Of a stretch of 64,000 nucleotides of DNA, positions 1 through 64,000 are shown piece after piece. Numbering within the stretch: the first letter of the stretch is position 1; each line of letters starts with the position of its first letter. The notes under the pieces were generated by a model. That model was given only the letters and a program-made list of their open reading frames with translations, was not told where the DNA came from and did not search any database. The translations under genes were made by a program, and so were the position numbers. This stretch comes from Proales similis (Eukaryota > Rotifera > Eurotatoria > Ploima > Proalidae): contig JAGVRJ010000013.1 in assembly GCA_019059635.1 (NCBI GenBank), positions 744,001 to 808,000 of the forward strand, read 5' to 3'.

Positions 1-517
1 GACAATTTGGTAAGAGAACGGCCTCTGTCAGAGCGGACGGCTCAGATCATCTTGTCTCACGTGGTTCTTTCAAATTAAAGCTCACTATTGACTGGAGGAA
101 CTTGATGAACGTCAAACTTGTCAACCGATCACACGCTTAGGATAATTAGGCGACATCTGGTTCAGCAGCAATTTCTTCGATTTCACCCATTTTTTGTTTC
201 AAGGCCATTTATTCATCTTTTTTTTTTATTTTATCGCCTCCCCTTCTCATCGCTATTTATATTCTTGTGTTGATTTGGCTGTTTGAGCGAGCGCCAACGA
301 GTGCATTATTTGCCCGCCTGTTGACATTGAAGGTGAATTTTAGTGAAAAAATAAAAACTACTCAAAACTATCTCGAACCCAAAAAGCGAATACAAAACAG
401 GGTTTATATACAAATCAGAAAATCGAGTCTGAGCCTTGTCTAGAGATCGCAGCCAGAGATGAATAGAGATTTGGATTCAAAGCTTAGAACGAAGGGTAGC
501 CAAACAGAGTCGACAGT
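1..517. other. intergenic / 3' flank of SUPT3H
   Basis: I see no coding region here. A T-rich run near 220-235 reads as AATAAA-type sequence on the minus strand and could serve polyadenylation of the minus-strand SUPT3H gene that ends at 518. Confidence 0.4.
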
Positions 518-1676
518 TTAGACGAGCGATGCGGCCTTCTTACGACCCAGGGCCTGCTTGCGTTTGGATTGAATTTTGCGCGTTGCCTCGAATATGTCGC
601 TGGCTTGAAGAGGAACTCCGCTGATTTGACTGTGTTGCTGGCGGATGTCGTGCGCCTCGACACTCGCTTCGACCAGCTCGAGCAAGAACTCTCTGGTCAA
701 AAACCCGAGCAATTGATCGCATGCTGGGCCAAGTGGCTTGGTCTGAGCTCCGAGCTCGGCCTTCAGTCGCGAGTATTTTGATCTTGCTGTCAAATGAATT
801 GGCAATTGAACAATTTAAGGGACGAATGGCTCTTTTGCCACCAACCTAGGCTTTTGAAAGCGGTGTGACGAAGATTGGCCAATTCAATGTACTGCTCATT
901 GCTGAGCTTTTTGTGCTCTTTCTCGAGTCTCTAGGTGCAGAATTGAACTAAATTGGACCAAAATTGAACCTTTGCAGAGTAAATGACTAATCTAACCGCC
1001 AAATGCTTGATCTTGGCGAGATCCAGCGGCGCTTGCTTTGTCACTTGTTCGGCCAGAAACTCGCTCGGATCGATTTCTTTGATGGCGTGCATGAACTTTT
1101 GCCTGCACGTGCCCGATTTGGTCTTGTCTTTGACGGCAACTGGCGAATGAGCGAATCAAGTAAAATGGGAAAGTTGCTCTTTACTTGACGAGACATTTGC
1201 TTCGACCAAGTCGGCCTCATCCAACGGATCAGCACTCATCTGAGAGTCAATAGTCTTAACTGATTTATCGAACGTTATGAAATCAAACAGACGCCTCAGT
1301 AAGATCTTGCTTTCGTCATAAATTCAGTGCTCTGGTTCGTTTATCTCGACCGTTTCACACTTACGAAATCGTTTCTGAACACAAATATAAAGTCCACTAG
1401 CTCAATAGTGCTGCTGCCTCTCCTCTCGGCTATTGCATCCAAGCAAAACAACTGAAGCGTTTGAAGCGGCCGGAGACCGGGCTTTTTTGGTATTAAATGG
1501 ACTGTCACACTTACCATTTGTCTGAGATAGCGGAAGAGCATTTCCTGGCTGAGAAAAATCACTTCAGGCAGTGGAGGATGAAGCGTGCCCATCATGCACA
1601 TTCTGCTTTCACAATTAAATCCATAAGCCCCTTGTTCTGAACGATTCAGGCCCTTTCGTCTTACATCAGGTGGCAA
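518..1676 (-). CDS. SUPT3H: SPT3-like SAGA subunit (SUPT3H)
   Basis: This is a histone-fold subunit of the SAGA transcription coactivator, which in known homologues helps load TBP at promoters. My model, in transcript order, is ...-1515, 1451-1365, 1305-1185, 1139-970, 930-846 and 786-518. The N-terminal part has the SPT3/TAF13-type histone fold: CMMGTLHPP in exon 1, then DFIFVFRND and LLRRLFDFI, matching the family pattern of FLMRKD followed by LRRLLKYM. The middle holds EQYIELANLR, like the conserved SPT3 'QY..F...R' segment. The C-terminal second histone-fold half includes DQLLGFLTREFLLELVE and PLQASDIFEATRKIQ. The true start is unresolved: the upstream limit 1676 is only the limit of the open frame, and a short upstream exon is likely. 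The exon 4 donor (GTTCAA) is weak. INTS8 lies upstream on the same strand. Confidence 0.75.
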
Positions 1677-1922
1677 ATGTCCAAATTAACTCCTCGGCTG
1701 CTTTCATTCGATTCCATTTGCTTCTGTTCCTAAGCTTGAGCTCCCATCCAAATTCGCTTTCGATCTCTCTTTTCAAAGAATTGCGTAGACGACACGCGGA
1801 CACAAAACTTTCTTTGCTTAAAGCGTGCCTGTTTCTTTATTCGACATTTTTGTGTGTGTCGATTAAGTTCGATTAAATTTTTTTTGTTGAAGAATTTCGC
1901 CGGAGAAGAGGCAGAGCTGGCC

Positions 1923-4900
1923 CTAGTGAGCGAAATAGTAAGAGGCGAGCTCGGCGATTAGATTTGCTTGTTTGAAAAAAATTGGATGCGAGGCGCTCTC
2001 GTCGGCGCTCAACGTCGAAGCAGCGTTGAAATTAGAGCAAAGTTTAAAGCAAATGCTGGCCTTGTCATCAAACGCGCGTGAATAGTTCAAATGGGACAGG
2101 TATTCGAGCAGAGCCATGTCCCAGATTGAACTGTAGAGCTCGTCCATTTGATCGGCTGTGGGCGTGGTGAAGCTGCTCTCTTGAAGCAGTCTGAATGCTG
2201 TCGAATAGTCGTTGTTGGGCACAAATTGGCTGAGCAGGGCAGCCTGCGTGTGCTTGCCCAACTGGCCGCACAGTTTTATCATCGACCGGTAGACTTTCTC
2301 ATCGACCGGCTTGCCAAGGTCACTTTTCATCGGCCTCAGCCGCTGCATTTGAGACAGGCCTTCGCTCTCAGCAAGCAAAAGTCTCGTGTACAGGACCAGA
2401 GCTTCGGAGTAGAACGATCTGGAAGCCATTAAATCTGCTCGTGTCCTCAGCTGGTCGACTCGATTGCTACTCTTTACTATGAAATGAATAAAGTCGTTCA
2501 GGACTGTTATATTGATGGCCGAAGAGCCGGCCAGCGACGATGGCCAAACAGATTTGTGCTCGCTCCATATTTCGTGATTTGCGCTCGACTCGGCCAAATT
2601 GTAAATCGAGGACATTAGCGAGGTGATCACTGGCTCGGCAAGCGCATTCTTCACGCCGCCCAGCAGCTCCTTAATCAGACGCCGTTTCACATACAACAGC
2701 TCGTTTTGGCTGCTCATTGCCGCGGCGACTTTTTTGCCGGCGATCGGCACGCTGCTCTTGGACGCATCGCTCATCAATTCGGCTACGCTCTCCCACAACT
2801 CGCGGCCAGCCTTGCGCATCGCCGCCTTGTCGCCTTTTTCGATCTCCACGCACAATTTGCTCAACTGTTTGCTCACCTGTTAATTTTGCGATCCTAATCG
2901 AATGCAGTTCTTTAAAAGACAAACTTGAAATCGTAGCTACCAAGAACAATACAAGAGACGGCGAGTTGATGGTTATGACCGCCCTTTTGGGCATGTTACT
3001 GATCATATTGGCTTCGTTCGATTGAAGGTAATTGAACTCGCCCGCCGAGAGCATGAACAACATTGCGAATTTGAACAGCTCGACTGCCGCGTCTTAAATT
3101 GGATGAGACCACTAGTCGGCGGAGGTGCTTGGGCTAAATGGAGAAATTACCTGCTCCGGCCGGTGAGCTGCGCATCGAGTTCAAATAGGAACGGCAGCTT
3201 TTCAGCAGTTGCTCGTTTGTGATGCGTCTCATGTTTGGCGCGCCCGTTGTTTTAGAATGAAGATAGGAGGCGATGTTGACGTAAAGGAACAAGCTATGAA
3301 CCACCTTGGTGTTGGCCGAGCTGAGCTGCTGCTCAAGTGTATCAACGAGGCGTGGCAATGCTTCGATTTTCTCTCTTTTAATTAGCCAAGCATTCGCTAC
3401 CCAGCTGCGGGTCGGTGGGTACTTACCTGCGATTCGAATAGCTGAACTATTTTGGCCGAAGCGATCACGAAAAAGTCTAGATCGTTTGGATTGCTTGACT
3501 TGATCGCAGTGTTGAGCGCGCTGGCGTCAAGCATATTGTCCAGCGGCAGTAGACCCTCAAGTAGCCGCTGCCAACGAGGCCAAAAGAACCGCGCAGGCAG
3601 GCTCGGCTTGGTCTGATTGTAGCGCTCAATGCAATGTTTGAGCACGTCTGGGTCGCATGAGCTCAGCAGACTCAAAGCATAAAAAAGCCGCGTCTGCTCA
3701 ATAGAGAGACTTGGCTCGGCCATTGGCAGATCGTCACTCTTCTCTTCATCTAGTTCTATCGGCTCGCTGGTCGGTTTAAACCTTTTTAAATCCACTCCCA
3801 GTTTGGCCAATACTTTTTCCGAAAACTTTTCATGATTCAATTTGATGAAACAGGCCAAGTTCGATCGTCGCTCTCCTCTCGCTTTATCCAAACACTCAGA
3901 GGTTTGCTGCAAAAAAAATCGAAAACAAGTTTGCAAAAGTAAAACTCTAGTCTGAGAGCCTCACATTTTGAAACAACTCGGAGGAAAAGATCGACTGGTC
4001 TTGAATCGGATGAAAGCTGCCCGCGGCTATTTGGCCCAATAAATTGCTGCTTGCTAATCGTATCCTCAGCTCGCTTGAATCAATCTGTTTGATTAGACGT
4101 GAGCGAAAGCTCGATGAAACCGATCCGTGCACTGTGTCCTCGCACAACCGTCTCACGCAAGTCTGCGAATTTTGTTCTTAGTTGGACTACCAACGGTATT
4201 TTGACACTTATTATTTGCAAACCTCGGAATCAAAATTGACCTCGTCTTCTAAATTTCTCAGCCAGCTTGAAGCGGCTTTATCGTTTGTTGAATCGATGAG
4301 CGATAGCTTTTCAGGATTGAGAATACTCTCGCAGGCAAGCTTGTAGCTGCCCAAATCTTTAGTGTAGTCGCTAAGATGCGGGTCAGACAAGTTCTGTTGC
4401 TTAAATTCATCAAGCTTCTTTCAGAACGGTCCTGCTTTTCGTTTAGATTACTTGAAGCGTCTGCGAGACGAAATTGAAATGCTCCATGGAGCGTGAATAG
4501 TCCTCTTTTTGAAAGTGATACATGGCCAAGTCGTAGCGGATCTTGAGAAGAATGCTTGGTTCATAATTCGTCTGGCCACTGATGATTTAGATTACCATTG
4601 CGAGAGCTGTGTCGCGTGCTACTTTACACAAATCTTTCGCCCTTTGACTGTTGGCGTCGTTCGTCTGCTGGTCAAAACTGTCCGAAGTGGGCTGCTCTAA
4701 ATCTTGATGCAGAAATTGGACGCATTTCTCGAGAAAATCAATCGACTCTTGCACATTGCTGATAATCACGTTCAAAATGCTCATATTGGCCTCCCTCATA
4801 TGTTGGAGGGGATTGAGTGCGCCTGGCCTTGAGACTAAGCGATGAGCGAGCGGCAAGACCAAGACGCAAGTTGAACTTACAAATTGATAGGAATCGATTT

Positions 4901-5468
4901 ATTCGCTGGTTTCTTTGGATAGCGCGAAAAGGTGACCACGCGACTGCACCAGCGATGAAGTAGCTGCAAGGCAAATAGAGACAGAGCGTCTAGTTTAGTG
5001 AGGTCCAAATGCGAATGAGGCAGAGTAGAGTCAGCCTCTGGCATGCAGAATTTCAGAAGGATGTGAAGCAGGTCGCTCATGACCGCAATCGGTATCTCTC
5101 GTTCCAAAAGTAAAAGGTCCCAGCCAAGCATTGATCCGCATTTGATGGCCAATGTTCGCAGGCACTTTATTCTCTTTAGCTTTAAATCGTCGCACGCCAA
5201 ATCGACCGCTCCAGCCTCTTCCTTGGCCGGAAGCGTGCACAGCTGTTCGGTCATGTTCGCATGGTAGAGAAATTGAATTATCAACGAGCATCCGACGACT
5301 CCTGAAAAATGAAAGAATTGAAGCAAATCTGGCCATCATAACAATTTTGATGCTGAGTGAATACCAACCAGGTTCGGGTGTCTCTGCCAAGTGAGTCTTG
5401 AGAAGATCAGAGTCAAGCAGAAACTCGAACCAATCGCGGTTTACGCTGCCTGTTGTCGGAACGCTCAT
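1923..5468 (-). CDS. INTS8: Integrator complex subunit 8
   Basis: INTS8 is a scaffold subunit of the nuclear Integrator complex, which terminates paused RNA polymerase II transcription. In known homologues an N-terminal WFEF motif helps recruit PP2A, and here the protein has DWFEFLLDSD at residues 12-21. Ten exons fit: 5468-5369, 5301-4881, 4827-4596, 4541-4452, 4417-4223, 4162-3965, 3906-3427, 3370-3151, 3092-2941 and 2876-1923. They sum to 3042 nt (1013 residues; human is 995). Other matching blocks are WDLLLLEREIP, HLDLTKLDALSLFALQLLHRW, IRYDLAMYHFQ and, near the C-terminus, YRSMIKLCGQLGKHTQAALL and DYSTAFRLLQE, all at family-consistent spacing. The helical-repeat architecture is as expected. 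The exon 5 donor is GTTTGC, an unusual GT site. The gene sits between SUPT3H and SNRK on the same strand. Confidence 0.93.
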
Positions 5469-5764
5469 TCCTCAGCGGCTGTTTGTTGCTCAGTGCTTAT
5501 TCAGACTTTTGCCGAGCCATGCAAACCGTGTGAGAGAATCATTCTTTGGTTTAAGAGGAACCAAAATAAAATTCACAATTTTTGCTCAAGACTTAAAATC
5601 CACTTTTTACTGCTGCATTTTTGAACCCATTCGAATTCGTTTTAGTCAATTTTAATTTATTGAGTGTCTTTTAGGTGATGGCGCGTGCATCAATTTCAAA
5701 GAGAAAATTTTTTACAGAGTTCACAGTAAAAACGGAGTGTTTTAAAACAAAGCATTGTCAAGTT

Positions 5765-8050
5765 TTACATGAGAAGGCAACATTTGACGCATGGAGCGCC
5801 TCGTCTCCTCTGCTCAAGTTTGGTTTCGGACGCTTCGGGCTTTGATGAAGAGTTGGCGCGGTCGGTCGCAATCAACTGACGTCCTTCCAGCTGAGTTGAG
5901 CCGCTTTCGATACTTGTGCTTTGATTTTGTTTGTCTGCTGCCTGCCTCCTCAGCGATCTGGTTGCTTGCACCGAAAGTTCACCGGCTTTTTTCGGTCCGC
6001 TTGGCCCAAGTTCGCTTGAGTTCTGTTTGCTGGCTCTGGTCGTTTCGTCTTCGATCGAAGTGTTCTTGGATACAACGGCCGAAGAGCGCACCGATAGCGA
6101 AGGATTGGCCAAGTCAAGTGCCTGATTGAGAGTTTGACTTGAGCTGGCCAAAATTTTCGTAATCGGCCGCTCATCGCCGCGTCTGAAAACGGTCGACTCG
6201 CGCGGCGTTGGCGCAGCGCTCGGCTCGCCTCCGATCGAGCGCGTGTGGAGACGACCCTGCTTGCCAAGTTGGCTGCTTAAGCTCATTTGCGAAACGTTAC
6301 TTAACCGGTGCTCGATCGATAGGCCCTTAGAGCCGTCTTGGCTCTCAATAGACCAGGACTGTTTGTAGGGTGGAGTTATAAGCACGTTGTTGCCGTCTAC
6401 GAGTGACTTGGTTCTGCCGATGTGCCGCTGCTGCCGGCTAGCCTCGTCGGTCGCCCTTTTTTCACTGCAATTGCGTGATCTAGACGAAGCAGAACGATTC
6501 AACTCCGCTCGGTCGAGAAGATCGACCGCCGCTCTTCTCAGCTCAACATCACTGTAATCTGAACGACGCGACAAGCGCTCCCATTCTCCAGTCCGGGCGC
6601 TCTTCAGATCGTCATCTGACCGGTCGCTTATAATTCGTACGCCCTCGCTCTCCTCGAGTATCGTTAAAGCTGCTAGATTGTTGTCAATGGCTCGCGAAGG
6701 CCGTCTGCTCTCTTGTTTATTTTCTGTCTCGTCGTCTTGCTGCTGTTCTTCTTCTTCTTCTTCGTCTTCCAAGATGTTTGTTAGGGGAACAGCGAAAGCG
6801 GTCGCTTCCTCCATCTCGTGCTGCTCGTCGCCACTTTCCTCTTCGGCCTCGTTTTGGCGAACGAGTGCGCTTCTTTTGAGCTTCAAGTTCTTTCTGGCGC
6901 CACCGACCGTTCGATGCAAGGGCTCTGCGGTGAGCGGCTCTTCTAGCGAGCTGCGTCTTTTACGGCCAATTCGTACTCGCATTCGCTCGCCAAGCAGAAA
7001 GTAAGTGGCTGTGATGTAATTGTACTCCTCGTTTAGCAAGCTCTGATCAATCTGATCTTTGGATGCGACCTGAGCGGTGAGCATTCGACTGACGATCTGC
7101 TCGTGGCGATTTTCAAGGCGACACTGGTCTTCGTCGTCGCTGAGCTCAACTCGAAATTGCGAAAAATTGAGCCACTCGTGACTTACAAGGCTGTTGAGAC
7201 TCAGACGCTTCTCCGGGTCTCTAACGAGTATTCGACTTATGAGATCGGCGCATTCGGCTGACAGATTGGCCGGCAGAGTGTATTTACAGTCCAGAATCAT
7301 GGTGAGCGTTTCACTGTCATTTGCTTCCTGAAAAGGCGCTCGACCAGACACGAGCATGTAGAGTATGACGCCAAGACTCCACACGTCAACCGCAGGTGCG
7401 AGATAGGCATCGCCCAGCAGTATCTCCGGCGCTGAGTAGGCCAGACTGCCGCAGCTGGTAAGCAGCTTACGCTCTGGCTCGTAAACGTTGCTGAAGCCAA
7501 AGTCGGTTAGCTTGACCCGATCCGAATGAGCGAAGAACACAATGTTCTCGGGTTTTAGGTCGCGGTGGACCACATGCATTTCGTGGCAGTGCTTTACTGC
7601 GGCCACGATCTGCGAAAAGTACAAACGGGCCTTTGACTCGCTCAGGCCCATCGGAGCATGTTTCATGATAAAGTCGTACATGTCGCCGCCGTCGGCGAAC
7701 TCAAGCACCAAGTAGAGCTTGTCTGATGTGTCTATGACCTCGTAGAGCTTGACGACGTGCGCGTGTTGGACGCGCTTCATGCACGAGACTTCTTGAAAGA
7801 GATGCTCGCGCGACACATTGTCCAGCTTGGTCTTGTCGATTATCTTTATCGCCACACTCTGATCCGAAAGTAAGTGACGAGCGGCCTTGACTGTGGCGAA
7901 ATGCCCTTGGCCGATGGTTCCCTCAAGTTCGTACTTGCCGGCGAGAGCATTGCCGCCGACAGAGTGTGCACCTGAACGAAGTCGACGCTGTCCCGCAGAT
8001 TTGAGCCCTCCTGACTCTGCTATGCCGCTTGTGGCTGCCTCGCTCAGCAT
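5765..8050 (-). CDS. SNRK: SNF-related serine/threonine kinase SNRK
   Basis: This is a single-exon, 761-residue AMPK-related kinase (human SNRK is 765). The catalytic domain covers about residues 40-295. It shows the glycine loop GQGHFATVK, the catalytic lysine in [16 protein letters not shown], the LTDFGFSN magnesium loop, and the activation segment [14 protein letters not shown] with the threonine that LKB1 phosphorylates in homologues. A UBA-like segment follows ([12 protein letters not shown] onward). The C-terminal half is long, low in complexity and rich in Glu, Ser and Arg, including an acidic run near residue 430. The last residues are CVKCCLLM, so the protein ends in a CaaX-like box (C-L-L-M), which predicts prenylation; I do not recall this for SNRK. 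ATG at 8050 gives family-like length. INTS8 lies downstream and the GNAT gene upstream, all on the minus strand. Confidence 0.93.
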
Positions 8051-8355
8051 AGTTTACCTGATGAAACGATTCATAATAAAAAACTAGGCGACGATCGAGT
8101 GCTCCACCAGCCGGACGTAAACGCTCTTTCAAATTTTCCTGGCAAGCTGCTCTAAACGAGAACAATTTGAGTTCAAAGCACAAAAATTAAAAATCTGAAC
8201 AGGTTAGGTCGGGATTTCACGCCCGATTGAGTAATTAGAATTCAACTGCGTGTTCGACTGCGCACTCGAGAGGCAGAATTGAGGCAAAAAGCGTTTTACT
8301 TCGAGTCAAGAGCAAGATCGGACGGATGAACGCTAGAGAGAGAGCGAGGCGCTTT
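8051..8355. other. intergenic between SNRK and GNAT gene
   Basis: This short spacer between two minus-strand genes must hold the SNRK promoter/5' leader and the 3' end of the upstream GNAT gene. I see no convincing motif. Confidence 0.5.
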
Positions 8356-9630
8356 CTACGACTCATTATGTGTGTGGCTATCGAGACGTAGCTGCAGCAA
8401 ACGTAGCTGACTGGTGAGCAAACTCTTTTCCAGCTCAAGCTCGTCGATACGGCCGTGCGCCAGCACCAAGCGAGATTTGAGTTCGATTATCTCTTGCTTG
8501 AGCTTTGTAAACAGCTGCGCTTGCGTCTGATACGAGCTGAACGCATGTTTCTGCCAGTTCTTGTACTCGCGCTCAATCTCATTCAGGGCCATCAATTCGT
8601 TCGGCTGTGAACTGGCTCCCGTCAAAACGACGCATTCTTCTTTCTCTTGATTTATGACCTTGATCGATTCTAGTGGCAATCGGCCCAGCTTGAAAGGAGT
8701 GTAGGCAGCCACGCAGCACATGCGAGTAGAGTTGGTCCATGTATCGCCGATTTGAGCATATTTGCTGTTGAGCAGTGGGTCGTCGATGAATTCAAATCGC
8801 TCATAGAACTCAACCGCGTCCAAGTCAGCCGACGTGACTATGGCCTCGTGCTTGCCCATTATCTGCGGGTCTTTGATGAGCTGCATGAGAGATCGGGCGA
8901 TGCCTTTGCCACGAAAGCGCTTTCTCACACACAAAAGCTCCAAGTCGAGTATCCATTCGCCCATCTCGCTAGAAGCGAACGTCAACACTCGCTGCAGTGT
9001 GGCACAAGCGATTAAATGCGTTGCCAGCCAGGGTCGACGCTTTTTCGCCGAGCGAAGGAAGGATGCGATGCCAACACTGAAATCTTCTTCCTCTTCCTCG
9101 TCGTCATCGCTGCTGCTGCTGCTCTCCTCCTCGCTGTAAAGCTGTCCGAACACGCTCTTCTCCTCGTGTTCTTCTTCGATCGCTTCCAGGCAATCGTCAG
9201 ACTCGTATTCGCTGTTTACTACGTCTTCATCTCCCTCTTTTGGTTTCTCGCCAGCCCTCGATTCGTCCAGAACGAGTAGAGTGAGCGATTTGTGGTCGCA
9301 GATGCAGTCGTAGATCGAAGAGGCGCCGATCTCGGGCAGTGCCCGGTCATACAGGCCGGCAATGCAGTGCGCGAGGTCGCGAGCACGTTTGAGACGAAAC
9401 TGGCGTCGGCAAAAGTTGCGAAGCCGGCGGTTGGATCGATCCACCAAAGAGTTGAGTCGTACGCCGAATAGATGAGCGTTGAGATCGGCTATTTTTACGC
9501 AGCCAAAGTCTATGGCTTGGTAGCTGAACACGTTTCGGTTGGTTGTATGCAAAGGGGAAGACGACTGTGGGTCCGAATGGCTGGGCTCGTCTTGGGCCAC
9601 ATTTTCGGAGGCACTCTGCATTCGCTGCAT
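8356..9630 (-). CDS. GNAT N-acetyltransferase-like protein with C-terminal coiled coil
   Basis: This is a single-exon protein of 424 residues. The N-terminal 150 residues are unfamiliar. An acidic/serine tract follows (EEESSSSSDDDEEEEEDF, about residues 165-185). Next comes a GNAT-like fold: a beta-strand and turn ending in LDLELLCVRKRFRGKGIARSLM, where R-x-x-G-K-G-I-A is the acetyl-CoA pyrophosphate-binding motif A (Q/RxxGxG/A), then a beta5-alpha4 segment with SADLDAVEFYERFEF. The last 80 residues form a heptad-rich coiled coil (TKLKQEIIELKSRLVLAHG and onward). Acetyl-CoA binding and acyl transfer are inferred from motif A. The substrate is unknown and I cannot name an orthologue. ATG at 9630 is the first in-frame start after an upstream AT-rich stretch. 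Confidence 0.75.
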   Translation of the reverse strand: MQRMQSASENVAQDEPSHSDPQSSSPLHTTNRNVFSYQAIDFGCVKIADLNAHLFGVRLNSLVDRSNRRLRNFCRRQFRLKRARDLAHCIAGLYDRALPEIGASSIYDCICDHKSLTLLVLDESRAGEKPKEGDEDVVNSEYESDDCLEAIEEEHEEKSVFGQLYSEEESSSSSDDDEEEEEDFSVGIASFLRSAKKRRPWLATHLIACATLQRVLTFASSEMGEWILDLELLCVRKRFRGKGIARSLMQLIKDPQIMGKHEAIVTSADLDAVEFYERFEFIDDPLLNSKYAQIGDTWTNSTRMCCVAAYTPFKLGRLPLESIKVINQEKEECVVLTGASSQPNELMALNEIEREYKNWQKHAFSSYQTQAQLFTKLKQEIIELKSRLVLAHGRIDELELEKSLLTSQLRLLQLRLDSHTHNES

Positions 9631-10728
9631 GCGTTCATTAGAATCGGCTTTCTAGCGCCTCTCTACGCATTCATCCAAGTCGAACGCTCATTATATTCGA
9701 CGAATGCCGGGACCTCTTTTCTATGCATAGCTTTAGAATTATACGTGCGACATCTGTGTTTGTCTTGGGCCTTCATCTACAACAAAAAGAGAAAACGTCG
9801 AATTAGACTATTTTGCTCGGGCTGGATATATTCCGGCGCTTGACGGGCTTGCTTGTTCATGCCACAATCTGAAGAGTATGTCACATGCTCCGAAGCGGCT
9901 CGTCGCACATAACTGCGCTTCCGCTTCACAGTGTGCCTCAGCGCGGAATAATAGACCATGCTCTGCTTAATTATTCCAATGATGAAATCGATTTTATCCA
10001 AGTCAATCACCTGCTTGTCTGAGCACACACAGACTCACTGCCTCAAATCGTTTCACATTCAATCCTCTGTTCGGATGAGGCGCGCCAGAGAGGCGGCCAA
10101 GCCAGCATAGAGAATAAGCGTTTTATATGCAACTAAATACGCCCAGCGATCCATTCACCGAATGCGATAAGGAATTCAGAGAGAATCGCTCCTGTCGAGC
10201 TGCTGTTCGTGCTTGATCTTAATTTATCCTTATCGATCCCGACAACCCACACACACACGCGCAATTGAACGAGCTGGAAGTTGACTGGAGCGCGTTCATC
10301 CCATCGAAAGTGTTTCAGTCGATAGCTCACTCTCTCTCTCTCTGATCTAAATTGAGTCTGGCGACGAGGCGGCGGATGCCAACACAAAAGGAAAGAAGAA
10401 ACCACTTATCCTTGAGGAACGCTCATTATTTGCTCTAGTGCTCTGCTCCCCCTTCCTCCATTTCTCGTCCCGACCAACTTGAAGTTCGAGTCCGCTTCTG
10501 CATACTAAATGCATTTAAATGAGAATTTAAGCCCTATTCAGCTGCCGGTCTGATATTTTTTCTTTTCTTTTTAGGAGGCCTTATTCACTCGAATCTGAAC
10601 TAGTTTGGTGCATGGATTTCGTTTTGATTTGGAAATCAGATGGCTGGCTGGCTTAGTGTTGGTGGTTTATTTCCTTGTTGCCCAAATTGTAGGACGCTAA
10701 CAAATGAGATCAACTGATTGTTGAAGTG
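9631..10728. other. intergenic, 1.1 kb
   Basis: No convincing gene is visible here. The minus-strand open frames at 9777-10028 and 10133-10405 lack family features or a coherent splice model. The stretch includes an ACACACAC run near 10250 and a CT run near 10330. It should contain the promoter of the GNAT gene and the 3' flank of ALG9. Confidence 0.5.
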
Positions 10729-12531
10729 TTAGGCACGAATGAGAAGCTTGAAAAAAGCTTGTTTAACTCTTTTCTCGTAGAAATGTGGAACGTAGAACGA
10801 GCGCAGAATGGTGGCTCGATTCTGGCTGCATGAGGAGTCGATGAACTCGAGCTGTGAGATTGAACGCCACTTTGACAAGGAGCTGTTCGGATTGAGGCGG
10901 AGATTCTGCGCAGCGCCGTTGTCTGCCTCTGGCTGGCTGTCAATCAAAAAGTGACACTCGGTCAGGTTCACGTAGCGCTGTCTCACTTCCTTGTTGGCTT
11001 GGTTAAAGCTCGAGTCAATATGACGGGTGCGATCTGGCAGCGAGAGCGACTCCGGAAAGCGGCCAGGCAGCTGTCCGTGAAAATCGGCCTCGACAAAGCC
11101 CAACCGCCAGCGTTGAAGCTTTGTGCTCAGCAGGAGATCTTCGGGCATGAAAAAGCTGCTCGGGTATCTGTACCATTCTTTGCCCACGCAAACGTTCACT
11201 TGCTCGACGCTTTGCAGACTGTCTGATTGAAATTTGGTCGACGGCAAGTTGAGAATCTTGTAGACATCGATGCTGGCCGAATAGTTTTTGTGAAGGGCGG
11301 CCAATCTGGAGGCCGAGAGCAGCAAATGAACGAGGACGACAAGAATTGAAGCAAATTTGGCAAATTGACTGAATTTAGTGGCAATTGACGATCGAAGCTG
11401 GCCGACTACAATGCTGGCGCACAAGACTAAAAGCGGATAGATTGGATATAAAAAGCGCTCCTCCTTGTGTGGTCGAGTGAAAAAGACCAGGGTCCACAAG
11501 TAGAGTGCCGCGATTGTGAGCAAGAGCTTTAGTCTTGACTCTTGTCTCCAGAAGGCGACATTCAAGAAGAACAGCGCCGAGAGGAACGCGATCGGAGCAA
11601 TGAGGTTGAAATTGAGAATGAGATTGCGGATGTAAAAGCTGGCCGGCTCCGTGCCGTACAAGTCAGGGCCCAGTGAGGCGTCTGATGGGAATACGTTGTA
11701 AAGGACAATGTTCAGTGGAGCGATGACCAGCTTGCCGAACATATAAGAGTCTATGGCAATCATTGGCAGGGCGATTAGGCAGCCGAAGGCGGCGACCCAG
11801 ACAAGAAATTTGATTGTATTGACAAGACAGGTTCCGGTGCGGCGAAGGAAACAAGCGTAGATGGCAATGGGCAGGCCGAGGATAAGAATAAACGGCCATC
11901 CGAGCAAAACGCCCAGTCCAATCGCAAATGTGGCCAGAGGCAGATTATCGTCGAACAGAGCCGCATAGGCCAGAGTGACCATGTACATGCCGAACGTGGA
12001 TGGCAGAAATGTGGAGCTGCTCATGCACATGCCTGCATTGGCGATTGCGAAGAACAGATAGAAATTGGCCACGCCGCTCATTGATTTGTCATTTCTGAAC
12101 GCTCTACGCAATGCCCTGTACATGTACGCCTCTGTGGCGCTGCAGACCAGACAGAGCACAAATCTGAGCGAATAGAAGAGGCCAATTTTGGACACATAGG
12201 ACTTGAGAGGCCAGAGCGGGAGCGCGTGCAGTCCAATGTAGGCGTAAGAGCGGAGAGCGAACTGCGGCGAGTACTCCCACGTCTGAAGGCCATTGTCGAA
12301 CAGCAGCATGTGAAGCGGCTCCCAGTAGTTGAATGTCTCGTCGCAGTCCCACACTTGATTGTACATTGTGTAAAATGATCGCACTGCCAGAATAAGCAGG
12401 AAACTCCATTCGAATGAGCCTTCGCTTTTCTTGCCCAGACGAATCTTAGTTTTTGCTGCGCTCTCTTGTCTCTGGGCGCTCTGCTCCTGGGCATTGGTGC
12501 CTTTTCGGCGACGAACTGCTCGATCGTCCAT
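10729..12531 (-). CDS. ALG9: ALG9 alpha-1,2-mannosyltransferase
   Basis: This is a multi-spanning ER enzyme of family GT22. From Dol-P-Man on the luminal side it adds the seventh and ninth mannoses to the lipid-linked N-glycan precursor. The gene is a single exon of 600 residues (human 611). The first luminal loop carries the family signature WDCDETFNYWEPLHML at about residues 61-76, with the acidic pair expected to be catalytic. About ten hydrophobic helices follow, then the HKEERFLYPIYPLL motif (about residue 356) typical of ALG9/ALG12/PIGB, and finally a soluble C-terminal region with VCVGKEWYRYPSSFFMP. ATG at 12531 leaves a short basic cytosolic tail before the first helix. The neighbouring promoter space up to 13540 is shared head to head with the RBM12-like gene. 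Confidence 0.95.
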   Translation of the reverse strand: MDDRAVRRRKGTNAQEQSAQRQESAAKTKIRLGKKSEGSFEWSFLLILAVRSFYTMYNQVWDCDETFNYWEPLHMLLFDNGLQTWEYSPQFALRSYAYIGLHALPLWPLKSYVSKIGLFYSLRFVLCLVCSATEAYMYRALRRAFRNDKSMSGVANFYLFFAIANAGMCMSSSTFLPSTFGMYMVTLAYAALFDDNLPLATFAIGLGVLLGWPFILILGLPIAIYACFLRRTGTCLVNTIKFLVWVAAFGCLIALPMIAIDSYMFGKLVIAPLNIVLYNVFPSDASLGPDLYGTEPASFYIRNLILNFNLIAPIAFLSALFFLNVAFWRQESRLKLLLTIAALYLWTLVFFTRPHKEERFLYPIYPLLVLCASIVVGQLRSSIATKFSQFAKFASILVVLVHLLLSASRLAALHKNYSASIDVYKILNLPSTKFQSDSLQSVEQVNVCVGKEWYRYPSSFFMPEDLLLSTKLQRWRLGFVEADFHGQLPGRFPESLSLPDRTRHIDSSFNQANKEVRQRYVNLTECHFLIDSQPEADNGAAQNLRLNPNSSLSKWRSISQLEFIDSSCSQNRATILRSFYVPHFYEKRVKQAFFKLLIRA

Positions 12532-13540
12532 TTGCGTATTTATTTATTCCTATCAAGTGAAGCAGATAGAAAACGGAAAAAGCACTCGACATTTGCCTGT
12601 CATAAACGCACTACATGCGTTCGTATGGTAAACTACACGTGACTCATTCCAGATAAGACTGCACAGCAAGTAATCGAGAGACACGACTGCTTTGCTTTGA
12701 ATTTCTATTTGAGGCAACATTTGAGCAAAAGGCCAAGCAGATAATTAGATAAGGGCCGTGTTGTTGCTGCCTAGTAGTGTTGAGGCCAGAAAGGGATGAA
12801 TGTTCTGCTTTAAGACTGAACAGCTGCGTATGGTAACTGAGTGCGCGAAGTTACTTTTGCCGGTCGCATTGACATAAATTTCGCATTTGTGAGTCATCAA
12901 CTCGGCGCCGATTGGTCGGCTCTAGTTGTAAACTTTGAGATTAGCGATCTGCTTTCTGATTGGTGCCCGATTCAAGATGGCGGCCGCTTTATAAATTGGG
13001 CGAAACTAGGCAAATGGAGGCTCATTTCGAGCTTGGTTCGAGTCTAAAAAGCATCTAGAAGGGAACCTCACGCCCTTGCGTTTCAAATATCTAACAATTT
13101 GTCTGTAATTTGCGCTTGAAATAGGCTGATTCTACTTGCCAAAGTGACATGCGGCAGTCGTTCTAAAACAAAACTTGACAGAACTAGAATCATATTCGTT
13201 CACAAACATTTACATAAAGCAAACTGAACGGGACGAATTCTGGACTGGTGAGTCGAAGCAAAGCTTGAGAGGGCTCCGATTGTGAAATAAAAAAAGAGAA
13301 TAGAACGGTGGTGCTCGTTATTTTGGTTAGACAGTTCGCCCGCCTGCTTGTGCCCGTACACCTCCTCAATATTTCACTAGTCGAATTGATAGATTTGTCA
13401 TCAGACTTGCGCTGCACTTTCTGATCCCGTATTTCGGTCCGAAGCGCCTCAATCACGGCTCTGTCAGCAGCTTATACGATTTTAACGCTCTTCATTTAGA
13501 ATAGTATATATTAGTGATATTCTTATATTTGTGAGTGAAC
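12532..13540. other. divergent intergenic region, ALG9 / RBM12-like
   Basis: This 1-kb spacer lies between two divergently transcribed genes. It holds a GC-richer patch at about 12905-13000 with several promoter-type motifs, listed separately. The open frames inside it look accidental. Confidence 0.55.
12905..12999. promoter_or_regulatory. promoter-like patch with YY1-type and CCAAT motifs
   Basis: AAGATGGCGGC at 12974-12984 is an exact YY1-type motif on the plus strand. Inverted CCAAT boxes (ATTGG) lie at 12911-12915, 12959-12963 and 12995-12999, and a TTATAAAT stretch sits at 12988-12995. Such clusters mark housekeeping promoters in animals. The patch lies about 440 bp before the ALG9 start and 560 bp before the RBM12-like start, so it could serve either gene or both. 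Transcription start sites are unknown. Confidence 0.4.
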
Positions 13541-15211
13541 ATGTCGACGGCCATAATAAGGCTACAAAATTTGCCGCTAGAGGCCCGATCTCCCGATATT
13601 CGTAAGCTATTCGAGGGTCTGAGAATCCCGGATGGTGGCGTGCATATAGTGGGTGGCGAAAAAGGCGATGCGTTCATTGCATTCGAGTCGGCCGAAGAGG
13701 CGCGCGAGGCATTGTGCCGCGACGGAAACCTCTTGTGTAACGCTCGCATACGCCTAATGGCCAGCTCCAAAGATGAGATGCAAAGTGTCATTGCTGAGGC
13801 TCGTTCTCGCACCCGTCAGCCCGCTCAGCTGCTGGAAATGTTAACTAAAGGTGGCACCTCTCTCGAACAACTGCTCGAAATGATCAACAACAAAACGTCG
13901 TCTTCCTCGCCTCCGCCGCAGCCCGTGGTCCAGGTAGCGCCTGTGCCCGCGGCCGACGAGAGGCCCCGAATTCTTCTACACAATTTCAATCCGCACTGCT
14001 CCTACCGTGACGTGAGATTCTTTCTCCAGGGCGTACAAATAGAACACGACGGCATCGAATTGATCTGCGACGAGCGCGGTGCCCGAACCGGCTCCGCTTA
14101 TGCTCGGCTCATGAGCTCAAACGATTTGAAAAAGGCGCTCTACCGCAACGGCCAACTGCACGAGAACCGGCCGATCGAAGTTAAACTTGCGTCCGAGCGC
14201 AACTCACCCGTACCTCAACCGGCACCGGCAGTCATTGCTCCAACTCAGGTCACGCAAACATCCCCGAGTCAAGTACCTGGCAGTAGAGGCTTCTTCTTGA
14301 AAATTTACGGTCTTCCTCCGCAGTTCAGTGACGCGGAGCTGCGCGACATGTTCAACAACGTTAGATTCGTTCACATAGGCACATCTAAGCCGGCCGCGAT
14401 GAAAACAAATTTGCCCAACGGACAAGTTGAAACTCAACTCAAAGTGAAAAAACTCTGTGAAGTAGAAACCCAACTTGACCTAGAACGAGCGCTGACTCGT
14501 CAAAACGAAAGAGTTGGAAAAAGCCGACTTCAAATATTCCCAATCAATCGGTCTGAGTACGAGCGAGAGCTGGCCGCCGCACAAGACGATCTGTACATAT
14601 ACATGAGCGGCGTGCCGTTCTCTGCTCGCGAGCCAGACGTGGAAAGCTTTTTCTCAGGTCTGCGTCTGGTCGAGCAGCATCTACTGCTCGACCCGGAGAT
14701 GGGTAAGCCCACGGGGGAGTGTTGTTGCCAATTTATGACCAGGGAAGAGCGCGACAGAGCGCTCCAATACAACGATCGGTTGTTTCGCAATCGGGTAGTT
14801 AAGGTTAAATCATTGGCCAGAGAAGAGTATGATAGGTTGATCGCAGCCACAATTCGAATGAAAACTAGACCGCTCAAGCGAAAAGCGGTCGAATTGATCA
14901 ACAATGATCCGCGCGGAAAAAAGTTAAGAAGTCTGCCACCTCTGCCGGCCGATCTACAGCGCTTTCGTAAAAGCATCGTGTTGCTAAGCAACGTAGCGTT
15001 CGAAGCTACCCGATCTCAAGTTCTTGAACTTCTCCATCCGTACGCACCAATCGAGTGGACGTTGAAAATGCGACATGATGAGCACGGTCGGCCCACTGGT
15101 GAGGCCATAGTCGCCTGCCAGTCTGTGCCGGCTGCGTTGAACGCTTGCCAAGAGCTGCATGGATTGAACTACATGGGTCGGCATTTGAAGGCCCTCATGT
15201 TCTCTTCTTGA
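13541..15211 (+). CDS. RBM12/RBM12B-like multi-RRM RNA-binding protein
   Basis: This is a single-exon protein of 556 residues starting at ATG 13541 (MSTAIIRLQNLP), which aligns with the N-terminus of RBM12 (SWAN), including IPDGGVHIVGGEKGDAFIAF. Five RRM-type domains are visible. They start near residue 3 (IIRLQNLP), 147 (PRILLHNF), 250 (FFLKIYGLP), 347 (LYIYMSGVP) and 483 (SIVLLSNV). The last one has the RBM12-like GRPTGEAIVACQS strand. Short proline-rich linkers lie between the first three. The family is nuclear and binds RNA; its targets here are unknown. The N-terminal RRM is the quasi-RRM type, so it may bind protein or G-tracts. The gene is transcribed head to head with ALG9 and tail to tail with the HOIL-1-like gene. 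Confidence 0.88.
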   Translation: MSTAIIRLQNLPLEARSPDIRKLFEGLRIPDGGVHIVGGEKGDAFIAFESAEEAREALCRDGNLLCNARIRLMASSKDEMQSVIAEARSRTRQPAQLLEMLTKGGTSLEQLLEMINNKTSSSSPPPQPVVQVAPVPAADERPRILLHNFNPHCSYRDVRFFLQGVQIEHDGIELICDERGARTGSAYARLMSSNDLKKALYRNGQLHENRPIEVKLASERNSPVPQPAPAVIAPTQVTQTSPSQVPGSRGFFLKIYGLPPQFSDAELRDMFNNVRFVHIGTSKPAAMKTNLPNGQVETQLKVKKLCEVETQLDLERALTRQNERVGKSRLQIFPINRSEYERELAAAQDDLYIYMSGVPFSAREPDVESFFSGLRLVEQHLLLDPEMGKPTGECCCQFMTREERDRALQYNDRLFRNRVVKVKSLAREEYDRLIAATIRMKTRPLKRKAVELINNDPRGKKLRSLPPLPADLQRFRKSIVLLSNVAFEATRSQVLELLHPYAPIEWTLKMRHDEHGRPTGEAIVACQSVPAALNACQELHGLNYMGRHLKALMFSS

Positions 15212-15274
15212 ATCCGTTTGAGTTTTATGAATGTCGGCTTCTTTTTTTTTTCGATGGTTTTGAAATAGATACCA

Positions 15275-15280
15275 AATAAA
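15275..15280 (+). terminator. polyadenylation signal AATAAA (RBM12-like)
   Basis: A canonical AATAAA lies 64 nt after the RBM12-like stop and is followed by a T-rich stretch. It fits 3' end formation about 150 bp before the end of the convergent HOIL-1-like gene. Confidence 0.6.
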
Positions 15281-15445
15281 GTTTTATTTCTTTAAACTAA
15301 GCCACGTAGTAAGTCTAGGCTGCGCCACACCAGTTTCTTCCGATCTCCTCCTAACCAATCTGGTCCTAACCAGTTCTTCATCATGAATTTGAGTTTAGCG
15401 TTTTATTCCAAATATGGTTGGATATCAGCGGCGAAACATGAAAAT

Positions 15446-17306
15446 TTAATGGCAGCCCTGACATTTCGGATGGCAAAGTCCCTCTTTCACAAAAACAATA
15501 ATCAAGCCTCCGGTGAATATGAATGGAAAAGGATTCATACCTATCCCGCATCTGCAGCCCTTGATTAGAAATTCGATTAACACAAATGAAAGGTCTGGGA
15601 GAGTTTCTCCTTACCCCGGATGTGTCGCCTCTTCCGCCCGGTCCCCATCGAGCTCCTTGCAATGCGCAATCACCGATTCGTATCACAGATGAGTGGACAG
15701 CGCCGTTTTAAACTCACCTCTCGTGGCCCAGCAGATTTCAGTCTTGCACATGGCGCATGGCATCCAGTCACAGCCAGCGACCTTGCTCAGCACCACTTGG
15801 CCTAATTGAACACTTTAAACAAGCCTGAACTGACACAATGGTTCAACACTCACAGCCAGGACATCGCATCGCTTTTCCGATTTTTATCATTTTCTACAAC
15901 AAATGATTATCGATCGGACGACCAGTCGAGTCGACAAGCATCTCGAACCTCAAGCGCTTTGAGATCACGTTGAGCGACCGGGTCGCTCGAGGCACGTATT
16001 TGGGCATACTCTTCGCAAGTCTTTCCGCTGTGCACCGCCTCGCACTTGAGGCAATTTTCAGCATCGCACACCGGACCTGACACGTTGTTTGTTGAAATGG
16101 GCCGACCACAAGAGAGAACGAGATCCGCTCACATTTAAACTGTTTGATTTGGTCCTCGCAAATGACGAAACCGATGCAGTCCAAAGTTTTACAATGAACG
16201 GCGTTCCTCATGCTTGCCTCTGACTGACGCAGACCTTTCATCTCATGCTTGAGCTTTTCTTCTGCACTGAGCAGGGCGCGCACCTCGCGCTCTTGAATGA
16301 AAGCTTCACACTTGAAGCCGTCACTGTATGGGCATGTGACCTGCACCTGCTCGCTGTGGATTATATGGTTTCTAAGACACTCCCTGAGCAAATTTTGAAC
16401 TGAGTCAAGACAGCCAAATTTTGAAAGAGCTGGTTACTTGCAAAAGCGGTGCAGACATTCCTTGAGCTGAACTCCTTCTCCGGCCCTAATCGAATCTTCG
16501 AGGCAAATGACGCATGCAAACTCGTGGTCCGTTTCGATCAAATCTCTGCTGTACAATGAGATGAGCTCGTCGTATTGCTGTCTGCTTGATTCTAGTTCGA
16601 CATCTTCTGTCTCTTCTTCTTTTTCGACTCCTTGTGCTCTCTATTGAGAATGCGAGCGAGTATTTGACCAGATTGAGCATAAAAGCAACCAGCCTACTTG
16701 CTTGCGTACCTTCTTATTCGGATTCAATTCTTGCACAGACAGAACTCTCTTTAGAAGAGCCCTTTGTGAATCGTCCATGGCTGCGTGCTTCACGTGCAAT
16801 ATAGGGGCCAGGAAGGCGAGAGAAGCGGCTATTTTTGAATGAAGATTCACGTTGCATCGATCTATGACTGATTTCAACTCCTTTGATAGCTGCTCGATTT
16901 GCTCCAAATTCTGATCTTCCAAGCCGAGCAGCATGTCGCGCATGTTTTGCACAACTTGTTCGAATTTGCTCGCTTGTCTTGAACTTGGGAAAGAGAATCG
17001 AAAAGTGCCCGACTTGTGTTTAAACTCGTAGCGTTCTTTTTGAACACTTTTGATGGCCATCAGATCGGCTTTGAGATGCTGGGATTCAAACAGACTGCTT
17101 GGGCCCGGCCTTGAGTCGTTCACTGGTTCGATCCATTCGAATGTCAGCTCGAACTGAGTTTTCTCTTCGAAGAAAGCAAGTGTCAGTGAAGCATTCGAGC
17201 TTATCTCTTCGTAGACTGCCTGGTCGACGCCTGCTCTTGCCTGGTAGTAACGCCCAATCGATATGTCGTTGAATGAGTCGAGCTGAACGCCGCTCTGCGA
17301 GTTCAT
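15446..17306 (-). CDS. RBCK1: HOIL-1/RBCK1-type RBR E3 ubiquitin ligase
   Basis: This is a RING-IBR-RING2 ubiquitin ligase of HOIL-1L type. Nine exons fit: 17306-16710, 16640-16438, 16383-16133, 16076-15949, 15893-15854, 15801-15718, 15655-15615, 15559-15541 and 15483-15446. They total 1401 nt (466 residues). RING1 begins FACVICLEDS and continues LKECLHRFCKECL. The IBR has VTCPYSDGFKCEAFIQEREV and CPVCDAENCLKC. RING2 has AMRCPGCQVVL, AGCDWMPCAMCKTEICW with the catalytic-position cysteine in AGC, then RWGPGGRGDTSGGCRC and the C-terminal CHPKCQGCH, the extra zinc cluster special to HOIL-1. Homologues esterify serine, threonine and sugars and act in the linear-ubiquitin complex. The N-terminal 130 residues look PH-like, as in SHARPIN. 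I see no UBL or NZF finger. One exon is only 19 nt. Confidence 0.88.
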
Positions 17307-17731
17307 GTTGCCATTTGTGTTCGGATTCAATGCGGCGTTTGAGCGAATGCAGGCTTAATTAGCAAATTTCATTTTTTTTTACTTGTTTTGACATGCAGCG
17401 CAACGTCACGTGTCTTGCGCATAATTCCTTCCACTGGGCGGAGATTTTGAAATCAACTTTTCATTGAGCCTGTTGAAGCATTGACCAGCTGATCCAGTTA
17501 TGACTTGGCTTTTCCAGCTTTACTGGCTCGTCCACGCCTCATGAATGTTGTCAAGTACAGATTAGGACGCTGCGTCAGATAGCAGAATTGGAAATTTCGT
17601 ATTCACACGATATTCAAGTTTCACTTGAACTTGACTTGACACATTGAGTGATCAAACGAGGTTCGATCTTTTAGCATACATCTCAAGCAGGTCATGATCA
17701 CGTGTGCGCGTCATAATTCAACTGTTGCGAA
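17307..17731. other. divergent spacer, HOIL-1-like / PIGM
   Basis: This 425-bp head-to-head spacer must contain both promoters. The CACGTG-like CGTCACGTGTC near 17407 and GATCACGTG near 17698 are E-box-type palindromes. I see nothing else. Confidence 0.45.
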
Positions 17732-19225
17732 ATGAATAACTTGGCGACGCATTTGATCGGTGCATTGGCAGTGCGCGTTGCCTTCACCGTCTACGGCATC
17801 TACCATGATCAAGTGTCCGACGCAAATCCGAGTGTGCCCAAGTACACAGACGTCGACTACGTAGTCTTCACCGACGCCTCTCGCTTTGTATACCAGGTCA
17901 GTTGCGCGTCCGCGTGAGCAAGAGAGCCAAATGAGTGAACTTTTGAACTAAAGAATGCGTCCCCGTACGAACGTCAGACCTACAGATACACGCCGCTGTT
18001 GGCGCTCATCCTGCAGCCCAACGTGTTTGTGTCGCCGCATTTCGGAAAGGTCTTGTTCATAACATTCGATCTGCTGTGTGGCCTGCTCATTCATTTGATG
18101 GTGAGGAGGGAGCGTGGCTCAAGCGCATTGCCACTTTGCTTCTGGTTCTACAACCCGCTCACGATCACAATCGCCAGTCGTGGAAATGCCGAGAGTCTCA
18201 TATCGTTTCTGGTGCTGCTGTTCATTTACACTCTGCGCAGAGGCAACTTGGTCGCCTCAGGCATCATCTACGCCTTGGCCATTCATTTCAAAATCTATCC
18301 AAGTGAGCTCACTTCTCTTTACTCTCTTTCGAATCTCTAATGGGCCAAGTTACCTACGCGCTGGCGGTGCTCTTCTACTTGATCAAATTGAACAAGCTCG
18401 AAGAAGAGTGCAAATCAAAAGTGCAACTGCTCTTCAAGGCAGCCACTCGCCTCGACCTTTACAAGTTCGGAGTACCGTCTGTGACCACTCTGGCTCTTCT
18501 CACTGCCTATTTCTACAAAATGTAAAGCAACTCTCCGCTCGATTCGATTCACAATTAGATCAAATATTGCGGTCAAGTTACGGCCAAGAGTTTCTCGACG
18601 AGACTTATCTCTACCACATCGGACGTCAGGACATCCGCCACAACTTCAGTCCCCTGTTCTACATGCTCTATTTGAGCGAAGCTCGACTTCAACGTTCGCT
18701 GGTGCTGCGTTTCTTCAACTTTTTACCTCAGCTCCTGCTAGTCTCAAGCATTTCATACTGGCTGCATGAACACTTCGAGCTGTGCGTGTTTCTCATCACC
18801 CACATGTTTGTTACATTCAACAAAGTTTGCACATCTCAGGCAAGCTGAACACGTTTACCGTTTTCTCTCCGATCGCTCTCTAATCAGCAGCGACAATCTC
18901 AAGTACTTCATCTGGTACCTCAGTCTGGTGCCTTTGATCATGCCTAAAATTCGTCTGAGCCTGCGCAAGGCAGTCTTCTACCTTCTACTCTGGGCCGCAG
19001 CGCAGGTTCTTTCAATTCTCGTTTCTGGTCTTCAATTTTAACCGTTCACACTCTCTACCCAAGGCTCTTTGGCTTTACTTTGCTTACTCGCTCGAGTTCC
19101 TCGGCCAGAGCGTATTCATTGAATTGTGGATATCCGGCTTGATATTTGCTGCTGCAAACTGCTACATAGCTCATCAAGCAGTTCTCAGTCAGTATGAGTT
19201 CGACACGGACAAGAAATTTGACTAG
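17732..19225 (+). CDS. PIGM: GPI mannosyltransferase 1 (PIG-M)
   Basis: This is the ER multi-spanning enzyme that adds the first mannose to the GPI anchor precursor from Dol-P-Man. Six exons fit: 17732-17896, 17954-18301, 18349-18521, 18578-18839, 18904-19005 and 19064-19225 (403 residues; human 423). The luminal DxD motif lies in KYTDVDYVVFTDASRFV (about residues 36-52), followed by SPYERQTYRYTPLL, SRGNAESL, HFKIYP, GRQDIRHNFSP and FVTFNKVCTSQ, all PIG-M hallmarks in order. The intron between exons 4 and 5 starts CAG|GCAAGC and ends CTCAAG, so it is a GC-AG intron; any other reading breaks the CTSQ-YFIWYL junction. The next intron donor is GTTCTT. The gene ends tail to tail with TTC4. Confidence 0.93.
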
Positions 19226-19291
19226 AAATTCGCTTCGGCCCTGTCCAGTCTCATCAGGAATCTAATTAATCGACGACAGCAAGCTCTTTGA

Positions 19292-19332
19292 AATAAATCA
19301 AACAAACAGCCGCGTCTGGCTCAGTTTTTATT
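19292..19332. terminator. paired polyadenylation signals of convergent PIGM and TTC4
   Basis: AATAAA on the plus strand at 19292-19297 can serve PIGM, and AATAAA on the minus strand at 19327-19332 lies 13 nt past the TTC4 stop. The two signals are only about 30 bp apart, so the mature 3' ends should abut or overlap. Confidence 0.55.
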
Positions 19333-19344
19333 TTCTTTACGAGT

Positions 19345-20959
19345 TCAGAAAAGCTGCGCAAATTTGCTGCAGTATATTTTCTCAAACTCTGAGCCGGCAA
19401 CCATGAGGACAAAGCTGGGCGTTCCGAGCTGCACAGCAAGCCTAAACCCATCGCCATTTAGGAGCAGAGAGTAAACACACAATCGGCCGACTGGCTTACC
19501 CTTCAGATCTGAGCGCTTCGAGCAGTGTGCGGTCTTTGTCTACTTTCTGTAGTCTGCGTGCCTTCTGATTCTCGTAATAAACCTTCACAAAAGTTGAATT
19601 AGACGCCAAGAATATGACAATCAGCAGGCCAACCTCAATACTCTGGGCGTTGTACTTCTTATCCAAGTCCCATTCGGGCAACTGTTCAAACATCAGATCG
19701 AGTTGCTCTTGAAACCTTTCGAATTCGTTCGACACATTTTAATTCGACCGATTTGTGATCAATCTTTTACGTGTTCATTTCGTTGAACGCTTCGACAAAG
19801 TCCGTTTGCCCGTATTCCGGATAGAGGAATATGACCGGCCAGTTGAGAGTGGGTACCGACTCCGTAAGCTGGCAAATGCTCACCGCTTTATTGGCCGGGT
19901 TCTGAGGCTGCTCGATCAGATCGACGAATTTCTCCTCCTTTTCGGCCAGAGTGATTCCTCTTTGCTGTTGATTTTGGTTTGAAGAGAATAGAAAATTGAA
20001 GCATTCAAGAATCGGGAATCACCCTAATCATCTGGAGCAATGACTTGTGAGTTTCTAGGCGCTTCCGTTGCTGAGCTTCTTTCTTCCGCTGATCCCTCTC
20101 ATGCGCTTTTTTTTCCAGTTCGGCGTTTTTCTTCAGCTCGACGAACTTGGCCTCCTCTGGCTTTATGTGAGAGCAAACGAGTTAAGGCAAAGTGATTGTT
20201 AAACCGCAAGGCTCAGTCAGAGCAGCTTGATTAAAAAGAGGATATTTTTAGGCCTTGTTCGCACCAGTTGACGCATTCGTCAAAGAGCTTGAGCGCAAGA
20301 CAACACTCGGCGCCTTTGAGCACCGGCTTGAAGTTAGAAGGGTCAAACTTGCGAGCCTGCACGGTGTCGTTGAGTGCCGAGCGAAAGTTCTTTAGACGAA
20401 AGTGGGCAGCCGCTCGATTGGAATGCAACGTAGACAACAGCTCGCGTTCATCTTCAATTGGCTCTTTGATGGCGGCCGTGTAGGACGTGATCGCCTGCTT
20501 GTATTTGCTCTTTTGGAAATATTCGTTTCCTTCGTCCTTGAGTTTGAGCGCCTTCTCTGTTCTCAGAGTTGATTTTTTTATTTGCCGTCCTGGTGCACGA
20601 TTTGGATGCTGTGTGGGCGCTACTTACCTTTTGGCGTGTCGTCAGGATCCCATTTCAATTGTCTGATGGCTTCAAGTTTTGCGTGAGAAATTAAAAGCTG
20701 AAAAACGACAGAGACCAGTGGAACCTTCGATGGCCGGCGAGAGTTCTTCGCCTTCTTCCGGATTCCGGGTCATGAAAAACGGATGCTTCTCCATCTCCTT
20801 GCAATTGGCGCATTTAATCGAAGCCGGCAAAGAGCGGCACGGCACAACTCGAACCTCTTCCCAGTTCTCCTCGGTCCACTTGTCTTTGTATTCATGGTGA
20901 ATCTTGTCAAGGAAAGCGTCCAGGTCTTCCTCGCTCATTGCGCCGCCCGCCAAGTCCAT
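19345..20959 (-). CDS. TTC4: TTC4 (Cns1/Dpit47-type) HSP90 co-chaperone
   Basis: TTC4 is a TPR co-chaperone linking HSP70 and HSP90. Ten exons fit: 20959-20855, 20797-20725, 20669-20628, 20556-20246, 20166-20023, 19964-19884, 19859-19771, 19715-19634, 19582-19500 and 19441-19345 (368 residues; human 387). The N-terminus has HPFFMTRNPEEGEE. TPR repeats run from about residue 70 to 175 (KDEGNEYFQKSKYKQAITSY, SNRAAAHFRLKNFRSALND). A charged coiled coil follows. The C-terminal wheel domain has WPVIFLYPEYGQTDF and ELPEWDLDKKY-type sequence (here QLPEWDLDKKYNAQS) and ends in LGTPSFVLMVAGSEFEKIY. The fourth intron is U12-type AT-AC and is listed separately. Without it the frame closes after GLKISSF, and with it the homology continues (GLK-IKPEEAKFVEL). 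Confidence 0.93.
20167..20245 (-). other. U12-type AT-AC intron within TTC4
   Basis: Read on the minus strand, the 79-nt intron starts ATATCCTCT at 20245, which matches 8 of 9 bases of the minor-class 5' site ATATCCTTT. It contains TGCCTTAAC at 20189-20181 (8 of 9 to the U12 branch consensus TTCCTTAAC). It ends in CAC about 15 nt past the branch adenosine, the spacing expected for minor introns. No GT donor in the area keeps the frame. Removing this intron joins GLK to IKPEEAKFVEL in phase 0 and restores alignment to TTC4. Confidence 0.88.
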
Positions 20960-21257
20960 ATTTATCACCTAAACAGCCTTTCTATGGTCGACTAAAATCG
21001 GGCACATGAGACAGGTCGACCGCGGCCAGGCGGGAAACAGAGCTCCCGACTCCAAATGCATTAAATCGACTTTTTATTTGATTTTTATAAATGACAAGTC
21101 TTTGTGGATTTTTTTGTGAAATGTTTTCTTTCTGCCCGAGGGTTCTACAAGAGTGCGTGTGACGCCGATTCAAAATTGAAAATGTTACAAACGAACAGAG
21201 AGGCGGTGGAATAGAAAATTGAAGACGATGAATAGAGAGAACGAGAGCCGTGCGCGT

Positions 21258-22084
21258 CTATCTATTTGAAGAGGAGGATTTTGAATGCTGAGTGAGCCAC
21301 TGAAGAGTGATATCTGCTCGACGACGGGTTCATATTAGACGGGCCAGTCCCAACTTAAATGCTTCGTTCACTTACCAATGTTCTCCTGTTTCTTACACGA
21401 AATCGAATAGCAGCAGATTTCTCTGTCTTGAATGGCCGACAAGTTACTGCCGAATTGGCCATTGGCCATTAGAGCGGCTAATTGAGACTTAAACAAAGTG
21501 ACTTACAGCTCCTCGATAAGCTGCTTCTCATCAAGAGCGTTCGGAAGGTCTCGTTTGTTGCCCAGTACAAGAACCGGAATGCCTTGCAGTTGCGGCTTGT
21601 CGAGCAGGTTGTGAAGTTCGGTCTTGGCTGCGCCCAGCGTTTCTTGATTCGCTGCGTCCACCATGTAGCTGAGTCAGATTCAACAATTAGACTTGATAAA
21701 CAGAACCCTTGGAAGAGGGCGAGGCTTTACATGATGGCGTTCACACCGCGGCAATAGCGTTCCCACATGGTGCGGAATCGAGGCTGACCGCCAATGTCCC
21801 AGAGTTTGATGGTCACGTTTCCTTTGGTTATTTTGCGCATGTTAAAGCCGACCGTGGGAATCATGTCTTCGGCAAATTGACCGGACTGATGATGAGGAGA
21901 GAAGCAGTGGACAAGTGATGAAAGGGGGAGAGAGCAGGTAATAGTCACTCGATCGACTTACAGCGATCACGTTGACGAAAGTGGTCTTTCCGGAGTACTG
22001 GAGGCCGACCAGCGTCAGCTCCATCTCCTCTTTCCAGAACAAGCTCTTGATCCAGTCGAGAAGCTTTTGTATGGCGGCGAACAT
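21258..22084 (-). CDS. ARL8: ARL8 small GTPase
   Basis: ARL8 is a lysosomal Arf-like GTPase that couples lysosomes to kinesin through BORC/SKIP and to HOPS in homologues. Five exons fit: 22084-21962, 21885-21731, 21668-21507, 21446-21376 and 21313-21258 (188 residues; human 186). The N-terminal amphipathic helix is [17 protein letters not shown] with no glycine at position 2, as in ARL8, which is acetylated rather than myristoylated. GTP-binding motifs are GLQYSGKT (P-loop), the switch I threonine in [15 protein letters not shown], and GNKRD (G4); SCK lies at the G5 position. The C-terminus diverges from vertebrates (HSKSSSSNR). TTC4 lies downstream on the same strand. Confidence 0.96.
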
Positions 22085-23486
22085 TTTCAATTTCTAATTC
22101 TTCTAAAAGCCAACAACACGAGTAGACGCACGAGCAGAATTGGCCGCCGACTGGTTGCCGTAATCAGCGACGATGGCGCAGTCATATGACTAATGAGAAC
22201 AACTAGCTCGTGTACTTGTTAAAGAGAGCTCAAGCAATCATTTGTTGAACTTGAACGCACTCCATTATGATGCATCATCCTCAGTCAAGTGGACTCGTAC
22301 CTGTCTAGACCAAAATCATTCGATTTGTGCTGCTCTAGTTGCCGATTCTCATCCGAAAGTTTATCTTCCCAACTGCGGCATTGATTATGTAGCCGCTGTT
22401 GCACGCACATCGGCAAAATTATGTTCACGGAATGCAAGCCTCAGCTCGTTTTTTCGATTGTCCCGATTGCTAAATGTTAAAAATAAACAGCTTTCTCTAT
22501 TTGTTTTAAGGACTCAAGGTCCCCTTTTCTCGAAACGAATTCATTCATCTAAATATAGAGCCGTCAAACGACTGCGTTAGCCTTGTCCGCTAAATAACTA
22601 GTTAGCCGGGCAACAGGCGGACGATTCCTAATATAGGGCTAAGACTCAATTGGCTACACTGTGATCAGACGCCAGAGGGCTTTTAATGCGGAGTAAATTG
22701 GACAGCAAGCATGAATTCTCTTTCTATCTTCGGATTTACCCTTCCGCTTGAAACTGTTCACCGAACCAAACAAGCCGAGTGGGTCATCAATCAAGAAAAG
22801 ACTGCGATAACCCTAGTCCAGGCTACTTTTCAGCCTTGAAAAACCCCCCAGAGAACGGAGTTTGTTCATGGAAGCGAGAGAAAAGTGGCTGTCGCGGAAA
22901 GCTGCATTCTTCTGGGCTTTTTAGTTTGAAGTGAGTTTGCAGCCCGGCCGTGTCTCTCTTTACTTTTGGCGTTTTCATTGTTTTTGATGGAAATGGAGAC
23001 TAGGGAGAATAGGACTCAAGCGCAATTGAGATAAGAAAAGTAGAAGAGAATGTCAATAATCAAGCACGAGCCGCTTTTAAGGAAAATGCTTTCTCCTTAT
23101 GTGCCGATAACAAGTCTAACCGATTTGCGTGACTGGCCTAAGTGATTGGAATGAATTTTGAAAAATGCGACGTTTGCTTTCAGATTTTATTTCTTCAAAA
23201 AGATTTGACATAAAAAGGCGAAAATCGATGGCGAATTAAATATTCGGCGCGGAACGTGATCTAAAACAAATTTCGTGCTGTTTGCAGACAAAACACACGA
23301 ATCAATTGTTCTCGTTCTTCAGTTAATTAGCCGAACGATCGATAGAAATCTAGTTGCCCAGATTAAATTTTAAATGCAGAGAAATCGGCGTTGATGGTCG
23401 TTGATCGAAGCATGCATTTCAATGACTGAGAAATCAATCTTAGTTGTCAATTTAGAAATAGGCCGCGTGCACCGTAAGATGAATAG
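22085..23486. other. intergenic, 1.4 kb
   Basis: This is a divergent spacer between ARL8 (-) and the transporter-pyruvyltransferase fusion (+). A 112-codon plus-strand frame at 22242-22580 shows no family features and no splice support. I see no repeat or RNA gene. Confidence 0.5.
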
Positions 23487-25638
23487 ATGATGTACAGAGC
23501 GAGCAGCAAATTAACTGAGACGAGCTCAGGCTCATCGCAGCTTCATTTAATCTGCTCTGTGCTCGCCTGGTTCGGTCTCAATTTGCTGGCTGTTCTTGTA
23601 TCCAAGTCTTTTCTCAACCAGGTCGACAATCCGCTCCTGCTCACGCTCTTCACCTTTTCGATCGGATTTCTCATTCGGCTGGCTGTCTGCTGCAAAGAGC
23701 CACATCCGCCCGCCGCAATATTCGTGCTGGCATTGCTGAACGTGAGCGCAATCTTTCTAAACAATCTGGCCCTCTCGCAATCAAGTGTAGCGCTCACCTA
23801 CATGATAAAAGTAAATTGACTGAGACACGATTACTTGCGCAACAATATAAGAATTCATTTGCGACTCTTCAAAGGCAACTGAGCCAGCGTTTGTTCTGGC
23901 GATCGCGTTCATCGAATTGAGAGAGAGCGCCACTTGCATGCTGGTTGCCACCATACTGCCAGTTTGCCTGGGCGCTCTGTTGGTTGTGATTGGCGAGATG
24001 CACTTTACCTACGTGGGCCTGCTCGCTGCTCTACTGTCAAATGCCGCCTGCACCTCTCGCAGTGTCTTGTTCAAACAAGCCGGATTCAAATCGGCCAGCA
24101 GCTTTCAAGTCTATATCCAAATGAACTTTTACTCTTTTATTTTTTCATTTCCTTTGATGACTTTCTACGTTTTGAACAACACCGCCTCCATTGACTTTTT
24201 GCGATCGTCAGACAAAAGTCGAAACCAATTGGTGGCAGCGTTGGCACTGGCCAGCTTGGCAACGTTTCTCTACAACCTGTACTCGATTCGTGTTCTATCG
24301 GCGCTCTCGTCCCTCTCTCATTCGTTGTTGAACATCCTCAAACGAGTGCTGACCATAATCGTTTCTCTCCACTATTTCGGCACGCCAATCAGCGGCCTTC
24401 AAATATTAGGAATCTGCACCACTAATTTGGGCCTACTGGGCTACGCAAAGCTAAAATCAAGTGGCAGCTGTTCACGCGCTAGTCCAACAGATCTTCGCCA
24501 AAATAGCCGCCCCAGACTCATTTGGACAATCACGCTGGTCGTGGCCGTCTTCGTTCTTGCGAACAGCGTCCAGAAAGACAAACATGTGCCAATAGAAAGA
24601 GAAAGGAGAATTTGCTTGGCCAAGATTCAGCGCGAAATTGTAGACAAGTATCGACCGGTGTTGGAGAAGCACAAATCTGCGGTTTTATACGACGTGCCAG
24701 GTCACGAGAACTACGGCGACACTCTCATCTGGTAGCAGCAGTTTGAATTTTTAGAAACGCGAAAATTCTCATCAACGCTTTAAAGGATCGGCGAAGAGCG
24801 GCTGATGAAAGCGCTCGGTGTGAACTTGCGAGCCGTCGTCTACGGCGAACAGTTTCAGTTTGGCAACACTCCGCGTGTCGACTTTCCACTGCCGAACGAT
24901 GCGGTTCTCTTGCACGGGGGCGGCAACTTTGGCGATCTCTACCGCTCTCACACGACGCGGCGAGACCATGAGCTGGCGAAAATGAACATCTGGAACCACA
25001 CTGTGCTCGTTCTGCCGCAAACGATCAGCTACATGTTACCGTTGAACGCTCTACGCGACAATCGGTTTTATGAAAAGCTTCAGAATCTGGTCCTCAGCGC
25101 TCGCAGTCAGTCGTCCTATGATCAAGCGAGGCGGTATTTTAAAAAAGCGAGAGTTATTGCCGTTCCTGACGCGGCATTCATGATCGGCGCGTTGAAGCCG
25201 GCCTTCGAGGCCAAAGTAGACGTTTTGCTTTTGGTCAGAAATGATCCAGAGTCCAGACATTCGCCGAGTAGATGGCTTGAAGCGATTTCGGTTTTGAAAA
25301 GCGCCGGCGTTTCTTCGCTCAAAACCGACTGGTTCGAACACCAACTTCCGGGCATGGGAGACAAGAGCAAACTGTTGAATGCGCGCCTTGAGCTCGTCAA
25401 CTCGATCATGTCCCAAGGCCGCGTTGTAATCACCGACCGACTTCACGCCAGCATCTTCAGTGTGCTCATCGGTCGGCCTCATATAATCGTCGCTGATAAA
25501 TTCGGCAAGATAGAGCAGACTCGAGAGCTGGCGTTCAGAGGCAAGCCAGAGTGTCACAACAGGCACATAAAAGCCTACAACGCTTCAAATCCAGTGGAGG
25601 CGGCTCGCTTGGCCGTTAGACTTGTGAGAGAGAGCTAG
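23487..25638 (+). CDS. TPT-family (PEP-translocator-like) transporter fused to polysaccharide pyruvyltransferase
   Basis: Three exons (23487-23810, 23875-24731, 24786-25638) encode 677 residues. Residues 18-335 contain ten hydrophobic helices of the drug/metabolite transporter fold, with the TPT/SLC35E hallmark SLLNILKRVLTIIVS in helix 9 and KATEPAFVLA in helix 4. An eleventh helix (about 350-367, WTITLVVAVFVLANSV) leads into a polysaccharide pyruvyltransferase domain with YDVPGHENYGDTLIW, HGGGNFGDLY (about 437-446) and ITDRLHASIFS, whose histidine (about 614) sits at the conserved catalytic position. With ten helices and cytosolic ends, helix 11 would place the enzyme in the lumen. Both modules share exon 2, so the fusion is genuine. 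Plant plastid PEP carriers belong to the TPT family and pyruvyltransferases use PEP. I infer Golgi PEP import coupled to glycan pyruvylation; the acceptor sugar is unknown. Confidence 0.88.
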
Positions 25639-25662
25639 CTACAAGACAAATAATTGGTTGCG

Positions 25663-25668
25663 AATAAA
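25663..25668 (+). terminator. polyadenylation signal AATAAA (fusion gene)
   Basis: A canonical AATAAA lies 25 nt after the stop codon of the transporter-pyruvyltransferase gene, giving a very short 3' UTR. Confidence 0.6.
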
Positions 25669-25871
25669 ATAGTTTAGATTATGCAAACTTGAATGCTTTT
25701 AATGAGGAGGGGAGTGAAAAAGTTGCCATGGTTACAACTCAGCTAAAATACAGCCACAATCACAAAGGCGTCCAAAAGTGCAAGCACTTTGGCTCTGCGA
25801 ACGCATTGAAATTTCTGACCTGCGTTTGATTCTTGCCTTTGATCAGCCGAACCGAAAGATAGAGAGAAAAG

Positions 25872-27695
25872 ATGGTAAGCCGAGCTGCAGTCTCGAGTGC
25901 TCAAGTTGAACCTAATTCGCTTCAAATTTCTAAAAACTTTGAAAAGCCGCCGAAAAAGAAGAAGGGAGGAAAGAAGGCGGCGAAAAAGACTTCGACAGTG
26001 ATCGAAGGTCTATCGACCGACCAGATGAGCAAAGAGCAGGTTGGTTGCATTTGGAGGAGAACAGGATCGATCGACGATTAATTCGGTTTTAAAAAGCTTG
26101 AGGAACACATTGTGAGCATCCGCGAAGAGCTTGACCGCGAGAGAGAAGAGCGCAACTACTTTCAGCTGGAGAGAGACAAGATAAACACGTTCTGGGAGAT
26201 AACGAAGCGTCAGCTCGAGGAGAAGAAGGCCGAGCTGCGCAACAAAGACCGCGAGATGGAGGACAGTGAGGAGCGGCATCAAGTCGAAATTAAAGTCATG
26301 AAGCAGAAAGTCAAACATTTACTGTACGAGCATCAGAACAACTTGGCGCAGCTGAAAGCGGACGCGCAGCTCGAGCTCAAGGTCAACTCGGAGCTAAACG
26401 ACGAGACTCAAGTCGGCCTGCGCAAAGAAAAGAGACAATTGAAAGTGCAAATGAAGGAAGAAGAGCTGGCACACGAGGACGTAATTCGCAATCTGAAAAA
26501 GGTTCGCACTCTGACCGCATTCTGAATCAAATAATTTGCTCGCTGATCTGACCGCTTTCTGCACACAGAGCCACGATGCGTACGTGACCAGCCTGCGCGA
26601 CAATTTCCAAAGCCACGCCAAAGAGATCGAGGACAAATACGAGAGGAAGCTGAGAGAGCTGCGCGACGAGCTTGACATCAGACGCAAGACTGAAATCCAC
26701 GAGATCGAAGAGCGAAAGAACAAGCAGATAAACGACTTGATGGCCAATCACGAGAAAGCGTTCAGCGAGATCAAGAACTATTACAACGACATTACGCTCA
26801 ACAACTTGAATCTGATCAACAATCTAAAGGTTAGTTTGTTGGCCGTTCGTTCTCAAATCAAGCCAGAACTAATCGAAATCGATCGTGCAACCAGACCGAA
26901 ATGGAGCATTTGAAGGAGCAGAAAGGAAAACTAGAGAAGCAGGTGGCCGACTTGCAGACAGAGAAGAGAAAGCTCACCGAGCCGCTTGAGAAGGCTCGCG
27001 AGCAAGTAAAAAAGCTTCAGCGCGACTTGGACTCTTATGAGAAAGACAAAGCTCTGCTTGCGGTAATTTGCGCTATCTCGTTTATTTATGAGCCTCGTTC
27101 ACGCTGCGATCTGCTAGTCGACCCGAGCTCGCCTCAAAGAGTTGGAGAAGAAGCATTCGCAGCTCGAATGGGAGCATGAAGTGCTCACGCAACGCTTCCA
27201 GTCGACTGTCAAGGAGCGAGACGAGCTCTATGCCAAGTTTGTCAAGGCGGTTCAGGACGTGCAGCAAAAGAGCAATCTGAAGAATCTGCTGCTGGAAAAG
27301 AAGCTCGGCACTCTGTCCGAGTCGCTTGAAAAGAAAGAGGCGCAGCTGAACGAAGTCCTCACTGCGTCCAATCTCGACCCGTCGGCGTTGAGCGTAGTGA
27401 CCCGCAAGCTCGAGGTAAACTCAGACGTGTGCACTTGTTCCCAAACGATTGGCAAAACTGATCGCACTTGCTAAAGGACGTGCTCGACTCGAAGAACAGT
27501 GCTATCAAAGACCTTCAGTACGAGTTGGCGCGAGTCTGCAAGGCGCATAACGATCTCCTGCGAACTTATGAGGCCAAGCTGGCACAGTTCGGAATTCCGG
27601 TCGAAGAGATCGGTTTTAAGCCGCTGGAGAGCACCATGAGCACCGGACAGCAGCTCGGAAAGGGCCCATCTGGTCTGGTCTCAGCGCCAACCTAA
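25872..27695 (+). CDS. GAS8: DRC4/GAS8, nexin-dynein regulatory complex subunit
   Basis: DRC4 is a coiled-coil subunit of the nexin-dynein regulatory complex on axonemal doublets, required for motile cilia and flagella. Seven coding exons fit: 25872-25874 (the ATG alone), 25947-26039, 26097-26501, 26569-26829, 26895-27062, 27118-27414 and 27477-27695 (481 residues; human 478). Splicing directly after the ATG gives [15 protein letters not shown], matching the lysine-rich family N-terminus, then [16 protein letters not shown] and [20 protein letters not shown]. The rest is nearly continuous coiled coil, including the strongly conserved [20 protein letters not shown]. The C-terminus [19 protein letters not shown] and SGLVSAPT match the family end. 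Confidence 0.96.
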
Positions 27696-28069
27696 ATGTT
27701 AAACAAAATCTCTGCCTTGTTCACATTGAAATTTACTCACAGCACAAATGGAGTCGCCAACTAGCCACCATTGGCCTCTTAAATTTCAGAGGACTGACTT
27801 GAAATAAAACCAAAAGAAAGCCGCTATTCTTCTTTGATTGGGGGGAAATGAGCATATTTGATGACAAATGTGGAGAATGAACGCAGACAACATCAGAAAG
27901 ACATTTACGAGAACAATTGCGCAATAAATTCCCGCCCTGACGTGTACTATGCGAAATGAGGCGCAATTATGTGTGCGGTAGGGCTAGATGCTGCTTGCGC
28001 AACGAATTAGACGTTTAGTTAAAGCACAGCGCAAATCAGCCTTGAAATTTAGACCAACAAAGCCTGAGC
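27696..28069. other. spacer DRC4 / RAB18
   Basis: This stretch holds the DRC4 3' end, with AATAAA at 27803-27808 on the plus strand, and presumably the RAB18 promoter. I see no gene. Confidence 0.5.
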
Positions 28070-28920
28070 ATGGACGATGACATACTTACAACCCTCAAAA
28101 TCCTCATCATAGGCGAGAGCGGAGTGGGCAAGTCGAGTTTGCTGCTTCGCTTCACCGACGATCTGTTCGACCCTCAGCTGTCGGCCACCATCGGTAACTG
28201 TCCCTTAGCAGACTCTTTCTCTCGCATCCGACAGAGTGCCTAACTGCCAGGCGATGAGCAGGCGTTGATTTCAAAGTGAAAACCATCGATGTCGACGGCA
28301 ATGTCGCCAAACTGGCCATCTGGGTAACAAGCGTTTGCCTCTGCTTTGACAGATTGGGGTCTATTCGACGTTGCGAAATTAGGACACGGCCGGCCAAGAA
28401 AGGTTTCGAACACTGACGCCCAGCTACTACAGAGGAGCCCAGGGTGCCATTCTCGTCTACGATGTGTGCAACCGAGAGACGTTCACCAAACTGAACGTTT
28501 GGCTCAACGAGCTGGAAACGTTCGCCAACAAGCCGGACATGGTCAAAATGCTGGTCGGCAACAAGATCGACAAGGTAGCAATGTGGACTGATTTAAATTT
28601 GAGAAACACGACACTAAACGACACTCTAATCGACGCTAGGCCAACCGCGAAGTATCAAAAGAAGAAGGTCTTAAATTTGCGCGAAAGCACTCGATGCTAT
28701 TTATAGAAGCCAGCGCCAAAACAAAAGAGGGAGTTCAAATTGCGTTCGAAGAGCTGGTCGAAAAGGTGGTTGCCGTTTTTTTTTTGCTGATCGCCTTTGT
28801 TTAAGTAATTTCGCTTGGACACAGATACTGCAAACGCCGGGTCTGTGGGAGAGCAAGAAAGGCGGCATTCGCATGAAGAGTGAGGAAAAGCCGCCGGGCG
28901 AGGCTTGTTCTTACTGCTGA
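28070..28920 (+). CDS. RAB18: RAB18 small GTPase
   Basis: RAB18 is a Rab GTPase of the ER and lipid droplets. Five exons fit: 28070-28193, 28262-28323, 28383-28574, 28640-28765 and 28825-28920 (199 residues; human 206). It begins [20 protein letters not shown] and has the P-loop GESGVGKS, the switch I threonine in [23 protein letters not shown] and EASAKT. RAB18-specific stretches include [34 protein letters not shown] and [10 protein letters not shown]. The C-terminus ACSYC provides cysteines for geranylgeranylation. AATAAA follows at 29083-29088. Confidence 0.96.
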
Positions 28921-30423
28921 GTGTCCCTCGCCACTACTCACTTGCGCCACCACAACGAGACTGTAAATTTGCTTGACGGAACCAACAACAACTTTAAAAA
29001 CGCTCGACTGCGATCTACGCCCTGTTCGAACTGATTGTCTTGATTTTTTTTTATTCTTTTCCTCGCTGCTTTGCTCAGTGGAAATAAACGTTTTATTCTT
29101 GTCTCTTGAACAAAACGATGTTCACACATGGATTGGGATGAATGCAGCGTGGCCGCGATGGAACAGACGCTTGCGCTCATTAACAAACACTTGATGGGCA
29201 TTTAAGTTGGCATTAATTAAATTAAATGACTAATCGAAGACGAACGGCAACCAACACTCAGACAAGTGCTGTTGTCGGTCTATTCTTCTCCGACCGTCGC
29301 ATTTAGACACAGCCAGTGAGAGCAGGGACTTAAGAGAGAGAGAAGCATTAATTCTGGTGGTGTCAGCTTGTGTCAAGCAGACTCGATATGCTTCGGTTGG
29401 TTGACTTGTTTGTTTATTTGTTTAAGATAGGGCTCGCTTTTCAGGACTGGGGAGCAGTTACCTAACCAATTAGGCGCCTGGCGTTAGACGCGCGCACGAC
29501 TGCAAGCCGGTGATCGACTATTTGTATTGTCTCGGTCGCAGTTCGAGTTACCTGTCAAACGCGTCATTAAATGCGAACGAACGTGTGTACAAACAAGACG
29601 CTCTCTCTCTTTCTCTGCCCCCCCCCCCTCTACTGAATGAGTGAGCGTGTTTGTCAATGTCTATTTGTTTAATCGAATTAAAATAGAAGGCAATTAAGAC
29701 GCTTAGCATTTACACTTGACGAACATGAATCGATCTGAATGGCGAGGGCAACACGAGCGAGTATATTGAAAAGAAGTGGAGGAGCGATGCAGTGCCATCC
29801 AGCTGTGCAAGTGTCCGTGCGGACTTGAACGAGAGTGAAGACGGAAAGAAGAAGACAGAAAGTCTTCTCTTCGGGAGGCAGTTATTCGACCAATAAGCTG
29901 GATGAGCGCATAACTCACCGCTATGGCCAGTAATTGCCATTCAATTAACAGCCAACAATCACTCGGCCAGCAATAGGGACCGTTCCGAGCGATGCTCTTA
30001 AACTTGGATCGGGCAATTGACATTTCTCGAATTTCTGCCAATAATAATCTGCTCAGACTCGAGTCGACTATTCTCAGACTGCAAGAGCTCGAACACGATA
30101 CACTGTGCACCGTCTCTTAATGGCAACAAGCTTAATCGCCTCACTTATCCCTTTAATATCAATAAGAACGGCAATCATCCAGGAAATCAGTCGACGCTCC
30201 TAAATTCTCAATTGGAAACGCTGCTGATCACTGCCCCGAATGGCTGCCTTGTGTGATTGGCTCGAATCGAATCTCGGCCAATTCAGAACCGAGTCAAGAT
30301 AGAAAAAACTTTTCTTTCCTTTTTTTTTTTATTTAAAGTCGCATTTGAAATATGAGAAAGAGAAGATAAAGAAATAAAAATTGAAGGAATTTGAATAAAT
30401 AACACACAATTTGGCTAAAAGCT
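28921..30423. other. intergenic, 1.5 kb, downstream of bHLH gene
   Basis: Only RAB18 3' sequence (polyadenylation signal AATAAA at 29083-29088) and non-coding DNA are visible. A CT run followed by a poly-C tract lies at about 29602-29632. Minus-strand frames at 29703-30110 have no family features. Confidence 0.5.
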
Positions 30424-31785
30424 TCAAATGCTGAGCATCTGCGACATTTTGTCAATGTACTCGATGGCCGACTTGAGAGTCTCGGCGCGCGAGAGCTTAT
30501 TCTTGGCAAACTCGGAAATGGGCAGCACCTTGCGCAGATCCTCGAACGCTCGATTGAGCTTGAGCATGCGGCGCTTTTCTCGCATCGTCGCCTCGGCTCT
30601 TTGCATTCGATTGAGCACTCGCTTTCGCTTACGCTTGCTGCTGCTGTTGCCGCCGCCGCCTCCACAGGAGCCGTTGAGCTCGGCGTCGTTCGATTTGAAC
30701 GAGTCGTCGAGAAGTGAAGATGAGTTTGGTGACGAGAAACTCGACAAACTGTTGTGTTGATCGCGCTTGATCCTTTTGCTCTTTGACGCTCTGCTCGGCT
30801 CTCGTTCAATTGGACTGAGGCCGCTGGTGGGAAACTGCACTGCCAGTCCGTTGAGACGAGACTCGCCAACCGAGAACAGTGCTGGGTTCGGCTCAGCGTA
30901 ATACTGGTGCGCAGTCAGGTTATCTGCCGCCACTGCTGCTTCGTATTGCCGATAAGTCTGCACTCTTGCCGCCTCAATTGGATCAAAGTAGCTCGTTCTT
31001 TCGCACGCGTTCGCCTGAATCGCATCCGTATAAACAAATGCGTTGGTCATAAACTCGGCTTGCACGACATTGTCGATATGTGCGGGCACGTGGTGATTTA
31101 ATTGCTGAAAAGGCCACGCGTGCGGTCGATGCTGAAAATGCGACGAGTTGGCTGGCGGAACGAAGCCTCTGTCCAGACATGCCGACGTCGGACAATAGTT
31201 CACTTGATTTTCGTGATATGCGACCGGCGCGTAGCCGACCAGAGAATCGTAAGCTCCGGCATAGGCCAACTCTGGACTTGAATGCTTGGCGAATTGGCCG
31301 GCAAAACAATCATTGAGATAGGAGGCCTGCGACGTCGGATAATATTGCTCGACAGAGTTCGACTGGGTAGATGAATTGGCTTGCTGGGCGTAGTTGGATC
31401 CTTTTGAGCAATCGTGACTGGGCAGTGTTTGTTGATCACTTTGGGTCTCGTGATTGTCGTCATCGCTCTCGTAGTTGTCGTAATCGTCTTCGTCATCTTC
31501 TTCATCGTCATCATTATCATCATCATTTTCGTCATAATCTTGCGCTTGTTGTCGTTGAATCTCAAAAGCAGAGCTTTTGCTGGCTCGATGATGCGCCACA
31601 TCACTGTTGCTGCCCTGGTTGACTGGTGAGCGCCAACCGACGAGATCAGCCGCAGCAGCAGAATGACTCGAATGACTATTTGATTCCGGTGTGCCAAACC
31701 GGCCAGGCTGCTCCATTTGCTGGGGAGACTGTTTGTCGCCACTCGGCTCGCTCGTTCCAACCATCATCATGTCGCATTTGAGCAT
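30424..31785 (-). CDS. class A-type bHLH transcription factor
   Basis: This is a single-exon protein of 453 residues. The bHLH domain is at the extreme C-terminus (about residues 390-450). Its basic region is NRMQRAEATMREKRRMLKLN, with the E and R residues that contact an E-box (ATMREKRR). Helix 1 is RAFEDLRKVLP and helix 2 is SRAETLKSAIEYIDKMSQML. The combination resembles the twist/hand/achaete-scute/atonal superfamily, but I cannot assign a subfamily with confidence. The N-terminal 370 residues are low in complexity: an acidic asparagine/aspartate tract near residues 75-115, then Tyr/Ala/Asn-rich sequence likely used for activation. A serine- and glycine-rich linker precedes the basic region. 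Long non-coding flanks on both sides fit a developmental regulator. Confidence 0.85.
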   Translation of the reverse strand: MLKCDMMMVGTSEPSGDKQSPQQMEQPGRFGTPESNSHSSHSAAAADLVGWRSPVNQGSNSDVAHHRASKSSAFEIQRQQAQDYDENDDDNDDDEEDDEDDYDNYESDDDNHETQSDQQTLPSHDCSKGSNYAQQANSSTQSNSVEQYYPTSQASYLNDCFAGQFAKHSSPELAYAGAYDSLVGYAPVAYHENQVNYCPTSACLDRGFVPPANSSHFQHRPHAWPFQQLNHHVPAHIDNVVQAEFMTNAFVYTDAIQANACERTSYFDPIEAARVQTYRQYEAAVAADNLTAHQYYAEPNPALFSVGESRLNGLAVQFPTSGLSPIEREPSRASKSKRIKRDQHNSLSSFSSPNSSSLLDDSFKSNDAELNGSCGGGGGNSSSKRKRKRVLNRMQRAEATMREKRRMLKLNRAFEDLRKVLPISEFAKNKLSRAETLKSAIEYIDKMSQMLSI

Positions 31786-34700
31786 GGCTTAGCGAAATTT
31801 CAAAACAACTGCACACACACGCAATGCAACACACTTTGCGCGAAAAGTGTTGACGTTTGTCGCTATTTCTCTCTTCAACAAATGAATATAACGCCAAGCG
31901 AAAGAGCCAATCAGAAGCGAGGTGCTAAACGGGCCGCTCCGTCTCAATTGGTGTTCGATTCACTCTCGTTTTATTAGCCAATGAGAGTTGGCCAAGCGCC
32001 GAGTGAGGTTCGATCTCATTATAAGACGATTTGGCGAGTTAAGAGGCGAAGATAGGAGAAGAAGCGTGGCATATGTCGCCCCGGCAGAGCGATCGTTCAG
32101 TTAAGCTGACTCCACACACGCGCCTGATTAAATGCCAGAATAAAGCGGCGAGTAGAGATGCATTGGCGGCGTAATTGATTAAATTGCAGTTTATTCATTA
32201 AGCGGTAAGCGACCGACTTTGTGCCTCTGTCTGCCTTATTGTGCTGCGTCCCTCAGTCTATTTCCAATTGACAATAATAAGCGTTCCGCTTCAAAACTCT
32301 GAATCCAAATTGTCGTTTAATTCGGTTGAAGCAAAGATCAACGTTCAAACATGCCGCCGCTTAGAAGCTCTGCCTCTCTCTCTCTCTCTGCTTCTCTTTC
32401 CTGTTTGCCATTCTAAATCTACTGTCTCTAATTCAAAGCGCGCTCTGCGCATAGGTGACTCGTTTTCCGCCCTATTGATTAGCGAGCGCAATCGAATTTC
32501 GATTTCTCAGACCAACTTTATTCGATCGATTCGCCTCTCCTTTGATTCGCTCGCTCATTTGGCCGCAGAATAAAATTTCAATTTTCTTCACCAGATTCAC
32601 ATCGCTGATCACTTCGCACCTCTACAAACGCACTCTGCCGCCCTTTGTGTCTTTGGCCTGTCTCTTGGGAGATTACCGCTCAAGTCGATGCTCGACAACT
32701 CCTATCAACTCTGATTGCCTCCCAATTCGGTCCATATGGCCGTTTGACAAATTTCATTCATTTTCGCTAAATTCGTTTCATTTTAACGTTTTTGGGGACC
32801 TCTTGTCGAACCGAACGGCTTCTACGTCAAATCATTGAAAAGAAAACAACATCGAAGGACTAACTGAACTCCTCGAATGATCAGTGCACTCATTTCGATT
32901 TAACTGTTTTGATTCGATTAAACTCTTGGTCGTGTGCTCTGCTTTATTTTCTAGCCCCTTGAGCCTCTGACCCACCGACTAGTGTCCGCCTATTTATCGT
33001 TTACTAACACCTATAGTCGTCTTTTAATTCTGCTGCATTTGGCCTATTGTACCAGTTCCAGAGACAATTTACGAATGAGAAAAAGGTCGCCTGCAAGATG
33101 TCTCACTCAATTTGCTTTATGTTGCCCTTGCTTGAATTCATTTCAAATGTAGATCACCTCGTTTGAATACACGACTATTAATTTGAAACCTTCTATCCGG
33201 CGTGCATATGATGCCCGCATAGCTCTCTTTGTCTCTGTCTGCTCTCTTGATTCTCAACGCAACATAGCTTTAGACACAAAGAGTAGCGAACCTAAAACAA
33301 GGGGAGTTGGAGAAACTGGCTCGTTGTCCTCTAGGTTGCCAATCGCGGTCACGGCTGCAGACAGTGCGCGTGTCACTGTGCCGTTCAAATATTTGCGTCT
33401 GCAAGTTAGTTGTGCACGAGGCTCGTTACGGCCGCGGTTTGTGTGTATGGTTGCGTTCTATGGAAACGCCTCATTGCATCTTATTGAACTTGGCGTCTGC
33501 TATTTTTAGGCTTCTCTGCTCTTCTGGAGTATGCGCCGACTCGGAGATTTGTATTTTTAGTGACCAAGACCGGCGTTTGCAGTGCTTCAGAAGCAAGCAG
33601 CCGCCAAGAGTGGATACTTGCAGATCGCGGGACGCTGCTCGCCACTGGCTTTGGCTCTATTCCATAGAGTGGGAGGAGTTTGGAAACTTAATGACACCGT
33701 CATGACCTCAAAGTGTCGCACGAGGCGGAGCTTTACCTGAGCGACCGTCCGTGTGTGACACATATAGCTCCGACAATTTGTTCAGCCAGGTCATCGCGTC
33801 CATTCATGCTTGGTGACACACACGACGGGCACTTGCTCACCTTGTGCATTCGCTCGCCTCTCAAGTATTCGGTTGCTGGGCGAGAAGCTCAACGGCGCCG
33901 GGCATAATCAAGCCAAAGTCCTACTTTTCGACAAACCAATGAGGCGAGCAGGCATATTATGTAGGAGCTCTTAGGTAGACCAGCGACAAACAATGGCGAC
34001 GACAACCATGTAGAAGCGAATAACTCCCAATTCAAATTAGGACGAATTTCGTTAGTTCTTCATTTTCGAATTTACTCACCCAACTAGGACCGCCATGATC
34101 TTCAACGCTGGAATCGTCTACCTGGCTCTCAAGCCATAGTTCGCCTCGTCCGGCCAGCACCCTTCTGCTCGCACGCCAACCACGTTTGCTAGCTATCAGT
34201 GTGAATGTTATAGGTCAATTAGATAAGATGGCTGTCTAGATGCGCCCTTATTGACTAGAGCATTCACGCTTATAGACATGTGAACATTCAACTGAAGCTT
34301 CAATTCTCTCCGCTTAGCACTACAGACCTTTTGATTCTCGAATAAACCGATCCTTTTCATTTTAACGGCTCTTTCTCCACCAAACATTTGCTCAATGCCT
34401 CTTTCTCCCGCTTGGTCGTCTCAACTATTTTATTCTATCAATGTCGAAGAAACGAGGTCCTTGTTAGGGTCGGGCGTCGTATTGATTCCCATGAGCCTCT
34501 CGGGCCGGGATTCAATCCTAGCCTTTCCAGTTCCACTCGAATCTCTTGTAAATCACTCGGCATTTCTCCATTCGAAATGAGGTGCCACAAGTGAATCTGC
34601 CGCTCAAAATGGCGACCACCGTTTCCCCGTGCGAATCTATGCCTCTGAATTCACGCGTGTCAGCTCATCGTATGAATTGATCTTTCGGCTGATGTCCGAG

Positions 34701-34883
34701 CAATGTCTTCGGTTGCTAAGAGACCAATACATTCCTTATACGGTTCATGTACGATCCATTTGGTCCGAGACACTTCTCAGCAGCGAATTTGAATCATTAA
34801 AGCGAGATGGCCAACATAAACTTGTCGGGAACTATTCACCAGTAGGTCATTATCTATTTTCCAGCGTTGAACAGCTTTTAAAA
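31786..34883. other. largest intergenic space, 3.1 kb, between bHLH gene and CIBAR1
   Basis: No gene is visible. The two genes on either side are transcribed divergently. Open frames such as 33183-33509 and 33307-33705 overlap each other in different frames and lack conserved motifs. A CT repeat lies near 32370-32385. Near 34497 the sequence GGATTCAATCC resembles a tRNA B-box, but no folded tRNA surrounds it. The space is probably regulatory DNA for the bHLH gene. Confidence 0.5.
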
Positions 34884-36188
34884 ATGAATGCGGCCAACCC
34901 AAGTGAATCACAGTCAAAGATGATCACGGACAGGATAAACCTGCTCGAGACGAGCATGGGCAATTTGTGCGAGATATTCGGCAAGATAGCGCGTAAAAAT
35001 GCGCGTCTCAGAGACACGAGCGATCAAATGGTTCGAATTGTGAACGAGTACTCGGGCAAGGAGAAGATAAACACGAGTCTGAAGCGGGGCTTGGTAAACT
35101 TCACCGCCTACCAGTCAACAGTCGAAGACTACCGACAGGCGTTCGTAAGAAAAATGACCGCAATCTCGCGTCTAGCACTTGCTTATCGAATGATCAGATC
35201 GAACGATTGGAGAAGAACGTCATCCTTCCTTTGAGCAAGTACGAGGAGTATCTCAAATCGTCGAGAGTAAGTTAAATTCTAATCGAATCTATCTGATGGC
35301 CAGTCTAAATCTGGACCGTGATCAAAGAAAACCATAAAGTCAACGATTCGCGTGCGAGACAAAGAGAAGAAGAAACAGCAGCGATTGAACACCCTCATGC
35401 AAAAGCAGCCGAACGAGACTCATAACATTGTAGGCGCAGCAGATCGCTGATCATGAAATGCAATAAAAAAAAATTGAAAAAGGCACTGGCGGAAGCGAAC
35501 GCGGAAAGCGCAGCGCAGAAAGTCGCCGCCCAGGACAGAATGCTGGCCGAAGAAATTGACAAGTTAGAGCACAACAAACTGAAAGACATGAAGGTAGCCA
35601 CGCTTTATAGTTGTTTTCAATCAACGAAGCAGATTGACATTTAATGAATACGTTCAAAGAAACTGCTTCTAGAGTACGCCCATCTTCAGCTGATATTTCA
35701 CGCAAAAGCGCTTGAAATGCTCACGGTTGGATATAGAACGCTGCAGAAAATCGACATTGAGAGCGATTTGGAGGTAAGTGCACGATTGGCCGGCGTTTCA
35801 AAGCAAACTGAGCGTTGAGCATGTTCATAATCGCGTCTAGGAATTCCGGAACACGTTCACCCAAGCAGCTCCTGATAGTCTCAAGACGTCCAAGATGAGC
35901 TTGAACTCGTCGTACAGAGAGTCACGCGAAAGTCTGGACGAGTCGGAAGAGACGGGCGGCTCGCTGCCCACCTCGCCCAGAAACAGGAAGAGCAACAAAA
36001 AGGACACGAGAAGAACAAAGTCGAGCGAAACTATTGATCGCACGGGCGAAAAAAGAGGAGCAGCAAATAAAAGCAAAGGCAAATCGGACTCTCGATTAAA
36101 TGACTCTCGCTCGCTCGCCAACTCGACTAGTCTGCGACAATCCAAGGAAATGGAGCTGGAGGATTACTCAAGCGATGAATCTTACTGA
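34884..36188 (+). CDS. CIBAR1: CIBAR1/FAM92-type BAR-domain protein
   Basis: This is a BAR-domain protein of the Chibby1-interacting family, which acts at the ciliary base and on membranes. Six exons fit: 34884-35144, 35198-35266, 35340-35429, 35483-35593, 35660-35773 and 35841-36188 (330 residues; human CIBAR1 is about 289). Family blocks appear in order: MGNLCEIFGKIARKNARLRD, GLVNFTAYQSTVEDYRQAF, IERLEKNVILPLSKY, KLEHNKLKDMK, QLIFHAKALEML and DLEEFRNTF. The C-terminal 100 residues are a serine-, arginine- and lysine-rich tail peculiar to this species. The same frame is open upstream of the chosen ATG but has no family similarity there. AATAAA follows at about 36203. The gene ends only 46 bp from the convergent dysbindin-like gene. 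Confidence 0.9.
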
Positions 36189-36234
36189 TTTCTCAAACAA
36201 AAAATAAAGAAACCTTTTTAACGCTGAAATTTAT

Positions 36235-36896
36235 TCACTCGCATGTTTCTATTTGGTCAAGTGCCGAGTGGATCAGGTCACAAAGCTGCTCGATTGTCTC
36301 TGTGCTCAAATGAAATTAGAAATTTTCCGATCAAAAAAGCAAGCTCGAACAATAAGCATACCAATCGAGGAAGCGATGCTATTCATTGTTTTATCGACGT
36401 TGGTAATCTCTCTTTCAAGACTCCTCAACGCGTAGAATATGTTGGTCGAGTTTAACAGGCTCACTTTAATCCACTCTTCCAACAGCTACCAGACAGTTGA
36501 TCGAAAAAAAGAGAATTCAAAACTAAGAAAACGTCGCAAGACTCAAGCAAGAACATACCTTAAACGAGGCAAGATTTGCCTCTTCAATTTCAATCAATGA
36601 TTCGTGCTCGGCTTGCCTTCTATATATAAGAATATTCAGCGTGCGAATAGAAACGACAAAAAAGCACTTTGAAAAACTCATACCGCTGTAAATAAGCCGA
36701 ACCGCTAAGAACTAAAGAGGCGTCTGGCTGTCTCCTATTCTCCTGAATGACAAGCCGATTCTTGTTAACTTCAATTTGATCAACCCTTAACAGCGGAACT
36801 AAAACAGGAACAAAAAAAAAGAAAAATCGATTAAACTGACTTGTGTGTGAATTCAATCTTAGCCTCAGAAAAAATTTTCTTAAACCTTGACAACAT
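36235..36896 (-). CDS. small coiled-coil protein, possibly dysbindin-like
   Basis: Five small exons join in frame: 36896-36841, 36785-36684, 36619-36559, 36485-36362 and 36299-36235, giving 135 residues. Each intron has GT and AG ends and the phases agree. The protein starts MLSRFKKIFSEAKIEFTHK and is helical throughout, with a heptad segment including LRSLEREITNVDKTMNSIAS and a C-terminus EQLCDLIHSALDQIETCE. The last part loosely resembles the dysbindin segment ending HLEDLCGQCEL, which would make it a BLOC-1-type subunit. That assignment is weak; the gene itself is well supported by exon phasing. Its 3' end nearly meets that of CIBAR1. Confidence 0.65.
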
Positions 36897-37016
36897 AATG
36901 CAAAATATTTGGAAAAATACTAGATAAAATTCGTGAAACTGAGTTTGAGAATAGAACAGATAAAAAATTATGAGAATATGCTAAATTTATTGGAGTTCAA
37001 GATAAGCATTAACTAC

Positions 37017-38915
37017 CTATACGAAGAAAGACGGTGACATCATTTGGTAATGAATAATAGAGAGGAAAAGAATAAGAACCGAGGGAACGATAAGCTGCAT
37101 GGAACTATTGTCAGGAGTCGTTGTTGAAGAAGTAAATGCTGGTGAAATAGGTCGGAAGGTGGTTCCATTCAGTGGCATTGACGGAGATGGCGGACCGAAG
37201 GTAGTGCCGCTCTGGGGCATTGACGGAGATGGCGGACGGAAGGTTGTGCCGTTCTGGGGCATTGAAGGCGATGGCGGACGGAAGGTAGTGCCGTTCTGGG
37301 GCATTGAAGGCGATGGCGGACCGAAGGTTGTGCCGTTCTGGGGCATTGAAGGCGATGGCGGACCGAAGGTTGTGCCGTTCTGGGGCATTGAAGGCGATGG
37401 CGGACGGAAGGTAGTGCCGTTCTGGGGCATTGAAGGCGATGGTGGGCCGAAGGTAGTGCCGCTCTGGGGCATTGAAGGCGATGGCGGACCGAAGGTTGTG
37501 CCGTTCTGGGGCATTGACGGAGATGGCGGACGGAAGGTTGTGCCGTTCTGGGGCATTGAAGGCGATGGTGGGCCGAAGGTAGTGCCGCTCTGGGGCATTG
37601 AAGGCGATGGCGGACCGAAGGTTGTGCCGTTCTGGGGCATTGACGGAGATGGCGGACGGAAGGTTGTGCCGTTCTGGGGCATTGAAGGCGATGGTGGGCC
37701 GAAGGTAGTGCCGCTCTGGGGCATTGAAGGCGATGGCGGACCGAAGGTTGTGCCGTTCTGGGGCATTGACGGAGATGGCGGACGGAAGGTTGTGCCGTTC
37801 TGGGGCATTGACGGAGATGGCGGACGGAAGGTTGTGCCGTTCTGGGGCATTGACGGAGATGGCGGACGGAAGGTTGTGCCGTTCTGGGGCATTGACGGAG
37901 ATGGCGGACGGAAGGTTGTGCCGTTCTGGGGCATTGACGGAGATGGCGGACGGAAGGTTGTGCCGTTCTGGGGCATTGAAGGCGATGGTGGGCCGAAGGT
38001 TGTGCCGTTCTGGGGCATTGAAGGCGATGGCGGACGGAAGGTAGTGCCGTTCTGGGGCATTGAAGGCGATTGTAGGCCCACAAAAGTTCCGTTCTGTTGC
38101 GCAAGGTTGAATGAATTTGAATCATTCCTATTATATTCGCAATTTTGGTCCTTAAAAAATAGATAAGTTTCGTTTAAGCTTTGATTGGTCTGTCCAATAG
38201 CCGTCATTATAATTGCAGTTCCGATCTTAATTATTAGATCATCATTCTGTGTCCTCGCTTGGCAGCGAATGCAGTTTAGAAATGCGATCGAACTTTCCTT
38301 TATATTGCTCTCATTTTCCCCCAACGCTCTGCAGCTGTTAAAGGCTGGACCAATAAATTGTTGTGCTTCCACTGAATTTGTCAAGCTTAAAGGATTCCAA
38401 TCGTCTGTTTGGCAATTCGAATCTGGCAGGTCCATCGATATTTTTTCAGATTTATTTATTTGCATACTCCCGTTATTTTTCATAAGTTTTTCCAAATCGG
38501 CTACCCACTCGCTTAAGAGAGCATTCTCTTTTTTTATGAAATGGCATATATCACCGAGCTCTCTACGCAAGCAATCACATTCCGGCATCGCACATCCCTC
38601 TGATAGAAATAAGCATTTTTGTTGCGCCATTAAAAGCATCTCGCTTAAATTTGGAAGCGTCTCAGTTTGGTTTGATATAAACTCGTCAGTAGGGTTTACT
38701 GGCATATGCAAGAGACTTTGATTAAAATCTGGCATAAAATTGTCATTAGACGTTTCAAAAGTTCTATTCATCGTTTGCATCATTGGATCCGAACCGTTGA
38801 TCCTGTTCAGGTCCATAAGCGCTCCGCATTTAATCGATGCCAATGTGAATGGATCGCATCCGAACACCAAGCTCAGGCAAAAGCTGAAGCAAATCAAGTT
38901 CTTTAAGCTTATCAT
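37017..38915 (-). CDS. secreted/GPI-type protein with 22 mucin-like 14-residue repeats
   Basis: This is a single-exon, 632-residue protein of unknown family. A clear signal peptide opens it (MISLKNLICFSFCLSLVFGC). Residues 20-270 form a cysteine-containing ectodomain with CLFLSEGCAMPECDC and many N-glycosylation sequons. Then come 22 head-to-tail copies of PPSPSMPQNGTTF(R/G). Most copies keep an NGT sequon and a TT pair, so the stalk should be heavily N- and O-glycosylated. The last 30 residues include the hydrophobic stretch LIVPSVLILFLSIIHY after a DNSS site, suggesting a GPI anchor or one membrane helix. A cuticle, egg-coat or cell-surface role is possible, but I cannot name a function. 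Base composition outside the repeats is more AT-rich than in the neighbours. Confidence 0.8.
   Translation of the reverse strand: MISLKNLICFSFCLSLVFGCDPFTLASIKCGALMDLNRINGSDPMMQTMNRTFETSNDNFMPDFNQSLLHMPVNPTDEFISNQTETLPNLSEMLLMAQQKCLFLSEGCAMPECDCLRRELGDICHFIKKENALLSEWVADLEKLMKNNGSMQINKSEKISMDLPDSNCQTDDWNPLSLTNSVEAQQFIGPAFNSCRALGENESNIKESSIAFLNCIRCQARTQNDDLIIKIGTAIIMTAIGQTNQSLNETYLFFKDQNCEYNRNDSNSFNLAQQNGTFVGLQSPSMPQNGTTFRPPSPSMPQNGTTFGPPSPSMPQNGTTFRPPSPSMPQNGTTFRPPSPSMPQNGTTFRPPSPSMPQNGTTFRPPSPSMPQNGTTFRPPSPSMPQNGTTFGPPSPSMPQSGTTFGPPSPSMPQNGTTFRPPSPSMPQNGTTFGPPSPSMPQSGTTFGPPSPSMPQNGTTFRPPSPSMPQNGTTFGPPSPSMPQSGTTFGPPSPSMPQNGTTFRPPSPSMPQNGTTFGPPSPSMPQNGTTFGPPSPSMPQNGTTFRPPSPSMPQNGTTFRPPSPSMPQSGTTFGPPSPSMPLNGTTFRPISPAFTSSTTTPDNSSMQLIVPSVLILFLSIIHYQMMSPSFFV
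37150..38075. repeat. 42-bp tandem repeat array, about 22 units, with a 126-bp higher-order unit
   Basis: The unit is 42 bp, coding for 14 residues on the minus strand. Copies are nearly identical and differ at a few codons (R or G at the end, N or S in the sequon). A three-unit block of 126 bp, beginning near 37435, 37561 and 37687, is repeated three times almost unchanged. This indicates recent block duplication by unequal exchange or slippage. Copy number is likely to vary between individuals. Confidence 0.95.
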
Positions 38916-39126
38916 TATATTTTAATCTTTCTCGATTGAATAATTTTTAGGTCACGGCAAGTCTTTTTATACAAATCAATTGAGAACTATCCAGGATTTT
39001 AGATAAATAAAAGAGTTTTTCATGTTTCTATTTTTCTTCCATTTTATTTCAAAAATGGATTTGTTATTGTTACTTTTGCAAGTGCTTAATATTTTTTCTA
39101 TTTTTTCAAAATGTTGACATTACTCT

Positions 39127-40424
39127 TTAATATTTGGAAAGAATTTTCTTCCCTACATTACTGCACAGTGTTATGAAGTCTTTCAGCTGCTCTGCCCTGT
39201 TTAGTGCCTCAAACAGTTTATTTTTATCGCTTTTCAATATTTCTCTCTTTGTTGTGTCTAATATGATGTTGGCAAATTTCAAGCTCACAAGTTTCACTCG
39301 AATATCGTTGTACTGCTTCAATTCCGACAAGCTTGAGTATTCTAACGCTTCAATTCTTTTGCCTTGTAGATTTCTGACAAAGCGTTCGTTTGAAAATGGC
39401 GCGGTTTGGGATTTTAAGGACCATTTTTCTTAAGACAACAGCTTTAATTTAGAAATGTTTAGCTTTCTTATTTTTGGGTTACCTTGACTCAATTCCTTTC
39501 TGCTTTGCTCTACTTTTGACACCAAAAGCCTAAGCTGAAATAATGCTTGGGCTTTTAAATCCTTGGGCGCTGAGGACTTGTCGCGTTGTTGCTGTTTACT
39601 TTCAGAGACGAGAATTGATTCGGCTGAAGCAACTGCGAGTCTGTCGAGAACATGACTTAGCTCGTCCAATTTTTTTAGACGAACAATCTGATTGAACGAG
39701 CGAGACCAACTGTTTGTTTTTATAAGAAACAATCCTCTAGCTGAATGAGAATCTGGTTTACTCAGGTTAATCAGTAAATGGCTTCTGAGTCGGGCACGCC
39801 TTTCCAGCGTTCTCACATAGATCGAAGACAGTGGTACAGATTTACATTTCCCGATGTAATCAAGTTGAGCGTTCAAGTTAGGTTGAACTGCTCGGTCCTC
39901 TTCTTCATCTTTTATTTTATCTTCGGATCGATTTTTTGGCTTGAACGGGATGTTTTCTGCAGCTGGTTGAATTTGCGGTCTTTGAGACTCGATGACAGAT
40001 GACGATTTTTTAGGTCGCTCAATCCATTTTTCACTGGTTTTGAATGGCGCTTTTTTGTAAACTTGGTTATCAGATGTTTTACGCGTTGAGCTTTGCGAGC
40101 GATAAGTCACTTTGAGGGATGGGCTTGAGGAAGATTTTGACGCGGCTGCCAAATCGTCTGTTGGCTGGACTTTTCTTTGAGAACTTTTTGATTTCCCCTG
40201 TAAAAGTTCTTGCGCCTTTCTTAAAACTTCATCAACCTTTTCAATTTGGGAATCTTTCGAAATAGATCTTCATTTGAAAATGAATTAAAAATAGAAAAGG
40301 GAAATATCAGAATGAAACCTTCAGCTTCAATTTGATCTGGACACTTCTCTGGATTAACCTTTATCGTTCTCTTCTCTTGTCTGAACGTCGAATTGTAATT
40401 ACACAAAATGAAAATGGAAGACAT
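39127..40424 (-). CDS. TEDC2-like protein (tubulin epsilon and delta complex 2), tentative
   Basis: Three exons fit: 40424-40319, 40253-39483 and 39428-39127, giving 392 residues. Splicing the 54-nt second intron removes an in-frame TAA at 39430 and joins ELSQ to EKWSLKSQ in frame. The N-terminal region is helical (QIEKVDEVLRKAQELLQGK), followed by a long basic, serine-rich disordered stretch. The C-terminal half has IKTNSWSRSFNQIV and YSSLSELKQYNDIRVKLV, which resemble the NSSLWAQL and YSSTQELQTLAALKLRV segments I recall from TEDC2, a centriole triplet-microtubule factor. The match is short, so the family is tentative; a profile search would settle it. A small upstream frame ends 5 nt before this start. 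Confidence 0.6.
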
Positions 40425-40429
40425 TTATT

Positions 40430-40630
40430 TTACTTTGGTTTTAGTCTACGTTTGATCAAGTCGTTTGTTGCTTCAAGTTGCTGAATTTGAAGCATCAATT
40501 GTTGAATTTGCCCTTCAATATTCTCCATCCTTCTGGAGGTGAATCTGTTAATCCACCACATTAGCTGTTGACCGATGAGATCATTTAAGATGACATATAT
40601 TTTGTCCGTCAATCGTCCATGTCTATTTGG
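40430..40630 (-). CDS. possible exon of a small coiled-coil protein
   Basis: An open minus-strand frame follows a possible acceptor (TTTAAG) and encodes about 66 residues. They include LNDLIGQQLMWWINRFTSRR and a glutamine-rich heptad segment (NIEGQIQQLMLQIQQLEA), ending RRLKPK. No in-frame ATG lies in the exon, so an upstream exon would be needed; I could not find it with confidence. The stop is 5 nt before the TEDC2-like start, which would be very tight for two separate transcripts. I do not recognise the family. Confidence 0.35.
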   Translation of the reverse strand, partial: PNRHGRLTDKIYVILNDLIGQQLMWWINRFTSRRMENIEGQIQQLMLQIQQLEATNDLIKRRLKPK

Positions 40631-40706
40631 CTTAAATGACAGGAAAAAGTGAAAACTGGACAATAGAATAAATCAAGATAAAAACACAAGATGAAGAAAA
40701 AATATC

Positions 40707-40778
40707 TTCCCGTGCCGGGAATCGAACCCGGGCCTTGACGGTGAGAGCGTCAAATCCTAACCACTAGACCACGCGGGA
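40707..40778 (-). tRNA. tRNA-Glu (CTC)
   Basis: This is a complete cloverleaf on the minus strand. The 5' end is TCCCGCGTGGTCTAG. The anticodon arm is TGACG-CTCTCAC-CGTCA with anticodon CTC, and the T arm has GGTTCGATTCC. A and B box promoters are intact and there is no intron. One acceptor-stem pair is C-A (position 6 with 67), where U-A or C-G would be usual. Confidence 0.95.
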
Positions 40779-40855
40779 CCCACAATATGCATGTATAAAT
40801 ACAAAATAGTTGAGTGTTTTTAAATTGATTTGGTAAAAATTACAAGAAAACAAAA

Positions 40856-40928
40856 AGGCACCACCGGGAATCGAACCCGGGATCTCCTGTTTACTAGACA
40901 GGCGCTTTAGCCACTAAGCCATGGCGCC
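40856..40928 (-). tRNA. tRNA-Thr (AGT)
   Basis: This is a complete cloverleaf on the minus strand beginning GGCGCCATGGCTTAG. The anticodon arm is CCTGT-CTAGTAA-ACAGG, giving anticodon AGT (read as IGU). The T arm is GGTTCGATTCC and the 3' end is GGTGCC with T as discriminator. It lies 77 bp from tRNA-Glu in the same orientation. Confidence 0.96.
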
Positions 40929-41086
40929 TCTTACACAATACAGAACCGCTCGTGGCTTAAGAAATTTTCTTATTAAAAAAAAAATTATTCGTTTGCCTAC
41001 AGTTGGCTCACGTTCGCTTTCAATGAGTTTCAGATGAAAAGTTTTGATTAAAAAATTAGCAATTCATAAAAGTGAGTTTATTGAAA

Positions 41087-43919
41087 TCAGTGCAACTCAA
41101 TTCTTAGCTCGATCACATGCTTTGCCTCTTTGATATTTAGATAGACTACTCCGAGCTCTTTTAAAGCATTACGAGCCTCGTAAATACTTTCCCTAGCCTC
41201 TTTGCTGGTATGCAATTCGTCCATTTCCAGCGCTGCTTTGCTCAAAATTGGCTTAAGGAGCATGGCTGAGCCAGAGCTTAACTTGAGCAAATAAAGCGAC
41301 TCTTTGACTCTTAAAGCGCCAGCAATGTTAGTTTGGCTTACAACATGCACCAGTCTAGAAAATTAAAATTACCTTCGCATGAAACCTTCGACCCTCAGCC
41401 CCTCAGAGGCATGTTCGCTCAGAATAGGAAACAAATACTTTGTAATGTCGAAATCTAATTGAAATATGCCTGCTTCGTTGAACTGTGAGACGGCGATTAG
41501 TTCCTCGTAAAAGAATTTGTCGAGTTCAATGCAAATACGCTTGAGGACACTTGCGAACAATGAGCTGGCCAAGCTCTCCTTGAGCAAATGAAGCATATTT
41601 CGTAGCGAAATGAGCATGTCCGAGGCACTCTGAGTAAGACTCGGCTGGTCTTTCAGTGATGCACATTTGGACATCCACCTTGACGAGTTCGTCGAGTTGA
41701 AAAATTTAAAAAAGAATTGATACGTTCGAAAAATTCCTACTTTTCTCGCCGGTAGAACTTGGACCGAGAAGTGATTTCCCATTTGCAACTCAACGCAATC
41801 GTTTCAATCATGTCATCCTTGACTTTTTCGTACACGCTCAGCACATGGTCGAATAAGTGCGTACTTGACTCGACAAATATGTCAAGCTCCAGGGCTTCTC
41901 TCTTTGATCAAGTGATCAGATCCAGATAAAAGTGTGCGTAAACGAATAAACTGCACTCACGCTGGTGTTGGCCTCAAACTCAGAGCAGAGCTCAGTATGT
42001 TGAAGGATGCCAGCGATATCTTGCTCCACAATCCCTTTACTTCTGGCGAGCTGTTCTAATCTACTGCGAGTCGATTGAAGTCGAATGTAGATCGGCTGGT
42101 TTTTCCATTCTTCAATTACGAAACCGATAAAGTTGATTGTGTTTAGAGCGCCGAGATAATTCCTGGCCAAGGGCGCCTTGGCAGCTTCCCTTATTATCTG
42201 ACAGATTCGCTGGTGAAACTCATTAAGCAGATCAATTTGTAAAATGGCAAATCTCAGCTGCTTGGTCGATTCGGGCAGCTCAGAGAATCGATCGGCAAGC
42301 GAGCTGACCAAAAGAATAAACAACTCGGCGCATCGGGGCGGCCGCATTTCGTCCATGTCCTTGTAAATGCATTGCCATGGATCTGACTCGCCCAGTAAAC
42401 TTTGGCCCGGCTCGTACAACAGACTGGCAAATATCTTGTCCAGTTTCTTCTGACCCAACTGGCGTTCCAACTTGAGCCAATGTGCGAAGAACTTTTCTCG
42501 GCTGCAGATTACGTGCAAAAACGAACACAGCTTATTCGAATAGAGCTTTTCCAGATGCTCTAAATAAGAGTTTAGCTGCGAGTTGTATATGACCAGTTGG
42601 TCGATTGTATGCGAGAACAAAGAATCATCGGCAAAGAGTTGCTCTTCGTCTTTTTCGAGCTTTTCGTCAACCAGTTCGACCAGTCCGCTGGCAAAATCGA
42701 GCTTTGAATGTTTTTTTATAATATTTCCGTTCCAAGAAGATCAATAAGCGAACAAACCATTGCCGATCGTTGAGACAGAGTTTTAGAATCCGAGTCATAG
42801 ATGGGCTGCAGCCACAAGTCAACAAGCTCTTGCTGATTTTTGATCCATTCTAGCAACTGCGACAAATACCATTCCGGCTGTGGATTATTCAGAGCTTAAA
42901 AAGTTTCGACTCGATTAAGAAGAGCAAACGTTCACCGACCTTTTCGATGTTGTTGGTTTTGCGACTGGTGAGAAAGTGAAACTTGAACCGTTTCTCGATG
43001 GGCAAAATCAAGACCTCGATGAGAATGTTCTTCTGTTTATGGGAGAGGCCGCTCGCACACGAGCTATAGATTGACTCGAGCTCAAGCAAATAACGAGCGT
43101 TCTCCGCGAACTCGCTGCTCGGCTCTAGTTTGCGCGAGTCCTGGTGAATCAAACCAAACGGATAGCCGACTTTGGTCAACAGATCCTCTAGTTTTCTGCG
43201 AATTAAACAAAACTTGAATCGATCGCATTTTAGCGGGCGGGCGTGGGCACATTACGCAAAGAGAAGGCTCTTGACACAATCGAAGTAGTAAGCAGTCAGC
43301 TTGTTCAGATAAGCGAGAAGATTTCGGCATTCGCTATGACGCACAGAGCTGGCCAAAGTGGCTAGGTGAGCAAACTGGGCCAGAAGCTCACTGAAATGCG
43401 CTCTGGCTGGTGATTTGCTTTGCTCGTCTTCTTTCTGACTGCCTTCTATCCGGCGCAGTGTATAATCGATTGATTCGCTTTGAAATTTATCATGAGCGCT
43501 TTCTTTCAATATGCTTGTCCGTCGCTAACTTACCAGATTGAGTTTACTTTCTTGAGGAAACCGAGGTAGCGCTTGAGGCGTCTATTGGCGATTATTTGCA
43601 AGCAAATCGGCTCAAGTTCCGAGTGAAGTGTGTTGTCCGAATCGGCTCTCTGCGCTGCATACTCATCCAAGGCAACTCGAAGGCTTCCCTGGCCGCTCTC
43701 AAGAGACTTGAACTGTTCACGAATTGACTTGAGCTCGCCAATTCGTTTCGCGAGCACCTTCTTGTCCGCCATTTGTTCTGGCAGGTCGGAGAAAAAGCTC
43801 TGGCGCACATCCTGAAGCTTCAGCTCGAGCGATTCAATCAACTGATTGGCATTCTCTTCGCTCAATTTACTTCGATCGGTGCCGAGGATTTCGTTCAATT
43901 TCTCGGCACTTTCACTCAT
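41087..43919 (-). CDS. RINT1: RINT1 (RAD50-interacting protein 1 / Tip20 family)
   Basis: RINT1 is a subunit of the NRZ (Dsl1-type) tethering complex for Golgi-to-ER vesicles. Eight exons fit: 43919-43534, 43513-43256, 43195-42936, 42894-42758, 42701-41961, 41901-41741, 41678-41373 and 41354-41087 (838 residues; human 792). The N-terminal third is coiled coil. Family blocks follow in order: PEWYLSQLLEWI, a segment with FFAHWLKLERQLGQKK, YKDMDEMRPPRCAELFILL, LPESTKQLRFAILQIDLL, NYLGALNTINFIGFVIEEW, FYEELIAVSQFNEAG, LDFDITKYLFPI and SGSAMLLKPIL. The gene is transcribed away from the LRR gene. Confidence 0.94.
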
Positions 43920-44396
43920 CGCCGATCTAGTCTCTGCTCTCTCCCGTTTTCTTCTCAGGTTTGCTTTCTGTTTGACTTGTCATTCGACACAACTTGCTCG
44001 ATGCATGCATTGCTATTTGCCCGAATTCGGCCCACAATCATCGCATTTTGTCTTCTCGTCATCAACTTGTTTGAAGTCGACTGGTGCAAACGTAAATTAG
44101 GCTCCTGTTTCACCGTCATGATCATCTAAACCAGAAACAATCTCGATTTCTGAATTCGATCAAAATCTACCAAATCCTACGTGACCTGAATGAGATGTTT
44201 AATCGATACGGGGCTCCATGGAACCACAAGCTGCCATTTATTGGCCTTGAATGCGATATGCCGCTTGTTTCTATCGATTGATCCATTAAATCTAAAATGC
44301 GACATTTCGTTTTTATGATCACCACAACCAACTTAGACTAGAAAAATTCGATTATTGAAGCCAAGCCGAACTTGATTATTTGGAAATTGATGAAAA
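43920..44396. other. divergent spacer RINT1 / LRR gene
   Basis: This 477-bp spacer should hold both promoters. I see no RNA gene or repeat. Confidence 0.5.
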
Positions 44397-46568
44397 ATGA
44401 CTGAGAGAAACATGGCTTGGATATGGCTGGCATTCACAATCACAGGTCTGCTGAACGGATTCGAGACACCGAGCCGATTTGAGATGAACAATCAAAGCGG
44501 TCTGGATCTAACCAGCATTGGCCGAATGACTTGGCTTCAAGCACTTACTCTCCGAAATAATCAAATCTCTCGGATAGACTTCGTCTGCCAGCTAATTGCC
44601 CTGCAAGATCTGAATTTGAATCAGAACAAAATTGAACAGCTTGGCTGCCTCGGGCGACTGACGAATCTGCGCAATTTGTGGCTAGAAAACAACAAGATAC
44701 GAGTGGTCAACTCAATTCACAGTCTGAAGCAGCTCGAAAAGGTTGATTTCAGCCATAATCTTATTCGCCAGTTTCTCGCATGCTCCGAATGGGCGCAGGT
44801 GAAAAGTCTTCGGATCGTCGACAATCAACTTGACGATATCGGCTGCATTCCTCACCTGAGCAGCTTGACAAAGCTTGAACTCCGCCAGAACAGATTCAAA
44901 ATATTCCAAGGCTGGCCCAAGCTAGATCGTCTCCTTTTCTTGGACGTGTCGGAGAATTCGATTCGAAGGCTCAAGAACATGGCCTTATTTGCAAGCCTTG
45001 AGATTCTCATGGCATACGAGAACTTTATCAAAGACATCGAGTCGGTGTGTCAGATCAAAACTCTGCGCTATCTGAAACTGGACAGCAACCTCATCGAGCA
45101 TGTAGGCTGCCTGAAAAATCTGCTGCACTTGAAAGAGCTGTACTTGGATAAAAACAGCATCCGCGAGTTCTCAGTTCATCAAGATCTGCCTCAGCTGGTG
45201 AAAATAGGACTCGACTACAACGAAATCGCTCATTTACACTTCAAACAAGAGATGAACAGTTTACATCTTCTGAGTGTAAAATTCAACCGCTTGGGAGCTG
45301 TCAGCCGCCTTGATCGAATTAAAAGCGCGGCGCAAATCGAATTCGAAGGAAACCAAATCATTTACATGTTGAATTTTTTTGAGAAATGCACAACGCTTAA
45401 TCTGGCGCAAAACAAGCTGACAAGTTTGGGAGTGGTGTCAAGATTGAGTTCGGTACACGAAATGAATCTTGACCGCAATTTCATCACCAGAGCCTACAGT
45501 CTGGGTCACATCGATTATTTAAAAGTCTTAACCTTGAACAGCAATTTCATTTATGAAATCGATTTCAGCAATTTAATGGAACACTTGGAAACGCTGCAAC
45601 TGTCCAACAACAACATCAAGAGCCTCGGCAGCCTGAAAGGTCTGGCAAATCTCAAAGTGCTGCACATAAACCACAACCAAATCGAAGATGTGTCCAGTTT
45701 GTACGCACTGAAATATTTGGAAAGAATCGAGATGATAGGCAACCGCATAAAAACACTTGGACACATTCCAGTGTTGGAGAAGCTGGTCGAACTTGCCGTC
45801 TCTGACAACCAGCTGGAGAGCATCGATCGCATATTTGAATCCTACAACCTGAGATACATTTACGTGGACAGGAACAAAATCTGGTCGCTGAAGGAAGCGC
45901 AGAAGCTAAAAGGATTGAGGCTGCTGGTGGCTCACTCAAACAACATTAGCGGCCAGTTTGAGTTGGAAGTATCCACATTGACCTTGCTTGACTTGAGCAA
46001 TAATCAAATTGACTCGATCGACAATTTGAGGGTGAATAGTGACTGTTTACGCATTAAACTGGCCAACAACCGGCTCAGCTCGATTCAGAGTTTATCGATG
46101 ACCAGAAAAGTGAAGTATCTGGATTTGTCAGGCAACAGATTGGTTGACGTGAGCCAACTTAGAGACTACACGAGCATCTTGACGCTAAAGCTGGATCGCA
46201 ATTTAATTGAGTCGATCGCTCCATTGGAAAATCTGACCACTCTGGTGCATCTGGATTTGAGTTCGAATGCAATCACCCGACCGATCGATTTGAGAAATTT
46301 CAACGATTTGTCCGTATTGAAGGTGGACGCCGCTCTGCTTCGGCACAAAGAGTTTGCAGACCAACTTCCGCTCATGGAGCACAGAAAGCAAAAGGATTCA
46401 GTGGCCGGTCTCTATTACAAAGCCTTGTTTATAAATGTAGACGAGCTGTTCGACTGCTCGCTCACGTTCGAGTACCTGAGGAGCAATTACCACTTGAACC
46501 TGTTTACCTGGGAAGACATAAACCGACTGCAGGACTGTGTTCAGGTCATCGACATTCAACTGTTCTGA
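44397..46568 (+). CDS. secreted leucine-rich-repeat protein, SDS22-like repeats
   Basis: This is a single-exon protein of 723 residues. A hydrophobic N-terminus (MAWIWLAFTITGLLNG, or the same preceded by MTERN) predicts secretion. From about residue 45 to 655 the protein is a run of some 28 repeats of 21-23 residues with the pattern LxxLxLxxNxIxxIxxLxxL, for example LQDLNLNQNKIEQLGCLGRL and LKVLHINHNQIEDVSSLYAL. This is the SDS22/bacterial-internalin length class rather than the 24-residue class usual in secreted animal LRR proteins. A cysteine-bearing C-terminal cap follows (YYKALFINVDELFDCSLTFE). No membrane helix or GPI tail is visible. The partner and function are unknown. Confidence 0.85.
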   Translation: MTERNMAWIWLAFTITGLLNGFETPSRFEMNNQSGLDLTSIGRMTWLQALTLRNNQISRIDFVCQLIALQDLNLNQNKIEQLGCLGRLTNLRNLWLENNKIRVVNSIHSLKQLEKVDFSHNLIRQFLACSEWAQVKSLRIVDNQLDDIGCIPHLSSLTKLELRQNRFKIFQGWPKLDRLLFLDVSENSIRRLKNMALFASLEILMAYENFIKDIESVCQIKTLRYLKLDSNLIEHVGCLKNLLHLKELYLDKNSIREFSVHQDLPQLVKIGLDYNEIAHLHFKQEMNSLHLLSVKFNRLGAVSRLDRIKSAAQIEFEGNQIIYMLNFFEKCTTLNLAQNKLTSLGVVSRLSSVHEMNLDRNFITRAYSLGHIDYLKVLTLNSNFIYEIDFSNLMEHLETLQLSNNNIKSLGSLKGLANLKVLHINHNQIEDVSSLYALKYLERIEMIGNRIKTLGHIPVLEKLVELAVSDNQLESIDRIFESYNLRYIYVDRNKIWSLKEAQKLKGLRLLVAHSNNISGQFELEVSTLTLLDLSNNQIDSIDNLRVNSDCLRIKLANNRLSSIQSLSMTRKVKYLDLSGNRLVDVSQLRDYTSILTLKLDRNLIESIAPLENLTTLVHLDLSSNAITRPIDLRNFNDLSVLKVDAALLRHKEFADQLPLMEHRKQKDSVAGLYYKALFINVDELFDCSLTFEYLRSNYHLNLFTWEDINRLQDCVQVIDIQLF

Positions 46569-46801
46569 GCAGGTGATCAACTTGCGTTTTATTTCAAAGA
46601 ATCAAAAATAGCCGTGAAATCTACATCAAACGAGAGGAGAATGGAGGAAGAAGAAATGTGTTGCCTATTTGATTGAGAGCTCTTGTTGTCGTTGTTGTTG
46701 CTCTTGTCGTTGTTGTTGCTGATGTCGTCTGCCTGACAGTTGTAAGGGCTCACGTCACAAGTTATAAATTAAGAGAAAAAGAAAAGAGAACAATCGAGCG
46801 T
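46569..46801. other. convergent 3' spacer with TTG/GTT-rich microsatellite
   Basis: This spacer lies between the convergent LRR and peritrophin genes. It contains an imperfect TTG/GTC trinucleotide stretch at about 46684-46728. Confidence 0.5.
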
Positions 46802-48374
46802 TTAAATGAACTGAAGTAGAAAAAAGTGCTGGAACAGAGTTGAAGAGAGAAGCGTCACAAAGAGAATGAAAGCAGTCTGGCCGGGCAGCTGCATTGCTGA
46901 GCATTCGACCATATCGGGCGGCATGCAGCGTCCCTCAAATTGATTGAAGCGGTAGTTTGCCGAACAGCGAGTGTGATTGAACACGCGGCTGTCGCGGCAC
47001 GTGTAGAAAAACTGGCAGTCGGGTCGGTTTTGGTCTAGATAGATGCCCTGAGGTTTGCCCTGACAACTGGGCACCATGTCGCAGAGCGACGTGTCCTCAT
47101 TTGTAAAGTAATGACAAGGACTCGTGCAGTCCTTGCGCACGCCGCATTTTACTTTCGAATAGTCCATGCACTGTTTGGTGTTCGGGTCGAACAGAAGCGG
47201 ATACTGGCAGAGCTGAATAACCAGGCGGCCGTTTATGCATTCGAAATAGCGGCAACAGCTCTTCGGGTCAATGAACCTGTAGTTCTCCATTGTGCTCGGA
47301 CATTTAGGAGCGCCTTTGATTGCAGGCAAGAGTTTGTTCAACATGGTCCAAGTTAGGAAGCATGAGAAGCTCACTTACAGTTTGAATTTTGTGACCAGTC
47401 GCACACTTGCTTGTCTTGCCTGAAGTAGAGGCCAGGCTCACATAAAATTACTTGATCGACGCCAGCGTTGCAGAAATGATACGCCGAACAGTCGTAAGGG
47501 TTCGGATAGAATCCGGTCACGTCGATCGGACACTCGATGCTGCCGTACTTGTCTTTCAGCAGTTGGTGATACTGAGCATTACTTAGGCTTTGAGCATGAA
47601 AAGGAGCCAGGCCGTTGGCAGACGCGGTCGTCTTTTTGCCGGTTAGACTCGGGCCTTTGTGAAATGGGGTTAGAGTTGGCAATGTGACACACCATTGGGC
47701 GCACTTACAATCTGAGTCGAGCGGCCAAACGCAGTTGCCGTCACTCTGCTTCCACAAGAGACCGCCTTGGCAGCCGAATACTTTGGCATGGCCGTCTTGA
47801 CAGTAAATGTACTTGCGACAATCGTTCGGATAGGGCTGATAGCCGTAGTCGTCACTGCTGCAGAGTTGATCATGCGATTCGTCTGATTCGTCTGGCTCGT
47901 CTCTGGCCGCCGTGGTTGCCTTCACGCTCGGCTTTTTCTCGCCTTTGTCGCCTTTGTCGGCGTTCGATTCGGCCGATTTGCTGACCTCTTCGCTTTTAGA
48001 TGCTGTTCAGTGGAAACGCCGTGAGAATCGAGAATAGAGCCGATGCAAAGGCAAAAACAGACCTTTGGTCGACTTGGGACGCGGCTTCTGCTGACAATCG
48101 ACGTTCATGGGCCAATCACAAAGGCCCGTCTTGGGGTTGAAGTAGAGATCTTCTTCGCAAGCGCGCACAGAATGCGTGCCGCCGTCGCAAATGTGATAAA
48201 CCCAACAGTCGGTTTTGTCCGGGAAAAAGCCGTCCGATTGGCATTTGAAATAAGCGTCGACCATACTTCTAGCTGAAAATATCAAGCATTTCAAAATCGG
48301 TCCGGACCTTCAAACTCAAATGGATACTTACATAGCAAGAACAATGTTGAGGCGATGACTATGAGTTTCAGCAT
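46802..48374 (-). CDS. multi-domain chitin-binding (peritrophin-A/CBM14) protein
   Basis: Five exons fit: 48374-48332, 48272-48063, 48002-47709, 47654-47379 and 47313-46802 (444 residues). A signal peptide opens it (MLKLIVIASTLFLLC). Five CBM14-type domains with six-cysteine spacing follow. Key stretches are CQSDGFFPDKTDCWVYHICD, YGYQPYPNDCRKYIYCQD, GFYPNPYDCSAYHFCNAG, YRFIDPKSCCRYFECING and GIYLDQNRPDCQFFYTCRD. An acidic/lysine-rich linker separates domains 1 and 2. The C-terminus QLPGQTAFILFVTLLSSTLF plus a short hydrophobic end suggests a GPI anchor, which is unusual for peritrophins. All introns are phase 1 and fall at domain edges, as in shuffled modules. The likely role is in cuticle, gut lining or an extracellular chitin matrix. 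Confidence 0.9.
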
Positions 48375-48893
48375 TTTCCGACATTTTTCATCTGAAAAAC
48401 AAGCATCTAGAAGGCGACAGGAGTGTCCATTCAGCTCGTTTTCGATTCGGCCTTTCTAAAACGAAATAAGCACATTCAAGTCAAGCAGAGATTGAATAGA
48501 TTCGATCATAAGAGCTGCGAAATGGCCAAGTGGTCGGCTAAGGGAAAGTTGTGAGCGCCAAACGAAAGCGACGATGGAAAAAATGAAAAAAAAAAACGAC
48601 GTCGGCGAAGACCGAGAATGGACCGCACCCAAAGTGAAAATGGCTGAGCAAAATGTTGAATTAATTAGACGTGGCGTTTGATTAGGAGGGCGCTCGCACG
48701 GCAAACTGGCTGCTTGAGCCGGTAAGAACAATTATATGAGAGCGGATTTTGCGATATGGTCCAGGAAGATGGGGCCTAATGACGCGCGAGCACTTAATAG
48801 CTTAGGGATTAAGGCTGTGTGATGATAATAATACGGCGAATTGAGTTTGATAATCGCCCATATTTGCGTATTTGTCGAGCAATGTCCAACGGG

Positions 48894-48926
48894 AAAGAGA
48901 GTGAGAGAGAGAGAGAGGAGGAGGAT
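48894..48926 (+). repeat. GA microsatellite
   Basis: This is a run of about eight GA units followed by GGAGGAGG. It could also act as a GAGA-type factor site, but that is not shown. Confidence 0.8.
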
Positions 48927-49844
48927 CGTCTGTTTCGGGTGGCGATTGGTTCTAATTGCGCTGGAACGCAAGGAATCCAAGCCCAATCTCTTGCATCCAC
49001 TCTTCGTCGTCCTCGGCCTGAGTACAAGATTAATGGCGCGGCGCACATCGCTCGACTCAATTGAATTAGTTGCGCAGCGATCAACTTAAGGCGGTCTAAT
49101 CCACTTTCGCTTATCCATCCTTTTCGGTTTCTTGCAGCGTCTTAATGTCCCGCTGGACAATGGCTTGTTGACTAGCGCGATCAATCGACTGGCTGCCTGT
49201 AAAGTCGTAGGAACGTACGAGTGACGACGGCGATAGATAGGCGGTGGCGATCGCCATTGTGCAGCCACTTGGAGACCTAGTGACCGAGCTAGCCGTCGGC
49301 CGGCAGCTTGGTCGACTAACGGGTCAAGTCGAAATTGGCCGCCCCCTATTCTCCCGAATGTCATCGAAACAAGCCGCATAGAAAATGAGCGAGAAGAAGA
49401 AAGAGGCCAGAGATAACGAAGCGACGTTACTTATTCAAAGTCAAAGTAATCTCTTGGCAATCAAGCCGACTGTGCTAGCAAGTAAACATTCGTGTTTGTA
49501 CGAACAAATCGCCTGCTTGACCAAAAGGCGTCAAAGGACTCGGGATTGAGAATGGGGCCAACGACTCTTGCCTTGATTGCGGTTGATTTGCGCTTGCGCT
49601 GTTTGTCGACGGATTACGAGCACAAGCCGCTGAAAGAAAAGCGGGCGGAAGTGAGCGACGATGCCCAAGTTGCAAACAAAACGCTTTTGAAGACTCGCGA
49701 CGGCTCGTTTGACGCTTAAATACCAAGTGGCCGCTTGCATTTAAACGAGTAAAGTCGCGCGCGCATGATTGACCATAAGTGAACGGCTTTGACGCCGATC
49801 AAAACAACAACAAAACACATCGCGAATGGAGATGGAATGCTCGC

Positions 49845-49925
49845 GAAAACAAACAAAGCGAAGAAGCCGATAGAGAACGAGATAAAGAGCGAGAGAAAGA
49901 GAAAGAGAGAAAGGGAGAGAGTAAA
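49845..49925 (+). repeat. purine-rich (GAAA/GAGA) tract
   Basis: This is about 80 bp of almost pure purine with GAGAAA and GAGCGAGA units. It encodes only low-complexity frames, so I treat it as non-coding. Confidence 0.7.
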
Positions 49926-50518
49926 CGGAAAGCGAGTGGAAAAGGCGAAAGAAAAGAGGCAAGGCGATGCGCACGTGGATCTAGGCGCTTAAGAATGATT
50001 TAAATTGGCTCAGGCTTAGATGCGCCTGCGTGCGGATTAGGTGTTGAAGGAGTTAAACGGTCCGTCTGGCCGGCGTACGAGAGCTCCCTGGGCCATCTTG
50101 ATCAGTGGGCAGCTCGGCCAGGTAGCTATGTGTGCCCTGCACTTGCTTGCGCGCTCAGATTAGAGTGCAGCGTGATCAAATCAAGTTATTGTTAATTAAT
50201 ATTCGTCGTGGCGATCGACTGGAAACAGGGGCGTTCACTTGGTCGCCGCCACCGCCGGCTGGATTTGGCCAACTTCTTATGCTGTGTAAACAAGAAGAGG
50301 AAAAAATGGGGACGAGAGGGAGAAAAAAGCGGAGAAATCGGACGCGCCGAATGGTTCTCACGTTTCTGGTATGTGAGTCCCACAACAAGCAGCTCTATCA
50401 TCCTTTGTTGACCTAAATACCAAATGTGATTGATCTCCTCACTTCCTGTTGCCCGAGTCGAGTGCAATAAGGCCGAGGCCAAAGCGCATTCGAATCTGAG
50501 CGAAATCCAATGCAGGTG

Positions 50519-50620
50519 TGAGAAAGAGCGATAGAAATAGGGAGAAAGAGAAAGAGAGGGAGGGAGAGTGGCAGAAAATTGGAAAAAGGATAAAAGAGGA
50601 AGAGAAAGGCAAATGCTCAA
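50519..50620 (+). repeat. purine-rich (GAGA/GGGA) tract
   Basis: This is about 100 bp with strong purine asymmetry (GAGAAAGAG, GGGAGGGAGAG). It lies just past the 3' end of the small membrane-protein gene on the opposite strand. Confidence 0.7.
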
Positions 50621-50671
50621 ATAATAAGGACAGGGCGTATTTTATTACAAAGAGGCCAATGCGGCTGGCGA

Positions 50672-51181
50672 TTAGTTTAGGGCCACAAAAAATATGTTGA
50701 GAAGACAAAGTGCAAATAGCAAAAGCATGATCAAATTTATGTACCGTTCGGACTTGCCGGTCTCGTCTCTAGTGCTCATGCGCGCTGTGTACATTAGGAG
50801 AACGCCTTTGTGGAGAGAGCGAAAAACAAACATGAACACGATCGGGTCTCTTTGATTCGGAGAGAAGAATTCAAACCTATGGCCGAGGCGAGCAGAATGC
50901 TCGCAAATCCGAATATGAGCTGAATGGCGTAGAACTGATTCGGGACTATTTTGCTCAAGCCCACCAGCAGCTTTAGGTGCACGCTGTTGCCCATGATGAT
51001 GATTATCAGGCAAATGATGAGCATTATGGCTCTTTTGATAATGTCCAAGTTCTGGCCCTTGACGCCCACTGCGGTCTGTTGTCGAAACTCGAATTTAAAA
51101 GATCTCCGTCTGGTCTCAGCCAGCTGCGGTCATTACCTGACAAGTCGATGCCGTGCTCACAGTCATTTGACCGCAGCCCAT
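50672..51181 (-). CDS. small multi-spanning membrane protein, family unknown
   Basis: Three exons join in frame: 51181-51137, 51075-50877 and 50805-50672, giving 125 residues. The start MGCGQMTVS places glycine at position 2 and cysteine at 3, a pattern compatible with N-myristoylation and palmitoylation. Three hydrophobic segments follow: AIMLIICLIIIIMGNSV, FYAIQLIFGFASILLASAIG (extended by VLLMYTA after splicing) and NLIMLLLFALCLLNIFFVAL. A short charged loop (RMSTRDETGKSER) separates the last two. I do not recognise the family. The gene is divergent from NDUFA7. Confidence 0.65.
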
Positions 51182-51772
51182 GCATTTGCTTGAAGAGACG
51201 CCAGGCCGGCCGCTATCCGATCCGCTCTTCATTTCTTTACGCCTTTGAATCAATCGATCTCTCTATGGCGGTACCGTTCGCTGGCGCATTCACTTGTTCT
51301 CTCTCTCTCTCTCTCTAACTCTCGCCCTTTAGTTGCTGTTAATTAAGCAGATGCGTTTCATTCTATTCTATTGGTAGCGTTTACGATGCTTACGCAATTG
51401 TAAACAAAAAAGGTGAACTCCGATTGGCAGCAGCCGGTCTTTAGCCAGATCGAAATGAGGAAATGGTGTTGGCTCATGGGGGCCAATTTCAATCAGTTTG
51501 CGGATTATTGCATTTATTGCAGTCGAATGGCGCATTGAAGGCGAATATACGAGAAATGGGCAAAAAGAAGAAAGAAAAGAATGAGATTAGTGTCTGGAGA
51601 GATGATGATTAAGAATAAGGCCTGCTCAAGACAAACGAAGGACGAGGGCGTCAGATTTGCGTCAGATTGCAAAACTTAATGCCCAGCGGCGCTGCATATC
51701 AGCAAGCGGCGCGTTTGCATTCAAACAACGACTCTTGAATAATTAGGAGAAACTAAAAAGAACCGCATCGAG
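51182..51772. other. divergent promoter region, membrane protein / NDUFA7
   Basis: This is a head-to-head spacer of 591 bp. It contains a CT microsatellite at about 51298-51317. I see no gene. Confidence 0.5.
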
Positions 51773-52160
51773 ATGGCAAGTCGAGCGCCCCGAGACGTTA
51801 GCTGGATCCTACAGGCCTTTCGCAAGGCCCTTTTTGGTGGCGTATGTCTTAAAGCGTTTGTTTGTTCTATTGCTCTCAGTGTTGATAATTCAATTTCAAA
51901 GCGAGAACTCAAAACACACATCCGTTTTGAAGACCATTCGTTCTCCAAACGAACGCAGCCCGACGCTCTCTTGCCCAGTAAGATTCACGTTCGCATTTGC
52001 CTCTGAGTTGTTCTTAACTCTGTTTGCAGAGGGAGTGAGCCACAAGCTCAGCAACAACTACTACATGAATCGTGATGGGCGTCGAACCAGCCGCCCGCCG
52101 GTGGTCATTGCGTCGCAAGAGATCGGAGCCGGACAGCAGGCAGCCCAACTAAAGAGCTAA
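51773..52160 (+). CDS. NDUFA7: NADH dehydrogenase 1 alpha subcomplex subunit 7 (NDUFA7, B14.5a)
   Basis: NDUFA7 is an accessory subunit of respiratory complex I. Three exons fit: 51773-51841, 51902-51977 and 52030-52160 (91 residues; human 113, so this one is shorter at the C-terminus). The conserved core is present: SKRTQPDALLPKGVSHKLSN followed by NYYMNRDGRR, matching the human stretch from SKRTQPPPKLP to YYCTRDGRR, then RPPVVIASQ. The splice between exons 2 and 3 (a|ag) rebuilds the LPKGVSHKLS junction. Confidence 0.92.
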
Positions 52161-52793
52161 ATTCGGTGCTGAGTCTGTCTACCCCTTCCTCTCTCTCTCT
52201 CTCTTGTCTTTTCGTTTAATCTTTTCTTGTCCGTCGTGAACCGATTATTTCTGTTGAGTTGGCTCATCTGACCACTCTCGTCGTTGGATAGCAATTAGCC
52301 GAAATAAATGGTCCATTTCTGCGAGCGTCACTTTTCCTCAACAAATCTGATTCGAGATCTATTCGGAGTCAAAGGCCAGTTTCCTAAATTTCTCCTCCGC
52401 CCAAACTAAAGCGTGTTGGTTCGGCAGAATTTTACTATAAATCAGATTAGCTCAAACAAGGCCGAGTCGCTCTCAGAGTCAAGTGTTTTTGCGAGGTGAT
52501 TTTCAAATGGCTCAGAGTTGCTGTGCTCACAAACGACAAAGTGTTCAACTGAAATTAAAACTACGGATGGATGCTTGAACTGATGCAATGTATGCTCAAG
52601 TCTGATTTAGTCGTTCTGGTCTCTTGGCGAGCTGCTATAACCTAACTGTCGGTAAATTGGTTCGGCTTGGGTTCAAATAAACGGAGTTGTTAACTTTTAT
52701 TATTTGTTGTGATGGTGTGGTTTTGCTTTCTTTTTTTTTTCAAGGTGCTGTGATGCGCGGTTTATTCTTTGCTAATAGAGATGGCCCAGGGGC
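52161..52793. other. convergent spacer NDUFA7 / CYC1
   Basis: This is a 633-bp tail-to-tail spacer. AATAAA on the plus strand near 52304 can serve NDUFA7, and a TTTATT near 52761 (AATAAA on the minus strand) can serve CYC1. I see no gene. Confidence 0.5.
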
Positions 52794-53885
52794 TCAGAGC
52801 TTTTTGTCGCCCTCCTGGTAGAAAATCTTGCGCGACTTGCTCACAGTGAAGACGCGGCGTTTGAACACGTAGAAGAGAGCCAAGATGGGCGGGAAGACCA
52901 TGCACACCTTCAGCAAGGTCTTCTTCTTCTCGTCGTGCGACTTTTCTGACGACCAGCGCAAGAACTCGCTCACGTCCTTGGCCAGCTGGCTAGTTGTTGC
53001 CGGAGTACCTGAGCACCAGATCAAGTCAGAACGGTCATGGCAGCCAGTCTGCGCTTGTTTACTTACCGTCGTCGTACTCAATGACGTCATCATAGAGAGC
53101 CTTGGCCATGCCGATCCAGCCACCATTGAAGTATGGATTGTAGTGCAAGTCGGGCTTGGCCTCAACGCCGGCCGGTGCATCGCAATAACCGGTCAAAAGC
53201 GCAAACAGATAATCCTGTTAGATGGCGTGAATGAGTGACAACTGTGAGAAAGAAAGAGGAGACTTACGGCGCCACCCTTTCGGGCGAAAGCGATCAAGGA
53301 GAGATCGGGCGGCAGGGCTCCGTTGTTGGCAACCTTGGCCGCCTCCTCATTCGGGTAGGGGTTGGGGAACGTGTCGGAGAGCTTTCCGGGTCTCTGGTAC
53401 ATGTTGCCCTCCTCATTGGGTCCGTCGGTGACCATAATCTCGCCCGCCTCGGCCTTGGCCTCCTCCTCAGTGTGCGAGACGTTCACCAAGTGACGGTAGT
53501 AGGTGTGGCGCATGCTGTGACAAGCAGAGCACACCTGTTTGTAGACTTGGTAGCCACGTCGAACACTGGAAATTGATTTCGTTTCGTCAGATTTGGTTAG
53601 ATTGCTGGCAAGTGAGGAGGCGAGCGGCGACTTACCTGGCGTGGTCGAGTGTGTTAAAAAAGCCGTTGTGGTACCAAGGATATTTTGGCGCGTGCAAAAA
53701 GTCCTCGTTAGCGAGCAGGTCAGCATTGAGCACAAGGGCCATGCTCACTCCAGTTGCTGCACCGGCACCAACTACACCGGCCGCCTAAGCGCACAGAAAA
53801 CCGATTAGCGGTCAGGCCCGAATGTTGGCAAATGAGTGATTACGATTTTCTTTGCCGCGTTCTTGCTAACAAATGCCTTGAACAT
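52794..53885 (-). CDS. CYC1: cytochrome c1, complex III
   Basis: This is the heme-bearing subunit of the cytochrome bc1 complex. Five exons fit: 53885-53844, 53784-53636, 53565-53268, 53214-53067 and 53008-52794 (283 residues). The presequence is short, with the positive start [13 protein letters not shown] then a hydrophobic sorting segment. The mature domain includes [20 protein letters not shown]-type sequence (here ...[13 protein letters not shown]), the heme site [51 protein letters not shown] and a C-terminal anchor ([20 protein letters not shown]). The human presequence is longer (precursor 325). Confidence 0.95.
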
Positions 53886-54558
53886 GATTCAATCGCCTAA
53901 GTCCACTGATTGACTGCGCGGTGTTTCTCTAAAATAGAACAAAAATAGAACCGATTAGGTAATTAAGTAAGACGAGTCGGAAAAGGGCAGCGCACATTTC
54001 ACAATCGCTTGTTGAGAAGGGAAAACAGGCGGCAGGCTTATGCAACCCGTATATTGCTATAACGCTTCAAGAGTTTGCGCGTATGCGAGAGCGTTCGAGC
54101 ATTACTAAGTTCGCATTTGCATTCTACCCTGCTGCCTTCGTTTACAGCAGACTCTCATCCAAACTCTTTTTACTTTTGTTGCAGTTTTGCCCAACGCACC
54201 ATTGCCTATGTGATTTGTCTCAATCTGCGTTTGTCGCGTTTTAATTTTGATCTTTAATTGACAACTTGCTTCACTCGCTCGGTTCCAAGGACAACAATTG
54301 TTGTTTATTTTTAAATTTTATTTCTAAAATCATGACCTTGATGATGCCGTATTTTATAAGAAAAAGTCCAGAGGCTGCATGCAAAGAAAAGAGATGGCCA
54401 GAGTGGTCGATCCAACAAAATGCGTTCCAGAATTGAATGAATGAAAGAGCGGAGGAGAATTGGAAAAAAGAGCGGTTAGGAGCAGGAGGAGAAGCAGGAG
54501 AGTTTTGATCGGCGGAGTTGGTCTGAATGATTCATTGCTTGCTGGCCTTCAGATTGAA
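53886..54558. other. spacer between CYC1 and tektin genes
   Basis: This 673-bp spacer between two minus-strand genes holds the CYC1 promoter and the tektin 3' end. No gene or RNA is visible. Confidence 0.5.
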
Positions 54559-56421
54559 TTAATAAACGGCCACCTGACTCTGGAACGGCATCGTCACTGT
54601 GGTGGTCTGTGAGACCGGCTGAATGCTCGGATAAGTGCGACGATTGCCAAGGCAGCGCTCCAAGTCGATGTGAAGCGAGTTGTTCTTTATGGCCAAATCT
54701 TGCTCTAGAGTGGCCTTGGTGCGCTGCAAGTGCTGAACGGCGTTCTCTTCCAAGGCCAACTTGCTCTTCAGGTCTTTGATCATCACATGCAGCTCTTCAA
54801 CCTCCTGCATGAGCCTAAGAGCAGAAGAAAGTGGCATTTATTCACGACTGCTGATTGCCTGCATTGCTCCACTTACCTGTGCATGGCCTGATCGCGAGCA
54901 AGCTCTACACCTGGTCGTCGAGTGCGCGTCTCCAAGCGAGTCTGTGCCAGCTTGAGATAGGCCTCTTTGTCCAAAATGCATTTCTTGATGAACTCGATGC
55001 TCTTGTCGAGCTCGAACAGCTCCTGAATGACCTGTCAAGACGAGACGAGAATGGTTCGAGAGTGCGCGCAAATTTCTATTTCGCTTTTGAGAGCATACCG
55101 CGCCCAGATGGCCTTGAATCTTGTCCTTCGAATCGCTGGTCTCGTGAATACGCTGCTCGAACGCCTGGTTCACCGTGTTGTACTGATTCCACATGTCGGC
55201 GCTCGTCTCCCGCAGCAGGTTGTCGGCCGCATTCATGTATTCGTCTGACTGGGCTCGTTCGCTCGCCGACCTCTTTATGTTGTCTTCGGTGAATCGCATC
55301 CAAGTGTCCGGTGTAGACACTCTGCATTGCGTTGCGATCAGTTTGTTTCTAACTCGAATAAGAAGAAACCGGACGCTTACGTGTTGTCCACATTCTCAAT
55401 GCCCAAGTGGAAGTTGACGCCGCGACTCGACACGTTCATGTGATGAGCATTCGAGTCGATGCCCAGCGCCTTGTGCTTGTCGCCCGAGTCGAGCTCGAGC
55501 TCGTGCAGGGCGGCTCGGTTCAACCTTCATCACTCAATCAAATGACCGCCTCTCATTCGTTCGCATTCAATTTGCCTTACGAGTTCTGGGTGTTGAGCTT
55601 CTCCATCATGTTGCGCAGTTTGGCCTGACTGTTCTTAATTATGTCGATTTCCTAGTTTCGGACAGCGTTGTTCTTAATTCGCGAGAGGGAAAAGAAAAAA
55701 GATGCAAACTGACTCTGATGAGCTCCCGTTCGACATTATCATGAACCATGTCGATGCCTTGCCGCTTCTCTCGTTCGTAAAGGTTCTCTTGTGCCACTTT
55801 GAGCTGATTTTCGGTGTCGTGCAGTTGCTTTTCCACTTGGCGTCGCTTCTGCTCAACTTGCTCGATCTTTTTGGTCAATCGGTCGCGCTCACGGTCGAGC
55901 TCCTGCTTCCAGAATTCAATGTCGTTTATGCGCTCGCCGAGTTTCTTGTCCGACTCGTTCTGATTCTGACGCGCCTGGTCCTCTTTCTCTCTGGCCAGTC
56001 GGAGCGCGTCGAGCCGCAAGCGTTCAGAAGCCCCGCGCACTTTGTCCGATGAGATAAAATTGTTCGTCTGCGACTGATACCAGTCCTTGGGAGTGTAGCG
56101 GGTGTAGAGCGCGTTGCGCGCCGCCGGGAAAATCAGCGGAACTTTTACAGAGTCGATCGAGGACAAATAGTTGCCCGCGTGAAGCGGACCACTGACATCT
56201 GCGCTCCGATAGAGAGAATACGACGGGTTGACTTGAGACGCTCGGTAGTAGACGCTCGGACGCCAAGGCAGATGAACCGACTTGCTGAGAATGCCGCTGT
56301 AGGGTGGAGCAGAGCCCACTCTCGGATCTTGCTGGCCGATCGCCGGCAAGTAGCTGCCCGATTCGGCTCGTCGGCCCAGCTGGGTGTAGGAAGACGTGGC
56401 GTTGTGGCCCATGTAATCCAT
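54559..56421 (-). CDS. tektin (tektin-3/-4/-5 type)
   Basis: Tektins are filament proteins lining the inside of axonemal doublet microtubules. Six exons fit: 56421-55714, 55651-55581, 55524-55381, 55321-55099, 55031-54877 and 54814-54559 (518 residues). The N-terminal 90 residues are Tyr/Ser/Pro-rich, as in tektin-3 and -5. The rod begins near DWYQSQTNNF and continues as coiled coil with RNMMEKLNTQNSLNRAALHE and DTWMRFTEDNIKRSASERAQ. The tektin signature RPNVELCRD reads RPGVELARD here, so the hallmark cysteine is replaced by alanine. The flagellar context agrees with DRC4 and CIBAR1 in this window. The subtype is not certain. Confidence 0.92.
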
Positions 56422-57524
56422 CCTCTCTATTTTCTGTGAAAACTCTGCTCGACGGTTAAATGCAAATTTGAAAACTAAAAGTTTTTGAGCTAAAACACTG
56501 CAAACGCTCCAGTTGCCAGTGGCAGCGCGAAACTAAAGCAAATGCGGGTAGCAAGGTGTGAGCACACAAGTGACAGAGAGAGAGAGAGAGGAGCGGAGCA
56601 ACATCAGGCATTAGTGATGAAGAAAGATACGAGGCCAGAGATCTTGGCAAATGTTTAATCAAGTTTTTCTCGCCGGAAATTGGCAGCTGATTAGCGTTCG
56701 AGTTGATTTCTCCGCCAGAAGTAAATTGAAAAATTCAATAAAAACGAATAAAAGAATTTTTAGGAAACAAGTCGGTTTACGTTAAGCTCGAGCTAATAGG
56801 CAAATTTGTTTTTGTTGAGCGAGCGAGGCCACAATATAGGCGGCGACTGATGCCAAACGGCTTCGGTGAAAACTTTGTCACTCACACCACGCACCCAACA
56901 CTCACTGGCTCACTCACGCACACACACACACACACACATAATCCCGTTTATTAGTTTTTGATGTGTGGTGTCAATGGAAACGCACCAGCGCAACAAGTTG
57001 TAATCGAATCGTGCGTGTGTGTGTGTGCGGTTGCCGCAGCAAACAAAAACTCCCGAAAGACGAGAGACGCTGGCTAGAGGCAGCCTGTCGTTGGTTCGAT
57101 CTGCATTTCCGCCAGTCGACAAGATCAATTGTTTGCCCAGGAGAACCCCACTCGACTGAATTGAAAGCAGAACTGACGAGTCAAGCAGAGCCTCTCTCTC
57201 TCTCTCTCGGAAATTTATTTCTTTCGGTATTTTTTTAATTTGGGAAGAAAGTTTGAATGAGCGGTTGGCAGACAAGCCAACAGTTGGCTAAATTCGCCCG
57301 AGGCTCGACGCTAATCGGCGTCGTCTACGCAGCGTAGCTCGCACACACACACATGAGCGCTCAAATGAAATCGTCATAGCTACGTACATTGGTGTACATC
57401 ACACAACTGCTAATCGCAGGCCAATTTAAACTGTTCATGTTTTTCTAATTCCATTTTGTTGTGTGTTTTCAAGTGCCTTTTATTAGCACTCTCGTTTTCT
57501 CCTCTCTCTCTTTCTCAGTTCTAA
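56422..57524. other. intergenic, 1.1 kb
   Basis: This is the upstream region of the tektin gene. It contains a GA run near 56577-56592, a CA repeat at 56919-56938, a GT run near 57012-57026 and a CT run near 57190-57208. No gene is supported. Confidence 0.5.
56919..56938 (+). repeat. CA microsatellite
   Basis: A run of about ten CA units. Confidence 0.85.
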
Positions 57525-58014
57525 ATGGCTGCTGAAAGGCTGAAGAGCCGATCCACTTCAAGAGGCTTTTTTTTTTCTCGCTCGTTGCTACCAGCTTTGC
57601 GTTCGCTGCAGAGTTACGCAACCGTGACCCGATCGCAGTCAAATAAAACGACGCCGACTGAGAGTGGAGCGCGCACGGAAGTTGACCTAATCATGCCTTC
57701 AGTTGGAATCACGAGTAAGGAGCAAAAAAAGAAAACAAGCCAACGAGTCGCCGACCAGCTTTGTTTGACAAGCCCCGCAAGAAAAAAAGGCAAAAGTCAC
57801 GAGTGGACACCTGCGCTGATGCCACTTGCTGCTTGTTTGCCTATTCGATTTATTCAGCTCAGGGGAAATCAAACAAGTCCCTGTGCTGCCTATTGGTCGA
57901 AAAGCAGAGCCCAAAGAGCAAGACCTCCGTGACCAAAAAAAACAAAAGTGCTTGTCGATGCCGGACGGGTTATACGACAATAACCGTCAGATGGTTGTAA
58001 ATATTCGCACTTAA
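57525..58014 (+). CDS. possible small gene with mitochondrial-type leader
   Basis: An ATG at 57525 opens a frame of 64 codons whose start is rich in Arg, Ser and Leu with no acidic residue after position 4 (RGFFFSRSLLPALRSLQSYA), typical of a mitochondrial presequence. A donor (ACGA|GTAAGG) follows at 57715. Two onward paths are possible. One uses the acceptor ending CGACCAG near 57758 and stays open for about 80 basic, cysteine-containing residues. The other adds a further intron and ends VLPIGRKAEPKEQDLRDQKK...NIRT at 58014. I recognise neither, so both the gene and its exon structure are uncertain. Confidence 0.35.
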
Positions 58015-58398
58015 GGACTCGAGACGCTTCCGAGTCAAGCGGCTCACTCGAGCTAATTAAAAGTGTTTTGCTATTCAACACCGTTAATCAGCTCGTGTTT
58101 ATTTGTACTCAGGCACGAATTCCTTTGCACGGTTGCTTGCTCCTCAGCGTCGTTGTGTTAATGCCTCGATTGAATGCCTTTAACCAGCTCTTGTTCAAAC
58201 GCTCTAATGATAAGGCACCAGCTCGCGTCCAGGTCTTGCGATTTAAGATGAAAAATGAGCTACGGCGCAATATTGTTCAGACCAAGCCCGCTCTCTCTCT
58301 CTCTGCGCTGTCATGCTTTCTTTCTTTATCTCGGCGAATACTGCATACAAATAGAGCGGCCCGAGTAAATTAGAACCAAGCCGAGCATTTGAATAAAA
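58015..58398. other. upstream region of P450 gene
   Basis: No gene is visible. A CT run lies near 58293-58304. Confidence 0.45.
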
Positions 58399-60372
58399 AT
58401 GCATCGTTTGTGGTGTCGAGTTCTGAGATCAGGCGAGTCCAAGGCCAGATTCTATTCTTCAAGGCCGTTTGAGGAGATTCCCGGCCCTGAACACAGTCCG
58501 GAGACTGGCGCCCTTTTGTCGACCAAGAAATTCGGTTAGTGACGTCGAGTCGGCGATGAACGCCTATCGCGGTCTTTTGAGCTTGTTGAAGGTGGCCCCC
58601 TTGATCCGGCAGATTTCATTTCATTTCTTGACGTACTCAAGAGCGAGTATGGCAACCTGGTGCGGTTTCATCTCGGCCCTAAGCCCGAAGTGTTCGCCTT
58701 CCACCCGGACAGCATTCGAAAAGTGCTCACCTCAAGTGACAAGTATCCGATGCGAAAAGAGATCGGGCCAATGCTGAAATATTTCAAGTCGAGTGGCCGA
58801 TGCTTGAACCTGGTGCTCAGCGACGGCGAGCATTGGCGCAAGCTGCGATCAGCAGCCAATCCAGTTCTCACACGGCCCTACGCCATCGAGTCGTATGCGG
58901 CGTCGCACAACAAAATTCTGAACGAAACGATCGCCTACATAGACTCGATGTTTGCAAGCGGAGGCCAACAGCTTGTTTGGCCCGATTTCGAAATTCTTCT
59001 CAAATTCATGCTGCTCGAAAGTAAGCGGCCTGGTGGCCTCATTACAGCAGAACGTGAGCTAAACACTCATCCTGGCAGTGATGAGCAATCTCGTGTTTGA
59101 CTCTAAAATCGAATGCGTTGACCATCGTCGTCGCGATCAAACAAGCGCCGATTTCGTCTCCACACTGGACAAGTGGTTTCTAAAGACAAACTATTTGATG
59201 GCGTCGCCTCTCCTCTGGAAGTATTCGTCGAGCAAAGACTGGCAAGAGTACGAAGCGCTTTGCGATCAATTTTTCGGGTTTGATTGAGTTTTTCCTCGCA
59301 GCGTGGTCCAAAGTTCTCTCACCTGCTTGCTGTTAAAGCACAATCGACAAATATGTTGAAAACGGCCTCAAACAGCTGCCAGTGAACGGCGAACAAGCAT
59401 CGAATGCAGCAATGCTGCGACGTCTGCTCGAAATGAAAGAGAAGCACAACTTGACCGACGACGACATCAAGTCAATCGTGGCCGAGATGATATTCGCCTC
59501 CATCGATGCGGTCGGCTCTCAAGTGTCTGAAATTTTCTGAATAATTCGCTTGAACAGTTAAAAGACGACCGCGAGTCTCCACTTGACTTTGCTTGAGATC
59601 GCTGGCAATCGCAAATTGAAAAAGGAGCTCATGAGCGAAATAGACCTTCACTACAAAGCGGAGAGTGGCCAACTAACATCTGAAGCGATCGGTGAAATGA
59701 AGCTTCTTAAGGCGACTGTTAAGGAAGTGATGAGGTTAGAGTCGGGCTATTTTCATTCTGGAGGCTGTTTTTGAGCGAATTGTGTCCGAATTGCAAGAAA
59801 GTACGGTGTAGCCTCGGTGATTGGCAGGGAGCTGCGCGAAGACCTCGTTCTTGACGGCTACCACGTGCCCAAGGGAGTAAGTAGCCAAGATCTGAATTGG
59901 CCGATTGAAAGTTGCTTGGACTCTCCGGATAAAAGACGTTTGTCAACATGTCTCCGTACGTGTCTGGTCGACTGGCTGACGTTTTTGAACGTCCCGAATC
60001 AATCGAGCCGCATAGATGGCTCAATAATAAAGCCAGCACACAGCAGCAGTTTGCCACTCTGCCGTTCGGCTTTGGCAGCCGCAGTTGCATCGGAAAAAAG
60101 GTAAACGAAGCATTCGCTCGTTTTAGCGTGTTCAATCTTTCTCACTTTGCACCTGCAGCTGGCCGAGCAAGAAATCCACATGACACTGGCCAAGGTAAAT
60201 TGCTCATTTGCTGACCTAGACAATAGGAATCCAACGCCTGAACGCAATTACTAAGCTCCTAGCGCTCTATGATATCGAGTACGTCGGCAAAGCGTTCAAG
60301 TTCAAATTAAGCTTTAACGTGGTTCCGGACCAGCCGTTGGCGCTCAGTCTGACCAAGCGTGCACGTCTATAG
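58399..60372 (+). CDS. mitochondrial-clan cytochrome P450
   Basis: Nine exons fit: 58399-58534, 58592-59020, 59079-59277, 59339-59522, 59565-59734, 59798-59876, 59936-60100, 60159-60194 and 60256-60372 (504 residues). The N-terminus is arginine-rich with no membrane anchor (MHRLWCRVLRSGESKARFYS), followed by FEEIPGP, as in adrenodoxin-dependent mitochondrial P450s. Later landmarks are GEHWRKLRSAANPVL in helix C, the ExxR of helix K as KEVMR, DGYHVPKG, the FERPESIEPHRW meander and the heme loop PFGFGSRSCIGKK (FxxGxRxCxG intact). The I-helix reads ASIDAVGSQTTAS, so the usual A-G-x-D/E-T-T proton-relay motif is altered or interrupted at the exon 4/5 junction. The substrate is unknown; relatives oxidise sterols or xenobiotics. 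Confidence 0.9.
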
Positions 60373-60524
60373 ACTTTGCGGCGTTCTTTGTTAAGACTTT
60401 GCGGTGGCATGCGTTCGATTTCGCCGTTTTATTAGTTTGCTGCTAGAGAAATCAGTTTTGAATTTTTTTTTAAATCAAATCACAATAATCGAATTAAATT
60501 ATTCGAAAATCGAAATGAGTTTGT

Positions 60525-61475
60525 CTACGAAGAGGAGAGTTGACGAGTTTGACATGACGATGACTTGTTGAGGACAAAGTGACGAAAGTTGGCATTGAAG
60601 AAGAAATAAACGAAAAAGCGAGCCCCGTGATAGGCGACCAGGACAATGTTGGCAGAGAGAGCGAATATTCGCAGGCCGATGTTTCGCTCATGAACGAACT
60701 GAATCAGGATGCTGTAGACTGAGAGGGGAAGACAGCCGACAATGATCATCGCGCAGATGGCCATCACCATCTTGGTCAGGTTGTTGTTTCCCATTTTGCC
60801 GGACGCTTCTAAGCCGTAGCGCTTGCTCAGCTGAATGCGTTTGCGGTTGGTTAAAACGCAAAGTGTGAACAAGATGAGCACAGTTCCTGGCCCTCTGCTG
60901 ATCGAAGTTGCCACCGTCAGTATCTTGATGAACGTGGACGTGGCCAGTTCGGAACGACTGGCCCTGAACAAGACTCTCGATGACAATTGGCACATTTCAA
61001 CGCGTCTGTAGAATATAACCGGCAAATAGGGAAGAATGGCGAGACAGGTGGCCATTACGCTCACAAGCAAAATGGGCAGACGAGAGGGAGCCTTGAAGCC
61101 GCTCAATGTGCACAGACGTACGATGGACACGTAGATCTCAATGAGAATGTTGAACACGGCCAGAATGCTTGTAAAAAAGTCAACCAGCCAAACTCGAAGG
61201 AGCGGTGCCACAATCGATTCGTGCCAGCCGTCCTCAGTGGCTGCAAACGCGAACGAAATGCCCAGCGAGGATAAGTAAAAAGTGTCCACCACGGAGACGA
61301 GAAGCACATAGCTGAACACCTTGTCTGTGAGTTTGATTCGCCTAAACACGTATATACAGGCCAGATTGGTCAAGAGGCCGGTGGCGCAGATCGATGGCAG
61401 AACGACGCGCCAGCAGATGCGCTCACCTAAGCTGAGTCTTTCACTCTTGTCTATGCACTCTTGGCTCGTGTTCAT
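60525..61475 (-). CDS. rhodopsin-like GPCR, peptide-receptor-like
   Basis: This is a single-exon seven-helix receptor of 316 residues if started at ATG 61475 (MNTSQECIDK, with an N-glycosylation site); the frame is open further upstream without an ATG. Helices run from about VVLPSICATGLLTNLACIYV (TM1) to NIVLVAYHGARFFVYFFF (TM7). The E/DRY box at the end of TM3 is replaced by YVSIVRL, and TM7 has no NPxxY but ends FFVYFFFNANFRHF, a form seen in FMRFamide-receptor-like invertebrate GPCRs. No cysteine occurs at the top of TM3, so the usual TM3-ECL2 disulfide seems absent although ECL2 has EMCQLS. The C-terminus is short (SSSCQTRQLSSS). The ligand is unknown. The gene converges on the P450 gene. 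Confidence 0.8.
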   Translation of the reverse strand: MNTSQECIDKSERLSLGERICWRVVLPSICATGLLTNLACIYVFRRIKLTDKVFSYVLLVSVVDTFYLSSLGISFAFAATEDGWHESIVAPLLRVWLVDFFTSILAVFNILIEIYVSIVRLCTLSGFKAPSRLPILLVSVMATCLAILPYLPVIFYRRVEMCQLSSRVLFRASRSELATSTFIKILTVATSISRGPGTVLILFTLCVLTNRKRIQLSKRYGLEASGKMGNNNLTKMVMAICAMIIVGCLPLSVYSILIQFVHERNIGLRIFALSANIVLVAYHGARFFVYFFFNANFRHFVLNKSSSCQTRQLSSS

Positions 61476-61845
61476 TGTTTGCCGCGTCTCGAAAATCGTC
61501 AAAAACCTCGTTTTGCAAAGCTCGTTCTGAGCTGCCAATTTTTAGGTGCCAGACAGAATGAACCAGCTGGCTTTGACGGTGGTGACGCAACTGTGCCTAT
61601 TTGCCCAAGTGATTCATGCCTTCTCTGCCTGTCTCTACAAGGCCGAACACTGTTTCATATAAAATGCAGCATAAATGCATTGCATCGATTGCGATCGATC
61701 TGCACGTACTCTCTGTCATTGCATTGAAACGCTGTCAATCGGCAAATTTTATTGTTTTATTTGCGAGTTGTGTAAAAAAAACAGAAAACTGATGAAAATA
61801 AGATGGTTCAATTTAATTGACATTTTTGGATGGGCTCGAATGTAT
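61476..61845. other. spacer GPCR / amylase
   Basis: This 370-bp spacer between two minus-strand genes holds the GPCR promoter and the amylase 3' end. No gene is visible. Confidence 0.45.
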
Positions 61846-63616
<1,771 letters not shown>

Positions 63617-63658
63617 TTCGCTTACTTGAGATTTTCCTCTCAATCGAAGGAGAGGCCG

Positions 63659-63666
63659 TATTTATA
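63659..63666 (-). promoter_or_regulatory. TATA box of the amylase gene
   Basis: TATAAATA on the minus strand, 43-50 nt before the amylase ATG. A start site about 30 nt downstream would leave a 5' UTR of roughly 15-20 nt. Confidence 0.7.
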
Positions 63667-63721
63667 GGAGGGCCGGGCGAAATTTAGGGTGTGTATTTGT
63701 GTATGTTTTAGTTCGATTAGC

Positions 63722-63731
63722 TTATCGATAA
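63722..63731. promoter_or_regulatory. TTATCGATAA palindrome upstream of amylase
   Basis: This perfect palindrome contains two overlapping GATA cores and also a TATCGATA (DRE-type) motif. It lies about 110 bp before the amylase ATG, where gut GATA factors act on digestive-enzyme genes in other invertebrates. A further CGATAAGATT lies near 63826-63835. The role is inferred. From here to the window end I see no gene. Confidence 0.4.
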
Positions 63732-64000
63732 AAATCGCCGATTCGGCCAAGGTTCGTTTCCAATCTAATCGGCCTACAAATCGGCGTCTTGTTCATTGTT
63801 GCTCTTGCTCAACATGCTACCGCCTCGATAAGATTGAAAACTAATTTTATAACACATCACGGAATCTAACGCACATGTTGGCCGTCCTGTGTTGGCGGAG
63901 CCGAATGTACCATCTAGACCGAGGCTGTCTGCAGGCAAATGTTAGCAACTAGTTTTCACTAGTTTTCGCGTTTTGAATTTTTTCTCGCTTCAGGAAGGCT

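Follow-up and report, generated by a model that had tools for sequence, protein, structure and literature searches.

Contig 13 of the Proales similis genome assembly carries a locus that raises a two-part question: does one animal gene encode, in a single polypeptide, both a TPT-type membrane carrier and a pyruvyltransferase, and would that carrier supply the enzyme behind it with phosphoenolpyruvate (PEP)? The original prediction, made from the letters of the window (the whole stretch of 64,000 nucleotides analysed here), proposed such a protein and placed its enzyme in the Golgi lumen.

One gene encodes a carrier and a pyruvyltransferase

In the window, the fused gene extends from 23487 to 25638 on the + strand, and its three inferred exons encode 677 amino acids followed by a stop codon. 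Its parts are arranged as follows, with C7 and C12 denoting two close paralogs in the same genome.

23487..23810, + strand: exon 1, with the start codon, carrier helices 1-3 and the beginning of helix 4 (residues 1-108); its last residue is Lys108
23550..24444, + strand: TPT carrier domain (intron 1 within), residues 22-298, Pfam PF03151, E 1.8e-36
23811..23874, + strand: intron 1, 64 bp, GT-AG, phase 0, not present in the C7 and C12 paralogs
23875..24731, + strand: exon 2, with the rest of helix 4 and of the carrier, followed by the extra (eleventh) helix, the linker and the motif GHENYGDTLIW
24709..25494, + strand: pyruvyltransferase domain (intron 2 within), residues 387-630, Pfam PF04230, E 1.1e-20
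24732..24785, + strand: intron 2, 54 bp, GT-AG, phase 2, between GDTLIW and IGEE, with the position and phase found in the C7 and C12 paralogs
24786..25638, + strand: exon 3, with the bulk of the pyruvyltransferase domain and the stop codon

Both Pfam domains are present in the 677-residue protein nearly from end to end, as the original prediction had it. The TPT profile scores 126.5 bits (gathering cut-off 30) over positions 4-290 of 291, and the PS_pyruv_trans profile scores 75.1 bits (gathering cut-off 25.3) over positions 1-277 of 280. Searched singly against Pfam, the three open reading frames of the gene match, in turn, the N-terminal part of TPT (with a score under the gathering cut-off), the remaining TPT and PS_pyruv_trans. 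Together with the motif GHENYGDTLIW, these matches confirm that exon 2 runs from helix 4 of the carrier through the extra helix to the first enzyme motif. The predicted helix count stands in part: the eleventh helix is evident from hydropathy, while the ten carrier helices rest on family membership, plain hydropathy giving eight segments in the carrier part and one behind it. All introns of the fused rotifer genes are inferred from genomic sequence; for the window gene, 18 in-frame splice combinations are open, from which we picked the one whose junctions match those of the paralogs and restore the motifs common with them.

A search of the whole assembly (15 contigs, 32,716,893 bp) returned four PS_pyruv_trans matches, three of them preceded by TPT: the gene in the window and its paralogs C7 (686 amino acids) and C12 (682 amino acids). 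The fourth match, C9, is a 917-residue open frame.

L011:1620-3741: C7 fused gene
L012:1485-3592: C12 fused gene
L013:3054-5807, - strand: C9 gene, Glyco_transf_8 followed by a distant pyruvyltransferase-type domain, without carrier

In C7 and C12, one open exon holds the complete carrier together with the extra helix and the NYGDTLIW motif, and the phase-2 intron between GDTLIW and [IA]GEE, inside the enzyme domain, is common to all three fused rotifer genes. Beside the C9 gene, at L013:1976-2578 (+ strand), an open reading frame resembles by eye the reverse transcriptase of a non-LTR retroelement.

Given the two fused paralogs and the exon common to both halves, we rejected the explanation that two adjacent genes were merged by the gene model. 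The two paralogs also make chance or mis-assembly a very unlikely source of the fusion in the window. Bacterial contamination was likewise rejected, given the introns, the presence of fused paralogs on 3 of the 15 contigs and the neighbours of the window gene, one of GAS8 type and one of the Arf family (- strand), which fit an animal nuclear genome as expected. Elsewhere in the window, at 28070-28920 (+ strand), a Rab-type small GTPase gene with short introns can be recognised by eye.

The same domain pair was sought in other genomes, and sequences from a limpet and a chytrid, among others, contained it. Protein searches retrieved full-length TPT-pyruvyltransferases from the chytrid Phlyctochytrium arcticum (P0012), a EukProt transcriptome (P0024) and an ENA contig (P0001). 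P0012 has the domain order of the rotifer protein; it is fungal, and its name mentions only the triose-phosphate transporter family. The protein of the limpet Patella caerulea (P0006), an animal like the rotifer, has a shortened carrier, a helix and then a pyruvyltransferase; its protein model is without the first helices, and its TPT score is 25.1 against Pfam's 30. Searches with the carrier halves added P0038, P0039, P0040, P0045 and P0046, which cover the carrier and the extra helix and break off at GD[TS]LIW or shortly behind it; we infer that these are exons of genomic contigs from relatives, ending at the common intron site. In P0008 and P0009, TPT is followed by a pyruvyltransferase-like domain of more distant kinship and by a Gb3-synthase-like glycosyltransferase domain. 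Both are assigned to a contig of 4,592,474 bases and may therefore be neighbours, and the middle part of P0008 matches the second half of the C9 protein (31% over 518 columns). Among prokaryotes, TPT (E up to 1e-5) was found in the same open reading frame in none of the best 80 of 386 confirmed relatives of the enzyme, and in none of the 773 open reading frames of at least 150 residues at the loci of those 80.

Predicted ligand-binding residues of the two halves

The closest solved structure to the enzyme half is that of fission yeast Pvg1 (5ax7, E 1.3e-27), on which the following residues align.

24718..24720, + strand: Asp390, aligned with Pvg1 D106 (proposed catalytic, near the acceptor)
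25102..25104, + strand: Arg500, aligned with Pvg1 R217 (modelled PEP contact)
25438..25446, + strand: Arg612-Leu613-His614, aligned with Pvg1 R337-L338-H339 (modelled PEP contacts)

In the published account of Pvg1, D106, R217 and R337 are proposed to be catalytic, and alanine substitution of D106 removes nearly all activity, while the two arginine mutants were not expressible (PMC4872226). Another report adds L338, H339 and D240 to the active residues (PMC6801904). All six are identical in the 13 proteins aligned here (13/13), including the three rotifer copies; H168, a residue engineered in published work, is variable among them. The bacterial CsaB profile TIGR03609 gives the window protein 17.1 bits, far below its cut-off of 213.1, and no viral relative of the enzyme was confirmed among 48 pattern matches.

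Plastid PEP/phosphate translocators belong with the triose-phosphate/phosphate translocators, and the closest solved structure to the carrier half comes from the same family. Specifically, the window carrier matches 5y78 (GsTPT/GsGPT) at E 7.6e-14, the sole other matching chain up to E 1 being a ribosomal protein at 0.68, which we take as chance. A profile of five fused carriers matches 5y78 at E 2.5e-46, SLC35B1 chains from 0.0023 and LicB at 0.0061, and has no other match among solved chains up to E 10. The two phosphate-binding sites of GsTPT/GsGPT have counterparts in the window protein.

23808..23810, + strand: Lys108, aligned with phosphate-binding K204 of GsTPT/GsGPT
24340..24345, + strand: Lys264-Arg265, aligned with phosphate-binding K362-R363 of GsTPT/GsGPT

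The K204 equivalent is kept in 12 of the 12 fused carriers that cover the site, and K362-R363 in 14 of 14, P0008 and P0009 included. Two further positions, GsTPT Y339 and T188, are presumably sites with a role. The Tyr339 column holds Tyr in the window copy and Phe in P0024; the T188 column holds Asn in the window copy and Thr in C7, C12, P0001, P0012, P0024, P0038, P0039, P0040, P0008 and P0009.

The Lys/Lys-Arg trio is also found in GsTPT, in seven algal-type TPT rows and in a stand-alone TPT gene on C12. In GsGPT, these residues are reported to coordinate the phosphate group of 3-phosphoglycerate or phosphate, and the trio has equivalents in the ATP carrier SLC35B1 (PMC9010763). In view of these ligands and of its wider occurrence, we rejected the motif as proof of PEP transport. 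The rotifer carrier shares family and phosphate site with GsTPT/GsGPT and differs from it in being encoded by an animal gene, in having an extra helix and an enzyme behind it, and in scoring well below the cut-off of the NCBIfam tpt profile TIGR00817 (317.9 bits; window protein 89.9, C7 copy 126.3). The carrier half is thus phosphate-translocator-like, and sequence alone leaves its cargo unfixed; PEP is the cargo that we infer. On family placement the original prediction held, since profile searches keep the carrier with the phosphate translocators and the enzyme with PS_pyruv_trans and Pvg1.

The best-surviving alternative, which we regard as unlikely, is that the cargo of the carrier is a nucleotide sugar or some phosphorylated compound other than PEP, such as the donor of the sugar that is later pyruvylated, and that PEP arrives otherwise. 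The equivalents of the trio in an ATP exchanger and in the stand-alone C12 gene are in keeping with such a cargo, as is the link of TPT, in P0008 and P0009, to a different glycosyltransferase besides the pyruvyltransferase-like domain. However, the solved nucleotide carriers match the fused-carrier profile far less closely than the phosphate translocator does. Moreover, TPT outside the fused genes was found at two loci, on C12 (which we take to be SLC35E2-like) and on C1, neither of which groups with the fused carriers, and no further obvious PEP carrier appeared among the 16 TPT candidates scored exon by exon, a search that genes split into small exons could escape.

Membrane side, selection and history of the fusion

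Carriers of the TPT family have both termini in the cytosol, so one added helix would put the enzyme in the lumen. Three features of the window protein bear on this placement.

24517..24573, + strand: extra (eleventh) helix, residues 323-341, from hydropathy; taken to cross from the cytosolic to the luminal side
24613..24615, + strand: Cys355, preceding the catalytic Asp by 35 residues, close to where Pvg1 has C68
25552..25554, + strand: Cys650, following Arg612 by 38 residues, close to where Pvg1 has C373

In all ten proteins measured (P0045, P0046, P0008 and P0009 left out), the net charge on the N-terminal side of the extra helix exceeds that on its C-terminal side. The three rotifer copies show a difference of only a single unit, and the window copy has four Lys plus Arg before the helix and five after. 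The two cysteines occupy places nearly matching those of the C68-C373 disulfide described for Pvg1 (PMC4872226), with spacings of D-35 and R+38 in the window protein against D-38 and R+36 in Pvg1. A pair placed 35-37 residues before the Asp and 37-39 after the Arg, limits set after a first look, occurs in 14 of 14 rows of the rotifer enzyme clade and in 0 of 23 other scorable rows, with one further row undetermined and Pvg1 not among the rows; P0006 and P0024 are without it. If the two cysteines form a structural disulfide, this would indicate an oxidising lumen. The cysteine pair and the charges around the extra helix suggest a luminal enzyme. On our reading, the fused protein would be located in the Golgi. 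Two other sequences of this clade with the cysteine pair, P0015 and P0016, bear the bacterial names EpsO/EpsI and may be mislabelled eukaryotic sequences.

Both halves of C7 and C12 are under purifying selection, with dN/dS between the two copies of 0.16 for the carrier, 0.17 for the extra helix and linker, and 0.20 for the enzyme; relative to the window copy, silent sites of both are close to saturation. Identity between C7 and C12 is 95.2% in the carrier and 77.4% in the enzyme. Third-position identity per 40 codons is 78-95% up to codon 320 and 63-70% over codons 320-680, a drop that coincides with the border between carrier and extra helix, and the flanking DNA of the two genes is not alignable. 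This pattern makes it likely that gene conversion homogenised the carrier halves only, while the enzymes diverged. Homogenised carriers with diverged enzymes would suit one cargo and different acceptors.

It is improbable that the carrier half is transport-dead and serves only as a membrane anchor or Golgi address for the enzyme. P0011, P0013, P0014 and P0018 do tolerate, before the same enzyme, a multi-helix front not recognised as TPT, but the carrier half is strongly constrained (dN/dS 0.16), it is better conserved than the enzyme when C7 and C12 are compared (in part perhaps through gene conversion), and its ligand residues are kept; furthermore, one helix would do as an anchor, as the shorter P0002 suggests. 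The fronts of P0011, P0013, P0014 and P0018, which belong to the rotifer enzyme clade, have several hydrophobic segments and may be a different membrane part or a decayed carrier; neither hhalign (probability 0.1) nor Pfam gave kinship with TPT.

That a separate carrier and a separate enzyme are also made, the fusion not being the main working form, is the least credible explanation: retention of intron 2 would end translation right behind LIW, leaving a carrier without enzyme, and Met residues near or in the extra helix of C7 and C12 make an internal start conceivable there, but the arrangement and the intron position are kept in three paralogs, and the window copy has no Met at residues 204-400. 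No internal start in that interval could therefore yield the extra helix and the whole enzyme domain without the carrier helices, an argument confined to the window copy, given that C7 and C12 carry their Met residues in the matching stretch.

The enzyme tree places the rotifer and chytrid fusions next to each other (91/55, weak and not starred), and P0001 elsewhere in the same clade. P0024, P0006, P0021 and P0027 group with Pvg1 (81/73), outside the clade of the window protein; Pvg1 is therefore not the closest kin of the rotifer enzyme half, and the limpet fusion differs from the rotifer one in the clade of its enzyme. In the carrier tree, P0012 is again nearest to the rotifer genes (93/91, not starred); this tree is without plant PPT, Pet1 and human SLC35E sequences, and long branches make several of its placements unsure. 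AU tests reject a single clade of all seven fused enzyme rows, a group named before the tree (p 3.9e-5), and of the five left when P0006 and P0024 are dropped, a group chosen with the tree in view (p 2.8e-4). A single clade of the carrier halves is not rejected (p 0.20 for 12 rows, 0.38 with P0008 and P0009). The pair may have been joined several times, or one ancient fusion may have been followed by frequent loss of the carrier. Either history favours a working link between the halves, and repeated joining favours it more strongly.

A proposed donor cycle within one polypeptide

The reading that we prefer, with a probability of about 0.7, is that the protein is a PEP/phosphate exchanger of the secretory pathway that feeds its own luminal pyruvyltransferase in one chain. 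The TPT half would swap cytosolic PEP for luminal phosphate, and the extra helix would bring the chain into the lumen. There the enzyme half would form a cyclic ketal by moving the pyruvate of PEP to a terminal sugar, which is probably galactose, and the phosphate freed in the reaction would leave through the same carrier. Plastid members of the carrier family swap organic phosphates for phosphate. Because pyruvyl transfer from PEP frees phosphate, for which an assay is named in the title of PMC8615578, a fused exchanger would take in the donor and pass out the by-product in equal amounts.

The closest functional parallel is in fission yeast, where the Golgi enzyme Pvg1p is described as relying on the PEP carriers Pet1p and Pet2p (PMC4872226, PMC6801904). 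The rotifer protein resembles this system in its pyruvyltransferase family, in its active residues, in its predicted membrane compartment and in its predicted dependence on a PEP carrier, but the yeast enzyme and carriers are separate proteins, whereas the rotifer has one chain. Transporter-glycosyltransferase assemblies of the Golgi membrane, which hold a donor carrier beside its enzyme (PMC6453868), are complexes of separate proteins that handle nucleotide sugars; the rotifer fusion would be the covalent form of such an arrangement.

The original prediction knew of no described animal protein with this architecture. Our search of the open-licence PMC literature, in its wider part judged by the titles of the papers listed, likewise found no carrier-pyruvyltransferase fusion and no rotifer pyruvyltransferase. 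The architecture is thus undescribed in the literature searched, yet it is not unique to this animal, as the limpet, chytrid and other fusions make clear. Pyruvate has been reported on animal glycans, in sea-hare glycolipids and sponge glyconectins (PMC6994554, PMC6801904); in the portions of the literature drawn on here, a eukaryotic pyruvyltransferase gene is named only for fission yeast.

We tentatively go further, to a proposal that we hold at somewhat less than even odds. A single protein would run a complete donor cycle, with one PEP taken in for each phosphate passed out and perhaps direct hand-over from carrier to enzyme; the two halves would have been joined repeatedly in eukaryotes since the lumen otherwise lacks PEP; C7 and C12 would share one donor and serve different acceptors; and fusions of this kind would be the enzymes still missing behind the pyruvylated glycans of molluscs and other such animals. 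The fused genes, including the gastropod mollusc one, are concrete candidates for how some animals make pyruvate-decorated sugars. A carrier fused to its own enzyme makes substrate hand-over testable within one protein, and the reading offered here proposes a cargo for one branch of the TPT/SLC35 family.
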